DNA of 64,000 nucleotides, taken from positions 1 through 64,000 of the forward strand of contig CANFKC010000015.1 in the NCBI GenBank assembly GCA_947447265.1, given 5' to 3'. This DNA is from Chitinophagaceae bacterium. Its GTDB lineage: Bacteria; Bacteroidota; Bacteroidia; Chitinophagales; Chitinophagaceae. Of this stretch, positions 1-64,000 are shown piece after piece. The notes beneath the pieces are model-generated. The model did not search any database and was not told the origin of the DNA. It worked only from the letters and a program-made list of their open reading frames with translations. Position 1 is the stretch's first letter. Each line of letters begins with the position of its first letter. A program made the translations under genes and the position numbers.

Positions 1-38
1 AAATCTGCACTAAATGGCTTGTAAAATTAACCACCTCC

Positions 39-100
39 CCCGAATGAACGCAGCTGAAGGAGCCGCGCTCATTCGGGTACTCCTCCTTCAAAAGGAGGAG
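39..100. repeat. Two nested inverted repeats in intergenic DNA
   Basis: The arm cccgaatga at 39-47 is matched by tcattcggg at 69-77, and ctcctcctt at 80-88 is matched by aaggaggag at 92-100 with a 3-nt loop. No gene covers this stretch, and no run of T follows either hairpin on either strand. It looks like an intergenic repeat or folded element rather than a terminator. The remainder of 1-253 holds nothing else I recognise. Confidence 0.5.
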
Positions 101-253
101 ACTGTGTAATTAGCGCAAGGTGTTATTTAAATGTCTAATTGGTATTAGTAGTCAATTGCAGCGCGATGAATAAAGAATAATTATTGGGCTGCCGGTGCTC
201 ACTAAATGACGCTTCACAGAGCTATCAATATTGGAGCCGTTGTGAATATGTCA

Positions 254-868
254 CTATCTGCCGCTTTTCCATTTTATAGGGCAACCAACTGATTTGGTAA
301 CCTCATTTGCGACAGGTTTGCCGGCAAGCAGGGCATCAACAGCGTCTTCCAGGTAATGGTTTTTCACCTTGGTTACATCGGCCCCATTATCATCTATTGC
401 ACCTGAATACCGGAGTACCCATTTGCCATTCGTTTTAAACACAACCAAGGCATGTGGGGTTTTAGCGGCATTAAAAGCCCTTGCAACCGACTGGCTTTCA
501 TCATAGAGATAAGGATACTTATAGCTGCCTTGCTTTGCTGCCAGTTTCATATTTTCATAGGAATCCATGGGTACTATGGTGGGGTCTGTGGCACTTATTG
601 CCAGCAATTGGATGCCAGCAGCAGTGTACTTTTTGCTGAACTGATTCAGCCTTTCCTGGTAGCGCTTGGCATATGGGCAATGGTTGCAGGTAAAAATAAT
701 GATGAAGCCCTTTGCAGACTTATAGTCTGCCAGGGAGACCATTTTGCCGTTTACATTTTTCAGGCTGAAATCAGCGACTTCATCGCCGATTTTGTAACCT
801 GTAGCTGGTGCAAAGGCTGTGGCATAAAAGGCAACAATGACCAGTATCAGGGAGTGTAGATATTTCAT
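254..868 (-). CDS. Secreted thioredoxin-like redoxin (AhpC/TSA-type)
   Basis: A 204-residue protein with an N-terminal hydrophobic signal segment (about residues 1-20), so it is probably exported to the periplasm. The redoxin fold starts near residue 25 (IGDEVADFSLKNVNGK). The active-site region FTCNHCPYAKRY carries a C-x-x-C motif placed as in small thioredoxin-like proteins related to AhpC/TSA peroxiredoxins. The usual Trp of the WCxxC motif is replaced by Thr. The end carries another Cys (SVGCPIKWK), which is typical of this group. The likely role is thiol-disulfide exchange or peroxide reduction. The substrate is not visible from sequence. It stands alone and is not in an obvious operon. 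Confidence 0.85.
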   Translation of the reverse strand: MKYLHSLILVIVAFYATAFAPATGYKIGDEVADFSLKNVNGKMVSLADYKSAKGFIIIFTCNHCPYAKRYQERLNQFSKKYTAAGIQLLAISATDPTIVPMDSYENMKLAAKQGSYKYPYLYDESQSVARAFNAAKTPHALVVFKTNGKWVLRYSGAIDDNGADVTKVKNHYLEDAVDALLAGKPVANEVTKSVGCPIKWKSGR

Positions 869-1003
869 GGGATCTTTAATTTGTAATGCAGTTATTTGTT
901 AGCTAAGTCGGCAGTCCCTAAGTGGCAATATCATTGGAGTATGGGTTTACTAATAACATTTCGCCCTTACAGGGCTTTGTCAACAACGGTATCCGTATCA
1001 CAG

Positions 1004-1207
1004 GGCTGCACCCTGTGCTGCTATATTACGGTCCTTCAGACCTTCAAAATCCTTAACTCAATGACTCGCTATCGCAAGGCTGCACTCTATGCTGGCATAT
1101 TACAGTCCTTCAGACCTAAAAAATCCTTAAGTCAAAGACAATTCTTCGCATTGCAGCACCGGCGCTGCAATGTTATTATACTTCAGACATTCAAAATCCT
1201 TAGGTCA
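1004..1207. repeat. Three degenerate 55-57-bp tandem repeats, period about 75 bp
   Basis: Copies lie at 1004-1060, 1078-1134 and 1153-1207. Each begins with a GC-rich imperfect palindrome (ggctgcaccctgtgctgc in copy 1, gcagcaccggcgctgc in copy 3), runs through tattac or ttatac, then cttcagac, and ends aaatccttar-tca. The starts are 74 and 75 bp apart. Copy 3 runs into the stop codon of the VOC gene at 1205-1207. A partial related segment (cgcccttacagggctt) lies at 962-977. This resembles a REP-like palindromic intergenic family. The rest of 869-1003 holds nothing recognised. Confidence 0.65.
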
Positions 1208-1567
1208 GTGGAAAGCACCAAAATGCCATAATATACCAGAAGGGTCGTGCAAAAAGCATTCCTTGCCCCAATCATAGTTTTGAATCGGGGTGAGCCTTGC
1301 GCCCGGGTATTTTGCCGGCAGGTTTAATGCGGAGAGCTCCTTCCAGTACCTGTCCACGTCATCGACCTCTACGAACACCATGGTATTGTCTATCCAGTCT
1401 TTCACGTCAGCATCTTGCAGGTAAAAACCAATGGTATCCGCCTTAAAAAAAGACATATTGGGTGCAATAACAAACTCCTGAAAACCAAGGTCCTGATAAA
1501 AATGCCTGGACAAGTTATAGTTTTTGGCACCAATGAATGGCCTTATCGATTTTGTCTTATGCTCCAT
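1205..1567 (-). CDS. VOC family protein (glyoxalase/bleomycin-resistance fold)
   Basis: A 120-residue single-domain protein with the beta-alpha-beta-beta-beta layout of the vicinal oxygen chelate superfamily. It opens with an IRPFIGAKNYNLSRHFYQDLGF strand-helix and closes with ECFLHDPSGILWHFG, where the D-P-(S/D)-G turn is typical of VOC C-termini. Substrate and metal use cannot be inferred. The stop codon is formed by the last bases of the third copy of the 57-bp repeat downstream, so the repeat abuts the gene without disrupting it. Confidence 0.8.
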   Translation of the reverse strand: MEHKTKSIRPFIGAKNYNLSRHFYQDLGFQEFVIAPNMSFFKADTIGFYLQDADVKDWIDNTMVFVEVDDVDRYWKELSALNLPAKYPGARLTPIQNYDWGKECFLHDPSGILWHFGAFH

Positions 1568-1582
1568 GAAATGGCTTTACCG

Positions 1583-3280
1583 CTATTCTGCAAGATAAGA
1601 TTTTATGTACGTCCTACCCTCTTCGTCCGTTAGCCTGATGAAGTACTGACCATAACCCAACGATGCTACATCAATAGCGCCATTGCCGGTATGCAAGTCA
1701 ACTTCCTTTTGCAATATGCCCCTGATATTTATTATAGCTGCATGAACGATAGTAATGCCTTGTTCCATTTCAAAATGCAGCATGCCTTTTGTTGGGTTAG
1801 GGAACAACTTCATTTTGCTGTTCTGCGCAATATTCATAATTCCTGATGGTGCATTACCCACTACAAACTGGCCCATCATGCCCTCATCTTCGTGCAAGGC
1901 GATGTGGCAATGGAACATATAAGGGTGCAGCGAATCAGCATAGTCCGCAAAACGTGCAATGAATTGGACATTCTGGTGGCTTGGCACAAAAATCACATCT
2001 TTCCACCCCTGCTGGTATGCCGGGGCTGGTGCTCCGTTCACGCTCAACACATAAAACTCGACGTCATGAATATGAAAAGGATGGCCAAAAGCGCCGCTAT
2101 TGGTAATAGACCAGATTTCAGTATTATCAAGTGGCACATGATAGTCGATGTAGCCAATATTAAATAGACGGTGATTCAGTATAAAGGCATTCGGTCCTAA
2201 AATTCCCGGCAGGCCCGTGCTGTCACTAATGGAAATATTCCGTGTTAATGCAGCGGTTGATGCCGCCGGGAAGACGTTGGCACCCAAGCTATGTGGCACA
2301 GTCGTAACACCAGTACCCGTTGCAGCACCAATAACCAAATGCAGAATATTGAAGTCGCGATGACCGAGGTAGTTTGCGAATGGGCCACCCGTAAAGTTTT
2401 CACCACCAGCTACCCCACCCGTTGGCAATGTAGAGTTGTAAGCCATCATATTAACAGTTGTACCAGACTGGCCCGTGCAGTTAACCAATATTTCGTACCG
2501 CTCACCGGCATGAATTAAAAGCCTGGTCAATGCAACTGAAGTATCGAGTAAGCCGCCATCGGTAGTTATTACATAAAAGGTACGGTTGTCGCTAAAGCCG
2601 ATATTATACGAGCGCTCAATTGCTGCATCGAGTATCCGGAAACGCAATACCTGCGCCGGCACACTATACTGTGCACGGAGCACGCCATTGGTAAGCATAC
2701 TATCGCCATAAGGCGCAATTACAAATTGGTTTGAAGCATCAAAACGCCTGTCGGTTAACGCAAGTGGAATATCGTCAACACCATACTTGCGGGGTAAAGG
2801 CAGCGCACTTTCCGCAGAATCGCGCACAATAATAAATCCACCAAAGCCCATATTCATCTGCTCCTCAGCCTTCATATCGAGGTGCGGATGATACCAAAAG
2901 GTTGCGGCATTGTTATCTACTTTCCAGTAAGGGTGCCAGCTGGTGTAAGGTGGAATTGTCTGGTGCGGACCACCGTCCATTATTGCCGGAAGGTGCATAC
3001 CGTGCCAGTGTACAGTAGTAGTATCAGCGGTCTGGTTATCTACGTTGATATGAACAATATCACCTTTGTTCCAGATGAGTGTCGGCCCCCAGAAGTCGCT
3101 GTTAAATGAACCGGCAATGGTTGGTGTACCCGGCATTATGTTCAGGAAAGTATCTCGCGCTGTAAGATTAAAGGTTGTGCCCGAGAGCGTGTCGGGTATG
3201 CGAAGGGTGTTATACTGGGCGGAGGCTGTTAGCGCACCAAAGCAAAGTAACGCGCTTAAAGTTCGTAGTTTGGACATCAT
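1583..3280 (-). CDS. Multicopper oxidase with T9SS type A sorting tail
   Basis: A laccase/CueO-like multicopper oxidase of about 565 residues. All four copper-binding blocks are visible: HWHG (about 91-94), WYHPH (129-133), HPFHIHD (400-406) and HCHIALHEDEGMM (457-469). The last holds the Cys-His pair linking type 1 and type 3 coppers and an axial Met candidate. The mature part is followed by a C-terminal sorting domain (about 490-565, opening KLFPNPTKG), so the enzyme is probably exported through the T9SS and attached or released at the surface. The open frame extends upstream to 3361, but that part would start inside the hairpin terminator of the neighbouring OmpA gene. The Met codons at 3278-3280 or 3275-3277 directly precede a good signal peptide (SKLRTLSALLCFGALTASA), so I chose that start. 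Confidence 0.93.
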   Translation of the reverse strand: MMSKLRTLSALLCFGALTASAQYNTLRIPDTLSGTTFNLTARDTFLNIMPGTPTIAGSFNSDFWGPTLIWNKGDIVHINVDNQTADTTTVHWHGMHLPAIMDGGPHQTIPPYTSWHPYWKVDNNAATFWYHPHLDMKAEEQMNMGFGGFIIVRDSAESALPLPRKYGVDDIPLALTDRRFDASNQFVIAPYGDSMLTNGVLRAQYSVPAQVLRFRILDAAIERSYNIGFSDNRTFYVITTDGGLLDTSVALTRLLIHAGERYEILVNCTGQSGTTVNMMAYNSTLPTGGVAGGENFTGGPFANYLGHRDFNILHLVIGAATGTGVTTVPHSLGANVFPAASTAALTRNISISDSTGLPGILGPNAFILNHRLFNIGYIDYHVPLDNTEIWSITNSGAFGHPFHIHDVEFYVLSVNGAPAPAYQQGWKDVIFVPSHQNVQFIARFADYADSLHPYMFHCHIALHEDEGMMGQFVVGNAPSGIMNIAQNSKMKLFPNPTKGMLHFEMEQGITIVHAAIINIRGILQKEVDLHTGNGAIDVASLGYGQYFIRLTDEEGRTYIKSYLAE

Positions 3281-3332
3281 CAGGCAGAGCGATTTTTTAT
3301 TTAGACGACTGAATTGCCGTATTCCTTCTTTT

Positions 3333-3372
3333 ACTAAAAAAGAAAATGACCGGTAGAACACCGGTCATTTTC
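3333..3372 (-). terminator. Rho-independent terminator of the OmpA gene
   Basis: Inverted repeat gaaaatgaccgg (3342-3353) and ccggtcattttc (3361-3372) with a 7-nt loop, followed on the minus strand by a run of six T (3336-3341). It lies 22 nt past the stop codon of the OmpA/TSP3 gene and ahead of the multicopper oxidase. Confidence 0.85.
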
Positions 3373-3393
3373 AAATACACTCAATATATCAAC

Positions 3394-5175
3394 TTATTTA
3401 CCTTTAACATGAATTGTTGCGCGGCGGTTTTGTGCCCTTCCTTCCGGTGTAGCGTTATCAGCTATCGGATCCATAGGACCGTGACCAACAACTTTCAGCC
3501 TCTTGGTTGAAACGCCTTTGCCTTGCAGGTACTTCCTTACTGCTTCAGCCCTCTTCACAGAAAGAACTTTGTTGTAAACTTCAGAACCGCTGTTATCGGT
3601 ATAACCGTCAATAACCACAGTTACTGATTTGTCTTCTGCAAGTTCCTTTACCGCTTCTTCCAATACAGGATAAGACGCCTCAGCGATAATGTTCTTGTTC
3701 ACATCAAATAATATCGGGGTAGTGATATCAATGTGTGTAGCAACTGGTGGCGGAGGAGGAGGAACAGGGCAACCATGATTGCTTTCAGGGCCTATTTCGT
3801 TAGGGCACTGGTCTTCGTTATCAGGTATACCATCACCATCTGTATCAGGGCAGCCATGATATTTAGCAAGACCTTTAACATCAGGGCAATTGTCATCTTT
3901 ATCTGCAACGCCGTCGCCATCTTTATCAGGGCAACCTAAAAGTGCCTTAATACCAGGAACAGCAGGACAAGCATCTTCCCTATCAGGAACGCCATCGCCA
4001 TCACCATCAGGACAACCATGGTACTGGAAAGGACCAGCCTGCCTTGGGCAAGAATCTTCATAATCAGCAATACCGTCATGATCGAAATCCGGGCAACCGA
4101 ATAATTCGCCAGGGCCAGCAATGGTAGGACATTTGTCCTTAACATCCGGAGTGCCATCATGGTCGGTATCTTTCAGCTTACCGATAAAGAAGCGTACACC
4201 AACGTTAAGACCAAGAGACTGGTTCTTGCTGTCAGATACTGACCTCAATACAGAACTGTAATCGCCCACCTTGTTAGTAAGCATATTGGTATTACCTTCT
4301 GTGTTCTTAACCGGCTGATACATGTAGTACAAACCAAAGTTCAGCGCTACATTGTTAGACAGAAACACATTAGCAGAAGGCTGGAAGAAATAACCAATGG
4401 TACCTTTTGAATAGTTGTAGTCAGCACTGTTGGTTGTTGGCGCTACACCAAGGCCAACGTTATAACCTGCACTGCGCATAGTTTGAAACGTAGCTGCAGA
4501 TGTACTACCATTAAGATAGTTAACGTTATTTGCGTTAGTATGGTTTGGCGTATTGTCGTAGCTATAAGTAGTTACACCGCCAGAAGTTGTTTTAGTGTAA
4601 ATAGCTTCGTAGTTAAACTGTGCATCCGTAGTATAGTTGTTCTTATACTGCAGGTTGTACATAATGCCAAGGTCGGCAGTAATGCCCCATGTTTTGTTAA
4701 TGCGCTTTTTGAATTTTAAGACAACAGGGATATTAACATTGGTAATCTTTAATTTTTCAGTTACCTGGCCAGTTGAAGTGATCAGCTGCCTGAAAACGTG
4801 CCCCTGGAAATCTGATGACTGAAACTCAGTGTGGTACTTATCCAAGGTCATATTTCCTTGTTGCATAAAATAGGCAATGCCCGATCCCAGACCGAAATGG
4901 CGTTTTTTGCCAAAGAAGAATCCCAGTTGAGCATCGAAGCCATAGGACATTCCTTTTTCAAATTTCAACGTCCCCAGGTCGTTATTTACCGGATTTAGAA
5001 AAGCGCTGTTCGCATCGCTTCTTGTTATACTTTGCATTAAGGCACCGCCGGTTGCATTTACATCAATCACCAATCTGTAGAGGAGACTGTCTGCATACTT
5101 GTTTGCCACGGTTTTTTGAGCAAAAGCTGAAAAACCAACCGTTGAACCAATAAACAATAGTAATAATTTTTTCAT
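3394..5175 (-). CDS. OmpA-family outer membrane protein with thrombospondin type 3 repeats
   Basis: A 593-residue protein with a signal peptide (1-19, ending AFAQ). An outer-membrane beta-barrel-like region covers about 30-332 (alternating aromatic strands, ending VGVRFFIG). Next come five calcium-binding TSP3 repeats of form DxDxDGxxDxxDxCP (about 336-470), a poly-Pro linker, and a C-terminal OmpA peptidoglycan-binding domain (about 490-593, with GYTDNSGSEVYNKVLSVKRA and NRRATI). This architecture is very common in Bacteroidota, where it links outer membrane and peptidoglycan. It probably acts as an envelope-stabilising porin-like protein. A TAnnTTTG box precedes it, and a strong terminator follows. 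Confidence 0.93.
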   Translation of the reverse strand: MKKLLLLFIGSTVGFSAFAQKTVANKYADSLLYRLVIDVNATGGALMQSITRSDANSAFLNPVNNDLGTLKFEKGMSYGFDAQLGFFFGKKRHFGLGSGIAYFMQQGNMTLDKYHTEFQSSDFQGHVFRQLITSTGQVTEKLKITNVNIPVVLKFKKRINKTWGITADLGIMYNLQYKNNYTTDAQFNYEAIYTKTTSGGVTTYSYDNTPNHTNANNVNYLNGSTSAATFQTMRSAGYNVGLGVAPTTNSADYNYSKGTIGYFFQPSANVFLSNNVALNFGLYYMYQPVKNTEGNTNMLTNKVGDYSSVLRSVSDSKNQSLGLNVGVRFFIGKLKDTDHDGTPDVKDKCPTIAGPGELFGCPDFDHDGIADYEDSCPRQAGPFQYHGCPDGDGDGVPDREDACPAVPGIKALLGCPDKDGDGVADKDDNCPDVKGLAKYHGCPDTDGDGIPDNEDQCPNEIGPESNHGCPVPPPPPPVATHIDITTPILFDVNKNIIAEASYPVLEEAVKELAEDKSVTVVIDGYTDNSGSEVYNKVLSVKRAEAVRKYLQGKGVSTKRLKVVGHGPMDPIADNATPEGRAQNRRATIHVKGK

Positions 5176-5192
5176 ATATTTGTTTTACGGTG

Positions 5193-5200
5193 CAAAAGTA
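5193..5200 (-). promoter_or_regulatory. -7 promoter box (TACTTTTG) of the OmpA gene
   Basis: On the minus strand the box TACTTTTG fits the Bacteroidota -7 consensus TAnnTTTG. It lies 17 nt upstream of the ATG. No good -33 TTTG is visible. Confidence 0.55.
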
Positions 5201-5309
5201 ATAAACATTTCTACATCTTGTATATCATGTCGAATTAATTTTACAAAATGAAGTGAATAAGTGAAATATAAACAGCGACAATTACAATGTTTATAAAATG
5301 AACTGTATA

Positions 5310-6392
5310 CTATAAAAAGATAAAGCCAACATCAGCCATTTCGCCAAAAGCCTGGCGAATACGCTCAGGGTGCGTATCGGAAAGAATAACCTGCCCGAAT
5401 TCAGCGCCACAAATAATGCGCAGTAACGATTCCATTCTTGACTGGTCAAGTTTTTCAAAAATATCGTCAAGTAACAAGATAGGCAAATGCCCCAATGCTT
5501 TACTCAGGTATGCATACTGCGCCAATTTCATGGCAAAAAGGAAACTCTTCTTTTGCCCCTGTGATCCGAATTGCTTCAGCACCATGCCGCTAATAAAAAA
5601 AGCCCAATCGTCTTTGTGGGTGCCCCTCAGCGTCCGCTGTAAACGCAGGTCGTGCTCCAGGGTATCATGAAGCCAAATTTGCAACGGTTTGCTTTCCAGG
5701 TCGCTGTCGTAAGTAACCTGCACCAACTCTTTACCGCCAGATAGCTGGTGATAGAAATCATTCAGCAAGGGTAAAAAACTATCCAGGAAAATTTTGCGTT
5801 TGCCGTGTATATAGGTGCCGCAATCCGATAGCTGTGCGTTATAATAGTCCAGCTCGGCATAAACGGGATTGGGCTTAAAAGCCTGCATCTTAAGCCATGC
5901 ATTGCGTTGTAACAAAATGCGCTGGTAAACCATCAGTTTTTCCAGGTAGGTTGCATCAATCTGGCTTAAGATACTATCCACCCATCGGCGGCGTGGTTCA
6001 CTGCCGCCGTTTATTAATTCAGTATCGTCTGGCGCAATCATCACCGCAGAAAAACGACCAATATGATCAGTGAATTTTTCATAAGCGACATCGTTACGAA
6101 AAACTTCCTTTTTAGCTGCCTTCCATTTGCAGCTGATTACTTCATCAGTGCCATCATTTTCGAATTTGCCCGTTATCCTGAAACCATCAGTGCCCATCTG
6201 CACACTATGTTGCTGGTAAGCGCTCAGGTAACTTTTGGTGTAACAAAGGTAATAAACAGCATCCAGCAAATTCGTTTTTCCACTTCCGTTTGCACCGGTT
6301 ATGCAGGTAACGGGCGCACCAAATTCGTACACAGAAGATGTATAGTTACGAAACTGGATAAGTGAAAGTTTTTTGATTTTTGTTTGCTGCAA
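5310..6392 (-). CDS. recF: DNA replication and repair protein RecF
   Basis: RecF is an SMC-like ATPase that loads RecA with RecO and RecR at gapped DNA. Visible here are the N-terminal IKKLSLIQFRNY, Walker A GANGSGKT (about 33-40), the ABC signature-like GSQGQKKSFLFAMKLA, and Walker B ILLLDDIFEKLD near the C-terminus. The open frame reaches an ATG at 6471-6473, but the extra 27 residues do not resemble RecF, and a good promoter (-33 TTG, -7 TACTTTTG) lies inside that extension. A TTG codon at 6390-6392 gives a typical N-terminus (MQQTKIKKLSL) and a length of about 360, as usual for the family. The start is therefore an inference. The predicted leader is only about a dozen nucleotides. Confidence 0.95.
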   Translation of the reverse strand: MQQTKIKKLSLIQFRNYTSSVYEFGAPVTCITGANGSGKTNLLDAVYYLCYTKSYLSAYQQHSVQMGTDGFRITGKFENDGTDEVISCKWKAAKKEVFRNDVAYEKFTDHIGRFSAVMIAPDDTELINGGSEPRRRWVDSILSQIDATYLEKLMVYQRILLQRNAWLKMQAFKPNPVYAELDYYNAQLSDCGTYIHGKRKIFLDSFLPLLNDFYHQLSGGKELVQVTYDSDLESKPLQIWLHDTLEHDLRLQRTLRGTHKDDWAFFISGMVLKQFGSQGQKKSFLFAMKLAQYAYLSKALGHLPILLLDDIFEKLDQSRMESLLRIICGAEFGQVILSDTHPERIRQAFGEMADVGFIFL

Positions 6393-6411
6393 TGCAAAAT
6401 GAATAAGGCTG

Positions 6412-6440
6412 CAAAAGTACAAACTTTGCCACCGAAACAA
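6412..6440 (-). promoter_or_regulatory. Predicted recF promoter (-33 TTG, -7 TACTTTTG)
   Basis: On the minus strand TTG (6438-6440) is followed after 18 nt by TACTTTTG (6412-6419), matching the Bacteroidota pattern TTTG-N19-21-TAnnTTTG closely. It supports a recF start downstream of 6405. Confidence 0.6.
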
Positions 6441-6566
6441 GCTGTAATTTGGTAACTTGGTATTAAAAGACATTTTTCACAAAGCGCTCACCGACAATTA
6501 CCCCCTACTTACCGACCGTTACAATTTTCTCGCCTAATTACCGTTCAGCAGGTTTTTTCAGGCGTG

Positions 6567-6574
6567 TACATTTG
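6567..6574 (+). promoter_or_regulatory. -7 promoter box (TACATTTG) of the LiaF-like gene
   Basis: TACATTTG fits TAnnTTTG and lies 18 nt before the ATG at 6593. A LytTR-like half-site ACCGTTCAG (6540-6548) sits just upstream, near where a -33 element would be. A second ACCGTT lies at 6515-6520. Confidence 0.5.
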
Positions 6575-6592
6575 TATCATAATAAATAGGCT

Positions 6593-7363
6593 ATGCGCAG
6601 ACAATACAGAGTGCGGGACTGGAATGACCCAAATTGGGAAGCAAAAGTGAAAGAACACATGCAAAGAAGGAATAAGAACCGTTCGTTTGCGGGCATTGCC
6701 GTAGCAATAATCGGGATATTGTGGATGTTCAGTATAGCCTTCAAATTCAATTTTGAATGGGATACCCATTGGCCCTATGTATTAATCATCATCGGTATTT
6801 TAATTGGGATAAAAAACAATTTCAGGAATGCAGCCTGGTGGATCCTGATTTTGATTGGTGGCGTATACCTCGTGGAAGATCTGCCTGGGTTTTATAACTA
6901 CAGCGACTACGTTGTTCCGGGTGCGCTGGTTATAGGTGGTATTGGACTGGCAATTACAAAGCGAAACCATAAGAATGATTGTGCGCCGGGTTTTAAGGTT
7001 GATAACTCGACATCAACAGAAAACAACCTGAACCTTGATGTAACTTTTGGTGGCCGCAAAGAGATGATCACCTCCAAAGAGTTTAAAGGCGGTAATATCT
7101 CTGTGACATTCGGCGGCTGCGAATTAAATTTTATGCAAGCCGATATTGTTGATTCCCCTGCAATATTAGACTTAAAAGTATCGTTCGGCGGTGTTGAAAT
7201 CATTGTTCCCTCACACTGGCATATCCAGAACGAGATCAACCCTTCTTTCGGCAATGTTGAAGATGAAAGAAATATACAGACCGCTTCATCTGTGGAAAAC
7301 AAAAAGGTTTTGATTCTACGGGGTAACTGCTCTTTCGGAAATGTAGAGATCAAGTCTTATTAG
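6593..7363 (+). CDS. LiaF-like membrane protein (LiaI/LiaF transmembrane plus C-terminal LiaF domain)
   Basis: A 256-residue protein. After a charged N-terminus of about 28 residues come three or four closely spaced membrane segments (about 29-47, 57-73, 80-97, 101-120), the DUF5668/LiaI-LiaF-like region. A soluble beta-rich C-terminal domain follows (about 140-256) with repeated FGG and SFGxVE turns, as in the cell-wall-active antibiotic response domain of LiaF. In Firmicutes LiaF restrains the LiaS kinase. Here the gene lies 0.6 kb before a LytS/LytTR two-component pair in the same direction, so an envelope-stress role is plausible (inference). A hairpin terminator follows, so it is not strictly co-transcribed with that pair. 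Confidence 0.8.
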   Translation: MRRQYRVRDWNDPNWEAKVKEHMQRRNKNRSFAGIAVAIIGILWMFSIAFKFNFEWDTHWPYVLIIIGILIGIKNNFRNAAWWILILIGGVYLVEDLPGFYNYSDYVVPGALVIGGIGLAITKRNHKNDCAPGFKVDNSTSTENNLNLDVTFGGRKEMITSKEFKGGNISVTFGGCELNFMQADIVDSPAILDLKVSFGGVEIIVPSHWHIQNEINPSFGNVEDERNIQTASSVENKKVLILRGNCSFGNVEIKSY

Positions 7364-7448
7364 TTGATAGTAAATCGTACAAAGTAGTTAGTAGCTCTTA
7401 AATAAATATTTGTCAGTGCTATCACTTATAAGTGTAGTTAACAATATA

Positions 7449-7490
7449 AACTATCCGGCAACCTTAAATATGTTGCCGGATAGTTGGTTT
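7449..7490 (+). terminator. Terminator hairpin after the LiaF-like gene
   Basis: A perfect 14-bp stem, aactatccggcaac (7449-7462) and gttgccggatagtt (7472-7485), is followed by ggtttt. The stem is strong and the T-run is short. It separates the LiaF-like gene from the DUF4288 gene. Confidence 0.7.
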
Positions 7491-7526
7491 TAAAATTCAG
7501 ACTTTCCACCACTCAATATATATAAC

Positions 7527-7823
7527 ATGAAGTCATTTACCGCTCAAATCATTTACCGGATAGAATGCGAAGGACTACCGACTGACCAATATGAGGAGCA
7601 ATGGCGCCTTGTGTATGCAGACGATGAGATAAACGCGCTAGGCGAAGCAAAAAAAGCCGGAATGGGCGAAGAAGCTACATTTATTGACAGGCATGGTCGC
7701 ACTATTTGCTGGCGTATGCTGGCTGTAAAAGATCTGCGGCCAATAGAACTGACCAATGGAGGCTTGCTTTTTTCGATGGTTCGCGAACCCGAAATGGTTG
7801 CGGCTCCCCTTTGGATGGCCTAA
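7527..7823 (+). CDS. DUF4288 domain protein
   Basis: A 98-residue soluble protein resembling the DUF4288 family: N-terminal strand FTAQIIYRIEC, then EEQWRLVYADDEINALGEAKKAGMGEE, then the second strand pair CWRMLAVKDLRPI. The family has no known biochemical function. It lies between the LiaF-like gene and the LytS kinase, each separated by about 160 nt, all on the plus strand. Confidence 0.65.
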   Translation: MKSFTAQIIYRIECEGLPTDQYEEQWRLVYADDEINALGEAKKAGMGEEATFIDRHGRTICWRMLAVKDLRPIELTNGGLLFSMVREPEMVAAPLWMA

Positions 7824-7984
7824 GCAATTAATAATCAACAGTTAATATTCAGAGTCAACGCCAATGCGGCGGGGCTGGTTTAAAAACTTTGCAACTTAAC
7901 AGCAACAAGCACTTTACAGAGTTATACTTCGCTGCATCGCTCAGCATATCCTTTCTTATTATTTAGCATTACCTTACATACAGT

Positions 7985-9040
7985 TTGAGGCTCATCAATA
8001 AAAATATTCACTGGATCGTTTTGCTACTCGCATTTGCGGGCCTGGCCATACACTTGTATATACTGCATGGTATTTTTGGATTTATGTGGGGCATCGCATT
8101 ATCCGATTCCATTTGCAGCATGGCCTTGATGAGCCTTTCGTTATGGATTGCAATACTGCTTATAAGAACCTATCCTACCAAGGTTACCCTATTTACTTAT
8201 TCTGTTTTTATTGCACTGGTACTTGGGATCTTAACCGTATATATTGAATGGCATACACTCAAATGGTGGGTAAGGCAAGAAAATAACCCGAATTATGTTG
8301 GCTGGGCCTACTACCTGGGCTGGCTGGAAAGCACCTTGCACATCCGCTTTTTGATTACCTGGATATTTTACAGCTGGATTGCGACCAATGCAGCGTTGCG
8401 CAAAAACATTACGGAACTGGACGCAAGGTTTCAGCACCAGACCGACGCTGCCATTTTGCTGCGCGATGCAGAACTTTTCAAGCTAAGGCAACAACTGCAG
8501 CCGCATTTCTTATACAATAGCCTGAATTCTATCAGCGCACTAGTAATGATTTCTCCCGATCGTGCGCAGGAAATGATTGGTAAACTCTCTGATTTTTTGC
8601 GAAATTCAGTAAAAAGAGAGTCGGAAGATAAAATCACTATCAACGAAGAATTACTTTACATAGAATCCTACCTTGCCATAGAGTCAGTCAGGTTTGGAGA
8701 CAGGTTGCAGATTAAATTTGAAAAGCAATTCAACAACGATGCAACCATTCCCCCTTTCCTTTTTCAGCCCATACTTGAAAACGCAATCAAGTTCGGACTG
8801 TATAGCAAAACAGGCACTGTAGAAATTAAAATCAGCATCATTTCTGATGGGCCGATACTTGTACTTTCTATAACGAATCCGTTTGACCCAAATCTGCAAC
8901 CTCCGAGAGGAACCGGTTTCGGGTTAGCTGGAGTCGGACGCCGCCTTTACCTCCTATTTTCGCGGACAGATCTGCTGGAAACATCAAAAGACGAACAAAC
9001 TTTCACCACCACTTTAAAAATACCACAAACCAATGTATAA
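7985..9040 (+). CDS. LytS/YehU-type sensor histidine kinase
   Basis: A 351-residue membrane kinase with four predicted transmembrane segments (about 9-30, 40-60, 68-87, 119-136). A short coiled linker leads to the His_kinase (PF06580-type) domain, where LRQQLQPHFLYNSLNS places the phospho-accepting His at 174. The ATP-binding part has ILENAIKFG and the glycine box GTGFGLAGVGRRL. It starts at a TTG codon. No in-frame ATG lies between it and the second membrane segment. It overlaps the response regulator by 8 nt, which signals translational coupling. The input signal is unknown, and there is no extracytoplasmic domain beyond short loops. Confidence 0.9.
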   Translation: MRLINKNIHWIVLLLAFAGLAIHLYILHGIFGFMWGIALSDSICSMALMSLSLWIAILLIRTYPTKVTLFTYSVFIALVLGILTVYIEWHTLKWWVRQENNPNYVGWAYYLGWLESTLHIRFLITWIFYSWIATNAALRKNITELDARFQHQTDAAILLRDAELFKLRQQLQPHFLYNSLNSISALVMISPDRAQEMIGKLSDFLRNSVKRESEDKITINEELLYIESYLAIESVRFGDRLQIKFEKQFNNDATIPPFLFQPILENAIKFGLYSKTGTVEIKISIISDGPILVLSITNPFDPNLQPPRGTGFGLAGVGRRLYLLFSRTDLLETSKDEQTFTTTLKIPQTNV

Positions 9041-9770
9041 AGTAGTACTTATAGATGACGAACCACTGGCAAGACAATTGGTCCGGTCACTTCTGAAACC
9101 ATATGTCGAAATAGAAGTTGTAGCAGAATGCGCAGATGGTTTCGAAGGTTTTAAAACCGTTCAGGAATTGAAGCCAGACCTCATCTTCCTCGATGTGCAG
9201 ATGCCACGGTTCAACGGGTTTGAGATGCTGGAATTGCTGGATACGCCACCTTCGGTAATATTTACCACGGCCTTTGATGAATATGCGCTCAAGGCTTTTG
9301 AAACGCATGCAATTGACTATATTCTTAAACCAGTTACCAAGGAGCGCTTTGATAAGGCTATGGCCAAATGGCTTGCTACTGCCGCCGAGAAGAAGACTGC
9401 GCCTATAAACCAGGTAATTGAAAACCAGGTTTATGAAGGTTACCAGCACCGCATTGTAGTGAAAGATAACGGCTCTATAAAAATAATTCCCGCACAGGAT
9501 ATTTATTATATAGAAGCGAGTGATGACTACATAAAAATATTCACCAAAGAAGGCAGCTACCTTAAGAAAAGCACGCTTTCGCATGTAGAGCAAACGCTGG
9601 ACCCGCAACAGTTTGTAAGGGTGCACAGGTCATTTTTTGTTCCTGTAAGTCAGTTGTCAAAAATAGAACCCTACGAGAAAGAAAGCCATATTGCCTTGCT
9701 GCATTGCGGTGCCAAAGTACTAGTGAGCAAGAGCGGTATGGCAAAATTAAAAACCCTGCTTGGCTGGTAG
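9033..9770 (+). CDS. LytTR-family response regulator
   Basis: A 245-residue regulator. The N-terminal receiver domain (1-120) has acidic residues DDE at 8-10, phospho-acceptor Asp54 in IFLDVQMPRF, a conserved Thr (FTTAFDEYALKAF) and the Lys of YILKPV. The C-terminal LytTR DNA-binding domain (about 140-245) has IYYIEASDDYIKIFT, the FVRVHRSFFV motif and a final strand. The partner kinase is the overlapping gene upstream. LytTR proteins bind pairs of 9-bp direct repeats, and three such sites lie 1-6 kb downstream at 10728, 13252 and 15955. That makes this regulator a candidate for controlling the NHL genes (inference). Confidence 0.92.
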   Translation: MYKVVLIDDEPLARQLVRSLLKPYVEIEVVAECADGFEGFKTVQELKPDLIFLDVQMPRFNGFEMLELLDTPPSVIFTTAFDEYALKAFETHAIDYILKPVTKERFDKAMAKWLATAAEKKTAPINQVIENQVYEGYQHRIVVKDNGSIKIIPAQDIYYIEASDDYIKIFTKEGSYLKKSTLSHVEQTLDPQQFVRVHRSFFVPVSQLSKIEPYEKESHIALLHCGAKVLVSKSGMAKLKTLLGW

Positions 9771-9943
9771 AAATATTGCATAATGCTAGTTTCGACGGCT
9801 GCTATTGCCAAATTCACCGGCGATTTAAAGAAAAATATGTTTTTTTCTGTGTAGCGGTTGGTCTTTTTTGGGAAAATATAGGTATCTTGTACTCTATTTT
9901 GATTCTAAACTTAATAACTCATTGTTTATTTTAATAAACGCTT

Positions 9944-10459
9944 ATGAACATCTTCGTTGGTAATTTGAATCCGGAAACGGTTGCTGAAGGCTTAAGAAAG
10001 TTATTTTCAGAATTTGGTGAAATTACGTCCAGTAAAGTTATTATGGACAATGCTACAGGCATGTCCCGTGGTTTTGGGTTCGTAGAAATGGTTGATCATA
10101 ATGCCTCACAAGACGCCATTGACAATCTTGATTTCAGCTTTTTTGAAGGCAATATTATTTCCGTTAAAGAAGCTAAGCAAAATACCACCCGGCCAGGTCA
10201 GGGTAGCTATGGTAATAGTGGCAGCGGTCCAAGACCTTTCAGGCCACGGACTAATGGCCCAAGGCCGGGAGGATACAATAATAATTCCGGTGGCGGTAGT
10301 TACAACAGGGACAATAATTCCGGTGGTGGCGGTAGCTATAACAGGGATAATAATTCTGGTGGTAGTTATAACAGGGACAACAATTCCGGCGGCGGTGGAA
10401 GCTACAACCGGGATAACAATTCTGGCAGCTATAATTCCAATTTTAATAAGAACTATTAA
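9944..10459 (+). CDS. RRM RNA-binding protein with Gly/Asn-rich repeat tail
   Basis: A 171-residue protein. Residues 1-80 form a single RNA recognition motif with RNP2 (IFVGNL) and RNP1 (RGFGFVEM). The tail (about 85-171) is low complexity, with four copies of SYNRDNNSG separated by Gly runs, similar to glycine-rich RNA-binding proteins of cyanobacteria and plants. Such proteins are single-stranded RNA binders, often linked to cold response in other bacteria. The targets here are unknown. The DNA of the tail is a minisatellite (about 10285-10430) whose copy number could vary. A strong terminator follows. Confidence 0.9.
   Translation: MNIFVGNLNPETVAEGLRKLFSEFGEITSSKVIMDNATGMSRGFGFVEMVDHNASQDAIDNLDFSFFEGNIISVKEAKQNTTRPGQGSYGNSGSGPRPFRPRTNGPRPGGYNNNSGGGSYNRDNNSGGGGSYNRDNNSGGSYNRDNNSGGGGSYNRDNNSGSYNSNFNKNY
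10285..10430 (+). repeat. In-frame minisatellite in the RRM gene
   Basis: Four near-identical units encode SYNRDNNSG plus one to three extra Gly codons, with unit lengths differing by multiples of 3 (about 30-36 bp). Unit sequences vary at third positions, so they are not very recent duplicates. Confidence 0.75.
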
Positions 10460-10480
10460 TACAACATACTCCAAATTTCA

Positions 10481-10509
10481 ATCCCACCTCTACAGGGTGG
10501 GATTTTTTT
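10481..10509 (+). terminator. Rho-independent terminator after the RRM gene
   Basis: Stem atcccacc (10481-10488) and ggtgggat (10496-10503), loop of 7, followed by seven T's. Confidence 0.9.
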
Positions 10510-10538
10510 GTGCCATTAACCAAAGTGGTACTAAAAGC

Positions 10539-10700
10539 AGAATGCCCCGCTCTAGCAGGGCATTCTGAATGCGTTGGGTTATTTTTGCAATAGCGTAAAT
10601 AAGTCAGCTAGTGCCCAATGTCCTAAAGAGGAGATAGAGAAGTTCGAGAGGAAATAATTTTGTGTGTGTTATTTTTCTGAACTGAGTGCAAGCTATGTTC
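10539..10700 (-). ncRNA. Candidate small non-coding transcript (hypothetical)
   Basis: On the minus strand, the orphan LytTR-type operator at 10728-10756 is followed by about 150 nt with no ATG-started frame. That stretch ends in a hairpin, AGAATGCCC paired with GGGCATTCT (10558-10566 and 10539-10547), then GCTTTT. This is the arrangement expected of a regulated small RNA. No -7 box was convincingly identified, and the T-run is short, so this is inference. The alternative is a decayed gene with only its promoter left, or a hairpin unrelated to the operator. The remainder of 10460-10872 holds the RRM terminator and nothing else recognised. Confidence 0.3.
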
Positions 10701-10723
10701 AACCACAAAAACAACCAAAAATT

Positions 10724-10756
10724 GTTTACCAACGGTCGTTTTTGTTTACGAACGGT
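10724..10756 (-). promoter_or_regulatory. Predicted LytTR double operator, copy 1 (no gene after it)
   Basis: Two copies of gtttac(c/g)aacggt joined by cgttttt, 20 bp apart. On the minus strand the half-sites are ACCGTTCGT (10748-10756) and ACCGTTGGT (10728-10736). Both fit the published LytTR consensus [TA][AC][CA]GTTN[AG][TG]. The spacer is 11 bp, where 12-13 is usual. It lies about 120 bp past the stop of the 6-blade NHL gene. Confidence 0.6.
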
Positions 10757-10872
10757 AATTTTTTGAGGAAAACAGCACTCATATTATTTTTATTTGAAGT
10801 GCAATAAGTAGCATAAAATTGTACGGGGGTGCCCTTTTCTACCCGCAAATCACCAACTTATTTTACGCTACC

Positions 10873-13185
10873 CTACTCAATTATCATTCTTTCAACTTTC
10901 CGAAAATTGCTACCTACCAACGTTACGAAATAAATGCCGTTGGGAACATCTAGTACAATAGTTGTAGATGTTGCCGGGTTAATATTCATTTCCTTTACTC
11001 TTTGTCCTAGAACGTTGGAAATAATTAGGCCCGCAACATCATTCTGGACTCCCGGAATACTTATTATAAACAATCCATGATTAGGGTTAGGTATAATATG
11101 TACTGAATTTGGGCTTCCGACGCCAACATAATTAATGCCAGCTTTGCAAGATGCATCAGTTCGCACCTTCAATACTAAATATGATGTATCTGTGCCGCAT
11201 GGATTGGAAACAACATATAATATAGTATCCATACCTGTAGCAATCCCAGTAACCAACCCAGCGGCCGAAACTGTGGCAATTGCCGTGTTTTTACTCCACC
11301 AGCTACCACCGGCTATGCTCGCCGCCAGTGCAGTGGTTGCGCCAGGGCAAACACTGTCAACGCCGCTTATCGTGCCGGCTTTGGGCATCGCATCTACTCT
11401 GAACGCATGTAATGCCGTATCTGACCCACAAAAATTCGTGAGTACATATTTTATAGTGTCCCTGCCGACCGCCAATCCGGTTACTGTGCCTGTTGTGGAT
11501 ATTGTAGCAATAGCAGGATAAATACAAGACCAGGCACCACCAATAGTTGAAGCAGCGCATAAAGCCGTTGAACCAACACACAAGCTATCGGGCCCGCTAA
11601 TCGACCCCGCTACAGGCATGCCACTAATTACCATGCTGTGGGTGGCTGTATCTGAACCGCATACTCCCGCTACCACATAGTTTATGGTTACCGTTCCGGG
11701 AGCCACGCCGCCAGCAATACCGGTAGTTGCATCGATTGTTGCCAATGCAGTATTGCTACTCATCCAGCTTCCGCCGGAAACAGTAGAAGCAAATGTAGTG
11801 GTAACACCAACACACAGACTGTCGGGGCCTGAAATAACTCCAGCAGTGGCAACAGGTGCAACACCAATAGCATAAGTGGCAGTATCTGCCCCGCACAGAC
11901 TTGAAACACCATACTTTATAGTTACGGAACCAGCATACACACCTGCAACAATGCCGGTTGCACTCACAACGGCAATGGAAGTATCGCTACTTACCCAAGA
12001 TCCGCCTACAGTGGAATCAGTAAGTATAATACTACTACCTACACAAACATAGGCCGGACCATGTATACGTCCAGGATCTGGAATACTGCAATCTATTCTG
12101 CGCACGGAACAGTTACGGTAGTCGGAAACGAAAATATTCTCATATCTATCAAGCGCTACAGAACAAGGAAAAATCATTGTTGCCGCCGTTGCCAAACCGC
12201 CATCGCCTGTGTAGCCGGCTGCTGTAGAACCTGCAATAGTTGTTATTATACCTGTATTGCTTATCCGGCGCACACAATGATTACCAACATCAGCAAACAT
12301 TATGTTGCCTGCTGCGTCAACTTCAATGCCATAAGGTGCGCCCAAAACAGCCGCAGTAGCTGGCCCACCATCACCAGCATAGCCGGTAGTGCCGGCCGTG
12401 CCTGCAATTGTACTTATTATACCCGATGTGTTTATTTTCCTGATTACCGAACTGTATACCTCCGAAACGTAAACATTTCCTGAAGCATCGATAGCAATTC
12501 CATTAACGCCATCAAAACCGGCTGCAGTAGCCGGACCGCCGTCGCCGGAAGTACCCGTAGAACCATTACCTGCAAATGTGGAGATAATTCCCGCTGGTGT
12601 CACTTTCCTTACCCTGTTATCTGAAATATCAGTTAGATAAAGATTACCCGTAGCATCAAAAACAATTGCCTTAACCCCCTTTATTTTAGCGGCAGTAGCG
12701 GGACCACCATCGCCGGTGTAACCAAAAGAGCCAAGTCCTGCGTAGGTACTGATTACACCGCTGGTATTCACCTTTCTTACCCTGTAATTGGCATAGTCGG
12801 CTATATACACATTACCGGCGGTATCGGTAGCTATATCAGTTGCAGTACGCAATTGTGCCGCCGTTGCCTGACCGCCGTCACCACTGAAGCCAGCAGTAGC
12901 AGTACCAGCAAATGTGCTGATGATACCTGATGTATTGACCTTTCTTACATGGCCGGTAAGATCAGAAATATAATAATTACCGGAACGGTCAAATGCAATA
13001 CCATTTGGCCAGACCAATACTGCGGCAGTGGCATGCCCACCATCGCCATAGGCCCCGGAACCAGCGCTATAACCATTGCCTGCTACTGTATTGATTATTT
13101 GTGCGGGAACATGATATGATGCACCCAGCAAAGCAAGCAAAATAATAGAAAACAGGCATCGTGAATGGTTGAAACAATGTTTCAT
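10873..13185 (-). CDS. Secreted six-blade NHL beta-propeller protein with Big_2 repeats and T9SS tail
   Basis: A 770-residue protein with a signal peptide (about 1-29, ending VPAQ). Six NHL-type repeats (about 30-370) follow, each with the signature GYTGDGGPATAA, and then a strand set such as GNVYIADYANYRVRKV, giving one six-blade propeller. Four Big_2-like Ig repeats (about 372-680) each hold a VCVGS-type Cys and a CG(S/A)DTA-type Cys. The end is a T9SS type A sorting tail (about 695-770, opening IIPNPNHGLF). Such proteins sit on the surface or are released, and are often thought to bind carbohydrate or protein. The precise role is unknown. It is a tandem paralogue of the gene at 13291-15897 and has a LytTR-type operator 66 nt before its ATG. 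Confidence 0.88.
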   Translation of the reverse strand: MKHCFNHSRCLFSIILLALLGASYHVPAQIINTVAGNGYSAGSGAYGDGGHATAAVLVWPNGIAFDRSGNYYISDLTGHVRKVNTSGIISTFAGTATAGFSGDGGQATAAQLRTATDIATDTAGNVYIADYANYRVRKVNTSGVISTYAGLGSFGYTGDGGPATAAKIKGVKAIVFDATGNLYLTDISDNRVRKVTPAGIISTFAGNGSTGTSGDGGPATAAGFDGVNGIAIDASGNVYVSEVYSSVIRKINTSGIISTIAGTAGTTGYAGDGGPATAAVLGAPYGIEVDAAGNIMFADVGNHCVRRISNTGIITTIAGSTAAGYTGDGGLATAATMIFPCSVALDRYENIFVSDYRNCSVRRIDCSIPDPGRIHGPAYVCVGSSIILTDSTVGGSWVSSDTSIAVVSATGIVAGVYAGSVTIKYGVSSLCGADTATYAIGVAPVATAGVISGPDSLCVGVTTTFASTVSGGSWMSSNTALATIDATTGIAGGVAPGTVTINYVVAGVCGSDTATHSMVISGMPVAGSISGPDSLCVGSTALCAASTIGGAWSCIYPAIATISTTGTVTGLAVGRDTIKYVLTNFCGSDTALHAFRVDAMPKAGTISGVDSVCPGATTALAASIAGGSWWSKNTAIATVSAAGLVTGIATGMDTILYVVSNPCGTDTSYLVLKVRTDASCKAGINYVGVGSPNSVHIIPNPNHGLFIISIPGVQNDVAGLIISNVLGQRVKEMNINPATSTTIVLDVPNGIYFVTLVGSNFRKVERMIIE

Positions 13186-13251
13186 AATAGCGTATATTTT
13201 AAGATGTGCCGAAAAAATACGTGGAATAATTTCAAATACCTAAAAAAAGTA

Positions 13252-13280
13252 ACGAACGGTCGTTTTTGTTTCTGAACGGT
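13252..13280 (-). promoter_or_regulatory. Predicted LytTR double operator, copy 2
   Basis: Minus-strand half-sites ACCGTTCAG (13272-13280) and ACCGTTCGT (13252-13260), 20 bp apart, with the same AAACAAAAACG spacer as the other copies. It lies 66 nt upstream of the ATG of the six-blade NHL gene. A TATTTGAAATT block follows about 53 nt before the ATG and matches TATTTGGAATT at the same place ahead of the 12-repeat paralogue. Confidence 0.65.
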
Positions 13281-13290
13281 CGAAAGCAAA

Positions 13291-15897
13291 TTAATCTACT
13301 ACTATTTTTATAGTGTAACGCTCCCCTGATGCTGCCGCTGCAATAAAATAAATACCTGGCGCAACGTTTAGAAATACATCAGTAGTTTTATTGGGCTCAA
13401 GACTTAGTTCCTTTACTTTTTGGCCAACAACATTGGTTATAATAATTGCAGCCGATTCAGAAGTTACACTGCGGAAATTGATAGCGAACGAGCCTTTGCT
13501 AGGATTAGGATAGACGTTAAGGCCATTACCAGCAATTGAAAGATTGGAAATACCAGTGTTACAGCCCTCGTTGTAGCGAATTGTTATTATAAAAAATGCG
13601 GTATCAGTGCCACAGCCGTTTGTAACAATATACATGATGGTGTCAATACCCGGAGCGACACCTGTAACAACACCAGCGCCTGATACTGTCGCTATGGCGT
13701 TGTTGCTGCTTAACCACGTGCCGCCACTCGCAGTAGAAGTGAGTGTTAGAGACGCATTGCTACAAAGCGAATCTTTCCCCAATATTCTGCCGGCAGAAGG
13801 TAGCGGGCACGGACTGATTTTCCTGATTATGTTATTGGCATTTTCCGCGACATACAGGTTGCCAGCGGCATCAAATGACAGCCCAACAGGATAAATGCAC
13901 CTACCTGCGGTTGCAGGGCCGCCATCCCCGGTATAGCCGGCTATATCAGAGCCAAAGATAGTAGTGATCACTCCTCCAGATACCTGTCTTACGCGGTTAC
14001 TACCCTGATCGCAAAACAGCAGGTTGCCGGCCGCATCCAGACGTATGCCACAGGGATAGGAAATGAGCGCTGCGGTAGCGGGACCTCCATCACCAGCAAA
14101 ACCCATAGTGCCGTTCCCCACAACCGTGGAGATAATACCTGTTGTACTTACTTTTCTTATCCGATTATTGTTAAGGTCAGAGATGTATAGATTGCCAGTG
14201 GCATCGACGGCTATGTTCCAAGGCTGGTCAAGCTGAGCAGCCGTAGCCGGTCCACCATCGCCACTAAACCCTGCTGTACCGTTGCCCGCTACAGTAAATA
14301 TAATGCCTGCAGCATTTATTTTTCTTATCTTATTATTGTATAGTTCCGCAATATAGACATTACCCATATTATCTACGGCCATGCCCACCGAACCATTTAG
14401 CACTGCAGCTGTTGCGGGTATGCCATCGGCAGCCGACGTGCCCTGGCCCGCAATTGTGGTGATTACTCCAAATGTATCGATCTTGCGTATGTGTCCATAG
14501 CTTGCGTCTGTAACATAAACATTGCCGAAAGTATCTGCGGCCACAGCCAGTGGTTCGCCAATATCAGCTGCCGTTGCGGGACCGCCATCGCCCGTATAGC
14601 CAAAGGCACCTGTACCAGCAATTGTGGTAATAATACCTGAAGCGGAAACCTTTCTTACCCTCGGGTACATTTCCTCGCCAAAATACAGATTATCACGGCG
14701 GTCATGAGTCACAGATAGTGGATAGAACATTTCTGCACTGGTGGCCGGCCCGCCATCGCCTGCATAACCAGGGTGCCCTATACCAGCAACTGTACTTATT
14801 ACACCTGAAGTATTAACTTTCCGAATCCTTTGATTCTGGTAATCAGAGATATACAGGTTTCCAGTCCCATCTACCATCACACCTATCGGGTAAAACAATC
14901 TGGCGGTTGTAGCAGCCATTCCGTCGCCATAATAACCTTCGTTACCTGCGCTGCCTACTACCGTAGTAACAATACCCGATGTATTTACCTTCCTTACCCT
15001 ATGGTTTCCGAAATCAGCAATGTAAAGATTGCCACTCGCATCAAAGGCTAACCCTTCAGGCTGGTAAAACTTAGCGGCAGTTGCAGGCCCGCCATCCCCA
15101 CTAAAGCCCCAGGTACTGCCCGCATAGATAGAGATAATACCCGATGTGCTTACTTTTCTTACCCGCTCATTAAAAACATCTGCAATAAAAACCTCCCCGG
15201 CAGCATTCACCGCAATACCTCCTTGTCCGTTGAGTTGTGCATTGGTTGCTGGGCCACCATCACCTGCAATGCCACTCGTGCCATTACCTGCAATAGTCGA
15301 AATAATACCCGATGTGTTTATCTTCCTTACCCTATGGTTATTGCCGTCAGAAAAAAGGATATTACCGGAAGGGTCAACAATTATGTTACGCGGGTAGTTG
15401 AGTAGCGCCGCCGTAGCCGGGCCACCATCACCTCCAAACCCTACTGTACCGGTACCTGCAATGGTTGAAATAATACCGGCTGCGTCTACCTTTCTGATGC
15501 TGGCGCTATTCATGGAGCTTATATAAAGCTGACCCGAAGCATCAATTGCAACGCCGAAAACCTCACCGATTGCTGCGGCCGTTGCAGGCCCGCCGTCGCC
15601 GTTTATGCTATCAATGCCAGTTCCGGCAATTGTGGAGATGATGCCGGTTGTATTTATTTTCCTTACTCTGAAATTTGAAAAATCAGCAATATATAAATTG
15701 CCACCGGCATCCATAGCTGTAGTGGTTGGCATGTATAACTCTGCTGCTGTGGCTGGTATGCCGTCCGCATTATAACCGCAGCCACCTTGCCCTGCAAAAG
15801 TGCTGAGTACTTGAGCATGAACCAAGTTTATAGTACAAGCAGATAGCACTGCAAAAACTAAAAGTGCATGTCTGAGGAATATGTGGTTTCTTTTCAT
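13291..15897 (-). CDS. Secreted twelve-repeat NHL beta-propeller protein with T9SS tail
   Basis: An 868-residue protein with a signal peptide (about 1-28, ending LVHAQ). It has twelve NHL repeats (about 29-700) with the (F/Y)xGDGGPATAA signature and a conserved second half IRKVNTSGIISTIAG, enough for two six-blade propellers. One Big_2-like repeat (about 705-785, with LCSNA and NGCGTDTA) is followed by a T9SS type A tail (about 795-868, opening VYPNPSKGSF). The NHL block has exactly twice the repeat number of the downstream paralogue, while the Big_2 block is shorter (one versus four). It probably acts at the surface. Its ligand is unknown. A LytTR-type operator lies 57 nt upstream. Confidence 0.88.
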   Translation of the reverse strand: MKRNHIFLRHALLVFAVLSACTINLVHAQVLSTFAGQGGCGYNADGIPATAAELYMPTTTAMDAGGNLYIADFSNFRVRKINTTGIISTIAGTGIDSINGDGGPATAAAIGEVFGVAIDASGQLYISSMNSASIRKVDAAGIISTIAGTGTVGFGGDGGPATAALLNYPRNIIVDPSGNILFSDGNNHRVRKINTSGIISTIAGNGTSGIAGDGGPATNAQLNGQGGIAVNAAGEVFIADVFNERVRKVSTSGIISIYAGSTWGFSGDGGPATAAKFYQPEGLAFDASGNLYIADFGNHRVRKVNTSGIVTTVVGSAGNEGYYGDGMAATTARLFYPIGVMVDGTGNLYISDYQNQRIRKVNTSGVISTVAGIGHPGYAGDGGPATSAEMFYPLSVTHDRRDNLYFGEEMYPRVRKVSASGIITTIAGTGAFGYTGDGGPATAADIGEPLAVAADTFGNVYVTDASYGHIRKIDTFGVITTIAGQGTSAADGIPATAAVLNGSVGMAVDNMGNVYIAELYNNKIRKINAAGIIFTVAGNGTAGFSGDGGPATAAQLDQPWNIAVDATGNLYISDLNNNRIRKVSTTGIISTVVGNGTMGFAGDGGPATAALISYPCGIRLDAAGNLLFCDQGSNRVRQVSGGVITTIFGSDIAGYTGDGGPATAGRCIYPVGLSFDAAGNLYVAENANNIIRKISPCPLPSAGRILGKDSLCSNASLTLTSTASGGTWLSSNNAIATVSGAGVVTGVAPGIDTIMYIVTNGCGTDTAFFIITIRYNEGCNTGISNLSIAGNGLNVYPNPSKGSFAINFRSVTSESAAIIITNVVGQKVKELSLEPNKTTDVFLNVAPGIYFIAAAASGERYTIKIVVD

Positions 15898-15950
15898 GTG
15901 ACGTAGTTAAGAACTCAATATCATACAAATATCATACAATTCCAAATATT

Positions 15951-15983
15951 GTTTACGAACGGTCGTTTTTGTTTACCAACGGT
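15951..15983 (-). promoter_or_regulatory. Predicted LytTR double operator, copy 3
   Basis: Minus-strand half-sites ACCGTTGGT (15975-15983) and ACCGTTCGT (15955-15963), 20 bp apart. The sequence matches copy 1 except that the two variable bases are swapped. It lies 57 nt before the ATG of the 12-repeat NHL gene and just past the engB stop codon. Confidence 0.65.
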
Positions 15984-15989
15984 AAAAAA

Positions 15990-16610
15990 CTACTCTTTCA
16001 CTTCTTTCACTTCTACCCATTCGCTATTCATTTCGCCAATAAAGCCCAGCATATCTTTACGGCCGAGAAATTTTACAGCGCTGGTCATAAAGGAGCGAGG
16101 AATAAATTCCCATTCTTTTTTCATGGCCTCAATGAATTTTTTGGCATTTTTAGCGGCGTCGCTTTGTGTGCTTTTGTCTGCTTTTGTGAAAACGACATTA
16201 AACGGTACACCCCACTCACCTAATTTACGCAGGAAAGCAAGGTCAATATTCTGTGGTTCGTGGCGGCTGTCAATCAATACGAATACAGTTACCAGGTTCA
16301 GCCGCTCTTTCAGGTACTCCTCAATCATTTTCTCCCACTGCTTGCGCTGGTCCATAGAGCGCTTCGCAAAGCCATAACCCGGCAAATCGACAATATAGAA
16401 GTCATTATTAATGACAAAGTGATTGATCAACTGGGTTTTACCGGGAGTACGCGAAGTTTTTGCCAGCTTATCGTTCCGGGTAATCATGTTTATCAGCGAA
16501 GACTTCCCCACATTACTCCTTCCGATAAACGCATATTCCGGTTTATCGGGTTTTGGACAGGCTTTTGGGTCAATATTGCTAATTAAGTATTTCGACGTAG
16601 TTATTTCCAT
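15990..16610 (-). CDS. engB: Ribosome biogenesis GTPase EngB/YsxC
   Basis: A TrmE-Era-EngA-type GTPase needed for 50S subunit assembly. Visible motifs are G1 GRSNVGKSS, G2 TPGKTQ, G3 DLPGYG, G4 TKADK and G5 TSAVK. The length from the chosen start is 206 residues, typical of the family. The frame runs 12 residues further up to 16646, but the ATG at 16608-16610 (MEITTSKYLIS) matches the usual EngB N-terminus, and the extension overlaps the start of the divergent menG gene. Confidence 0.95.
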   Translation of the reverse strand: MEITTSKYLISNIDPKACPKPDKPEYAFIGRSNVGKSSLINMITRNDKLAKTSRTPGKTQLINHFVINNDFYIVDLPGYGFAKRSMDQRKQWEKMIEEYLKERLNLVTVFVLIDSRHEPQNIDLAFLRKLGEWGVPFNVVFTKADKSTQSDAAKNAKKFIEAMKKEWEFIPRSFMTSAVKFLGRKDMLGFIGEMNSEWVEVKEVKE

Positions 16611-16623
16611 GTAGTTTTGGTTG

Positions 16624-16631
16624 TACTTTTG
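16624..16631 (+). promoter_or_regulatory. -7 promoter box (TACTTTTG) of menG
   Basis: TACTTTTG fits TAnnTTTG and ends only 5 nt before the ATG at 16637, so the transcript would have almost no leader. The -33 region is poor. Confidence 0.5.
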
Positions 16632-16636
16632 CATTA

Positions 16637-17389
16637 ATGCAATCAATCAATGACACTAATCCGGCGGCAAAGATACTGCCTGATGCGACTTCAAACCTAA
16701 ATAAGAAAGAACAGGTAGCGGAAATGTTCAATAATATTGCCGGACGCTATGATTTTCTGAACCATTTTCTTTCGATGGGGATCGATAAAGGCTGGCGTAA
16801 AAAGGCCATTGCCGAGGCAGGATCCGTAAGCCCGAAGAAAATACTGGACGTTGCGACAGGTACTGCAGACCTTGCAATAGCGGCATCAAAACTAAATCCG
16901 CAGCACATTACGGGGATTGACATTGCTGACCAGATGTTGGAAGTTGGCCGCAAAAAAATTGTAGAAAACAATCTCTCCGATAAAATAAGTTTGCAAACCG
17001 GGGATAGTGAAAATATTAAATTTACCACCGGCGAATTTGATGTGGTGACCTGCGCTTATGGCGTTAGGAATTTTGAGCACCTCGAAATTGGACTTACCGA
17101 GATGGGCCGCGTACTGCGCCCGGGCGGCAAAGTAGTCATTCTGGAGTTCAGCCACCCCACTGCTTTCCCGGTAAAGCAATTGTTTGGGTTTTACTTTAAA
17201 TTCATTCTCCCGCTGATGGGCAAGCTGGTAAGTAAGCATAGCCGCGCCTACACCTACCTACCAGAATCGGTAATGGCATTTCCACAAGGCAAGGAATTTT
17301 GCGATATACTTACCAAGTGCGGCTTTAAAACACCAAAAGCAAGGCCACTAACATTTGGCATTACTACATTGTACACTGCTTATAAATAG
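16637..17389 (+). CDS. menG: Demethylmenaquinone methyltransferase (UbiE/MenG)
   Basis: An S-adenosylmethionine-dependent C-methyltransferase that finishes menaquinone synthesis. Of 250 residues, the family signature VAEMFNNIAGRYDFLNHFLS lies at about 27-46, the SAM-binding motif ILDVATGTADLAI at about 74-86, and the post-motif block VTCAYGVRNFEHLEIGLTEMGRVLRPGG follows. Bacteroidota use menaquinone, so MenG is the more apt name. The first 25 residues are not conserved in the family, and the near-leaderless promoter makes the exact start uncertain. Confidence 0.95.
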   Translation: MQSINDTNPAAKILPDATSNLNKKEQVAEMFNNIAGRYDFLNHFLSMGIDKGWRKKAIAEAGSVSPKKILDVATGTADLAIAASKLNPQHITGIDIADQMLEVGRKKIVENNLSDKISLQTGDSENIKFTTGEFDVVTCAYGVRNFEHLEIGLTEMGRVLRPGGKVVILEFSHPTAFPVKQLFGFYFKFILPLMGKLVSKHSRAYTYLPESVMAFPQGKEFCDILTKCGFKTPKARPLTFGITTLYTAYK

Positions 17390-17437
17390 ATGCAACTTAC
17401 ACGGCCACGCCAATGCCTAAGCAGTTAAACCAGAATA

Positions 17438-17881
17438 ATGATCACCCCCGATTATACAAACATCAACCTTAAACTTAAACAGGAAGAAGGCAAAACCTTC
17501 GTTTGGGATGGTGTGCGTAAAAAATGGATCATTCTTACGCCGGAGGAACATGTAAGGCAGTATATGGTGACCTATCTGGCAGATAAGCTCCGGTACCCTA
17601 TGGCGCTTCTTTCGGTTGAAAAAGCCATAATGGTAGGTGCGCTAAAAAAACGTTTTGATATTGTCGTGTATAACCGGGACCATAAACCGTGGATGCTGGT
17701 AGAATGTAAGGCGCCGGAAGTACCGATTACTGAAAAAACACTGCACCAGCTGCTGAGCTATCACCAAACGATACAATGTAACTACTGGGTGCTCAGCAAC
17801 GGCCACCAGGTATTTTGTGCGGATGCGACCGACACCGCTAACATAAAATGGTTAACATCATTTCCCGGTTATGAGCTGTAA
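17438..17881 (+). CDS. Stand-alone HsdR N-terminal-like (PD-D/ExK) protein
   Basis: A 147-residue protein similar to the N-terminal nuclease domain of type I restriction HsdR subunits (HSDR_N_2 type). The core KKRFDIVVYNRDHKPWMLVECKAPEVPI fits a PD-(D/E)xK active site, with D in RFDIVV and E-x-K in VECK. No helicase domain, HsdM or HsdS is nearby, so a full restriction system is not supported. Such solo proteins are frequent in Bacteroidota and of unknown function. It follows menG by 48 nt in the same direction and its end overlaps the end of the convergent protease gene by 24 nt. Confidence 0.8.
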   Translation: MITPDYTNINLKLKQEEGKTFVWDGVRKKWIILTPEEHVRQYMVTYLADKLRYPMALLSVEKAIMVGALKKRFDIVVYNRDHKPWMLVECKAPEVPITEKTLHQLLSYHQTIQCNYWVLSNGHQVFCADATDTANIKWLTSFPGYEL

Positions 17882-19504
17882 ATACTCCTTGCCGTCTAAA
17901 ACTTCTAATGCTTTCGCTACCACATTATCTTTTTGTATAATGATACCATAGTAACCGTCATCACGAAACAGGAATCGTGCCACCTGAGCCTTTAAATACA
18001 TGCTGAAGTGATTGTATATTTTTTGCGGGCTAATCTCTTTCCACACACGTTTACGGTCTTGCACACTCAATTGCGATAAATAGTCTTTAATAATGTCGTC
18101 ATCGCCTTTAAAAGAAGCATCAAAATCGCTTATGGATTTGTATTTCAACTTTTGTTTATTGTGCAAAATGTAGTCCCAGGTAGCTGTTTTGAGTTCGGCA
18201 CTGTACAGCAGGTTAATAACGGTGGTCGATAACTTCAGCGAAGAATCATAGGGCACAAAAACGTCTGGTTTTATGCCTCCGCCACCATATACCAACCTGT
18301 GATTGGCTGTGTAATACTTTGTGGTATCGAGGGTGGTATATTCATCTACCGTTTGCTCATCATGGTAAAAGCGCTTTTCAAAATCTGCCGCATAGGCATC
18401 CTTCCCTTTTGCGAAAGAGCGCTGGATACAACGCCCGGATGGAGTGTAATACTTGGCAATAGTAAGCCTGATCTCCGAACCATCAGTCATTTCATACGGC
18501 TCCTGAACAAGTCCTTTACCAAAGGAACGCTTACCCATTATTACTCCCCTGTCCCAGTCCTGTATGGCACCTGCCAATATTTCGCTGGCGGACGCAGAGG
18601 TTTCGTCAATGAGTACAATCAGCTTACCTTTTTCAAAAACACCTGCCTTCTCTGCTTTGTATTCTGTTTTTTGCGAATGAGACCCCTGTGTATATACAAT
18701 AAGCTTGCTATCATCAATAAACTCATCCGCAATCGCTGTTGCCTGACCAATGTAGCCGCCTGGATTATCCCTCAGGTCGAGTATCATCTGCGTGGCACCG
18801 CTGTTTTTCAATTTCCTTAAAGCCTGTGCAAATTCTTTATGGGTGGATGCGCTGAATTTATTTACCTTGATATAACCCGTATTATCATCAACCATAATGC
18901 TCGCATCTACACTATGAACAGGAATAAGATCACGGGTAATTGTCAATTGTTTCAGATTGGACGCATACAGTGGTTTTACTGTAACCAACACTTTACTTTT
19001 TTGTTTACCCTTGAGCATGTGGGTTATCCTCTCTGCATTGATATTTACCCCCGCAACAACACTATCGCCCACCTTAATAAGCTTATCTCCAGTTTCGACT
19101 CCGGCTATACTTGCAGGCCCTTTTTCAATAACAGAGGTTACCGAAATTGTATCGCGCATAATGGAAAACTCAACTCCAATACCTGAGAATGTACCCTCCA
19201 GGTCATCGTTAGCGTCCTGCAATTTTTCAGCAGGTATGTAGACTGTATGTGGATCTAGTGATTGCAGTATGCCGGAGATGGCATCTTTATAAAGGTTATC
19301 GCTGTTTACAGAGTCGACATATTTTTCGTTGACCAGGTCTATAACCTGTTCGAGGCGGTCGTTACGGTCAATTACCGTATTAATATCACGCTTACTGCGC
19401 AAAGTGTCGCGCAGGTTGAAGCCCAATACCATACCCCCAATCAGAACTAAAGAAAAAAACAGCGGCATCCAGACTTTCATCTCACCCCTTCCAGTTGCAT
19501 CCAT
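17858..19504 (-). CDS. C-terminal processing protease, S41 family
   Basis: A 548-residue S41A peptidase. It has one N-terminal membrane anchor (about 10-30), a cap region, a PDZ domain (about 100-185, GTFSGIGVEF to ITRDL), and the catalytic core with the Ser in ETSASASEIL (Ser305) and Lys in SFGKG (Lys330), 25 residues apart as in Prc/CtpA. The extra C-terminal part (about 420-548) is typical of Bacteroidota versions. It likely trims C-termini of envelope proteins in the periplasm. A TAATTTTG -7 box lies just upstream. The gene converges on the HsdR-N-like gene with a 24-nt overlap. Confidence 0.92.
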   Translation of the reverse strand: MDATGRGEMKVWMPLFFSLVLIGGMVLGFNLRDTLRSKRDINTVIDRNDRLEQVIDLVNEKYVDSVNSDNLYKDAISGILQSLDPHTVYIPAEKLQDANDDLEGTFSGIGVEFSIMRDTISVTSVIEKGPASIAGVETGDKLIKVGDSVVAGVNINAERITHMLKGKQKSKVLVTVKPLYASNLKQLTITRDLIPVHSVDASIMVDDNTGYIKVNKFSASTHKEFAQALRKLKNSGATQMILDLRDNPGGYIGQATAIADEFIDDSKLIVYTQGSHSQKTEYKAEKAGVFEKGKLIVLIDETSASASEILAGAIQDWDRGVIMGKRSFGKGLVQEPYEMTDGSEIRLTIAKYYTPSGRCIQRSFAKGKDAYAADFEKRFYHDEQTVDEYTTLDTTKYYTANHRLVYGGGGIKPDVFVPYDSSLKLSTTVINLLYSAELKTATWDYILHNKQKLKYKSISDFDASFKGDDDIIKDYLSQLSVQDRKRVWKEISPQKIYNHFSMYLKAQVARFLFRDDGYYGIIIQKDNVVAKALEVLDGKEYLQLITGK

Positions 19505-20023
19505 CTATTAAATACTGCCGCAAAATTACGACATTGCAACATAGCATAAATGATGATTAATCCACAATTTTTGGAATGGAATGTTAATTAGTTGGCGGGG
19601 TACAGATATAAAAAACAAGGGGCCCAAATACATAAAAAATGAAACAATACATATCAGACTAGCCGGTATCATCTCATTTAGAATTATTCCATTCACTAAA
19701 TGAAACCTTACAATCACAAAATAACCATTACACATCAAAAGTACTAATGACCATTTCCATCAATTAGGGAATAACTAGACAACCTAATTATCAAACTGCA
19801 TTATACAGAAAGTGTCCTCTCGACTTAGTTTATAGTTGTTTTAAATTACATAACCTTTTTAGATGCTCAACAGAATAATAAAGGCATAGCTCATCCCGAT
19901 TGAGCCTAGACTATTCAGGTATTCCAAAGCGAATAGACCGGCTGCAACCAACCTTGTTGACAGGTAAGTATCTTTATAGTCAAAGAAGAAAATATAAAGA
20001 ACTGCATCTTACGACGCAGCTCT
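19505..20023. other. Intergenic region, about 520 bp, AT-rich
   Basis: It contains the protease promoter box TAATTTTG (minus strand, 19521-19528) and, at its left-gene end, the hairpin after the glucan synthase gene. A 70-codon frame on the minus strand (19526-19738) has no family resemblance and unlikely composition, so it is not called. Nothing else was recognised. Confidence 0.5.
19999..20022 (-). terminator. Probable terminator hairpin after the glucan synthase
   Basis: On the minus strand GAGCTGCGTC pairs with GATGCAGTTC (with wobbles) right after the TAA at 20024-20026, followed by TTTATATTTTC. The stem is imperfect. Confidence 0.45.
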
Positions 20024-23000
20024 TTAAGTAAGTTTACTAACTCGTTGACCAACGGCTATGTCTACAGCATGTTCTTTTCCATCATCCTCCATTAGGATAA
20101 TTCCATCGTCGCAAATAACATTATCTACAAAGACCGAAGTCTTAAAAGCAGCATTTTTCTGCTGAACTGCAATATGGTATAGCGCACTGCCAAACCTGTA
20201 GCGCACCTTAAATGAAGTCCATTCAGCAGGAATGCATGGAGAAACTGTAAGCTTCTTCCCGACAACCTGAAGGCCAAGAAAGGACTCAATAATGAGTTGA
20301 TACATCCACCCGGCAGCACCCGAATACCAAGTCCACCCACCACGACCTTCATGCGGTGAACGGGCATACACATCGGCCGCCATAACGTATGGCTCTACTT
20401 TATAAATGGCAATTTCCTCTGCGGTTCTCCCATGGTTTATTGGGTTTATCATCTGTAATAGCTCCCAGGTACGGCTGGCGTTACCCAACTTTGCAAATGC
20501 CATTACCATCCAGATAGCCGCATGCGTATACTGGCCTCCGTTTTCCCTTACCCCAGGCACATATCCCTTGATATATCCCGGATCTTTTTCTGTTTTGTCA
20601 AAAGGCGGGTCCAGCAACTGAATGATACCGATGTCTTTTTTAATCAATCTTTTCTCGGCTGAGTTCATCGCGATAAGGGTTCTATCTGCGGAACCTACCC
20701 CAGATATCAACGACCAGCTCTGCGATATGGAGTCAATTTTACATTCATCACCGGCTTCGGACCCCAATGGAGTTCCATCATCAAAATATGCCCTGCGGTA
20801 CCATTCACCATCCCAGCTGTTTTCTTCAATATTGGCGCCTAGCCTAGCTGCCTCCCTCTTGCAGGTTTCAGCAAATCCTGCATCTCCATGCAAAATGGCA
20901 ATATCAACGAATTTTATCAGCACCGTGTAGAGGAAAAAACCAAGCCATACGCTTTCGCCCTTGCCCTTAGCCCCTACCCTGTCCATACCGTCATTCCAGT
21001 CACCCGTACCCATTAGAGGCAGCCCGCGTTCGCCAAATACCAATGCATGCTTGATTGCCCTTACACAATGTTCATACAAACTTGCAGTCTGGTCGGAAAC
21101 AATTGGTAATTCATAGTACGATTCCTCGCCGGGATTAAGCAATCGACCGCTGAGAAAAAGAACCGACTCATCTAAAATTGCAGAATCCCCGGTTTTTGTA
21201 ACATAGCGCGATGCTACGAAGGGCAACCACAAATAGTCATCTGATATACGCGTTCTTACTCCCCTGCCGATAGGTGGGTGCCACCAATGCTGGGCGTCAC
21301 CTTCTTCAAATTGGCGGGAAGCACAAAGTAATATCTGTTTACGCGCAAGTTCCGGGGCGGCATATAACAGAGACAGCACATCCTGTAACTGATCGCGGAA
21401 ACCAAATGCGCCACCCGATTGGTAAAATCCACTTCTGCCCCACAACCTGCATGAAAGGGTCTGGTAAGTGAGCCAGCCATTAGCAATAATATTGGTTGCA
21501 TTATCGGGAGTTTCCACTTGTATAACGTCGGTTATATTCCGCCAATAGTCTTTCACTTTTTCGAGGGATATATTTGCAGCATCCGCTCCACGGAATTGCA
21601 TTATTATTTCTCTTGCGTTATAAACATCTTTTCCGGCACCTAGTCTGAAAGTGATTTCCCGCTCCTCGCCATCTTCAAGATCAAATGAGACCTGTATAGC
21701 AGCACAAGGATCGAGCGCTACACCTAATTTACCAGATAACTTTATCCTGTTCATTGCATCGGGCCTTTGTAAGGAACCGTTGCGGCCGATAAATTCTGTC
21801 CTGTCACCCGTATACGTTTTGTTGGCGTCGCCTACATCAAGGAACGCAACGCGATTCCCCATCTCCGTACTATATGGATTTTTGGCAAAAAAAGCACCGC
21901 TGACGGGGTCAATTTCAGTAATAATATACATTGCTGTTTTCGGTCTCAAGTCACCCAATACCCATTCAACATAACCGGTTGCGGAAAGCCTGCGGAAGCG
22001 CTTCGAATTATTCCGAACTTTTATCACTGTGAATTTTACCGGGGCTGCAATATCAACAAATACCGTCATTTCCGAAGAAATACCATCTTCAGTATGTTCA
22101 AAAACACTGTAGCCAAAGCCATGCCTTACGGCATAAGAAGATTCTCCACCCCTTGGTAGTGCCGTTGCTGACCAATAGTGCCCATTTTCCTCATCCCTCA
22201 GGTAGAAAATCTCCCCTCCACTATCGCTCACCGGATCGTTACTCCACGTGGAAAGACGCATCTCGTGAGCGTTTTCGGTCCAGCTATAACCATGCCCGCT
22301 CTCAGAGATAACAGTACCAAATTCAGCATTAGCAATAACATTTACCCACGGTAACGCGGTCCTGGTCTTGTTGTCAACAACAATAATATACTCCCTTCCA
22401 TCTTTTGAAAAGCCGCCAAAGCCATTAAAAAATTGCAGGTCTGAGGGCTTTGAAAGAGCAGTGATTTGCGGAACATAATTACCTAAGGGGTTAAACCGGG
22501 CAATAGTTGAGCGTAATGGTGCCTGTTTGTTAAGGTGGTCAGCAAGGCTACCATTGGAAGTACAGATAATTACCCGAGCTACCGTTTGGAAGAGTGTTCG
22601 ATCTTCGTTGGATATCTGGTCAGCTCCCCTTAAGAAGACTCCACCCGCCTTATCTACAAGCTCACCCGGAATAAAGGAGTGAATCTCATTCTGCATGAGC
22701 TGTCGATAGCCACCATAATCTTCATTCCAGATAACAAGATCTACTATCAAACCCTTTAATCGCCAGTAAGTGTGGGCTTGTATGAGTTGCTTAGCCATGC
22801 TAACATCTGCCTGGTCGCGGATCTGTAGCAACACAATAGGCAAATCTCCGGATACAGCATAACCCCAAAGGCCAGATTGGCCCTTATGATTTTTAATAAT
22901 CACCGATGGTTCTGCCCTTAATGCTGCGTTTGCATAAATTACCGAACCTGCAAGACGACCAAATAGTTGTGCATCAATTTCAGTCGCATTAATTTGTCTC

Positions 23001-26000
23001 AATATAACCTGACTATGTGTCCACGCCAATTCAAAAACACGGTCTTTATGGTGCCTGTCCTGGTATTTTTCAATTAGCGCCTCACAGGCCGCTCTGTTAT
23101 CAGTAACACCAATAATAAGGTCCATGGTTATCGCATCGCCGGGCTCAAGTACCATGACATGCCTTATTGCAACAATAGGGTCAAGAACCGAACCCTGTTT
23201 GCCTGATAAAGAAGTTTTCTTACGCATTGCGTCAGGGTTCGCTACCGTATTGCCATGACCAATAAATTCCATTCGGTCGGTTTCATAAGATGTTTCAACA
23301 TTCACCGGACCATGTACCCTCATAGAATGAAACATCCATGGCGTATGCTCATGTTCCGATCTTGGCCGGCGAGTGCACATAATCGCATTCTTAGTGTTTA
23401 ATATCTCCGTCTGCACAAACAGGTTACTAAAGGCAGCCTGCATAGCATCCGCTGCTGGCTGAGCCAAGACTACCTCGGCATAACTTGTCACTTCAATTCT
23501 CCTTTGTAGCAAGCCTTTGTTGGTAATATGTATCCTCCGCATTTCAATGTCGTCTTCAGGCGAGATAACAATCTCCGTGTGAGTATCTATATTCTTGTAT
23601 GAATTATGAAAGTCAATTCTACCCTGCGAAAATGCCACTTCGAAATTCTCAGTTCTTGTATGCGTTGGCTGATAGGTATTACACCAATATTCCCCGTTGC
23701 CAAGATCTCGTATATAACAGAACACCCCCCAATTATCAAGCGTCAGATCTTCCCTCCAACGGGTAATTGCCAGGTCTTTCCAGCGGCTGTAACCGCCACC
23801 CGAATTAGTAACCATCACATGATACTTACCGTTAGACAGCAGCTGAACCTGCGGCACAGGTGTATTCGGCGTATTGATGATCCTTACCTCGCTACCGGGT
23901 GATTGATAGTTAACATCAGAGATGTCAGTGGTGTGCGCATAATAAGTTGATGAATTTGGTATGCGCTCCTGCAATAAGAGAAGCGTTGCCCGGAATTGCG
24001 GTTCCGCTTCAAAACGGCGCTGCATAGGTTGCCCGTGCAATAGGAAACTCAAGGAGAGCAGGCTCATACCCTGATGATGCGCCATGAAAGATTGTATGAC
24101 AACTTTTGATTGCCCGCGTTGCAGGCGGGACGGCGTATAGTCGACAGCCTCAAAAAATCCATAAGGACCTTCAAATCCTTCTTTGGCTAATAACTCAAGG
24201 TTCTCACACGCTTCTTTGGGAGCTACCATCAATGCCAATGCTGTTGCGTATGGCGCAATAACGAGGTCCACCTCCAGCCCTCTTTTCAATCCTAGCCCTG
24301 GCACACCAAATGCCCTATACTGGTAGTTAGAATTGGCATCAACCATATTATAGCCTGACTCCGAAATTCCCCAGGGAATGCCGCGCTGCTTTCCGTACAC
24401 TATCTGTCTTTTTACGCTGGATATGTAGGTCTGGTCGAGCAAAGTATTCTCGTATGACGGCATCACCAGCAGCGGCATCAGATATTCAAACATAGAACCG
24501 CTCCAGGAAAGCAAAATCGGTTCGTCGTCAGGCCTCGTTAGTAAACGCCCCAGCGCAAACCAGCTATCTTCAGGTAAGAGCCCCTGGGCAATTGCAAAGA
24601 ATGTACATAAACGTGCCTCAGAAGCGAGCATATCATAAAAACTAGGGTCACAGGTATGGTCATCAACTTTATAGCCAATGGAAAGCAGATGTCTTGTTCT
24701 ATCATACAAAAAGGCCCACTCCATGGCAGCCAAACCAATACATTCATGTCCCAGCTTCTTTACCAAGGCTATTCTTTGTTTAGCAACCACCAGCGTATCA
24801 TTAATTGCAACGATGACGCTAACTATTTTCTCCCTTTCCTCACCAGCAGTCGCTGCATCCTTTAATGTTTCCAGCTGAGGTAAGATCTCCACAATTCTAT
24901 TCACAAGACTACTTAATGAAATCGAAGTATCAAGAGTTATTATCGCAGTCAGCCGGGCATCACTCCCCTCCAATAAAAAAGGGGTCAAAATGCCTGCTTC
25001 AACCAGAGCTCGTTGTAATTGCTCAGACAATGTTTTATGCCACCATTCCGATTCGCTACCGGGCGCCGGGCTTAGCTTTGCACTTGCCGTTTCAAAATTC
25101 CCTGCCAGCTGTTTTAGCCTTGCAATAAACCTGTTGATTGATATCACTTCAGAAACAATACCTGTTCTTGCGATCTCTATGAACTCTAGAAAATATGCAG
25201 CATTAACTGGCTTCAACGTATCACTAAGTACAAGTACCGTATCAAGCAGCCCCTGGAACACGGCGGGATTAGCAATTCTCTGATACAATTTTTCAAAGAG
25301 CCCCTGCCTCAAAATGAGCAGATGCGCAGCAAGGTTACCACTATCTACTGTTGAAATATATTTAGGAAGTAAGGGCTCGAGCGTCTCGGTATCATACCAA
25401 TTATAAAAGTGCCCACGATAACGTTCCATCTTCTGGAGTGTACTAAAACAAGCTTCAGTGCGCATTAAAAACTGTCCAAGCGACACATACCCAAAATCAT
25501 GTGCAGACAAGCCCGCTAGTAATGACATACCTATATTGGTTGGCGATGTGCGATGCGCAACAACAGCCACCGGATATTGCTGAAAGTTATCGGGAGGTAA
25601 CCAGTTGTCGCCCTCGCCCACAAAACGTTCGAAGAATCCCCACGTCTTACGCGCTATCTTCTGGAGGAATACGTTTTGAGCGTCAGTAAGCAACGCCTTT
25701 TGCCTTTTTGCAGGCAGGCTTGATAACCATGTTATATAGGGAGACAAAAGCCATTGCGCCAACACAAAACCTGCAATGAAAACACTTATTGAACTATTGA
25801 TGGTAATGTAAACAGAAAGTGATATGGCCAGGAAGGGCTCTATCCACATTGACAAATAACTTTCTGCAAGGGTATTTTTGTGCGAAAACTCAACAAGATT
25901 AGAAGGATTCCATTCCAAAAGCTTTTTACGTGTAATAAGCATGCGCCACATCGTCCGCATTATGGCGACAGAATAAACATATGCCTCATAAGGCAAACAG

Positions 26001-28720
26001 ATAACGGTATAAAACGTGCGTGTAACAATACTGCCTGTTGTACGAATTAATATACGCAGGTGATGGGAAAGTACAATATCGTCCGGCTTGATAAAAGCAT
26101 CCCAAACCAAGCTAACAAATATCGGAAAAACAATGATGGCAGTAACAGCAACGGTCCAGAAAAGTGGTGCCGCTAAAACCGTCCATCCCAAAATAATAAG
26201 CAAAGTGAGCGCTATGGGTATGAGGCTGCGGCGTATATTATCGAATATCTTCCATTTAGATAATGCGGATAATGGATTTTTGTGAAAGCCTCCCGAAGGA
26301 CGCGGTATGAATGGTAGGAACCAGGAAAATATTTGCCAATCACCCCTCGTCCACCGGGAGCGTCGCTTCATATCAATCTGATAACTCGTCGGATATTTTT
26401 CAAACAACTCCACATTGCTAATGAGGCCAGCTCTTATGTAACTTCCTTCCAGTAAGTCATGACTTAAAATCCTGTTCTCACTAAACCGTCCATTCAATAC
26501 ATTTTCAAATACATCAAGGTCGTAAATTCCTTTACCAATAAAGGAACCTTCTTTGAAAAGATCCTGATAAACATCTGACGTTGCTTGAGTGTAAGGATCG
26601 ATGCCCGGCTCATTGCCATGCAACCTGCTATAGAATGTACTGCCCGCCTCAGGCAGACTAACAGTAACCCGGGGCTGCAATATGCCGTAACCTTCCGTTA
26701 CACGCATCTTGGTTTCATCGTAAAATGCATGGTTCAGCGGGTGCGCCATTGTGGCAATCATCTTCCACGCGGCACCGCCTGGCAACTGGGTATCAGAATC
26801 AAGCGTAATAATATACTTCGTGTTCAGCAACAATTCATAGTCGCCGACAAGAGCAGAAAAACGATCAGGCGGGCATCCCCGCAGCAGCCCATTTAGTTCG
26901 CTAAGTTTACCACGCTTCCTTTCGTAACCCATCCAAATTTTATCAACCACATTATAGCGGCGTGGTCTGTGAAAAAGATAAAAGATATCCACACCATCAA
27001 TCTCGTATTTCCTTTTGAGGAGCCTGATCTTTTTTTGTACGAGGGAAACCAATACCTCATCTACCGGCAGCGTTTCCTCTTGCGCATCGGTGAAGTCAGT
27101 AAGTAAAGCAAAATTGATATTGTTGTCTTTATTTGCCAGATATCTCACCTCCAGCATTTCCACCAAATCCTCAATGGAAACGGCATCTGACAACATCGTT
27201 GGAATAACAACCAATGTCTTGCTCCCGGCGGGCACGCCTTCAGAAAAATCCATCCGGGGTAGCAAGTTGGGCTTCACCAGTAAAGTAGAAAAGAAGTTAA
27301 CAATGGTTATGGCCAACTGGCTAGCGGCCACCAGAATAAGAATGCTCATTACAATTATCAACAAGGTCCTCGTATGGTCAATTTCCATTTTGAACATGAA
27401 CCCTGCACAAATAGCAAGAGAAATCAGCATTATTGAACCGAGATAAAGTAACAACCTCCTGCTATTCAAACCGATCTTGACATCTTCCAAAAATGTTGCT
27501 CGTACACGAGCGAGTTTCCGAGTCTGTCTAATACCTTTATCAACAAGGTAATAACCAACGTGATTTTTACGACTGTTACTTTCCCCTTCATCAGCCTGTT
27601 CTTGTGCCAATTTAAGCGCAATCTTTGCAACCTCATTCTCCGAAAACTCCGACCTTTTAGCAATCGATTCTACTACATGGCGATACTGATCCCGGGTTGG
27701 GAAATCCATTCCCGGGTAGGTCCCTGTAATGTCCAGCCGTAGTGTTTGCTCAACTATACTGTGTACCTCCACAAATTTCCGCCAATCCAAGCTGCTAAGC
27801 AGGCGTATGCTACCGATACTGTTGCTCACCGAAACCTGGTTAACAGCCTGTTTCTGAATTTCAGTATTTACCAGCTCGCTGATGGTCATGCCGTCTTCGG
27901 CAAGTTTCTGGTCCAACCATGTAATGGGTAACGCCAACGCTGCGCCCTTCCCTTGCAACTGCCGGCTCATTTCTGAAACAAAAGCTGTTGACATCGGAGG
28001 GTTAGACCTCGCCATATCTGCCGTTACCAATATCAAACTTTTAGGGTCGTTCGCTGCAATGTCCAGCATTTGTTTTGCCCAGTAGTCTGCAAGGTTACGG
28101 TCTATCATATCCATGGCAATAACCGCAGACACCCGCCTCAGATTCTCAATTAACGTGAGCCGCAACATGATTGGTATAGCCCAAAGCTCGCCTATCTGCA
28201 AATGAGTGACCGACTGGTAGGAAGTAATAAAACGACTGAGTCGATCAAGATCAATCCTGCCGTCACTGTGTGAAATCACCTGTAGGGCAATATCATAAAC
28301 CCTGGTCAGTGCACGTGGCGAGGCATTGAGCAATTGAGGTAGGGCTTTACTGTAGCCCTTAGGCAAATGCTTTCTTGCATTACGCATCTGCTCTTCTATC
28401 AGGTAGAAATTATCTATCAGCCATTCACCAGCGGGTGGAATTGCCCGTTCCTTTCTGATCGCTTCCACCAATATTTTACGAACAGCCGAGAGTATCTTTT
28501 CGTTATCGCCGAGTCGTGATATCAACTTGCCTGTCACACGGGTCTTACTTAGTTCATGTGTCTCAGCAAGTGTTTTACCATATCTATCCATCTGGTCAGA
28601 GCTGAATAACTCATCCCTTAAAGGCTCTTCACTATTATAATAAAGCTTCTGACTATTTATTTGAAAATAGCCCTTCATATTTGATATAAGTTCGTGTGCA
28701 GCTTCAATTGCCAATTTCAT
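20024..28720 (-). CDS. Cyclic beta-1,2-glucan synthase-like protein (GT84-GH94, NdvB type)
   Basis: A protein of about 2,898 residues matching the plan of cyclic beta-1,2-glucan synthases. The N-terminal part is soluble. Membrane segments lie at about 420-475. A glycosyltransferase family 84 catalytic region has LDSDTQLPGG (near 645) and RRSRWTRGDWQ. More membrane segments follow at about 840-1000. A glycoamylase-type domain comes next (GISESGYNMVDANSNYQYR, then GLGLKRGL). Two carbohydrate-binding/GH94 halves end in a phosphorylase module with GDWNDGMDRVG (near 2575), which holds the catalytic Asp. In Rhizobiales the enzyme makes periplasmic cyclic glucans, with GH94 setting ring length. The open frame begins at a GTG (28757-28759). 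The ATG at 28718-28720 (MKLAIEAAHEL) seems the better start. No accessory genes flank it. Confidence 0.9.
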   Translation of the reverse strand: MKLAIEAAHELISNMKGYFQINSQKLYYNSEEPLRDELFSSDQMDRYGKTLAETHELSKTRVTGKLISRLGDNEKILSAVRKILVEAIRKERAIPPAGEWLIDNFYLIEEQMRNARKHLPKGYSKALPQLLNASPRALTRVYDIALQVISHSDGRIDLDRLSRFITSYQSVTHLQIGELWAIPIMLRLTLIENLRRVSAVIAMDMIDRNLADYWAKQMLDIAANDPKSLILVTADMARSNPPMSTAFVSEMSRQLQGKGAALALPITWLDQKLAEDGMTISELVNTEIQKQAVNQVSVSNSIGSIRLLSSLDWRKFVEVHSIVEQTLRLDITGTYPGMDFPTRDQYRHVVESIAKRSEFSENEVAKIALKLAQEQADEGESNSRKNHVGYYLVDKGIRQTRKLARVRATFLEDVKIGLNSRRLLLYLGSIMLISLAICAGFMFKMEIDHTRTLLIIVMSILILVAASQLAITIVNFFSTLLVKPNLLPRMDFSEGVPAGSKTLVVIPTMLSDAVSIEDLVEMLEVRYLANKDNNINFALLTDFTDAQEETLPVDEVLVSLVQKKIRLLKRKYEIDGVDIFYLFHRPRRYNVVDKIWMGYERKRGKLSELNGLLRGCPPDRFSALVGDYELLLNTKYIITLDSDTQLPGGAAWKMIATMAHPLNHAFYDETKMRVTEGYGILQPRVTVSLPEAGSTFYSRLHGNEPGIDPYTQATSDVYQDLFKEGSFIGKGIYDLDVFENVLNGRFSENRILSHDLLEGSYIRAGLISNVELFEKYPTSYQIDMKRRSRWTRGDWQIFSWFLPFIPRPSGGFHKNPLSALSKWKIFDNIRRSLIPIALTLLIILGWTVLAAPLFWTVAVTAIIVFPIFVSLVWDAFIKPDDIVLSHHLRILIRTTGSIVTRTFYTVICLPYEAYVYSVAIMRTMWRMLITRKKLLEWNPSNLVEFSHKNTLAESYLSMWIEPFLAISLSVYITINSSISVFIAGFVLAQWLLSPYITWLSSLPAKRQKALLTDAQNVFLQKIARKTWGFFERFVGEGDNWLPPDNFQQYPVAVVAHRTSPTNIGMSLLAGLSAHDFGYVSLGQFLMRTEACFSTLQKMERYRGHFYNWYDTETLEPLLPKYISTVDSGNLAAHLLILRQGLFEKLYQRIANPAVFQGLLDTVLVLSDTLKPVNAAYFLEFIEIARTGIVSEVISINRFIARLKQLAGNFETASAKLSPAPGSESEWWHKTLSEQLQRALVEAGILTPFLLEGSDARLTAIITLDTSISLSSLVNRIVEILPQLETLKDAATAGEEREKIVSVIVAINDTLVVAKQRIALVKKLGHECIGLAAMEWAFLYDRTRHLLSIGYKVDDHTCDPSFYDMLASEARLCTFFAIAQGLLPEDSWFALGRLLTRPDDEPILLSWSGSMFEYLMPLLVMPSYENTLLDQTYISSVKRQIVYGKQRGIPWGISESGYNMVDANSNYQYRAFGVPGLGLKRGLEVDLVIAPYATALALMVAPKEACENLELLAKEGFEGPYGFFEAVDYTPSRLQRGQSKVVIQSFMAHHQGMSLLSLSFLLHGQPMQRRFEAEPQFRATLLLLQERIPNSSTYYAHTTDISDVNYQSPGSEVRIINTPNTPVPQVQLLSNGKYHVMVTNSGGGYSRWKDLAITRWREDLTLDNWGVFCYIRDLGNGEYWCNTYQPTHTRTENFEVAFSQGRIDFHNSYKNIDTHTEIVISPEDDIEMRRIHITNKGLLQRRIEVTSYAEVVLAQPAADAMQAAFSNLFVQTEILNTKNAIMCTRRPRSEHEHTPWMFHSMRVHGPVNVETSYETDRMEFIGHGNTVANPDAMRKKTSLSGKQGSVLDPIVAIRHVMVLEPGDAITMDLIIGVTDNRAACEALIEKYQDRHHKDRVFELAWTHSQVILRQINATEIDAQLFGRLAGSVIYANAALRAEPSVIIKNHKGQSGLWGYAVSGDLPIVLLQIRDQADVSMAKQLIQAHTYWRLKGLIVDLVIWNEDYGGYRQLMQNEIHSFIPGELVDKAGGVFLRGADQISNEDRTLFQTVARVIICTSNGSLADHLNKQAPLRSTIARFNPLGNYVPQITALSKPSDLQFFNGFGGFSKDGREYIIVVDNKTRTALPWVNVIANAEFGTVISESGHGYSWTENAHEMRLSTWSNDPVSDSGGEIFYLRDEENGHYWSATALPRGGESSYAVRHGFGYSVFEHTEDGISSEMTVFVDIAAPVKFTVIKVRNNSKRFRRLSATGYVEWVLGDLRPKTAMYIITEIDPVSGAFFAKNPYSTEMGNRVAFLDVGDANKTYTGDRTEFIGRNGSLQRPDAMNRIKLSGKLGVALDPCAAIQVSFDLEDGEEREITFRLGAGKDVYNAREIIMQFRGADAANISLEKVKDYWRNITDVIQVETPDNATNIIANGWLTYQTLSCRLWGRSGFYQSGGAFGFRDQLQDVLSLLYAAPELARKQILLCASRQFEEGDAQHWWHPPIGRGVRTRISDDYLWLPFVASRYVTKTGDSAILDESVLFLSGRLLNPGEESYYELPIVSDQTASLYEHCVRAIKHALVFGERGLPLMGTGDWNDGMDRVGAKGKGESVWLGFFLYTVLIKFVDIAILHGDAGFAETCKREAARLGANIEENSWDGEWYRRAYFDDGTPLGSEAGDECKIDSISQSWSLISGVGSADRTLIAMNSAEKRLIKKDIGIIQLLDPPFDKTEKDPGYIKGYVPGVRENGGQYTHAAIWMVMAFAKLGNASRTWELLQMINPINHGRTAEEIAIYKVEPYVMAADVYARSPHEGRGGWTWYSGAAGWMYQLIIESFLGLQVVGKKLTVSPCIPAEWTSFKVRYRFGSALYHIAVQQKNAAFKTSVFVDNVICDDGIILMEDDGKEHAVDIAVGQRVSKLT

Positions 28721-29159
28721 AAATGATTCTCGTTTGTGCGTGGGTGTGTTCTGTCGCACCTATCAACCTATAAATGCAATACTGCCTCGGTACATTCGCA
28801 ATAGTTATCAATACCGAAATTGTTTATCAACTTTCAAAAGTCAACGGTAGCAATAAAGACAGATGAAAATAGCTGTAGTGTAGACAGAACGTTCCAAAGT
28901 TCCTCTGTTCGAGAGATTAGTTTGTTACATAAATTCCTCAATGCCTTACATCATTCACACCCTTAACGTTTTACACCTGCATGTGGCAGGTTTGTAACGG
29001 CTATTAATGGGTTGACGAAATCAAAAATGACGCTAATGACAGGGCACAAAAGTGCCACACCAAAAAGCAAAAGTGCGGATAATGTAAGTTTCCGGAATAA
29101 TAGTGTAACAACATTCAAACTTCAAAATGGGACTTTTGTTGTAACAAAAAATAGCCACC
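28721..29159. other. Intergenic region, about 440 bp, no gene
   Basis: Upstream region of the glucan synthase (minus) and of a small plus-strand frame. I see no confident promoter box. A near-match gacttttg (29131-29138) precedes the small frame. Confidence 0.5.
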
Positions 29160-29423
29160 ATGAAACCGCCGTTTAACTTTCGTGTCATCACAACCTGGAA
29201 CAAGAAGACACGCTTCATTTTAGACAACATTACAGTTACCGTAAACAGCTTTTCATTCCAGAATGGAAAGCACCAGATAGTTAACCCAGAGACCGCCGTA
29301 GCGCAGCTTGAATGGTCTGGCAAAAAGTATATGGTCAAGAATACCAGCTGTGTTTCGACTGTAGAAAACTGGCTATTCGGCGAACTCTTGCCAAAGGCAG
29401 AAAGGCTCAAATTCCAGTTATAA
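29160..29423 (+). CDS. Hypothetical 87-residue protein
   Basis: Not recognised. The translation has a natural amino acid mix with alternating polar and hydrophobic residues suggesting beta strands (RFILDNITVTVNSFSF, VAQLEWSGKKYMVK) and no signal peptide or membrane segment. The start ATG lies 22 nt past a near-consensus -7 box (gacttttg). The overlapping 125-codon frame on the minus strand is rich in Cys, Phe and Trp without pattern and looks like a shadow. The call rests on composition alone. Confidence 0.45.
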   Translation: MKPPFNFRVITTWNKKTRFILDNITVTVNSFSFQNGKHQIVNPETAVAQLEWSGKKYMVKNTSCVSTVENWLFGELLPKAERLKFQL

Positions 29424-29766
29424 GAAGACAGCTAATAATTACGCCGAAAGAACCACAGCAACAACACTGCCTAGATAAAACGATGCATTCTTGCTTGTAA
29501 TATTTTTACGAATTTCGTCCATAATGCCAACTCCAATACCCTCGTGATTAGAACGGATATAAAAGGAATAACAACAGGTAAATCAGTGTATAGAATTACA
29601 CCGCTAAAAAGGAGTACGTTAAAGCGAGAGCCCGTACACGCGAGCAATAAAACATACACCAACAGCAAATACCCCACAGCCCTAATACTGCAATAATTCC
29701 CAACAAATCATAGCAATAAAAACTAACAAGATGATGTAATCGTCCACCAATATCATAGCTTGAAAT
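29424..29766. other. Intergenic region, about 340 bp, no gene
   Basis: No family-like frame and no clear repeat. It ends at the terminator hairpin of the His-rich gene. Confidence 0.5.
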
Positions 29767-29798
29767 TATAAAGGAGCACCGTACGCTGCTCCTTTATA
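29767..29798 (-). terminator. Terminator of the His-rich miniprotein gene
   Basis: A perfect 12-bp inverted repeat, tataaaggagca (29767-29778) and tgctcctttata (29787-29798), 8-nt loop, 33 nt past the stop on the minus strand. The T-run after it is broken (ATTTC). Confidence 0.65.
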
Positions 29799-29830
29799 AA
29801 AAGAAGAATTACCTCAATTACCTTGAAGAA

Positions 29831-30037
29831 CTATTTCTTTGAAGCGTTCTTCTCAGCATGCTTCTTAGCCGCGTCTTTTGAATGGTCATCAGCATGTGCA
29901 GTGTGACCCTTTGCAGACTGTGCATGAGATGCAGCCTTTTCATCATTACCATCCTGATGATTCTTGTGCGCTTCTGTGTGATGCTTAGCAGCTTCTGTGT
30001 GGTGCTTTGCAGCCTCTTCGTGATGATTGTGTTTCAT
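29831..30037 (-). CDS. His/Ala/Lys-rich repeat miniprotein
   Basis: A 68-residue, very hydrophilic protein made of short repeats such as EAAKHHTEAAKHHTEAHKNH, then HAQSAKGHTAHADDHSKDAAKKHAEKNASKK. It carries about 14 His residues and no Cys. No signal peptide or membrane segment is visible. The frame continues 26 residues upstream, but the ATG at 30035-30037 starts the repeat region directly and is preferred. Possible roles are metal buffering or nucleic-acid/stress binding. These are only guesses from composition. A terminator follows, and the catalase gene is the next gene upstream, divergent. Confidence 0.7.
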   Translation of the reverse strand: MKHNHHEEAAKHHTEAAKHHTEAHKNHQDGNDEKAASHAQSAKGHTAHADDHSKDAAKKHAEKNASKK

Positions 30038-30670
30038 AAAAGAAAACGTTTTAACTAGTGATGATACCCGGATATTCCGGCACCTTTTTGATATAGCAAA
30101 GCTCAAATTAAACATGGCTAATCCGTTATGTAATTCGAAATAGGAATTGCATTATTATCACTTTCGGAAGTGCAAAATATTGATTGAAATAGAAGAGAGT
30201 AATGGCAGTATCACTGAAGTATTATTGCCACCCTACAACAATATTCGTCACCCGCATTTATTTGCAAATACAACCACTTTGAATAATGAGAAATTTCAAA
30301 AAATATCAGGTCAACAATTACAAAAAAAAATCTAAAACATACTCGTTCAATTGAAATCAACAGCTCTCTTTTTGTGAACCATTGCATTCTCATTATCGCA
30401 TCATGCTCAAGTGTTTCATGAGTGAACAGATAAGCTCCGAGGCGTCTGTTTAGTTTGCATCGCGTTATAAAAAAAGTAACACCAGGCAACCAAATAATTC
30501 GGCAACGGGCATTAGTGTGAATAATGTAACCCTTAGAGAAAATCGTGTAAGGGCTAAGGGTGTATTTCAATTCATCTTTGCCAAATGAGAATATACTAAA
30601 GCAAAAGTGATCCATCTAAATCTCCCGCTTTTTCATTTTCATCTTCAGTCAACCCTCTAAAAAAAACTAC
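30038..30670. other. Intergenic region, about 630 bp, no confident gene
   Basis: Frames of 62 (plus, 30147-30335) and 134 codons (minus, 30211-30615) exist but show no family signature and look like chance frames. The stretch separates the divergent His-rich gene and catalase gene and probably holds their control regions. No TAnnTTTG box with good spacing was found. Ahead of the catalase, catctttg at 30574-30581 is one base off. Confidence 0.45.
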
Positions 30671-32878
30671 ATGAAATCAAAAATAGTTACTGACAAAAAG
30701 AGTGAAAAAATAGTTCACAATGCCACGGCAGAAAACGCGAAGGTTGCAACCCTTGCCAAGTACACAACGGATGCTGACAACGCCTTCATGACAACTAATA
30801 ATGGTGTAAGGATAAACGACGACCAGAACACATTAAAAGCTGGAAGCCGCGGACCTTCGTTGCTGGAAGATTTTATATTCCGTGAAAAAATGACGCACTT
30901 CGATCATGAACGTATTCCCGAACGAATCGTTCATGCAAGGGGGTCTGCAGCCCATGGTGTATTCAAAGTTTACGAATCGCAGTCATCGCTAACTGCAGCA
31001 GGTTTTCTACAAGACCCGGGCACGGAGACTCCGGTATTCGTTAGGTTCTCTACTGTCGCGGGTTCAAGAGGTTCATCAGACCTTGCACGAGATGCCAGAG
31101 GCTTCGCAGTAAAATTCTATACGCAGGAAGGCAACTTTGATTTGGTTGGAAACAACATGCACGTATTCTTCATACAAGATGCAATGAAGTTTCCCGATCT
31201 TATACATGCAGTAAAACCGGAGCCAGATAATGAGATGCCGCAGGCAGCATCTGCTCATGATACCTTCTGGGATTTTATTTCAATTATGCCAGAGAGCGCA
31301 CACATGATCATGTGGGTAATGAGCGATCGCGCTATTCCGAGAAGCCTTCGTATGATGGAAGGATTTGGCGTGCATACCTTTCGTTTTATTAACGCCGAAG
31401 GTGTCGCATGCTTCGTAAAATTCCATTGGAAGCCGCTGCTTGGCGTACACTCGGTAGCATGGGATGAGGCGCAAAATATATCAGGTAAAGATAGCGACTT
31501 TCATCGTCGAGACTTATGGGATGCAATTGAAAACGGTAACTTTCCAGAATGGGAATTAGGCATACAGATTGTACCTGAAGCAGACGAACACAAATTTGAT
31601 TTTGACCTGCTGGACCCAACTAAGCTTATTCCCGAAGAACTGGTGCCAGTGCACCGCATTGGTAAGATGACACTAAACCGGAATCCTGATAACTTTTTTG
31701 CTGAAACAGAACAAGTCGCTTTTCATGTAGGCAACATTGTTCCGGGCATTGATTTCACAAACGATCCTCTTTTGCAAGGCAGACTATTCTCATACACCGA
31801 CACTCAACTTATTCGTCTCGGCGGACCAAACTTTCACGAGATACCTATTAACCGACCGGTTGTGCCTGTATTTAACAACCAGCGCGACGGACACATGCGC
31901 CAAACAATTAACAAAGGAAAAGCCAGCTACAACCCGAATACAATAGGTGGCGGCTGCCCTTTTCAGGCAGGTAAAATGGACGGAGGTTTCATTTCTCATA
32001 CTGAGCGCATTGATGCGTATAAGATTAGGGAACGCAGTGCAAGTTTCTTCGATCATTTTAGCCAGGCTAAACTGTTTTATAATAGCCAGGCCGGCTACGA
32101 GAAACAACACATTATTAATGCACTTAGTTTTGAACTAGGCAAGGTGCTTAGCGAGGATATTAAAGTGCGCATGCTGCGCATACTTCAGCACATTGATAAA
32201 GACCTCGCAATTAACGTTGGGCAAAATATGAGGATAGATTTGCCAGACAAAAATGACGCTATGCTTAACCACAGCATTCCTGCAGATGGCGACCCGGAAA
32301 AGTACCAACCCGTGACTAAAAAAAGTAGCCTGACAAAGTCAGCAGCCCTGAGTATGGTACATACGGTAAAGGATACAATTAAAACAAGGAAGGTCGCCAT
32401 ACTTGCTGCCGATGGGGCTAGCAAAGCTTCTATCGAAAGTATGAAAGAAACAATTACCAACGCAGGTGGAGTTGTTGAAATTATCGCCCCTTTGCAAGGC
32501 TATATTATCGCAGATGATGCCAGTAAGATACCAGTCGATAATAGCTTCCTGATAGCAGCTTCAGTACTCTATGATGCAGTATATGTACCTGGCGGAACTA
32601 ACAGCATTGCCACGCTGGCAGGCGAACCAGATGCTATCCACTTCCTTAACGAAGCATACAAGCATTGTAAAGCAATAGCTGCAGACGAGCAAGCCTTGCA
32701 AGTTCTTAATGCTACTTACTTCAACAAAAAAATACAGACGAACGACACCCTGAAAAAAATGCAAGAGCATGGATTGCTGGTAAGCGATGATATCGAATTG
32801 CTATCGCAGTCGTTTATCATTGCAATAGGTAAACACCGATTTTGGGAACGAGAACTGAACAGAACAGTGCCGGCATAA
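30671..32878 (+). CDS. katE: Large-subunit (clade 2) monofunctional catalase
   Basis: A 735-residue haem catalase of HPII/KatE type, which breaks down hydrogen peroxide. The core has the catalytic His in ERIVHARGSAAHG (near 88), the conserved Asn block GNNMHVFFIQDA, and the proximal haem Tyr region LFSYTDTQLIRLGGPNF. An N-terminal extension of about 55 residues and a C-terminal flavodoxin/DJ-1-like domain (about 575-735, VAILAADGASKASIE) mark the large-subunit class. It is cytoplasmic, with no signal peptide. A hairpin follows the stop codon. The neighbours do not suggest an operon. Confidence 0.95.
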   Translation: MKSKIVTDKKSEKIVHNATAENAKVATLAKYTTDADNAFMTTNNGVRINDDQNTLKAGSRGPSLLEDFIFREKMTHFDHERIPERIVHARGSAAHGVFKVYESQSSLTAAGFLQDPGTETPVFVRFSTVAGSRGSSDLARDARGFAVKFYTQEGNFDLVGNNMHVFFIQDAMKFPDLIHAVKPEPDNEMPQAASAHDTFWDFISIMPESAHMIMWVMSDRAIPRSLRMMEGFGVHTFRFINAEGVACFVKFHWKPLLGVHSVAWDEAQNISGKDSDFHRRDLWDAIENGNFPEWELGIQIVPEADEHKFDFDLLDPTKLIPEELVPVHRIGKMTLNRNPDNFFAETEQVAFHVGNIVPGIDFTNDPLLQGRLFSYTDTQLIRLGGPNFHEIPINRPVVPVFNNQRDGHMRQTINKGKASYNPNTIGGGCPFQAGKMDGGFISHTERIDAYKIRERSASFFDHFSQAKLFYNSQAGYEKQHIINALSFELGKVLSEDIKVRMLRILQHIDKDLAINVGQNMRIDLPDKNDAMLNHSIPADGDPEKYQPVTKKSSLTKSAALSMVHTVKDTIKTRKVAILAADGASKASIESMKETITNAGGVVEIIAPLQGYIIADDASKIPVDNSFLIAASVLYDAVYVPGGTNSIATLAGEPDAIHFLNEAYKHCKAIAADEQALQVLNATYFNKKIQTNDTLKKMQEHGLLVSDDIELLSQSFIIAIGKHRFWERELNRTVPA

Positions 32879-32888
32879 GATAGCGATA

Positions 32889-32920
32889 GAGGCTGCTTTA
32901 ACAGCAGCCTCTTCACTTTT
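32889..32920 (+). terminator. Terminator after the catalase gene
   Basis: Stem gaggctgct (32889-32897) and agcagcctc (32903-32911), 5-nt loop, followed by ttcactttt, 10 nt after the stop codon. Confidence 0.75.
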
Positions 32921-33014
32921 GCCTGAGATAGTCCGGCACACATATAGTCCGATAGACCAGAAACAACAAATACTATGTTGACAAGAGCACAATTTAACGC
33001 CGTCGAGTACCAGC

Positions 33015-33887
33015 TTACCTATTAACAGGCACCTGCCCCAATATGTTGTTTACGGTCTGCCCGGGCAATACCCGATATACAGGTATATTAATCGCAAATT
33101 TCTCGCAGAGATTTTTAATTGCTGCGTCAATTTCATCGGGATGGTAGCGAGATGAGAAGTGACCTAGTACAAGTTTCCCAACATTCAGTTGGCTTACCAT
33201 CTCCATTACCTCATGTAGTCGGCTATGCTTATTTGCCCGCTCAGGTCCGCTCAATTTTTCATCAAGAAATGTAGCTTCATGAATCAGCACTTCGCAGTTA
33301 TTCCATCGGTCATAATCTTCAACCGGGGTATCGCCGGAATAACCAAGTAGCGTTGTACGCACTTCATTATTAATAAACGCATTTCCATGTTCTTCTACTA
33401 ACCGTTGTAGCTCTGCGCCACTGCATCCGGCAAATTCGGGTTTCATTTTTTTACGAACCTGAATAAGCTTGTACCCGCAACTTTTAAAAATACCCTCAGG
33501 CGATGGCACATGGCCGTTCTTTATTGCCCTAACCAATATATCGTTCCGCAACCAGATCTCCTCATCTGGCAACAATGGCAACCACTGGCTTCCTTTCGAC
33601 TGCGGGTCGAACTGGCGCGCAAAATTTTCAAAGGCAGGAAAAGAGCCACAGTTGGCAGGATAGTAAATAAGAGGAAATCCGGGCCTCGCGTTCAATTGGT
33701 TGAACTGCAGCAAGCCGGTAAGGTGGTCCCTGTCAGCATGCGTAATAAATGCATGGTTTACTCTACGACTTTTCTGTAATAAAGATGCCACCATACCATC
33801 TCCGGCATCGAACAACAACCCAAATTCATCAATAAAATACCAGGTAGAAAAAAGCGCAGTAGAATAACCGGTTATTGTAAGTTGCAT
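33015..33887 (-). CDS. RNase Z-like MBL-fold metallo-hydrolase
   Basis: A protein of about 290 residues with the metallo-beta-lactamase fold in RNase Z layout. LLFDAGDG is followed by THADRDHLTGLL at the first metal site, HVPSPEGIFKSCGYKL in the middle, GYSGDTPVEDYDRW, an IHEATF block, an HSRLHE block and LVLGHFSSRY. The first motif reads H-x-D-x-D-H where most family members have H-x-H-x-D-H, which may change metal binding. The long exosite arm of classic RNase Z is not obvious. The frame extends 23 residues upstream, but a TATATTTG -7 box lies just before the ATG at 33885-33887. It may process tRNA 3' ends or be a related hydrolase. Confidence 0.75.
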   Translation of the reverse strand: MQLTITGYSTALFSTWYFIDEFGLLFDAGDGMVASLLQKSRRVNHAFITHADRDHLTGLLQFNQLNARPGFPLIYYPANCGSFPAFENFARQFDPQSKGSQWLPLLPDEEIWLRNDILVRAIKNGHVPSPEGIFKSCGYKLIQVRKKMKPEFAGCSGAELQRLVEEHGNAFINNEVRTTLLGYSGDTPVEDYDRWNNCEVLIHEATFLDEKLSGPERANKHSRLHEVMEMVSQLNVGKLVLGHFSSRYHPDEIDAAIKNLCEKFAINIPVYRVLPGQTVNNILGQVPVNR

Positions 33888-33905
33888 ACATGTTTTATAA
33901 GTACC

Positions 33906-33913
33906 CAAATATA
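33906..33913 (-). promoter_or_regulatory. -7 promoter box (TATATTTG) of the RNase Z-like gene
   Basis: Fits TAnnTTTG on the minus strand, 18 nt upstream of the ATG at 33887, and supports that start over the longer frame. Confidence 0.5.
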
Positions 33914-34015
33914 ACAATATGTCCGCAACTGCCAGACCAAAATATGGTAAGAGCATGAATACTTCCAGGCCCTATCTAACTCATCTGCGTAAATATCAAT
34001 TGGCAATTATCCTGC

Positions 34016-35683
34016 TCATTGTGGCTTCTTTACCAGTTCCACAATTTTAGCGAATAACAGTTTTTCGTCAATTGGCTTTGCTATGTGGTCATTCATACCA
34101 AAAGCATTGCACTGTATTAAATCATCGGCCGTAACATCTGCCGTCAAAGCAATGATCGGGATTTTGGAATTCATCTTATTTCGAATGTACGCGGTAGCCT
34201 CAAATCCATTCATCTCAGGCATTTGCAAATCCATTAAAATAATATCGTACGATTTCGTTTGTAGCATCTCTATCGCGATCCTTCCGTTGCTTGCTATATC
34301 TCGCTCAAACCCAAAATCATCAAGTAATATTTTCATCAGTAATTGGTTAAGTGCTACGTCTTCTACAACCAATACCTTTATTTTTTTGCTCTCAAAATTC
34401 AATTCCAGTCCCAGGTTGTCTGGTTTAATAGAGGTGTTTGTTTTCTGAAAAGGCAATGTAAAATTAAAAGTAGACCCATCATTGACTACACTCTTTACAT
34501 TTATTGCTCCGCCCTGGCGTTCTACTAGTTGCTTAACAATGGCCAGGCCCAATCCTGTTCCACCAAACAGTCGTGCGGTGCTACCTGTTGCCTGCTGAAA
34601 ATTCTCAAAAATAGTAGGAATCATATTCTCCTCCAGTCCAATCCCTGTATCCGACACCGCAAATTCAACGGTTGCCCGCTCTTCACTCTCATTAAGGAGA
34701 CGTATACTAACCGTGATCGTTCCTTGCATTGTGAACTTAATTGCATTACTCACCAAATTCAAGACAATTTGATTTAAGCGCACAGCGTCCCCAAGTAACA
34801 CTTTAGGAATTGATGTATCATAATCTGTAATGAGCAGTAAGTTCTTTTCCTTCAACTTCAGATCAAACAAATGCAGCATAGCAGTGATGTCCTTCTCCAA
34901 TTGAAACGGCGCACTTTCAAATGTCATTTTTCCTGCATCCACTTTCGCAAGATCAAGTATGTCGTTAATAAGTACCAGTAAAGAGTCACTGCTGGTTTTT
35001 ATCGCCGAAATGTATTCCCGTTGCTTTGCCGTAAGGTCCGTTTTCAAAACCACTTTTGAAAATCCAATAATCGCAGTCATTGGTGTGCGAATTTCGTGAC
35101 TCATATTAGCCAGAAACTGCTGCTTTGATTTCATGGCACTTTCTGCCTTTGCCTGTGCAATCTGCGCGACTTCCGTCGCAAGTTCTGCCTGAATTCGCGC
35201 TTCTGTCAACTCCCTTTCAATCTTCTTTTGATAGCTAATATCACGTATGGCAGCCAATACAAATATCCCTTCCTCAATTTCTATCTTATTAAGACTTATT
35301 GTTACAGGAAATTCGCTTCCGTCCTTACCCCTTGCATTTATATTCTGGCCAGCTAATCCCATTGGCCTGGACTTAGGGTTTTCCCAAAAACTATTTCTTT
35401 GCGCATGATGTGCATTTCTATGCTGAGAAGGCATTAGCTTTTCAATGTTGGATCCTACCATTTCAGCTCGGGCATAACCCAGAAGCTTTTCTGTTTCAGA
35501 ATTCACAAATTGAATTATCCCCAATTTATCTACTATTACTATGGCATCGGGAAGTGATTCCAGGATTCCTCCAAATTTGCTTTCAACCTTTCTTATCGTT
35601 TCCATAATACCCATTTTTTTGTCAAGCAATGCTTTGAAAAATGAGCGTTTGCCAATTCCCCGCCGAAAAACATGAGTCAACAC
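34016..35683 (-). CDS. PAS-domain hybrid histidine kinase with receiver
   Basis: A 555-residue cytoplasmic hybrid kinase. It has a PAS domain (about 38-150, IQFVNSETEKLLGY and AAIRDISYQKKIERE), a coiled linker, a HisKA domain with the phospho-accepting His in FLANMSHEIRTPM (His196), and an HATPase_c domain with N box LNLVSNAIKFT, G1 DTGIGL and G2 GGTGLGLAIVK. The C-terminal receiver (about 437-550) has the Asp in MDLQMPEMNG and the KP of HIAKPID. No membrane segment is present. The N-terminus is uncertain: Met at 35612-35614 or 35603-35605 would drop a basic stretch. No regulator or phosphotransfer gene is adjacent, so it is an orphan. Confidence 0.9.
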   Translation of the reverse strand: MLTHVFRRGIGKRSFFKALLDKKMGIMETIRKVESKFGGILESLPDAIVIVDKLGIIQFVNSETEKLLGYARAEMVGSNIEKLMPSQHRNAHHAQRNSFWENPKSRPMGLAGQNINARGKDGSEFPVTISLNKIEIEEGIFVLAAIRDISYQKKIERELTEARIQAELATEVAQIAQAKAESAMKSKQQFLANMSHEIRTPMTAIIGFSKVVLKTDLTAKQREYISAIKTSSDSLLVLINDILDLAKVDAGKMTFESAPFQLEKDITAMLHLFDLKLKEKNLLLITDYDTSIPKVLLGDAVRLNQIVLNLVSNAIKFTMQGTITVSIRLLNESEERATVEFAVSDTGIGLEENMIPTIFENFQQATGSTARLFGGTGLGLAIVKQLVERQGGAINVKSVVNDGSTFNFTLPFQKTNTSIKPDNLGLELNFESKKIKVLVVEDVALNQLLMKILLDDFGFERDIASNGRIAIEMLQTKSYDIILMDLQMPEMNGFEATAYIRNKMNSKIPIIALTADVTADDLIQCNAFGMNDHIAKPIDEKLLFAKIVELVKKPQ

Positions 35684-35921
35684 ATCCTATATCCAGGCAT
35701 GACATTTATTGCTTTTCGATCTACTAGCTGAAAAAGGAAAAATAATATGTGTAAGATAACAATTTTAAAGCAATAACCCACCATAACAAAGAGAAAGGAG
35801 AACTTAAGCGCACACTTGCAACGAAAAACGAATTTGTTGCCTTTAAGGCAAAAACATAAATGAGTTCAAATCCGGAAATGCTATCGTGAAGGTAGAAAAT
35901 ATGCACCGAGAAACTACCCGA

Positions 35922-35951
35922 AAACGAAAAACCCGCTCAGTGAGCGGGTTT
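35922..35951 (-). terminator. Terminator after tRNA-Gln
   Basis: Stem aaacccgct (35929-35937) and agcgggttt (35943-35951) around a 5-nt loop. On the minus strand it is followed by a T-rich stretch (TTTTTCGTTTTC). It sits 8 nt past the tRNA 3' end. Confidence 0.8.
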
Positions 35952-35959
35952 CAAAAATG

Positions 35960-36030
35960 TAGTCCGACCTGGATTCGAACCAAGACAAACAGAGTCAGAG
36001 TCTGTTGTGCTACCGTTACACAATCGGACT
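35960..36030 (-). tRNA. tRNA-Gln (anticodon CUG)
   Basis: A 71-nt cloverleaf on the minus strand. The acceptor AGTCCGA pairs with TCGGACT. The D arm is GTGTAACGGTAGCAC. The anticodon stem ACAGA pairs with TCTGT around loop CTCTGAC, giving anticodon CTG (plus-strand 35996-35998). The T arm carries GGTTCGAATCC. The discriminator is A. CCA is not encoded. A terminator follows directly. Confidence 0.92.
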
Positions 36031-36484
36031 AGAAATTGTGTACTTTTTCAATCAGAGTGCAATGCTATAATTTTTTTGAAAAGAATAAAAATTTTTGAGG
36101 CAATATATTTTCAATTTCACAAAATTTTCTGTTTTCCGTGCACAACACCGGAACGCTGAAAAGTTGAAGTGAAGGTTTTATTCGACATTTATTACATGTT
36201 TAAAATTCAAAATAAATATACCAAACCAGCGAAAATCGCCTCGATTTTTCCTAATCAAAAGTTAAGCAAACTACTACATTGAACTTTAGGCTAATAATAG
36301 GATAAGTTGTTAAAAACTTTTTCAAAAAATAAGGACCCCTAGTACCCTGAATTGTAATTATTAAACTATCTTCACCACTGTTTTTTGATACACTTGTCTC
36401 CAAACCGGAGATAGGTGTGTCATAGCACACTGTATCACTAATACTAGTTACCCTTAAAAAGCAACGTACATAAACAAATTATTT
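36031..36484. other. Upstream region of the giant Ig-repeat gene, about 450 bp
   Basis: AT-rich, with no coding frame. It holds the structured leader described at 36386-36437. I could not identify a promoter box with both elements. Confidence 0.5.
36386..36437 (+). promoter_or_regulatory. Structured RNA leader with alternative pairings (candidate)
   Basis: The 16-nt arm at 36386-36401 pairs along its full length with 36407-36422 if G-U wobbles are allowed (13 Watson-Crick, 3 wobble), loop aaacc. The right arm contains gtgtg (36415-36419), which can instead pair with cacac (36426-36430). The left end tgataca (36386-36392) can instead pair with tgtatca (36431-36437). No T-run follows, so it is not a plain terminator. 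It lies 48-99 nt before the ATG of the giant gene. Confidence 0.45.
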
Positions 36485-39400
36485 ATGAAGAAAACGCTTA
36501 CTCTCCGCTTTACCAACATTTTAAGTCTGAGCACCATTTTACTTACCCTCTTGCTTGCATTAGGTAGTAAACAGGCGTCTGCGCAAGCAGGTTTCACCCC
36601 GTTTGGCTATCCGGCCGGCGCAACGCAACCACTTGTTGTTTGTCAGGATGCCATAGCTACAAGTATAGATGTGCCACTTACTGTGTACGACCCGGCAATC
36701 GGAGTTACGGAGACGTGGACGGTTATAACTGCGCCTTCTCATGGTAGTTTGTCATTGTCTAGTTCGGTTGCTACTTCAACCGGCAGTACCGTTAACCCTT
36801 CTGGCTGGACGTATACACCGACAGGCGGATACAGCGGAACTGACGTTTACGCTATACAGGTAACAAATGGTACCGATATTGATACCACTACCTTTAACGT
36901 AACGATAAACCCCTTACCTACTGTAGGACCTATTACAGGCACCTTGCATGAGTGTATTGGCCTGAACACAACCCTTGCCAACACAACATCTGGCGGAACA
37001 TGGTTCGTGAGTGATGCCTCAATAGCTACAATTACAAGTGGAGGAACAGTTACCGGCTTAACGGCAGGAACTGTAACAATAATATATAACGTAACCGACG
37101 GTACAACTGGTTGTACTAATGCTGCTTTTGCTACCGATACTGTTCTTACTATTCCAAGTGTACCGGCAATAAGTGGTGCTACTGCTGTTTGCGTTGGTTC
37201 TACTACTACATTATCTGATGCGCTTTCTGGTGGTAGCTGGTCTAGCTCCAACGTTGCACGTGCTAGTATTGATGCTTCAAGTGGTTCTCTAACAGGCATA
37301 AGCGCTGGTGCCGTTACCATTACTTATAGTGTAACCAACAGTTGCGGAACAGGAAGAGGTACAAGTTCAATAAATGTAGAGACAGGAACGGTTGCTGCAA
37401 TTACTCCTTCAGCTGCTGTTAGTGTTTGTATCGGTTCTACTGTTACACTGGCTGATGCTACCGCAGGCGGAACATGGGGAAGCGTTGATCCATCAATCGC
37501 TAGTGTTGACCCGACAACCGGTGTTGTTACCGGTGTTGCTACAGGAACAGTTACTATAGTTTATACAGTGACCAACAGTTGCGGAACACATAGCCAGACA
37601 AAATCAATTGATGTTATTACCATCCCTGCAGCACCTCCGGCAATTTCCGGAACTACATCTGCCTGCGTTGGTTCAACTACTACACTCAGTAATTCAGTGA
37701 GCGGCGGCAGATGGAGCAGTGCGAATACCGCAATTGCTTCTGTTAACCCGGGTACTGGTGTCGTTACTGGTATTGGTGGTGGTACCACTACTATTACTTA
37801 CACAGTTTCCAATACTTGTGGCAGTAACTTTATTACAACATCATTCACAACAAATACGGTTCCGTCAACTCCGGTTGCAATAGTAGGACCTACAACTTTG
37901 TGCGTTGGCTCTTCAACTACTATGACCAATTCATCTGGTGGTGGTATCTGGACAAGCACCAACACTTCAGTTGCTACAATCGATCCGGGTACTGGTATAG
38001 TTAACGGTCTTGCACTTGGTACAACCGTAATTTCTTATACACGTACAAACTCATGCGGTTCATCTGCAGCAGTTATTAATGATACTGTAACCAATGTACC
38101 TACAGCACCTGCTGCTATCGGTGGTGCGACAACAGTTTGCGTTGGCGCTACTATCACACTGACTGACGCTACATCGGGCGGTACCTGGAGCAGTGTTACA
38201 ACTGGTGTTGCTACTATCAGCGCTACTGGTGTTGTACGCGGTGTATCAACAGGTTCTACTTTAATATCATATACTGTTACCAACTTTTGCGGAACATCTT
38301 CTGCAACTTCAACAATAACAGTAAATGACGTACCAACTGCACCGGGCACTCCTTCAGGCGCTTCAAGTGTGTGCGTTGGTTCAACTACTCCATTTACTGA
38401 TGGTTCTACCGGCGGTGCCTGGAGCTCAAGTAATACTGCGGTTGCTTCAATTGATGCCTCTGGTACAGTTTATGGTGTTAGCACAGGTACAGTAAATATA
38501 TCATATACACTTACTAACGGTTGCGGTTCTACTTCAAGTACTGCATCGTTAACCGTTACAACCGTACCAACGGTAGCAGTTATTACAGGAACAACTGCAA
38601 TATGTGTTGGCGCGACTTCAACTTTAGCTGATGTTACAGCTGGCGGTACCTGGTCAACCGGTTCTCCTTCTGTAGCTTCAATAAGCGCTGCCGGAGTAGT
38701 AACTGGCATTACAGCTGGTTCATCTATTATTACTTATTCAGTTACCAATGCTTGCGGTACTACTAACCGTACAACAACTGTTACAGTAACCGCACCACCT
38801 TCAACACCTGCTGCAATCAGCGGTGCAACACAAGTTTGCGTTGGTTCATCTACTTCTTTAACTGATGCAACAAGTGGTGGCGCATGGTCAACTTCAAACG
38901 CTGCAATTGCTTCAGTTAATGGTTCAGGTTCGGTTACTGGCGTTGCGGTAGGTTCTGCAACTATTACTTATACATCTACTAACTTCTGCGGTTCGGCTTT
39001 CGTAACGCAACCAATGAGCGTATTGATTGCTCCTGCAGTTGCAGCAATCGCTGGTCCTAACTCAGTATGTAACGGTTCAACAATATCATTAACGGATGCA
39101 ACAGCAGGTGGTACATGGACAACTACAAATGCTGCCATTGCAAGTGTAGATGCTTCCGGTACTGTTTATGGAGTGAGCGTGGGTTCAGCTAACATTTCTT
39201 ATACTATTACTAATATATGCGGTACAGGCGCACGCGGTAAAACTGTGACTGTAGGTACAATACCTGCAACGCCTCCGGCAATCGGTGGTCCTGCTTCTAC
39301 CTGCGTTGGCGTACCAACAACAGAAACAAACGCTACATCAGGTGGTACGTGGACAACTTCAAACGCTGCGATCGCATCAATTAATTCGGGCACAGGTATT

Positions 39401-42400
39401 GTTGCTGCAATATCAGGTGGTACAGTAACTTTCACATACACTGTTACTAATGCCTGCGGTTCTAACTTCATTACCAGGTCATTCACAGTAAACACAACTC
39501 CGGTACTGGGTGCAATAAATGGTACATCACCAATGTGCGCAGGTACTAACGTTATATTCACCGATACAACAGCCGGTGGCGCATGGAGCACTTCTAACCC
39601 TGCTATCGCATCGGTTAATGCTGCTACAGGAAATGTTACAGCATTATCAGTTGGTACTTGTAATATTAATTATACAAAGGCTAACGGTTGCGGTTCAAGT
39701 TCTGTTTCTTTTGCACTTACGGTTACTACTGTTCCAGGTTTACCAGCTGCAATTACGGGTTCAAACTCGGTTTGTACCAGTGCATCTATTACACTATCCA
39801 GCACAACAGGTGGTGGTACATGGGTGAGCGGTAATACAGCTATTGCAACTGTTGACGCAGGCGGTAACGTTTTCGGCGTAAGCGGCGGTTCAGTTAATAT
39901 ATCTTATACAGTTTCTAACTCTTGCGGCACTTCAGCTCCACGTACAAAAACAATTACAGTTAATACGCCTCCGGTTGTTGCGGCAATTGGTGGCACAACC
40001 ACTATCTGCGCCGGTAGCTTTACCATACTTACTGATGGCACATCTGGCGGTGTATGGACAAGCAGCAACACTGCTGTTGCTTCAGTTAACTCGGCTTCAG
40101 GTCGTGTTGATGCGATTACCGCAGGTACAACAACAATATCTTATACAGTTACCAACGGTTGCGGTTCTACTTCTGCAACCAGGACCTTCACTGTAACTAC
40201 AGTTCCTCCTACCCCTCCTGCAATTACTGGTACAACAGCAGTTTGCGTATCAGGTACTACAGCATTGACTGATTCTACAACAGGCGGTGCATGGACTACT
40301 TCAGCTGCAGGAGTTGCAAGCGTAAATGCTGCAACTGGCGTAGTAACCGGTGTATCTGGCGGCACTGCAACTATCACTTATACTGTTACGAACTCTTGCG
40401 GTTCTTCATTCGTTACGACTTCTGTTACAGTTAATACGGTACCTGCTGCCCCTGCAGCAATTGCGGGTGCAACTCAGGTTTGCGCAGGTAGTACAACTAC
40501 GTTTACTGATGCTACTTCAGGTGGCGTTTGGTCTAGTTCATTACCAGGTGTTGCTACTGTCGATGCTTCTTCAGGCGTTATTACTGGTATCACTGCAGGT
40601 TCTGCATCTACTATCTCTTATACAGTAAGTAATGGTTGCGGACCAACCAGTGTAACTAAAACAATTACAGTTATCACACTCCCTTCGGTAGCTGCCATCG
40701 GCGGTTCTACCACAGTTTGTACCGGTTCTACAATTACACTTACCGATGCTACTGCGGGTGGTGTTTGGAGCACAAGCGATGCATCAATTGCATCTGTTAA
40801 TGCTACAGGTGTAGTTACCGGCGTATCTGGTTCTCCAACCGGACTTACTGCTGTAATTACTTATGCAGTAACCAATGCTTGCGGCACAACCAACGCAACA
40901 AGGACAGTAACTGTTATTACAACCCCTGCAATGCCTGCTTCAATCAGCGGCGCTGATTCATTCTGCCTTGGTTCAAGTACTACAATGAGTAGCGCAACCA
41001 GCGGTGGTGTTTGGAGCAGTACCAATACAGGTGTTGCAACAATTAACGCTTCTGGTTTATTAACCAGTGTTGCATTAGGCACTACTACTATTTCTTATAC
41101 ACTTACTAATAGCTGCGGACCTACAGCTGCTACAAAAACGGTAAAAGTTGTAACACTTCCTGTTGTTGCGGCTATCACTGGCCCAACTCTTGAATGTGTT
41201 GGTTCTTCAATTACTCTGAGCAGCGCTACTACCGGCGGTACATGGATATCAAGTAACCCATCAATTGCTACGGTAAGCACTTCTGGTGTTGTAACCGGCG
41301 CAAGCGCAGGTACTGCAGTTATTATATATAGTGTTACCAATATTTGCGGTACTACAATCCGCTCGGTTAACGATACGGTTATCAATGGGTCTGTTAGCGC
41401 CATCACCGGTGCTACCACTGTTTGCGTTGGTTCAACAACTACGCTGAGCAATGCTACAGCTTCTGGTACATGGAGCAGCAGTAACTTCACAATTGCTACA
41501 GTTAACCCATCAACGGGCGCTGTTACTGGTGTTTCTGGTGGCAGTGTTACCATTACTTACAGCGTAACTACCGCTTGCGGCACAAATACTTCAGTTCATT
41601 CAATGACTGTTAACGTACCAGGTGTAGCTGCAATTGCAGGACCTACCACTGTCTGTGAAGCGTCAACTATCACCCTTACAGATGCAACAGCCGGCGGTGT
41701 TTGGACAAGCCTTTCAACTGGTGTTGCCACAATCGATCCTACAACTGGCGTTGTTACCGGCGTTGCTGCTGGTGCTTCAACCATTGCTTATACATTAACC
41801 AACAGTTGCGGCACTTACCAGAGTTTCTATTCAGTTACTGTTAATCCTTTACCACATGCAGGTACTATCACCGGCCCTGTTGTTGTTTGCGAAGCCGCTA
41901 CAATAACTTTGGCTGATGCAACTACTGGTGGCACATGGAGCAGTTCAGATGTTGCAACAGCTACTGTTAATACAACAGGCGATGTTACCGGTGTTGCAGC
42001 AGGACCGGCAACTATCAGCTACTCTGTTACCAACAGTTGTGGTACCGATGTTGCTGTTTACCCAATAACTGTTAATCCACTTCCGGTTGCAGGTACAATT
42101 TCAGGTGCAACCGACGTTTGTGAAGCATCTACAATTTCTCTTACTGATGCTGCTTCAGGTGGCACATGGACATCTGGTTCTCCTTCAGTTGCAGGTGTAG
42201 GCGCTGCAACAGGTATCGTAACAGGTATTTCTGGTGGTACTGCTACTATTTCTTATTCAGTGTCTAATAGCTGTGGTACTGCTGTTGCTACTTATACCGT
42301 TACTGTAAATCCTTTACCGTTCGTAGCTCCTATTACCGGCGTTACTACTGTGTGCGAAGCTGCAACAACTACTTTGGCTGAAGCTACAACAGGTGGAGCC

Positions 42401-45400
42401 TGGACTAGCTCAGACATAACAGTTGCAAGTATTGATGGCTCAGGTACGGTTTATGGCATTGCAGCTGGTACAGCTACTATATCATATACAGTAGTTTCTG
42501 CTTTCAGTTGTTCTACAACAGTAACAACTTCGGTTACTGTTAACCCTCTTCCGGTTGCAGGTACAATTAGCGGCCCTACAGCAGTTTGTGAAGGCGCTAC
42601 AATTACATTAACTGATGCTTCTGCTGGTGGTTCCTGGTCAACAAGTGCGACTGGAAACGCTAACGTAGGCGGTTCAGGAAACGTAAATGGTATTACAGCG
42701 GGTGCTGACACAGTTTACTATACAGTAGTGAACGGTTGCGGCACAGCAGTTGCGAGCTACCCTATCACAGTTAGTCCATTACCAAATGCAGGTACTTTAA
42801 CAGCTTCAACTTCAATAATATGCGAAGGTTCTACAGTTACCGTAAGTAGCACAATCACTGGCGGTTCATGGTCAACTGCATCGGCTTCTGTTGCGTCGGT
42901 AGATGCTTCTGGTGTTGTAACTGGCGTTGGTGGTGGAACAACTACAATTTCTTATTCATTTACCAATAGTTGCGGAACAGATGTTGCTACATTCGGCATC
43001 ACTGTTAATCCACTTCCTTTGGCAGGTTCAATTTCTGGAACACCAACAATTTGTGAAGCTGCTTCAATCTTGTTTACTGAATCAGCATCAGGTGGTACCT
43101 GGAGCACAAGTGCAACAGGCAATGCAACCGTTAGCGTTGCTGGTTTAGTTACCGGTATCACAGCTGGTGCTGACACAGTATTCTACACTGTAACCAACAG
43201 TTGCGGAACTGCAGTTGCTCAGTCGCTGTTGACAGTTTTACCAGTACCACACGCAGGAAGTATCCTTGGCGGTTCCGTTGTTTGCGTAGGTGGATTGTTA
43301 ACTTTATCTGATACGGCTACCAGCGGTACATGGAGCAGTAACAATATAGCTGTTGCAACCGTTGACGCTTCGGGCAATGTTACCGGCGTTTCTGGCGGTC
43401 CTGCAACTATTTCTTATACTGTAACAAATAGTTGCGGCACAGTAGCAGCAACACATGCAATAACAGTTAATCCACTTCCAGTTGCAGGTGTTATTTCTGG
43501 CCCTACTGTAGTGTGCGAAGGTGCTGTTATTACAGCTTCAATAACTGGCGCATCTGGTACAGGTACATGGAGCAGCAGCGATACATCTGTTGCGAAGATT
43601 GCGGCAACAGGCGACATCACAGGTATTAGTACAGGAACTGCGATAATGTCTTACTCAGTTACCAATAGTTGTGGCACAGCTCATGATACTATGTTGGTAA
43701 GAGTTAACCCACTGCCACATGCAGGTACTATTACCGGCACACCTGTGGTATGTGTAAATGCAAATATTACTTTAGGTCATACAGGTAGTGTTGGTGCTGG
43801 CACATGGTCAAGCTCAAACACAACTATAGCTACAGTGAACGCTGCCTCTGGACTTGTTCATGGTGTTGCTGCTGGCCTTGACACTATTAAATACCGCGTA
43901 TCTAATTCTTGCGGTGTTGATAGTGTAATGATTACATTAACAGTTAATCCATTGCCAGATGCAGGTACTATCAGTGGTGCAGGCTTCGTTTGCGCAACAG
44001 ATTCTATCACACTGGTAGATACATTTGGTGGTGGCGCTGGTACATGGACAGTAACTCCAGGTACTGTTGCTATACTAGGCACAGGAACAGGTGTAATAGT
44101 TGGTGTAAGTGCCGGCACTGCTCACGTTACATATTCTGTAACTAACAGCTGCGGTACTGATACAGCAACGCATACAGTAGTGGTTCGTCCATTACCAAAT
44201 GCAGGAACAATCTCCGGTGCAACTACCGTTTGCCAGGGTGCGAATACAATTCTTACTTCGTCAGGTACTGCAGGTGGAACATGGACCAGCAGTAACACTG
44301 CAATTGCATCAGTAAATGCTTCAACAGGTAACGTTCGTGGTGTTTCTGGCGGTGCCGATACCATTATTTACGTTGTTACTACTGCAACATGCGGTTCTGA
44401 TACTGCATCATTTACAATTACCGTTATACCGACACCTACTGCAGGCACCATTTACGGCCCTGCTACGGTGTGCGTTGGTAATGCAATTACATTAGGTGAC
44501 ACAACCGGAACAGTTGCTGGTAGCTGGAGCTCAAGCGCTCCTGCAGTTGCATCAATTGATGCATCAGGGAACGTAACAGGCGTTTCTGGTGGTACTGCAA
44601 CAATCAGTTACACAGTTACTACAACTTGTGGAACCGTGAGGGCAACCTATACGATTACTGTTATTCCTATACCTTCTGCTGGTACCGTAAGCGGTGTAAG
44701 TACACTTTGCGAAGGTTCAACTGCAGTATTTACTGACGGTATTGCCGGTGGTACATGGTCTAGTTCTGATACAACAATTGCAAGGGTAACAACCGGCGGC
44801 GTTGTAAGCGGAACAAGCGCAGGAACTGCAACTATTTCTTACACTGTTTCTAATGCTTGTGCTACAGTTTCTGCAACAGCAACGGTAACTATCACTCCTT
44901 TGCCTCGCCCTGGTACTATTACTCCGGGTAGCTTCGCACTGTGCCAGAGCGATTCAACTACATTGACTGATACAGCAACAGGTGGTACATGGAGCACAAG
45001 TGCTTCAGGTATTGCAAGTGTAACAACAACCGGTGTGGTTTACGCGCTTTCAGGCGGTACTGCCAGCATAAGCTATTGCAAAACAAACAGTTGCGGAACA
45101 CTTTGCGCAACTGCATCTATAACAGTTAACCCACTTCCTGTAGCAGGTACCATCACTGGTGCATCTACAGTTTGCGAGGCTTCTACTACTACCCTCACAT
45201 CTGCAGCCGGCACAACCGGTGGTACATGGAGCAGCAGCGCAGCTACAATAGCTTCTGTTAACTCAAGTACTGGTGTTGTAACTGGCGTTGCGACTGGTAC
45301 GGCTACAATATCTTATATCGTTAGCACAGCAACTTGCGGTGCTGACACAGCAACTTTCACTATCACTGTTAATCCTTTACCACACACAAGTCCTATATCT

Positions 45401-48400
45401 GGTCCTTCTGCGGTTTGTACAGGAACAACAATTGTTCTTACTGATACCGCTACAACAGGTAGCTGGTCTAGCAGCGCTGTCGGAATTGCTTCAGTTGATG
45501 CAGCCGGTAACGTTTACGGTGTTTCTCCTGGTACTGCAACAATCTCTTATGTAGTGACCAACAGTTGCGGAAGCAGTATTGCTACACACGTAGTTACTGT
45601 TAACCTAACTCCTACTGCTGGAACAATTTTGGGTGCAACTCATCTTTGCCCTGGCGCTACAGTTACACTTACCAACCCATCAGGAACAGCGGGTGGCACA
45701 TGGTCATCAACTGTAACAGGTGTAGCGACAATTGATGCTACTACCGGTGTTCTTCATGGTGTTGCAACAGGCACAACAACTATCTCTTATGTTTATACAT
45801 CTGCCGCTGGTTGCGGAACCGCAGTAGCGACAAGAGTAGATACAGTTGATCTTTCACCTGATGCAGGTACTATTTCAGGTTCATCTTCTGTATGTCTGCA
45901 TGCTGCAATATCATTGTCAGAAACTGTAACAGGTGGCTCTTGGACAACTGCTTCTTCCTCAATTGCAACAGTTGATCCATCTGGTGTTGTAACTGGCAAC
46001 TCAGTTGGCAATACTCTTATTTCATATTCTGTTACCAACAGTTGTGGAACAGATGTTGATACTTTCCGTATTACAGTATTACCATTACCTTCAGGTGGTT
46101 CTTTAACTGGTGCTACTACACTATGCGTATCAGCAACACCTATTACATTTACCGTAACTGGTGGTTTTGGTTCTGGTTCATGGAGCACAAGCGATGCATC
46201 TGTTGCATCAGTTGACGCTACTACCGGTATGATATATGGTGTAAGCGGAGGAACTGCAACAATTACATATACTGCTTCTACTGCATCTTGCGGTTCAGCA
46301 TTCTCTACAAGGTCTATAACTATATTACCATTAGCTGACCCAGGTACAATAACTGGTCCAACTACGGTATGTGTTGGTTCTACAATAACATTAAGTGACG
46401 GTGGTGCAAGCGGTTCTGGTACATGGAGCGGTGGTTCTGGCCACGCAACAGTAGGTACTACTTCTGGTGTTGTTACAGGTGGTTCGGCAGGTGTTGCTGT
46501 TATCAGCTACTCAGTTACCAACTCTTGCGGAACGGTTTCAACAACGTTTGCTGTAACTGTCGATCCATTGGCTGTTGCGGGTACAATTACCGGTAGCTCT
46601 TATGTTTGCCTGGGTAGCACAACAACCCTTGGTACAACTGGTAGCGTAGGTACAGGTGCTTGGTCTACTTCTTCATCTACAGTAGTAACAGTTGATGCAG
46701 GTGGTGTAGTTTCAGGTGTTGGTGTTGGTACGGCTACTATTACTTATACAGCTTCTACCGTTTGTAGCTCTTCAATGACCTACTTAACAATGACTGTTGA
46801 TCCATTGCCATCTGCAGGTACAATCTCTGGTTATACCGGTGCTTTCTGCGCAACCGATACAATTCACTTAACTTCAACTGTTACCGGTGGTAGCTGGACT
46901 TCAGTTATCCCTGCAATTGCAAGCGTAACTGCATCTGGCGATGTAATTGGTGTTGCCGGCGGTTCAGTACGAATCATCTACACAGTTACCAGCGCACATT
47001 GCGGTAGCGATACAACTTCAGTAACAGTTTCTGTCAATCCATTACCTTCAGTTGCATCAATAACAGGAACAACTGACGTATGCCTTGGTTCTAGCATCAC
47101 TTTGTCAGAATCTACAACAGGCGGCACATGGACAACATCAAGCTCAGCTATTGCTTCAATTTCTGCATCTGGAACTTCAGTTACGGTTTATGGTACTTCA
47201 TTAGGTACTGCAACCATTTCTTACAGTGTAACAAACTCATGTGGAACGACAACGGTTACGCAGGCTGTTACGGTTCATGCGCTTCCTAACCCAGGTACAA
47301 TATCTGGTGCAGCTCTAGTTTGTTTAGGTAGTACTACAACCTACACTACTACCGGTACTGGTGGTTCATGGTCATCAAGTGCTTCAGGTATTGCAACTAT
47401 CAATCCAACAACTGGTCTTGTATTTGGCGCTACTGCCGGTACTGCTACTATCACCTATCTTGCGAGCGCTGCATTCTGCGGTACCGCTTATGATACTGCA
47501 GTTATCACAGTACTTGCTCCACCTCGTGCAAGCATCATTACAGGTGCTGACACATTGTGCGAAGGTTCATTTGCGCTATTAACTGATTCTGTATCTGGTG
47601 GTACATGGTCATCAACTGCAAGTTCAATTGCTACAGTAAGCAGCGCTGGTTATGTAAGCGCACTTGCTCCGGGCACTGCAACTATACAGTATACTATTAC
47701 AAACGCATGTGGTACTGATATCAGGTCTCATAACATCTATGTAAGAAGCTTGCCACACGCTGGTACTATCACTGGTTCAAGCAGCCTTTGTATCGGTACT
47801 CCGGTTACATTGAGCGCGAGCATCTCTGGCGGTACATGGCATGCAACTAATACCATTGCAACAGTATCTTCAACAGGTACTGTCCTGGGTACAACAGTTG
47901 CAGGTAACGACACCATCTACTATGTAATTAGCAATGTTTGCGGAACAGATACTTCAATCAAAGTTGTAACCGTTAACCTGTTACCATTCGCTGGTTTAAT
48001 TACCGGAACTCAAACCTTCATTTGCCAGGGCGATAGCATTTTGCTGAACAACGTTGCAGGTGGTGGTTTCTGGACAACTTCAAACGGTGCAGTAGCTAAC
48101 TTCTCGTCTACAACAACAGCAGGTCCTTCTACTGCGAGAGTAGTTGGTCTGGCACCAGGTGTGAGCATTATAACTTACAACTTTGTAAACTATTGCGGAA
48201 CAGCGACAGATACAATGGCTGTAACCGTAAGGCCGCTGAACCATTGCTACGATGGTGTTGAAGAAGAAGTGAAAACAACTGATATCGGCATCTACCCTAA
48301 CCCTGCAGTTTCTGTATTACACATACAGGCACCAATGGTTGTTAATGTAACTGTGGTTAGCCCCGATGGTAAAGTAGTTGTTGATCAGAAAGCAACTACC

Positions 48401-48502
48401 GACATTGATGTAAGCAACCTCGCAAGTGGTTTGTACATGATAATGATCTATGACGAAAACAATGCATTATTGAAAGTGAGCAAATTTATTAAAGCTGACT
48501 AA
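36485..48502 (+). CDS. Giant secreted Ig-like (Big_2) repeat protein with T9SS type A tail, 4,005 residues
   Basis: The protein starts with a signal peptide (about 1-34, ending KQASAQ) and an opening domain (about 35-140) with a cadherin-like fold (TPTGGYSGTDVYAIQVTNG). It then carries 48 tandem Big_2-like repeats of about 75-85 residues (about 145-3,910) and ends in a type A sorting tail (about 3,930-4,005; IGIYPNPAVSVLHIQ to GLYMIMIYDENN). Each repeat follows the plan IxGxxxVCxGSxxTLxDxTxGGxWSSS, AxIASVDxxTGxVTGVxxGTxxIxYxVTNSCGT, so nearly every repeat has one Cys near its start and one near its end. The chain is rich in Ser, Thr, Gly and Val and poor in charged residues. It is likely a long surface filament or adhesin (inference). 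A terminator follows. Confidence 0.93.
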   Translation: MKKTLTLRFTNILSLSTILLTLLLALGSKQASAQAGFTPFGYPAGATQPLVVCQDAIATSIDVPLTVYDPAIGVTETWTVITAPSHGSLSLSSSVATSTGSTVNPSGWTYTPTGGYSGTDVYAIQVTNGTDIDTTTFNVTINPLPTVGPITGTLHECIGLNTTLANTTSGGTWFVSDASIATITSGGTVTGLTAGTVTIIYNVTDGTTGCTNAAFATDTVLTIPSVPAISGATAVCVGSTTTLSDALSGGSWSSSNVARASIDASSGSLTGISAGAVTITYSVTNSCGTGRGTSSINVETGTVAAITPSAAVSVCIGSTVTLADATAGGTWGSVDPSIASVDPTTGVVTGVATGTVTIVYTVTNSCGTHSQTKSIDVITIPAAPPAISGTTSACVGSTTTLSNSVSGGRWSSANTAIASVNPGTGVVTGIGGGTTTITYTVSNTCGSNFITTSFTTNTVPSTPVAIVGPTTLCVGSSTTMTNSSGGGIWTSTNTSVATIDPGTGIVNGLALGTTVISYTRTNSCGSSAAVINDTVTNVPTAPAAIGGATTVCVGATITLTDATSGGTWSSVTTGVATISATGVVRGVSTGSTLISYTVTNFCGTSSATSTITVNDVPTAPGTPSGASSVCVGSTTPFTDGSTGGAWSSSNTAVASIDASGTVYGVSTGTVNISYTLTNGCGSTSSTASLTVTTVPTVAVITGTTAICVGATSTLADVTAGGTWSTGSPSVASISAAGVVTGITAGSSIITYSVTNACGTTNRTTTVTVTAPPSTPAAISGATQVCVGSSTSLTDATSGGAWSTSNAAIASVNGSGSVTGVAVGSATITYTSTNFCGSAFVTQPMSVLIAPAVAAIAGPNSVCNGSTISLTDATAGGTWTTTNAAIASVDASGTVYGVSVGSANISYTITNICGTGARGKTVTVGTIPATPPAIGGPASTCVGVPTTETNATSGGTWTTSNAAIASINSGTGIVAAISGGTVTFTYTVTNACGSNFITRSFTVNTTPVLGAINGTSPMCAGTNVIFTDTTAGGAWSTSNPAIASVNAATGNVTALSVGTCNINYTKANGCGSSSVSFALTVTTVPGLPAAITGSNSVCTSASITLSSTTGGGTWVSGNTAIATVDAGGNVFGVSGGSVNISYTVSNSCGTSAPRTKTITVNTPPVVAAIGGTTTICAGSFTILTDGTSGGVWTSSNTAVASVNSASGRVDAITAGTTTISYTVTNGCGSTSATRTFTVTTVPPTPPAITGTTAVCVSGTTALTDSTTGGAWTTSAAGVASVNAATGVVTGVSGGTATITYTVTNSCGSSFVTTSVTVNTVPAAPAAIAGATQVCAGSTTTFTDATSGGVWSSSLPGVATVDASSGVITGITAGSASTISYTVSNGCGPTSVTKTITVITLPSVAAIGGSTTVCTGSTITLTDATAGGVWSTSDASIASVNATGVVTGVSGSPTGLTAVITYAVTNACGTTNATRTVTVITTPAMPASISGADSFCLGSSTTMSSATSGGVWSSTNTGVATINASGLLTSVALGTTTISYTLTNSCGPTAATKTVKVVTLPVVAAITGPTLECVGSSITLSSATTGGTWISSNPSIATVSTSGVVTGASAGTAVIIYSVTNICGTTIRSVNDTVINGSVSAITGATTVCVGSTTTLSNATASGTWSSSNFTIATVNPSTGAVTGVSGGSVTITYSVTTACGTNTSVHSMTVNVPGVAAIAGPTTVCEASTITLTDATAGGVWTSLSTGVATIDPTTGVVTGVAAGASTIAYTLTNSCGTYQSFYSVTVNPLPHAGTITGPVVVCEAATITLADATTGGTWSSSDVATATVNTTGDVTGVAAGPATISYSVTNSCGTDVAVYPITVNPLPVAGTISGATDVCEASTISLTDAASGGTWTSGSPSVAGVGAATGIVTGISGGTATISYSVSNSCGTAVATYTVTVNPLPFVAPITGVTTVCEAATTTLAEATTGGAWTSSDITVASIDGSGTVYGIAAGTATISYTVVSAFSCSTTVTTSVTVNPLPVAGTISGPTAVCEGATITLTDASAGGSWSTSATGNANVGGSGNVNGITAGADTVYYTVVNGCGTAVASYPITVSPLPNAGTLTASTSIICEGSTVTVSSTITGGSWSTASASVASVDASGVVTGVGGGTTTISYSFTNSCGTDVATFGITVNPLPLAGSISGTPTICEAASILFTESASGGTWSTSATGNATVSVAGLVTGITAGADTVFYTVTNSCGTAVAQSLLTVLPVPHAGSILGGSVVCVGGLLTLSDTATSGTWSSNNIAVATVDASGNVTGVSGGPATISYTVTNSCGTVAATHAITVNPLPVAGVISGPTVVCEGAVITASITGASGTGTWSSSDTSVAKIAATGDITGISTGTAIMSYSVTNSCGTAHDTMLVRVNPLPHAGTITGTPVVCVNANITLGHTGSVGAGTWSSSNTTIATVNAASGLVHGVAAGLDTIKYRVSNSCGVDSVMITLTVNPLPDAGTISGAGFVCATDSITLVDTFGGGAGTWTVTPGTVAILGTGTGVIVGVSAGTAHVTYSVTNSCGTDTATHTVVVRPLPNAGTISGATTVCQGANTILTSSGTAGGTWTSSNTAIASVNASTGNVRGVSGGADTIIYVVTTATCGSDTASFTITVIPTPTAGTIYGPATVCVGNAITLGDTTGTVAGSWSSSAPAVASIDASGNVTGVSGGTATISYTVTTTCGTVRATYTITVIPIPSAGTVSGVSTLCEGSTAVFTDGIAGGTWSSSDTTIARVTTGGVVSGTSAGTATISYTVSNACATVSATATVTITPLPRPGTITPGSFALCQSDSTTLTDTATGGTWSTSASGIASVTTTGVVYALSGGTASISYCKTNSCGTLCATASITVNPLPVAGTITGASTVCEASTTTLTSAAGTTGGTWSSSAATIASVNSSTGVVTGVATGTATISYIVSTATCGADTATFTITVNPLPHTSPISGPSAVCTGTTIVLTDTATTGSWSSSAVGIASVDAAGNVYGVSPGTATISYVVTNSCGSSIATHVVTVNLTPTAGTILGATHLCPGATVTLTNPSGTAGGTWSSTVTGVATIDATTGVLHGVATGTTTISYVYTSAAGCGTAVATRVDTVDLSPDAGTISGSSSVCLHAAISLSETVTGGSWTTASSSIATVDPSGVVTGNSVGNTLISYSVTNSCGTDVDTFRITVLPLPSGGSLTGATTLCVSATPITFTVTGGFGSGSWSTSDASVASVDATTGMIYGVSGGTATITYTASTASCGSAFSTRSITILPLADPGTITGPTTVCVGSTITLSDGGASGSGTWSGGSGHATVGTTSGVVTGGSAGVAVISYSVTNSCGTVSTTFAVTVDPLAVAGTITGSSYVCLGSTTTLGTTGSVGTGAWSTSSSTVVTVDAGGVVSGVGVGTATITYTASTVCSSSMTYLTMTVDPLPSAGTISGYTGAFCATDTIHLTSTVTGGSWTSVIPAIASVTASGDVIGVAGGSVRIIYTVTSAHCGSDTTSVTVSVNPLPSVASITGTTDVCLGSSITLSESTTGGTWTTSSSAIASISASGTSVTVYGTSLGTATISYSVTNSCGTTTVTQAVTVHALPNPGTISGAALVCLGSTTTYTTTGTGGSWSSSASGIATINPTTGLVFGATAGTATITYLASAAFCGTAYDTAVITVLAPPRASIITGADTLCEGSFALLTDSVSGGTWSSTASSIATVSSAGYVSALAPGTATIQYTITNACGTDIRSHNIYVRSLPHAGTITGSSSLCIGTPVTLSASISGGTWHATNTIATVSSTGTVLGTTVAGNDTIYYVISNVCGTDTSIKVVTVNLLPFAGLITGTQTFICQGDSILLNNVAGGGFWTTSNGAVANFSSTTTAGPSTARVVGLAPGVSIITYNFVNYCGTATDTMAVTVRPLNHCYDGVEEEVKTTDIGIYPNPAVSVLHIQAPMVVNVTVVSPDGKVVVDQKATTDIDVSNLASGLYMIMIYDENNALLKVSKFIKAD

Positions 48503-48520
48503 CCAATAACGAATACAATA

Positions 48521-48553
48521 AGAAAGCCGCTCCAAAAGAGCGGCTTTCTTATT
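48521..48553 (+). terminator. Terminator after the giant gene
   Basis: A perfect 12-bp stem, agaaagccgctc (48521-48532) and gagcggctttct (48538-48549), loop caaaa, followed by tatttat. It starts 18 nt after the stop codon. Confidence 0.85.
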
Positions 48554-48690
48554 TATGTCCAATTCCTAGTTATATCTACCTGTTCAATGCAACCAACCCA
48601 ATTTTCAATTACACCCCATTTTTGAAATGTATTTACCTACTATGTTCAATAAGTTTAGCACTCCATTCTACCCGTTTCACTAAGGCCAAT

Positions 48691-48905
48691 AGCCAACAAT
48701 GTGTATAGGCGAAAAGCGGGAAAGGCAGTGGCATGCTCCATAATGCACTCGGTCGCACAGTCGCCACCGACCGGTCAGGAAGTGCATATGTAGCTGGGGC
48801 GTTTTTGGCCGAAACTGTGATATTCAGAACGACCGCAATAGTTAATTCAACCTCTTATACGGGAGAGTGCTTAATATCAATTGAACATCAAAACATCGGC
48901 ATACA
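48691..48905 (+). pseudogene. Remnant of an SBBP-like beta-propeller repeat protein
   Basis: In the frame of the ATG at 48733, with that frame extended upstream, the translation reads AKSGKGSGMLHNALGR, then TVATDRSGSAYVAGAF, then LAETVIFRTTAIVNS. This matches the plan of SBBP-type repeats in Bacteroidota surface proteins (xWAKSxGG..., VATDxSGNxYVxGxF, ...xxTFGxTxLxNS, then a closing strand, here ECLISIEH). The codon where Trp is expected is TAG (48706-48708), and no signal peptide, further repeats or T9SS tail follow. It looks like a single surviving repeat of a decayed gene. The rest of 48554-49132 holds nothing recognised. Confidence 0.45.
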
Positions 48906-49132
48906 TCTCGTTGACTTAGCGCCTTCTTTGCGAACACTCCACACTCTTTGCGTCTAAATCTGCATGCCGAAATTTGTCGTCTGATCTATCTAACTCAAAA
49001 GTAAGACTCTGGTTTCTAGTTTTCCTACATACTGGAAAACGGTATAAGTACTTTTATAATGAAGTAAAAATGATAAGAGAACACGGCAGGTGGTGAACTT
49101 TCTTATACCATCATTCCTAAGGCACCTATAAC

Positions 49133-49948
49133 TTATACATAATTCTTCAACGGAGAATCAGGCTCATTGAGAAAATGCTTATAAACCATTTTGTCAGCAA
49201 TGGCCGGGAACAACTTGTTTAACCACACAGTAAGCTTACCTTGCCTCGTCATCACTATGGTACGCTTTCTGTCTGCAACACCTTTCATTATCCGTTGCGC
49301 ACATTCTTCAGCGCCCATTAACTTACTCTCGTCCAGCGGCGTTTCGCCTTGGGCCGTTCCATTAGCGCCACGGGCAACGTTACGGATGTTAGATGCAATA
49401 AAACCCGGGCACACCCACATCACGTGAACCCCGGTTTGCAACAACTCCGTTCTTAAAGACTCCAGAAAACCCTGCATTGCAAACTTAGAAGCAGAGTAAC
49501 CAGTGCGGCACGGCAGGCCACGATAGCCGGCAATAGAGGAAACACCAGCAATTACACCCTTGCTCTTTTTAACCCACGGCAGCGCATACTTAGTAGTATA
49601 AACAGTTCCCCAGAAATTAATGTCCATAAGTTCCCTGATAACGCTTAGGTCTGCCTCCTCAAAAAGGGCCCGCATGCTTATTCCGGCATTGTTTATAAGT
49701 ACGTCAATCGCCCCCCATTTTGATGTAACTACTTCTATGAAGTTCTTGCAGTCAGCTTCTTTACTAACGTCCGCCTGAACGCATAACAGGTTAGGATATT
49801 TATCACCAAAAAGTTGTTGCAGCTTCTTCTGGTCACGCGAACATACGGCAACTTTAGCTCCTGCATCAAGCGCATTTTCACAAAGGGCCTTCCCGATTCC
49901 CGAAGAACCGCCGGTTATTACAACAACTTTATTTGATAAATATGACAT
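49133..49948 (-). CDS. Short-chain dehydrogenase/reductase (SDR)
   Basis: A 271-residue classical SDR. Residues 8-19 (VITGGSSGIGKA) form the NAD(P)-binding TGxxxGxG motif. The NNAGIS block sits near 87. The catalytic Ser (GVSSIAGYRG) and YSASK motif follow at about 140-160. The end is basic and hydrophobic, as in DHRS7-like SDRs. The substrate cannot be predicted. A TACCTTTG -7 box lies upstream on the minus strand. It stands alone. Confidence 0.9.
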   Translation of the reverse strand: MSYLSNKVVVITGGSSGIGKALCENALDAGAKVAVCSRDQKKLQQLFGDKYPNLLCVQADVSKEADCKNFIEVVTSKWGAIDVLINNAGISMRALFEEADLSVIRELMDINFWGTVYTTKYALPWVKKSKGVIAGVSSIAGYRGLPCRTGYSASKFAMQGFLESLRTELLQTGVHVMWVCPGFIASNIRNVARGANGTAQGETPLDESKLMGAEECAQRIMKGVADRKRTIVMTRQGKLTVWLNKLFPAIADKMVYKHFLNEPDSPLKNYV

Positions 49949-50594
49949 GCTTAGCGTTAGTAAATACGTTTAAAAATCTGCTGCAAAGGTAAAGCCAACA
50001 ACTGACAAAAAGCACCCGTAAAAGGCACTAAAAAAGGAACTAAAATTCAAAAAAATGACACAAAAAACAACCTGCAACCATTCTGTTCACTAACTATAAA
50101 AAAATATATATTGACATTTTCCCGGACAACGCATGAGACAGAAAATAATAAAATGACAAAATTTCCCGCTGCATTTCTCCTTCTATGGACTGTATAAATT
50201 TTCAATTCAATGCTCAAAAAGCAGAATAAATCCCATCTGTTACATCAGGATAATTGCGGAAATAACCTCAAAAAGGGAGCAAGAAAATGCACGAAAACGG
50301 ACTCTTACAGGTGACATAAAAATAAAATAACGGCTTAACTTGTAAAAAATAAATTCTATAACGAGTGAAATATGCCTGAAAATATTTCTATAAGTTAATA
50401 AACGGAAGCAGTATACCAGCAAAATGCTTATACACACCACAAAAATGACTTTTTTTCTATAAAATGTTATTTGTTTTAACAGATTTGCTTAAATTTACAA
50501 GTTAGATATTAGAAAATAATAGAAACTAAATTAACAGAATTTAATAGCATCAACTAACCACCCTTTTTTTATAAAATTCTCAATTCAGCCAAGT
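49949..50594. other. Intergenic region, about 650 bp, strongly AT-rich
   Basis: It contains the SDR promoter box TACCTTTG (minus, 49984-49991). The rest is AT-rich upstream DNA of the gliding-associated gene, with many A and T runs. A 66-codon minus frame (50240-50440) is not convincing. Nothing else was recognised. Confidence 0.5.
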
Positions 50595-53500
50595 ATGAAT
50601 TTATTTTACAACTCTTTGAAAAAACGCACTTTAAGCCTGGTTTTTACGATTGTGTTTCTATTCATTAGTCTTGGGAGTTTTGCCAGCCATATTGTAGGTG
50701 CCGATCTTTTTTACACCTATGTAAGTGGAAGCACTTATAAAATAACTTTTGTTGCATATGGCGATTGCGGACCTGCCAGTGCTTCAATTTTTGCACAGTT
50801 ACCTAATGCACGCCCGCAAATTTGTATTTATGACGCAGGCACATACGTAGCTACTGTAAATTTAAAAATTGATACCCCTACCAATCCATACACGGGAAAG
50901 GAAATCACTCCTGTATGCCCGGCTGATTCTACGTCAACGCAATGTACAAATACCTCTTTTTCTATCCCTGGCATCAAAAAATTTGTATACACCGGCACCT
51001 ATACTTTACCCCGCACCTCACACTTCTGGAGGTTCATATTTGACGGTGGCATGGGTGCCACAGGTGCAGGAAGGGCTGCGGCAATTACGAACATAACTGC
51101 CGGCAGCGTAATACAGCTTATTGACTCGCTCGATAATACTTACCACAATAATTCAAGCCCTGCGCTAACAATTGTACCAACCCCATTCTTCTGCTTGAAT
51201 AACAACGACAGTTACAACCCCGGTGCTGTCGACCCTGAAAGTGACAGTATGCGTTTCAATCTTGTTCCTGGCACAATGGGATCAAGTTCTTGCGGCTCTA
51301 TCGGAGGTTCTGTTACCTATACCGGTGGTTACACAGCTACAAATCCTTTACAGGTATCGGCCGGTACAATGGTATTTAATAATGCGACCGGTCAACTCAA
51401 CTTCTTCCCTAACGCCTTGCAGCGATCGCTCGTAGTTTACAACATAACCGAATATAGAAACGATACCTTCATAGGCACAAGCCAACGAGAAATGACCTTC
51501 CTGGTGCTGACGTGTACTACACCACCTCCAACCGGTTCATTTACAAGCGCATCTGCCGGTACAGTTATTGACAGTGCACACTTTTCGGTTTGTTCTGGCA
51601 CAGGTGCGTATACAGTTACGCTCACACCAAGAGAAGCCGATACAACACACTTAATTTATGTAACAGCTTCAGGTTTACCAGCCGGTGCAACATTTACAAC
51701 TGTAAATGACAGCACCAACCACCCGGTTTGCACATTTTCGTGGACCACAACTGGCGTAACTCCTGGCAGTTATACATTCTTCGTTACGTTTAAAGACAAC
51801 AGTTGCCCTATTAACGGGGTTCGAACCAATTCTTATACCATAGTTGTGGCTCCCCTACCAACTGTAGATGGCGGTCCCGCGGTTACTATCTGCGACGGCT
51901 CTAGTACAGTATTGACGGGAAGTGGTGCCTTTACCTATACCTGGTCTCCCGGAACTGGCCTTTCCTGCACTGCTTGCACCTCGCCTACCGCCAGCCCTTC
52001 GGTTACTACTTTGTATACTGTTACAGGAACTTCGGCAGCAGGATGCGTGAATACCGATACAGTAACCGTATTCGTTAATCCGCGGCCTGATACCATTGCA
52101 GGAACATCACCTATTTGCGCTGGTTCTACAACCACGCTGACAGATGCCACAACAGGTGGAACCTGGACTACCAGTAATGCAGGTGTAGCTTCAGTGGGCT
52201 CAGCTTCAGGCCTGGTTACAGGAGTATCGGCAGGTACTGCAACAATTACTTACACCTTAACAGCGACTGGATGCTACCGTACCATGAGCTTTACTGTGAA
52301 CCCGATGCCAACCGCAATTGGCGGCCCAACTTCGGTTTGCCTTAATGCAACCATTACCGAAACGGACGGCGTTGCCGGCGGAACATGGACAACCAGCAAT
52401 GCTGCAATTGCTTCTATTGCAGCAGCAACCGGCGTTGTTTATGGCGTTGCCGTGGGCACAGCTACAATTACTTATACATTACCTGGCGGCTGCTTCGTAA
52501 CCCGCGGCATTACAGTAAATCCTTTACCATCTGTAATTACGGGAACGACGGTATTATGCGCGGGCACTACGGTTACTTTAGCTGATTCTGTTGCAGGTGG
52601 TACCTGGTCAACAAGTAGTTCAGCAATTGCCTCAGTAAACAGCTCAACCGGAGTTGTTTATGGCACAGCCGGAGGAACTGCAACTATTACATATACCATA
52701 CCCACTGGTTGTTACATGACCATAAGTGTTACGGTTAACCCATTGCCATCAGGCATAAGCGGCACGCCGTACGTGTGCGTAGGTTCTACCACTACCCTTT
52801 CCGATGCAACTGCAGGAGGAAGCTGGTCTTCATCCAACACCGCTGTTGCATCTATCGACGCTTCAACCGGCATCGTATACGGCATTACTGCCGGAACAGC
52901 TACTATGACCTATACCTTGCCTACCGGCTGCTATCGTACATTGGGTATTACTGTGTATCCTTTGCCTTCTGTAATTACAGGGCCAAGCGTAGTATGCGTT
53001 GGCGCAACTATTACCTTGTCTGATTCTTTATCAGGCGGCTTGTGGTCTACCGCCAGTGCGGGTATTGCTTCTGTTTCTGCAACATCAGGTGTCGTAACAG
53101 GCGTTGCTGCAGGTACCGTAACTATTACCTATCGAATTTCAGTATCATCCTGCTATGCAACTACCACTATTACCGTGAATCCTTTACCGGTTGCAGGTAC
53201 CATTGGTGGTCCTACAAGTGTTTGCGTGAGTGATACCATCACCCTTACCGAAACAGTTACGGGCGGCACGTGGAGCAGCACCAGCACTAGTATTGCATCC
53301 GTATCATCTACAGGAGATGTATACGGCATTTCTGCGGGCACTGACACAATAAAATATTCTGTAACCAATTCTTGTGGTACCGCTGTTGCTACCTATTTAG
53401 TAACCGTTATTGCTTTCCCAACTGCGGGCACAATTACCGGACCGACAAATGTTTGTGAAAATGCTTCTGTAACATTCGTTGACGCTATTACCGGCGGCGG

Positions 53501-55115
53501 ATGGAGCAGCTTTAATACATCTATTGCAGTGGTAACTGCTGGTGGCGTGGTCACCGGTGTTACAGCTGGTTCAACCCTGATAAGCTATGCTGTGAGTAAT
53601 GCATGCGGAACTGCCTATGCAACCAAAACAATTATAGTAGATCCTATACCGACAATTGTGGTAACACCAGCAGCACCTGACTATTGTATTGGAGGCACTA
53701 CCCCGCTTGTAGCTAGTGGAGCTGTTACCTATACATGGTCACCAGGGACTGCCTTAACAGCAACAACAGGTGCTTCTGTAATGGCAAACCCGACAACAAC
53801 TACAACGTATACCGTTACCGGCGTTGCAGCAAACAGTTGCACCAATACCAGAACAGCAACCGTAACCGTTCATCCATTGCCTACACTCTCTATTCCGAAT
53901 TTAACTATGTGCAACGGAACATCAAGTGTGCTTACTGTGAGCGGTGCTAACACCTATGTCTGGAGCCCGGCAGGAACGCTTAGTTCCAGCACAGGTAACA
54001 CTGTACTTGCTAGCCCTACCGATACCATTACTTATAACATTGTTGGTACTGACATTTTTGGTTGTGTTAATTCAACTACAGTAACTGTGAATGTGAACCC
54101 GATACCTGCAGCGCCAGTTGTTGTTACGCCAGTTAACTATTGCATGACGGCTACTTCTATTCCATTAGTTGCGACCGGTACCAGCTTATTGTGGTACTCG
54201 GCTGCTACAGGCGGCGTAGGAAGCGGCACTGCACCAACCCCATCAACTGCAGCCGTAGGAACATTCAATTTCTACGTAACCCAAACCGTTGAAACATGCG
54301 AAAGCCCGCGTGCTACTATTACTGTGAACGTTTTGCATAACTCAGTTACCAGTTTCGATTACAAAATACTCTATGGTTGCACATTCGATACCGTGGTATT
54401 CAATAACACTTCGCAGTATTCTAACCACTACGAATGGACATTTGGCGACGGACCTGCAATAGACACAACTATTAACCCGGTACATTTTTACCTACCTGCC
54501 CATGCGCCAACAAATTATACCGTTAAGCTACATGGCTACAACCCTATTTGTTTCGATGATTCAACGATTCAGGTATTGACATTGTTACCAAATCCAAATC
54601 CGCCAAACGTAATTAATAACATTACTGCCGACCAAACGATTACTTTCGGAAACAGTGTGCAGCTTGATGTGACTGGTGGATTTATCTTCTATTGGAAGCC
54701 TGATGACGGTTCATTAAACAACCCGAACATCAATAACCCTGTTGCAACCCCAAGTGTTACTACAACTTATTATGTATATGCTTACGACAAGACCGGTTGC
54801 ATGGATTCTTCAAAAGTTACCATTACAGTAGACTATCACGACAACGATTTCATACCAAGTGCCTTTACGCCTAACGGTGATGGCCAGAATGATGTGTTTA
54901 AAATATCACATCTTAGATACACTAAGCTCGTAGAATTCAGTATCTACAACCGTTGGGGCCAACGCGTTTTCCATACCGATGATATGACTAAGGGATGGGA
55001 TGGCCATTTTGATGGAGAACCGCAGGATATGGGCGTGTATAACTACCTCATAATTACTGCACAGACCGACGGTTCGAACAAGACGTATAAAGGAACCGTT
55101 ACGCTGATCAGGTAA
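50595..55115 (+). CDS. Gliding motility-associated (T9SS type B) Ig-repeat protein
   Basis: A 1,506-residue secreted protein with a signal peptide (about 1-30, ending SFASHIVG). A large N-terminal region (about 30-420) resembles the opening part of Bacteroidota gliding-associated proteins (HIVGADLFYTYVSG, Y-x-I-T-F-x-A-Y-x-D-C). Then come PKD/SprB-like repeats with TWSPGTGL, seven Big_2-like two-Cys repeats (about 505-1,035), further TWSPG repeats, a PKD-like domain with YEWTFGDG (about 1,280), and the type B sorting domain (CHU_C/TIGR04131-like, about 1,417-1,506) with FIPSAFTPNGDGQNDVF, IYNRWGQRVF and GVYNYLI. It is likely a cell-surface adhesin for gliding or attachment. A short terminator follows. 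Confidence 0.92.
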   Translation: MNLFYNSLKKRTLSLVFTIVFLFISLGSFASHIVGADLFYTYVSGSTYKITFVAYGDCGPASASIFAQLPNARPQICIYDAGTYVATVNLKIDTPTNPYTGKEITPVCPADSTSTQCTNTSFSIPGIKKFVYTGTYTLPRTSHFWRFIFDGGMGATGAGRAAAITNITAGSVIQLIDSLDNTYHNNSSPALTIVPTPFFCLNNNDSYNPGAVDPESDSMRFNLVPGTMGSSSCGSIGGSVTYTGGYTATNPLQVSAGTMVFNNATGQLNFFPNALQRSLVVYNITEYRNDTFIGTSQREMTFLVLTCTTPPPTGSFTSASAGTVIDSAHFSVCSGTGAYTVTLTPREADTTHLIYVTASGLPAGATFTTVNDSTNHPVCTFSWTTTGVTPGSYTFFVTFKDNSCPINGVRTNSYTIVVAPLPTVDGGPAVTICDGSSTVLTGSGAFTYTWSPGTGLSCTACTSPTASPSVTTLYTVTGTSAAGCVNTDTVTVFVNPRPDTIAGTSPICAGSTTTLTDATTGGTWTTSNAGVASVGSASGLVTGVSAGTATITYTLTATGCYRTMSFTVNPMPTAIGGPTSVCLNATITETDGVAGGTWTTSNAAIASIAAATGVVYGVAVGTATITYTLPGGCFVTRGITVNPLPSVITGTTVLCAGTTVTLADSVAGGTWSTSSSAIASVNSSTGVVYGTAGGTATITYTIPTGCYMTISVTVNPLPSGISGTPYVCVGSTTTLSDATAGGSWSSSNTAVASIDASTGIVYGITAGTATMTYTLPTGCYRTLGITVYPLPSVITGPSVVCVGATITLSDSLSGGLWSTASAGIASVSATSGVVTGVAAGTVTITYRISVSSCYATTTITVNPLPVAGTIGGPTSVCVSDTITLTETVTGGTWSSTSTSIASVSSTGDVYGISAGTDTIKYSVTNSCGTAVATYLVTVIAFPTAGTITGPTNVCENASVTFVDAITGGGWSSFNTSIAVVTAGGVVTGVTAGSTLISYAVSNACGTAYATKTIIVDPIPTIVVTPAAPDYCIGGTTPLVASGAVTYTWSPGTALTATTGASVMANPTTTTTYTVTGVAANSCTNTRTATVTVHPLPTLSIPNLTMCNGTSSVLTVSGANTYVWSPAGTLSSSTGNTVLASPTDTITYNIVGTDIFGCVNSTTVTVNVNPIPAAPVVVTPVNYCMTATSIPLVATGTSLLWYSAATGGVGSGTAPTPSTAAVGTFNFYVTQTVETCESPRATITVNVLHNSVTSFDYKILYGCTFDTVVFNNTSQYSNHYEWTFGDGPAIDTTINPVHFYLPAHAPTNYTVKLHGYNPICFDDSTIQVLTLLPNPNPPNVINNITADQTITFGNSVQLDVTGGFIFYWKPDDGSLNNPNINNPVATPSVTTTYYVYAYDKTGCMDSSKVTITVDYHDNDFIPSAFTPNGDGQNDVFKISHLRYTKLVEFSIYNRWGQRVFHTDDMTKGWDGHFDGEPQDMGVYNYLIITAQTDGSNKTYKGTVTLIR

Positions 55116-55138
55116 ACCAGCTTATTCAGTAAATAGAT

Positions 55139-55160
55139 AAAGACTCCGGGAGTTTTTTTA
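55139..55160 (+). terminator. Terminator after the gliding-associated gene
   Basis: aaagactc (55139-55146) pairs with gagttttt (55150-55157) around cgg and runs directly into seven T's. The stem is short, with one wobble pair. Confidence 0.55.
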
Positions 55161-55336
55161 TGCAATAGACATATACCATTCTTTACTTTAACGGAATGAG
55201 AACCCGTAACTACTTACAATAGTGCGTGTAAGACATAAGAAATGCATTTATATACAATCAATTTGGTTAGCACAAAATCAATCTCTAGCTTGGTAGCACC
55301 TATTTTTCTTCTTTACCACTATGATACTTTTTTACA

Positions 55337-56380
55337 ATGTACTTTAACAAAAGAAAGGTACTTACCAATGTTCTTTTCGTACTGCTTGGGGGCTCAGTTT
55401 CATATCTGGCTTTTTCAAACAGTTCTCCTTTTGTACGAAAAAACATGCTGCCGGCAGCGACTGCGGCTATTCCTGCTAACCAAAACAGCAATTGTGGCTA
55501 CAGCCTTGTGAGGGGTTTGCCCTCGGGACTCGTCAACCCACTGCTTCTTGTTGACCCTGACTGTGAAGCGCCAAGCTACACTGGGCTGAAAGCTACACTT
55601 CAAAACTATATTGATGAAAATAAGGTGGCAGGCAGAATTACATCTGCATCAGTCTACTTCAGAAACCTGAGCAGCGCTGAGTGGATAGACTGCAATCCGG
55701 AACTTACCTACCATCCCGGCTCACTGGCTAAGTTACCAATGCTTTTCGCCTATCTGCATAAGGCCGAAAACGACCCATCTATACTTAAGAAAACAATATT
55801 TTTCGATAAGGTAGAAGAAGGCCATGTGCATACACAGACCTTTAACAGCAAAGCTATAGTGAAAGGCCACAGCTACACTGTTAGAGAACTGCTCGATTAT
55901 ATGATTGGCTATTCTGACAATGCTGCTACCTACCTGTTAAATGTAAACATGGGCTTTGATCCATACCTTAAAATATATTCCGACCTGCGCCTCAGAGTGC
56001 CTTCAACAGCCAACAGAGACTATGAGATGTCAACAAAAGAATACTCCCGTTTCTTTATTGTGCTGTATAATTCTACCTACCTTTCACAGGAAATGTCGCA
56101 ACTGGCATGTACGCTGCTCAATAATAACGAATTCAATGAGGGTATATTGAAGGGCATACCATCAACCGTTAAAACCATTCATAAATTTGGAGAGATGGGT
56201 GAGGTCAAAAAAAATAGCCATGAGCTCCACGAGTCTGCAATAGTGTTTTTAGATAACAAACCTTACCTGCTTACGGTTATGACAAAAGGCAGCGATAAGA
56301 AGGTGCTACCAGAAATAATAAGTAAAATATCAACACTGGTCTATGAATATGTTCAGGGCGACAAGAAAATACCAGCATAA
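55337..56380 (+). CDS. Beta-lactamase-fold serine hydrolase (class A-like)
   Basis: A 347-residue exported protein with an N-terminal hydrophobic segment (about 8-27). It has the nucleophile motif S-x-x-K (PGSLAKLPML, Ser129 and Lys132) and the SDN motif (GYSDNAATYLL, 193-195) of class A beta-lactamases and related peptidases. The third motif, usually K-T/S-G, reads KFG (283-285, HKFGEMGE). No clear ExxxN omega-loop pair carrying the deacylating Glu166 is visible. It may therefore be a peptidoglycan-active DD-peptidase-like enzyme or an inactive or altered member rather than a drug-resistance enzyme (inference). It follows the gliding-associated gene by 221 nt and ends at a bidirectional terminator. 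Confidence 0.8.
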   Translation: MYFNKRKVLTNVLFVLLGGSVSYLAFSNSSPFVRKNMLPAATAAIPANQNSNCGYSLVRGLPSGLVNPLLLVDPDCEAPSYTGLKATLQNYIDENKVAGRITSASVYFRNLSSAEWIDCNPELTYHPGSLAKLPMLFAYLHKAENDPSILKKTIFFDKVEEGHVHTQTFNSKAIVKGHSYTVRELLDYMIGYSDNAATYLLNVNMGFDPYLKIYSDLRLRVPSTANRDYEMSTKEYSRFFIVLYNSTYLSQEMSQLACTLLNNNEFNEGILKGIPSTVKTIHKFGEMGEVKKNSHELHESAIVFLDNKPYLLTVMTKGSDKKVLPEIISKISTLVYEYVQGDKKIPA

Positions 56381-56405
56381 AAAAGATAAAAAATAGAGTT
56401 ATAAA

Positions 56406-56433
56406 AAAGATGCCGTAAATGGCATCTTTTTTT
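56406..56433. terminator. Bidirectional terminator between convergent genes
   Basis: Stem aaagatgcc (56406-56414) and ggcatcttt (56421-56429), 6-nt loop, with T-runs on both strands. It serves the serine hydrolase (plus) and the AHSA1 gene (minus). Confidence 0.88.
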
Positions 56434-56479
56434 ATAACTCATAAGTCGTATTGCGTTGAACTTAAACCCGAGTCTCCCC

Positions 56480-57454
56480 CTATTTAACCTGAGTCAACAA
56501 ATACTCATTCAATTTGTCGAACGTACCTGCGAAACCTTCCTGCATGCTTGATGAGAGTGCATTAAATGCAGCTATCTCCTCTTCAGTTGCATTAATCGGT
56601 CCAGCTTTTAACACCAGTTGTGTCTTACCTCCATTTTCTGAAAGTGTAAGCACATTTAATACATGTTCCGGCCAAACCGGCAACCATGGGTTGGCTGCAT
56701 ATCCACCACCCTCATCTGAAAATGAACTGACAAACACTAATTTTTCTGGTGCAATAATTTCCCTGTAAACGAATTTCCCCCAAATTTCCCCAGCCATTGG
56801 ATGTTTCATTAAATAATGGAACATGCCGCCTGGTTTAAGGTCGAAAGATTTTACTTCAACACTTGCACCCTGAGGTCCCCACCAGCGGGCTAGATGTTCA
56901 GGGTCCGTCCATACCTTAAACACCAACTCTTTCGGGGCATCCAGTTCGCGACTAATGACTAATGAAACAATATCAGGAATGCATACGAGATGGGCCTCCA
57001 GCCTGTTCAATGTTTGATTAGCACCTTCTGTTACACCGTATTCCTTAGTTAGCATCTGAAGTATTTCCGCTGACGCAAATGTACTGGTCATAGTGACTTT
57101 CGTTTTGGCTCCAACAGCTTCGAAAGTAACAAATACATGAAAACTGTTCGGGTCGTTATCTATATCATCACTGTGCACATAAACCAGTTTTTCGCCGGGA
57201 ACCACTTCTGTGTAAACTATTCTGTTCGGAAAATCGGTACCATCAGGCGCATGAATAATGTAGCGCCAAACGCCGCCTGGCTTTACACTCATTTCACTTA
57301 TTGTATTAGTGAAGCCATTTGGTCCCCACCATTGCGCAATGTGCTCCGGTTCTGTCCAGACTTTATATACCATTTCCCGCGGCGCATTTACAAGACGGGT
57401 CACCACTAATTCACGGCCATTATTGCCGCCGATGCTTTCATTTTTGTTTTCCAT
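56480..57454 (-). CDS. Tandem AHSA1/SRPBCC-domain protein
   Basis: A 324-residue protein with two copies of the AHSA1 (activator of Hsp90 ATPase homologue 1-like) SRPBCC fold, at about 10-150 and 165-320. Both begin with the pattern V(T/S)R-x-(V/L)-(N/D)AP-(R/K)E-(M/L)V(Y/F)KVWT-(E/D)PEH-(I/L)A-(Q/R)WWGP. Such proteins bind hydrophobic ligands in a deep cavity. No ligand is known here. Single-domain copies are usual, so the in-frame duplication is a small novelty. The gene overlaps the ArsR gene by 17 nt and is surely co-transcribed with it, the usual ArsR-AHSA1 pairing. Confidence 0.9.
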   Translation of the reverse strand: MENKNESIGGNNGRELVVTRLVNAPREMVYKVWTEPEHIAQWWGPNGFTNTISEMSVKPGGVWRYIIHAPDGTDFPNRIVYTEVVPGEKLVYVHSDDIDNDPNSFHVFVTFEAVGAKTKVTMTSTFASAEILQMLTKEYGVTEGANQTLNRLEAHLVCIPDIVSLVISRELDAPKELVFKVWTDPEHLARWWGPQGASVEVKSFDLKPGGMFHYLMKHPMAGEIWGKFVYREIIAPEKLVFVSSFSDEGGGYAANPWLPVWPEHVLNVLTLSENGGKTQLVLKAGPINATEEEIAAFNALSSSMQEGFAGTFDKLNEYLLTQVK

Positions 57455-57812
57455 TAGCTTTTCTTTTATTTGGTTTCAATGTTTGTTCACTTGCTGCCGG
57501 TGTTTTCTGCAATTGTTGCAGATAGTTGTCCAGAGAATCAAATCTGTCTGTCCATATTTTGCGATACTGTTCTACCCAATCAGAAACCTCACCCAGTTGC
57601 TGCAATTTCGCCTCACAATATCGCTCTCTCCCTTGTTGCCTTATTGTAATCAGGCCACATTCCGTCAATATCTTAATGTGCTTCGATATAGCTGGCCTGC
57701 TAACATCAAAGTGTTCCGCAACCGCATTAAGGTTAAGACTTTCATGAGCTATCATATTAATGATCGCCCTTCGTGTTGGGTCCGCTATAGCCTGGAAAAC
57801 ATCTCTTCTCAT
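57438..57812 (-). CDS. ArsR-family transcriptional repressor
   Basis: A 124-residue winged-helix regulator. It opens with VFQAIADPTRRAIINMI and carries the recognition helix region LNAVAEHFDVSRPAISKHIKIL, then the wing CGLITIRQQGRERYCEAK. No Cys-rich metal site is visible, which suggests a non-metal effector as in the AHSA1-linked subgroup. The C-terminal tail is basic and Lys-rich. It overlaps the AHSA1 gene, and two copies of a palindromic operator flank its -7 box, so it most likely represses its own operon. Confidence 0.92.
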   Translation of the reverse strand: MRRDVFQAIADPTRRAIINMIAHESLNLNAVAEHFDVSRPAISKHIKILTECGLITIRQQGRERYCEAKLQQLGEVSDWVEQYRKIWTDRFDSLDNYLQQLQKTPAASEQTLKPNKRKANGKQK

Positions 57813-57829
57813 TTTACCTCGGTAATTAT

Positions 57830-57877
57830 GTAACTATTCGGTTACAAATATATACGTAACTATTCGGTTACGCAAAA
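57830..57877 (-). promoter_or_regulatory. ArsR operon promoter with two identical palindromic operators
   Basis: The minus strand has a -33 TTTG (57873-57876), a 20-nt spacer and a -7 TATATTTG (57845-57852), an excellent Bacteroidota promoter. The palindrome gtaactattcggttac occurs twice, at 57830-57845 (start-site side) and 57856-57871 (between -33 and -7), 26 bp apart. Binding at either would block RNA polymerase. Confidence 0.8.
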
Positions 57878-57903
57878 TAATTTTCACAATTTTACCGAAG
57901 GGC

Positions 57904-57955
57904 AAAAAAAACCAGAAAACTCAGTGCTCCTTTTTGGAACAGCTGAATTTTCTGG
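57904..57955 (-). terminator. Terminator after the PhnB-like gene
   Basis: ccagaaaactcag (57912-57924) pairs with ctgaattttctgg (57943-57955) with one wobble, and on the minus strand a run of eight T follows (57904-57911). Confidence 0.85.
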
Positions 57956-57986
57956 AAAAATGTTACCCGCCTTAATTGTTTAATAC

Positions 57987-58412
57987 CTATTGCTTCGGAT
58001 AGTCATAATTTACCATCCACTGTATGCCAAATTTGTCGGTGCACATACCAAAATAAGCACCCCAGAAGGTCTTTTCCATTGCCATAGTTACTTTACCGCC
58101 AGCTGAAATGCCGCTAAATATAGCGTTCGCCTCGTCTTCACTTTTGGCATCGACCGACAGTGAAAAATTGGTTCCTTCTATAACTTTATTGCCCATTGAT
58201 TCCACCGCATCAGATGCCATCAAAATGCTATTGCCTACCGGCAGGGCTACGTGCATAATCTTTTCTTTATCCTGGTCAGATAAGTTGTCACCATGCCCGG
58301 TATCTTTAAACCGCTGGAAAGTTGCGAACTCGCCCCCGAATACTGATTTATAAAAATTGAAAACATCTTCCGCGTTGCCGTTAAATGTTAGGTATGTGCC
58401 GATCGTTGCCAT
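57987..58412 (-). CDS. PhnB-like VOC family protein
   Basis: A 141-residue protein of the PhnB/3-demethylubiquinone methyltransferase-like VOC subgroup. It begins TYLTFNGNAEDVFNFYKSVFGGEF, has MHVALPVGNSILMASDA, and ends WGAYFGMCTDKFGIQWMVNY. Members of this subgroup often sit beside ArsR and AHSA1 genes, as here (175 nt upstream of the ArsR start, same strand), but it has its own terminator. The substrate is unknown. Confidence 0.88.
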   Translation of the reverse strand: MATIGTYLTFNGNAEDVFNFYKSVFGGEFATFQRFKDTGHGDNLSDQDKEKIMHVALPVGNSILMASDAVESMGNKVIEGTNFSLSVDAKSEDEANAIFSGISAGGKVTMAMEKTFWGAYFGMCTDKFGIQWMVNYDYPKQ

Positions 58413-58564
58413 AGTTTGTTTAAGATTTCAGCTAGAATATGGCAATAAAAGTAAACAAAAAAGTACGCGACTGTGCCATATTGGCCTCTCAAATATTAAC
58501 TTTTGTGAGGCCATTTTACGAAACCCATCCCCTATCTTTAGCGTACATATAAAGAACAGCAGGA

Positions 58565-59968
58565 ATGAAAATAACTTTTCACGGTGCAGCGCGTACCGTA
58601 ACAGGATCGAAACATATGCTACAGTTAACCAATGGCAATAAATACCTGCTCGATTGCGGAATGTTTCAGGGCATGGGCGATGAAACACTCCAGCTCAATA
58701 GTCATTTTGGGTTCAGGTCCGATGAGGTTACTGCGGTAGTTATCTCACATGCGCACATCGATCATATTGGCCTGCTCCCTAAACTTGTGAAAGAAGGCTA
58801 CAGGGGCAATATCTACTGCACTCCTCCAACAAAAGAACTGGCTGAAATATTGCTGCTCGATTCTGCACACATACAGGAAAGCGACGCAATACATGTGAAT
58901 AAACGAAACAAAGCGCAAAACAAACCCTTGATTGAACCATTGTACACGCAAGATGATGTGCAAAATGTATTGCCGCTATTTGTTACTATTCCCTATAATG
59001 AACCTTATCGTATTGACGACAACATTGAGCTGACCTATACCGATTGCGGCCACATACTGGGAAGCGCCGCAATCAACCTTAAAATAGACGAAAACGGCAA
59101 ACACGCTACGCTTACATTCAGTGGAGATGTTGGTCGTTATCATGATATGATACTACGCCCGCCATCTACCTTCCCGCAGGCCGATTACCTATTACTGGAA
59201 TCGACATACGGCAACAAGCTGCACAAACTTGTTGTGAATTCAGCCGATGAAGTTCTAAAGTTTATTACCGATACCTGCCTGAAGAAGAAAGGAAAGCTGA
59301 TAATACCGGCCTTCAGCGTCGGCAGAACACAGGAAATACTCTACCTGCTTAACAGGTTGGACAGCGAACGCAGATTGCCTCCACTAAACTATTTTGTAGA
59401 TAGCCCACTTTCTATTGAAGCAACGGAAATAATAAAACACAACCCCGAATGTTTTAATAAAGAAGCACAAAAGCTATTGCATACAGACCCTGACTTATTT
59501 GGTTTCCCGGGTTTGCATTACACCAGATCGGCCGAGGAATCGAAGGCTTTGAATGATGACCATACGCCTTGTGTAATTATAGCAGCGTCTGGTATGGCGG
59601 AAGCGGGCCGTATAAAGCATCATATAGCACAGAATATCAGTAACCGAGACAATACCATCTTGCTTGTCGGCTATTGCGAGCCGCGCTCATTAGGCGGCAG
59701 GCTACGCGACGGCGCAACGGAAGTGAGTATTTATGGAGACAAGTATACTGTGAATGCTGAAATTGGTATGATAGAAAGCATGAGTGCACATGGCGACTAC
59801 GAAGACCTGCTGGACTGGGTAAGCTGCCAGGATGCATCGAAAGTAAAAAGGGTATTCCTGGTGCATGGCGAATACGATGTACAGGTTGCCTTCAGAGAGA
59901 GATTACTGCATAAGGGATTTGCAGAAATAGATATACCGCATCAGCACGAACAGGTTGACCTCGATTAA
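58565..59968 (+). CDS. Beta-CASP MBL-fold RNA metallo-hydrolase (CPSF73-like)
   Basis: A 467-residue member of the metallo-beta-lactamase/beta-CASP group, related to CPSF73 and bacterial exonucleases YhcR/YSH1-like. Motifs seen are the opening FHGAARTVTGSKHML, zinc motif HAHIDH (62-67), DCGHILGSAAI, the Asp in TFSGDVGR, beta-CASP blocks IIPAFSVGRTQEILYLL and CVIIAASGMAEAGRIKHH, and the final His in FLVHGEYDV. It probably cleaves or processes RNA in the cytoplasm. The gene ends overlapping the end of the convergent DUF3810 gene by 4 nt. Confidence 0.92.
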   Translation: MKITFHGAARTVTGSKHMLQLTNGNKYLLDCGMFQGMGDETLQLNSHFGFRSDEVTAVVISHAHIDHIGLLPKLVKEGYRGNIYCTPPTKELAEILLLDSAHIQESDAIHVNKRNKAQNKPLIEPLYTQDDVQNVLPLFVTIPYNEPYRIDDNIELTYTDCGHILGSAAINLKIDENGKHATLTFSGDVGRYHDMILRPPSTFPQADYLLLESTYGNKLHKLVVNSADEVLKFITDTCLKKKGKLIIPAFSVGRTQEILYLLNRLDSERRLPPLNYFVDSPLSIEATEIIKHNPECFNKEAQKLLHTDPDLFGFPGLHYTRSAEESKALNDDHTPCVIIAASGMAEAGRIKHHIAQNISNRDNTILLVGYCEPRSLGGRLRDGATEVSIYGDKYTVNAEIGMIESMSAHGDYEDLLDWVSCQDASKVKRVFLVHGEYDVQVAFRERLLHKGFAEIDIPHQHEQVDLD

Positions 59969-61044
59969 GGTATATATAGCTTAGTACCCTTTTTTAAAAA
60001 CTGTCGGCGCTCCAGCAACCATGCATTAGCTACAATACTGCTGTAGCTGCGAATGCCATCTTTTTGATGCTGTAGCTTTAAGTAATTGTCGTACATCTCA
60101 CTGGTAATGTAGGTAGCGTCATTGTCATAGAGGTCGCTCAGGCTGTCGAGTATGGCTACATGCCGTTGCGAAAGGCTGTTCAAACCAGTCGCAAACTTCT
60201 TTGCGCGCACGGAATCTTTCCGCCGCAGGCGGCGGTCAACATACAGCCATACATTCAGGTCAGCGGAATATTTAAAAGCCGGATCGGACGACATTTTACA
60301 AAGGGAATAGGCCATCAGATTCGCATCACCTTCGGCTGCAACGCCCGCCTGGTGGGCCATTTCATGGCTAACAACAAAAGGCAGCATAAAAGCAGGTAAG
60401 CGCCCGCTCACCTGCCCTTCCCCGGTAAACGGATTATAATAGCCCTCGATGGCCAGACGCTCCAGAAAATACCCAAACAATGATGGCTTTATATTCAAGC
60501 CCAAAGCGGTAAGGCGTGAATCAGAGTAAAGGCGGTAATTGCTGGCTGCCACTTTATTTACGGCCGCAATTGTCATATCCTTGTAGCCCGGAGCGTACCT
60601 GTTCATCTCTGCTACCAGCATAGAATCAAAAATACCCAGGCGCACGGTGTCGTTATTGCTGTGTAATGCCCAGGTTTTAGCAAGCGGTTCCTTATAGTAA
60701 TTAGCGCCCCATCCTAGTACAAAATACAAGTAAACTGCCAGTCCCACGTTAACAACGTTCAACACTGACGCCCCCAATTGCGATTTGTTTGCCCGGAAAT
60801 GAAAAAGATATTTTACCCACTTTATCAGGGCGAGCAGCAGCATTGTTCCACCACCTATATAAATCATATCACCAATGCTGAACGGCAAATACCCGAAAAA
60901 CAGGTCGCGCAGTGCCTGCAGCGGATAGTAGAACCACCGGTCGTAAATATGGACCGCCTGTTCGCTTGCAGGAAACACCATCAGCGCCACAGCAATAACT
61001 ATCACGAGCACCCCGGTAACATAAAATCTACGCTTAAAACTCAT
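59965..61044 (-). CDS. DUF3810 membrane protein with HExxH-type motif
   Basis: A 359-residue protein with three N-terminal membrane segments (about 7-25, 55-78, 95-115). A soluble domain holds VSHEMAHQAGVAAEGDANL (near 230-250), matching a zinc-peptidase HExxH with a downstream Glu. This is the DUF3810 family, widespread in Bacteroidota and uncharacterised. A membrane-bound metalloprotease role is inferred from the motif only. Confidence 0.88.
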   Translation of the reverse strand: MSFKRRFYVTGVLVIVIAVALMVFPASEQAVHIYDRWFYYPLQALRDLFFGYLPFSIGDMIYIGGGTMLLLALIKWVKYLFHFRANKSQLGASVLNVVNVGLAVYLYFVLGWGANYYKEPLAKTWALHSNNDTVRLGIFDSMLVAEMNRYAPGYKDMTIAAVNKVAASNYRLYSDSRLTALGLNIKPSLFGYFLERLAIEGYYNPFTGEGQVSGRLPAFMLPFVVSHEMAHQAGVAAEGDANLMAYSLCKMSSDPAFKYSADLNVWLYVDRRLRRKDSVRAKKFATGLNSLSQRHVAILDSLSDLYDNDATYITSEMYDNYLKLQHQKDGIRSYSSIVANAWLLERRQFLKKGTKLYIP

Positions 61045-61208
61045 GAGGGTTTCGATGAATGGTTGTTGCCATACAAATTTAACGGTACTGATGTTAAGCT
61101 CAATAAAATAAATTTATAGCTGACAATCTGTTTCCTTTTAAAACATAAGCCACGGCTAATCTCATGAGCTGAATTCAGGCAATCAATACAACATAACGCC
61201 AGAAATAC

Positions 61209-61216
61209 TATTTTTG
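61209..61216 (+). promoter_or_regulatory. -7 promoter box (TATTTTTG) of the acyltransferase gene
   Basis: Fits TAnnTTTG, 40 nt before the ATG at 61257. No -33 TTTG at the right distance. Confidence 0.4.
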
Positions 61217-61256
61217 AAATAATAGCAGCTAACAACCGTTATACTGCTAACTATAG

Positions 61257-62444
61257 ATGACCGAACCTAAGAACAAAGTCTTTTATCTTGATGGCATACG
61301 CGGGCTTGCAGCATTCTGCGTGTTCCTGCACCATTTTCTGTTAGCATTCTACCCCGCTTATTTTACGTCTGACATTACTACTACCCACCTCAACGGCCTT
61401 GATGTGCGCTACGGCCAGAGTATTTTCAGCTTCCTGTCTAACGGCAATTTTTCCGTGTGTATTTTCTTTGTGCTGAGTGGGCTCGTACTCAGCCGCAGCT
61501 ACTTTGAACAACCCAATATAGCAACACTCGTCAGCGCAGCCCAGCGCCGCTTTTTGCGCCTATATATGCCCGTGGCGGTTACGCTGTGCCTTGCCTATTT
61601 GCTTATTAAAACCAACTTATTCTACAATGTTGCGGCATCGTCAATAACACACTCAGGTTGGTGGATGGGATATATGTGGACCTTTGAACACAAAACTACC
61701 CTATTTATCCAGAGCCTTTTGTACAAAGTTATGTTCATGGGCGATAATACTTATGATACCTCTTTGTGGACCCTTTCGCTGGAATTATATGGTTCTATGT
61801 TTGTATTTGCCTTTCTGGCGCTCACTCATAATATACGCAATAAGTTTTTAGCCTTCATTCCTTTATTCGCTGTACTTGCAGTTTTAAATGCAGAATACCT
61901 AACGGCTTTCTTGCTGGGCATAACGTTAAATTATGCGCCAGCTGTTACCGCTAAAATTGGTAAGACAACCAATGTATTGCTAACATCAGTACTCTTTATT
62001 GGAGGACTTATTCTGGGATCGTATTCTACCTCTAACAACATTCAGCATACAATTTTCGAACATGTGCCCGCGTTCGTGGTAAAGTATAATATCTGGGTGC
62101 ATGTAATCGCGGGCTTCTTTGTAGTGCTGGCCGTAGTACTTTCTAAAAATCTGCAATGGTTTTTCAGTTTGGGGTTAATGAGATTTCTGGGATACATTTC
62201 TTTTTCCATTTACCTGTTGCATCCCTTGGTCATCGGCTCTTTCAGCTGTTATTTACTGCTACATCTAGCGCCGCATTTTAGCTACAATTTAGCTTTGCTA
62301 ATAGTAACAGGCGCCACATTGTCGGTTTGCTTTTTACTTTCTTATTTTATGGCAAAGTACGTTGATGCTAATGGAACACGATACGCTAGAAAGTTCTACG
62401 ACAACTATTTAAGCAAGGCGGGTGTTGACGTCAAGCAGCAGTAG
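61257..62444 (+). CDS. Acyltransferase 3 family membrane protein
   Basis: A 395-residue integral membrane protein with about ten transmembrane segments. The N-terminal block FYLDGIRGLAAFCVFLHHFLLAF contains the R and H residues typical of acyltransferase 3 (OafA/OatA-like) enzymes. Later blocks include SVCIFFVLSGLVLSRSYF and FLGYISFSIYLLHPLVIG. It lacks the extra SGNH domain. Such enzymes move acyl groups across the membrane onto sugars or lipids. The acceptor here is unknown. Confidence 0.92.
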   Translation: MTEPKNKVFYLDGIRGLAAFCVFLHHFLLAFYPAYFTSDITTTHLNGLDVRYGQSIFSFLSNGNFSVCIFFVLSGLVLSRSYFEQPNIATLVSAAQRRFLRLYMPVAVTLCLAYLLIKTNLFYNVAASSITHSGWWMGYMWTFEHKTTLFIQSLLYKVMFMGDNTYDTSLWTLSLELYGSMFVFAFLALTHNIRNKFLAFIPLFAVLAVLNAEYLTAFLLGITLNYAPAVTAKIGKTTNVLLTSVLFIGGLILGSYSTSNNIQHTIFEHVPAFVVKYNIWVHVIAGFFVVLAVVLSKNLQWFFSLGLMRFLGYISFSIYLLHPLVIGSFSCYLLLHLAPHFSYNLALLIVTGATLSVCFLLSYFMAKYVDANGTRYARKFYDNYLSKAGVDVKQQ

Positions 62445-62508
62445 TAAATTCTCGGGAATGAATAACTGAGCCGCGACTCTATTTTTATTGAACTGGCATA
62501 CTGAAACT

Positions 62509-63063
62509 ATGAACTACAATTTCGAACAATTTCCGGCATTGGAAAGCCAGCTCCTTTCCCTTGTTCAACTTGATGAAAACCATAAAGGCGATCTGTTCCG
62601 GCTACTTACCATTCCTGAAGTAACCCGGTACTTCCCGGTAATACCGATTGCAAAGGAAAACGACCTGCTAAAAAAGATCGCATACTTTAAGCAGCAATTC
62701 AATGAGGGCAGCGGCATGCGATGGGGAATAACCTTGAAAGGCCAGCAAAGCGTAATCGGCACAATTGGTTTCAGCAGTATTATACCGCATCATAAAGCAT
62801 CAATAGTTTATGCATTGCATCCAGCTCATCAACGAAAAGGCCTGGTAACAGAAGCATTGGGTGCGTTACTCCATTTTGGCTTTATCGATTTGGGGCTGCG
62901 AAGAATTGAAGCAGAAGTGATGCCGGGGAATACTGCATCAGAAAGATTGCTTGAAAAACTTGGCTTTAAGTACGAAGGCTTGCTACAGCAGTGGATGAAT
63001 TGGGAAGGAAAATACTGCGATATAAAAATGTTCGCGCTCTTAAACGAGCAGGCCGTATTTTAG
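62509..63063 (+). CDS. GNAT-family N-acetyltransferase (RimJ/RimL type)
   Basis: A protein of about 184 residues. It opens LLSLVQLDENHKGDLFRLLTIPEVTRYF, then has RWGITLKGQQSVIGTIGFSSI. The acetyl-CoA-binding block is HPAHQRKGLVTEALGALLHFGF (Q/RxxGxG/A-like), followed by RRIEAEVMPGNTASERLLEKLGFKYEG, typical of RimJ/RimL-like proteins acting on N-termini or small amines. The frame opens at a TTG 21 nt earlier, but the ATG at 62509 is preferred. The SDR gene starts 35 nt after its stop, so the two may be co-transcribed. Confidence 0.9.
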   Translation: MNYNFEQFPALESQLLSLVQLDENHKGDLFRLLTIPEVTRYFPVIPIAKENDLLKKIAYFKQQFNEGSGMRWGITLKGQQSVIGTIGFSSIIPHHKASIVYALHPAHQRKGLVTEALGALLHFGFIDLGLRRIEAEVMPGNTASERLLEKLGFKYEGLLQQWMNWEGKYCDIKMFALLNEQAVF

Positions 63064-63098
63064 CAGGTAAGTAACCACATAAAAATTAGAACGACAGA

Positions 63099-63803
63099 AT
63101 GCAATACGCAGTAATTACAGGAGCGACCCAAGGTATTGGTAAGGCAGTAGCCGAAAAATTGTTACAAGGAGGATACTCCATCGCGGTGTGTGCACGAAAT
63201 AAGGAAAAGCTGGAAGCGCTGCAAATGGCATGGCAAAAGCAATACCCTGCTGCTGCAATTATCATTTACAATACCGACCTCGGCAATAGTGAAAACGCAA
63301 CTGCATTTGGAAACTTTGTGATATCGCAATTCACTAAAATAGATATACTTGTAAACAATACCGGAACTTTCACTCCAGGCACTATTGCGGAAGAACCTCC
63401 AGGCAAACTGGAAGCATTAATGGCCGTAAATCTGTACAGCGCATACTACCTCACCCGCACACTATTACCGGCTATGAAGGAAGCCGCGTCAGGCCACATC
63501 TTTAATATGTGCTCGGTCGCCAGCCTCAAAGCATATGCTAATGGTGGCTCTTACAGCATCAGCAAATATGCCTTACTCGGCTTCTCTGATAATTTGCGGG
63601 AAGAATTAAAACCCTACAATATAAAAGTTACGGCAATTTGCCCGGGCGCAACATACACCCCTTCATGGGAAGGAAGCGGAATACCCGAAGAACGGATAAT
63701 GGAGGCTGCCGATGTAGCTAAAATGCTATTCAGCACCAGCGAACTATCGCCACAGGCAAACGTCGAAACCATCGTTATGCGCCCTGTTAAAGGCGACTTA
63801 TAA
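63099..63803 (+). CDS. Short-chain dehydrogenase/reductase (SDR)
   Basis: A 234-residue classical SDR with the TGxxxGIG nucleotide-binding motif (VITGATQGIGKAVAEKL, 5-21), NNTGTF (where NNAG is usual), the catalytic Ser in NMCSVASLKAY, YSISKYA with the Tyr-x-x-x-Lys pair, and the PG block ICPGATYT. The substrate is unknown. It shares only family-level features with the other SDR at 49133-49948. Confidence 0.9.
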   Translation: MQYAVITGATQGIGKAVAEKLLQGGYSIAVCARNKEKLEALQMAWQKQYPAAAIIIYNTDLGNSENATAFGNFVISQFTKIDILVNNTGTFTPGTIAEEPPGKLEALMAVNLYSAYYLTRTLLPAMKEAASGHIFNMCSVASLKAYANGGSYSISKYALLGFSDNLREELKPYNIKVTAICPGATYTPSWEGSGIPEERIMEAADVAKMLFSTSELSPQANVETIVMRPVKGDL

Positions 63804-63861
63804 AAATTCTTTTTAACGTAGGTTTAACCACTCTGTTAGCAGCATAACGGGTAATCAAAAG

Positions 63862-63869
63862 TATTTTTG
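63862..63869 (+). promoter_or_regulatory. -7 promoter box (TATTTTTG) of the last, partial gene
   Basis: Fits TAnnTTTG, 15 nt before the ATG at 63885. Confidence 0.5.
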
Positions 63870-63884
63870 CAAGTACCTGAAAAA

Positions 63885-64000
63885 ATGAAACATATAAAGA
63901 ATATGTGGCGTTATAACATTCTGTTCCTTTTAATTTTAGGGGGATGTTTTCATGCTTTAGCTCAAACCGTAGCTTTCAGCGCATCCCCTTCTGCATCAAA
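63885..64000 (+). CDS. Start of a secreted protein, cut by the window end
   Basis: Thirty-eight codons are visible. They encode a signal peptide with a basic start (MKHIKNMWRYN), a hydrophobic core (ILFLLILGGCFHAL) and a likely cleavage after ALA, then QTVAFSASPSAS. A Cys near the end of the core (GGCF) might make it a lipoprotein, but the AxA-like site and following Gln fit a T9SS-type secreted protein better. The mature start resembles PKD-domain proteins of Bacteroidota. A good -7 box lies upstream. Confidence 0.6.
   Translation, partial: MKHIKNMWRYNILFLLILGGCFHALAQTVAFSASPSAS

Follow-up and report, generated by a model that had tools for sequence, protein, structure and literature searches.

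Three double operators of the LytTR type lie in a 64-kb stretch of Chitinophagaceae DNA (called the window from here on), and they belong to a genus-wide set of operator-promoter elements; two of them precede genes of NHL proteins with a T9SS tail, and the third faces a predicted small RNA gene. The explanation that we prefer, and to which we give an even chance of being right, is that the LytTR regulator encoded at 9033-9770 activates the two T9SS-NHL promoters as well as an RNA of about 150 nt that titrates a second family of small RNAs, the array RNAs.

Double operators in the window

A scan of the window for ACCGTTNRK-N11-ACCGTTNRK, a pattern with a 20-bp period, gave exactly three perfect matches, all on the minus strand and all with the spacer AAACAAAAACG (Table 1). 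In 100 dinucleotide shuffles of the window, with up to two mismatches allowed, we counted 0.29 matches on average and 2 at most. A further match with one mismatch, at 42296 and within a 4014-aa open frame, is probably due to chance.

The initial annotation of this DNA had described three double operators of the same plan, two of them 66 and 57 nt ahead of the ATGs of NHL genes; the three pattern matches with their shared spacer bear this out, and the distances were reproduced. It is also true as written that the six half-sites match [TA][AC][CA]GTTN[AG][TG], the LytTR consensus quoted there. On the other hand, the 11-bp spacer, for which a lineage variant had been suggested, is not an oddity. 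LytTR sites are described as two direct repeats of about 9-11 nt with a spacer of 11-13 nt (PMC4847170), and the window operators, with 9-nt repeats, an 11-nt spacer and one dominant spacing, agree with this description.

The operators at 13252 and 15955 each precede an NHL gene. The copy at 10728 comes after the end of the first NHL gene and points towards the predicted small RNA. We rejected it as an NHL operator, since the only reading frame behind it on the same strand is a 122-aa ORF, 253 nt away. This ORF runs antisense to the RRM gene. An operator that autoregulates the LytS/LytTR operon was rejected as well, because no element was seen before 7985, either by eye or in the neighbourhood listing.

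Table 1. Positions of the operators, promoter boxes and genes in the window
Feature	Position	Strand	Evidence or remark
LytS-type sensor histidine kinase gene	7985..9040	+	Pfam His_kinase E 7.5e-26; TTG start in ORF list
LytTR response regulator gene, proposed operator binder	9033..9770	+	Pfam LytTR E 2.5e-23, Response_reg E 6.5e-23
RRM RNA-binding protein gene, convergent with predicted RNA	9944..10459	+	Pfam RRM_1 E 5.8e-19
Predicted LytTR-controlled small RNA, ~150 nt	10533..10683	-	conserved core, own terminator; start inferred from -7 box
Intrinsic terminator hairpin of small RNA	10538..10567	-	13-pair stem, then CTTTTAG
Small RNA core, predicted array-RNA pairing	10570..10604	-	-28.5 kcal/mol with consensus domain
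-7 box TAGCTTGC (TAnnTTG form)	10688..10695	-	sequence, 32 nt past 10728 operator
-33 box TTTG of 10728 operator	10716..10719	-	sequence, 8 nt past operator
Double operator	10728..10756	-	exact match; faces predicted RNA gene, no protein gene on own strand
NHL protein gene with T9SS tail, 770 aa	10873..13185	-	Pfam TEN_NHL, NHL, Por_Secre_tail
TATTTTTT of 13252 operator	13219-13212	-	at +32
Double operator	13252..13280	-	exact match; 66 nt before 770-aa NHL gene
NHL protein gene with T9SS tail, 868 aa	13291..15897	-	Pfam TEN_NHL, NHL, Por_Secre_tail
TTTG of 15955 operator	15946-15943	-	at +8
Double operator	15955..15983	-	exact match; 57 nt before 868-aa NHL gene

Promoter geometry and target genes

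The source genome holds 27 copies of the element at up to one mismatch. A pattern that includes part of the spacer, with up to three mismatches, gave 15 matches in 5.06 Mb, compared with 0 for the backward pattern. When we counted pairs of exact ACCGTT motifs 10-18 nt apart throughout the genome, 24 of the 32 pairs had a distance of 14 nt, and each other spacing was found 0-2 times. Since the backward control gave 34 pairs summed over the nine spacings, the non-random part is the single spacing peak and not the total count.

The element set spans the genus and has a fixed order, that is, operator, TTTG about 8 nt on, and TAnnTT[TG] at +32/33. Bacteroidota (sigma-ABfr) promoters carry TTTG near -33 and TAnnTTTG at -7 (PMC7366714, PMC6847099), and the element looks like an operator fused to such a -33/-7 promoter. 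Among 126 unique contexts, TTTG occurs at +6 to +12 after the operator in 81 and TAnnTT[TG] at +32/33 in 83 (mean 0.63 at any other offset); both boxes of the Bacteroidota promoter are present together in 54. The final G of the -7 box is frequently not kept, and the 15955 operator is without a clear -7 box at the usual place. Of 147 family genomes, only 3 contain the element in numbers; the genome of Flavipsychrobacter stenotrophus RB1R16, a named strain of the genus, has both the operator and the RNA.

T9SS/NHL genes are commoner behind the element than expected. A scan for copies upstream of T9SS-secreted genes, which the initial annotation had proposed, found genes with a T9SS-like tail directly behind 11 of the 25 readable copies in the source genome (binomial chance 2.6e-10 if there are 150 T9SS genes and 2.2e-7 if there are 287, assuming 4,300 genes in the genome). 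Among the observations that the annotation had named as speaking against its proposal were a random scatter of the motif and its lack at related NHL genes; neither of these two was borne out. We see a single spacing peak, a fixed promoter distance and T9SS genes behind the copies, and in several relatives the element also stands ahead of similar NHL genes of about 400 aa. Across the genus the targets are of several kinds.

A predicted small RNA behind the 10728 operator

Behind the 10728 operator we predict a non-coding RNA gene with its own terminator, as would be expected of a LytTR-controlled regulatory RNA of the RNAIII, VR-RNA and SpoZ kind. The window RNA folds better than 200 of 200 shuffles (z -4.8, terminator included), and its region has 9 terminator-like sites versus 6.4 in shuffles. 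Related RNAs are found behind the same operator in 10 of the 11 genus genomes. Each of the 11 matches of the RNA model is preceded by an element at a distance of 135-174 nt, measured from start to start, and 3 of the matches are from outside the training set. We rejected a known Rfam family, because the search gave nothing at the gathering threshold and only weak sub-threshold matches. We also rejected a coding leader: the sole ATG of the core, in TTATTTATGCC, is ACG or ACT in other members, from which we infer that the RNA is non-coding.

The RNA has a structured 5' part in six genomes, which plausibly consists of interleaved helices (a pseudoknot). In its helices 99.4% of cells are paired; of the 29 pairs, 2 show double changes (one of these pairs belongs to the terminator), a count that was reached by 180 of 500 shuffles. 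Helix 2 is unproven, since it never varies, and the copies of the window and of C51 do not align in the 5' part. The RRM protein encoded on the opposite strand scores 87.9 bits with the NCBIfam model Rbp_regulator, below the cut-off of 100.

Predicted pairing with the array RNAs

A second predicted small RNA family is present in 11 of 11 genus genomes, usually as tandem units. These array RNAs occur in many copies, with promoters of their own that lack the operator, and among the units within 3 substitutions their 5' domain is identical in 25 of 25. In the family sample they are also found in four other genera (E below 1e-7); against Rfam they have only sub-threshold matches (best E 0.003).

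The core of the LytTR RNA is antisense to this invariant domain. Of the 12 copies known here, 11 keep the predicted base pairing, at -28 to -34 kcal/mol; conserved pairing with a small RNA is what one would ask of a sponge. For the window core and the consensus domain, none of 1000 shuffles was as strong as the -28.5 kcal/mol found. With the C10 array copy of the source genome the value is -25.0 kcal/mol, and in this comparison 14 of 3452 overlapping segments of the same 64 kb pair more strongly than the window RNA. The exception among the copies is G154 C31, whose pairing does not exceed that of shuffles (z -1.4). The window's best-pairing stretch for the array RNA lies near 55390-55650 and overlaps a 347-aa ORF.

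When 127 element-driven stretches were ranked by their pairing with the array domain, the top 11 proved to be precisely the LytTR RNAs, including the G147 RNA which the RNA model had missed. Three diverged cores have kept pairing better than random bases put at the same places in 1991, 1916 and 1850 of 2000 trials. For the four less diverged cores with changes relative to the reference, random bases equalled or surpassed the actual ones in 1137 to 2000 of 2000 trials, so that their changes do not favour pairing; the G151 core has zero substitutions relative to the reference and thus none to test.

Potentially, the small RNA could act on mRNAs or on the RRM protein, and its antisense likeness to the array could be due to shared ancestry or be a side effect. 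We consider this unlikely. The structured 5' part, the convergence of RNA and RRM gene in the window and six other genomes, and the other window stretches that pair equally with the C10 copy would fit such a function, but the ranking among the element-driven stretches, the pairing retained by diverged cores and the identity of the array domain among units argue for the array RNAs as partners. It is less probable still that the roles are reversed and the array RNAs regulate (or sponge) the LytTR RNA as the effector; the many copies with operator-free promoters and the presence in four other genera could be read in this way; as for the operator, all it indicates is that the LytTR RNA is the one under regulation.

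The proposed link to the LytS/LytTR pair

By NCBIfam, the model nearest to the window regulator is that of BtsR (YehT) of E. coli (PRK11697), yet with 183.2 bits it stays under the cut-off of 246, so that it is not a BtsR member by this test. A PDB search toward the DNA-contact residues of LytTR returned mostly receiver domains. A relative of the regulator (E <= 1e-30) is found in 142 of 147 family genomes, and each genus genome has a close orthologue of the window type (76-100% identity). The other LytTR loci with a match, 21 among the 84 listed, are only 27-34% identical to it.

In eight genomes, 6 of the 8 orthologues of the window LytTR gene have an element no more than 1.4 kb away, while none of 51 other LytTR genes has one within 3 kb, and it is this synteny that supports the LytTR link. 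With G154 and the three genomes left out of that count added, an element placed and oriented like the 10728 copy stands next to the regulator in 7 of the 11 genus genomes; in the other four (G148, G150, G153 and G155) it is not beside the orthologue. A neighbouring element was also sought at 10 orthologous regulators outside the genus, and none was found.

On the other hand, there are five LytTR domains in the source genome, and the operators might be used by another of these regulators, the nearness to the window pair being inherited gene order with no functional link. The relatives which have a window-type orthologue and no element, together with the four genus genomes just named, leave some room for this. 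We nevertheless hold it to be improbable in view of the 51 other LytTR genes that lack the element nearby, and of the close orthologue that every genus genome keeps. Finally, it is highly improbable that we are dealing with a dispersed repeat or a site of recombination that resembles an operator, despite copies that flank each gene of the tandem NHL pair and contigs C57 and C92 that end 69 nt past identical copies, since conservation is restricted to half-sites, short neighbours and promoter boxes (for which reason a general insertion repeat was rejected) and copies stand ahead of unrelated genes in one orientation and at a fixed promoter distance.

Proposed mechanism

In the preferred account, LytS would activate the LytTR response regulator, which would bind both half-sites, spaced 20 bp apart and immediately ahead of a promoter of the Bacteroidota type, and recruit RNA polymerase. 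Two operator promoters would drive the two T9SS-exported NHL proteins and the third the ~150-nt RNA, whose core would pair with the invariant 5' domain of the array RNA and thereby titrate it. Operators, fixed promoter geometry, kinds of genes behind them, regulator synteny, conserved RNA and conserved complementarity were shown by computation. We infer that it is this regulator which binds and that it acts as an activator, that either of the two RNAs is transcribed, that their pairing amounts to sequestration, and that the RRM protein takes any part. A wider version is more tentative: Flavipsychrobacter-type LytS/LytTR systems may directly control a T9SS subset together with an antisense sponge of a tandem RNA family, with the RRM protein as chaperone.

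The idea of the initial annotation that the pair runs surface genes is favoured by the operator-promoter form, the T9SS bias and the synteny, but the target set is wider. A circuit limited to surface proteins does not agree with the third operator, which faces a small RNA, or with a genus-wide set that has several kinds of targets.

Comparison with known systems

AgrA, VirR and RgaR are LytTR-domain proteins, and BtsR has direct repeats of the ACC(G/A)CT type. In AgrA-RNAIII (S. aureus), VirR-VR-RNA (C. perfringens) and RgaR-SpoZ (C. difficile), two-component regulators activate protein genes and a small RNA from VirR-like or LytTR-like direct repeats upstream of the promoter (PMC4963840, PMC10602386), and the same layout is predicted here. 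The G residues of the half-sites are near -50/-70 here, compared with -51/-72 in spoZ, and the period is 20 versus 21 for the VirR motif CCAnTT-N15-CCAGTT. Unlike in those systems, the promoter is of the Bacteroidota type, the RNA is predicted to act on a second family of small RNAs, and the proteins under control belong to the T9SS cargo; no likeness in RNA sequence is claimed. The AlgR core of Pseudomonas aeruginosa, 5'-CCGTTCGTC-3', has CCGTTCGT in common with our half-site; AlgR sites need not come as paired direct repeats (PMC4064291), whereas here two half-sites have one fixed spacing.

In Bacteroides thetaiotaomicron, the RRM protein RbpB and the multicopy paralogous FopS RNAs act together (PMC11697453). 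An RRM gene and a multicopy RNA family are likewise seen here, from sequence alone; FopS acts on SusC-type mRNAs, and the accessible text of that paper does not mention an antisense sponge (PMC11697453). Bacterial sponges are described, e.g. for RoxS in B. subtilis and in Caulobacter (PMC8216469, PMC12559287). As there, a regulated RNA is predicted to pair with and control a small RNA, but ours would be controlled from a LytTR operator and directed against a tandem family. PorX/PorY of Porphyromonas gingivalis is likewise a two-component system tied to type IX secretion; it acts on secretion machinery genes, whereas the set here consists of a subset of cargo genes and of RNAs.

If the wider version of the account is true, it would be an RNAIII-like layout in Bacteroidota, with an effector RNA that acts on other small RNAs. 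The analysis also gives a strict, scannable operator-promoter pattern for a Bacteroidota LytTR system and points to two RNA families without an Rfam match, the array family and an operator-controlled family antisense to it.

The operator and its distribution

All three double operators that the initial annotation placed in the window are present exactly at those positions (see table). In the source genome, 24 of the 32 exact ACCGTT pairs (gaps of 10-18 nt allowed) are separated by 14 nt. Since the backward control contains 34 such pairs against the 32 real ones, scattered across nine spacings, the evidence is the single spacing peak and not the total count. One of the 24 pairs, at 42296 in the window, is probably a chance match. 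A pattern that includes part of the spacer matches 15 times in this genome (control: 0), and a looser pattern (3 mismatches) 31 times (control: 7). The looser pattern is found in all 11 genomes of the genus, with a small excess over the control in G151 (7 vs 5), G153 (6 vs 5), G154 (16 vs 12) and G089 (13 vs 8). Overlapping element matches 20 nt apart (G152, C232:7143-7191; G089, C76:7953-8001) suggest three consecutive half-sites with the same period.

Positions of the operators and of the associated genes and RNA features in the window
Feature	Position	Strand	Remark
LytS gene	7985-9040
LytTR regulator gene	9033-9770	+	after LytS
RRM gene	9944-10459	+
Double operator	10728-10756	-	followed by predicted LytTR RNA
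Double operator	13252-13280	-
Double operator	15955-15983	-
LytTR RNA (predicted)	10683-10533	-	behind 10728 element
-7 box of LytTR RNA		-	behind 10728 element
Core of LytTR RNA	10570-10604	-	CTTATTTAYGC...
Terminator of LytTR RNA	10567-10538	-

A scan of 84,980 species genomes with the 29-bp pattern gave 89 stretches. Among the matches listed (80 of 89), 76 have titles with Taibaiella, Flavipsychrobacter, Chitinophagaceae or Bacteroidetes; the remaining four are from Oceanobacillus, Ruminococcus, Salinicoccus and one Gammaproteobacteria MAG (JR-MC-B-240519-102). On the MAG contig (locus L139) the element precedes a secreted-looking gene of 1346 aa, the same kind of gene as the T9SS cargo of Flavipsychrobacter elements, and since its end resembles theirs the contig may be mis-binned. 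Within the sample of 147 family genomes, the element with at most one mismatch occurs in five: the source genome (27), G089 (6), G079 (5), G088 (1) and G050 (1).

Proposed link to the LytTR gene

All 11 genus genomes encode a protein closely orthologous to the window LytTR (76-100% identity). Of 22 other LytTR loci compared (84 listed), 21 match it at 27-34% and one has no match. In eight genomes with 111 elements (at most one mismatch), six of the eight LytTR genes of the window type have an element within 1.4 kb; of the 51 other LytTR genes, none has one within 3 kb. The order LytS, LytTR, RRM, element (opposite strand) is found in seven of the 11 genus genomes, G154 included; it is absent from G148 and G150, which have no RRM gene there, and from G153 and G155, which do, the G153 contig stopping 1.8 kb past LytTR. 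Because of common descent, these syntenic loci are not independent events. Outside the genus, LytS and LytTR are kept together in all ten orthologous loci inspected, and neither the element (up to 3 mismatches) nor an RRM gene was found at these ten. The order LiaF-like, DUF4288, LytS, LytTR (window 6593-9770) recurs in nine of these ten relatives, the tenth being cut short, so the four genes form a conserved set.

Promoter architecture

We compared 126 unique contexts of elements with at most one mismatch, including the Oceanobacillus, Ruminococcus, Salinicoccus and Gammaproteobacteria MAG loci. Conserved are the half-sites, the GAA and CG adjoining them, then TTTG and then TAnnTT[TG]. TTTG occurs 6 to 12 nt past the element in 81 contexts, TAnnTT[TG] at +32 or +33 in 83 (other offsets: mean 0.63, largest 6), and both in 54. 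According to the available text of PMC7366714 and PMC6847099, these are published Bacteroidota promoter boxes. If the first T of the -7 box is at -12, the LytTR RNA would start at 10683 with half-site G residues near -50 and -70; at the RgaR-controlled spoZ the G residues tested lie at -51 and -72 (PMC10602386, available text). From this operator-promoter geometry we infer that the bound regulator would activate transcription.

Genes behind the elements

Leaving out C92, a duplicate of C57, and C57 itself, with 69 nt behind its element, 25 of the 27 source-genome copies remain. Eleven of the 25 stand before a gene whose product combines a signal peptide with a T9SS-like tail (crude pattern rule). 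The remaining copies precede, among others, a lipoprotein-like gene, a large secreted gene that runs past the end of the stretch, a secreted protein of 186 aa, an NHL gene of about 400 aa whose signal the rule missed, short ORFs lacking an assigned function and two predicted RNA genes (behind 10728 and on C51). Neither promoter nor gene is visible behind the C6:151008 element. Of 127 elements in all, ten are at contig ends; among the other 117, 75 precede a secreted-looking ORF by the same rule and 14 no ORF. In several genomes the element is followed by similar genes. Type A sorting tails number at least 150 in the source genome (287 candidates, of which 150 were scored), a large cargo for 5.06 Mb, so the element set covers only a subset of the T9SS proteins.

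A further feature, rnpB (RNase P RNA), lies 68 nt downstream of a source-genome element. RNase P RNA lies shortly downstream of the element in two genomes, at L162 (source genome, C6:67353-67381) and L061 (another genus genome), and was identified as Rfam RNaseP_bact_a with 253.8 and 261.5 bits; at both loci the TATCTTTG box is shifted some 20 nt downstream of its usual place. The C57 and C92 contigs (L173, L177) both stop 69 nt past the element; the two elements are identical, as is the sequence after them, which points to a repeat lying behind this element.

Two predicted RNA families

A model of the LytTR RNA core, built from 8 sequences, gave 21 matches at E <= 0.01 in 11 genomes. Eleven follow a same-strand element at a start-to-start distance of 135-174 nt (one element with 2 mismatches), and three of these are outside the training set. 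The other ten are one reverse-strand overlap, four reversed array RNAs and five matches without an element. The model thus places the RNA in nine of 11 genus genomes, and its position and pairing identify it in G147; none was found in G153. No Rfam family matched it. The sole window match to Rfam at the gathering threshold is a tRNA gene (35960-36030, minus strand).

The array units, a second, predicted tandem RNA family, came to light because the core model gave matches that read them backwards. Units are about 136 bp long; they contain promoter boxes, the domain GGGTATATTTTTCATAAGGTGTAAATAAG and a terminator hairpin, both sides of which vary. The unit model has matches in all 11 genus genomes and in 16 of the 147 family genomes (E <= 0.001). 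Matches below 1e-7 outside the genus are limited to G097, G046, G069 and G092, where the domain is readable up to a few changes; G033 reaches 1.3e-7 by model score alone, and the remaining ones are weak. Among 25 distinct units within 3 substitutions, the domain is identical in all, a perfect TAnnTTTG stands just upstream in 15, a T-run is present in 23 and a LytTR element in none. More diverged copies are found at L339 and L340. The best source-genome copy (C10:71405) and the element that precedes the NHL gene of about 400 aa are separated by 4.6 kb; in G149, G151 and G147, arrays lie 4.0-4.5 kb from elements.

For ten of the 11 model-found LytTR RNAs, the predicted duplex with the array domain has -28 to -34 kcal/mol (z -4.0 to -6.8); the G154 C31 RNA has no such pairing (-22.4 kcal/mol, z -1.4). 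When 127 element-driven stretches were ranked, the top 11 partners of the domain were these ten plus the RNA of G147 (-30.5, z -5.6, 0 of 1000 shuffles as strong); the twelfth reached -26.8 and the median was -17.6. When the changed places of the core are filled with random bases, equally strong pairing arises in 9 (window), 84 (G154) and 150 (C51) of 2000 trials each; with changes at random places it arises in 1, 0 and 0. The less diverged cores show no effect in the same-place test (G089 1137, G152 1633, G149 2000 of 2000), and the G151 core has no substitution for it. Paired with the source genome's own C10 array copy, the LytTR RNA of the window scores -25.0; when the 64 kb are scanned as 3452 overlapping segments, 14 of them pair more strongly.

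Interpretation

The window RRM protein is close to, yet below, the NCBIfam Rbp_regulator cut-off. In B. thetaiotaomicron, the small RNAs bound by RbpB form a multicopy family (PMC11697453, available text), which makes the RRM protein a candidate partner. It is a tentative reading that LytS/LytTR controls a T9SS subset together with an antisense sponge of the tandem small RNAs, the RRM protein being their chaperone; we give it lower odds because the less diverged cores lend it no support. Among the listed titles and abstract openings on LytTR repeats and small RNAs, Flavipsychrobacter, sponges, T9SS regulators and Chitinophaga small RNAs, none describes the operator or the RNAs, which, with few subscription papers and no preprints covered, is weak evidence of novelty.

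The proposed layout is shared with agr/RNAIII and with VirR/VR-RNA; it differs from both in its Bacteroidota host and in its likely RNA target. Our preferred reading, held with moderate confidence, is one LytTR regulon with direct surface targets plus an RNA arm, whose likely target is another small RNA family.
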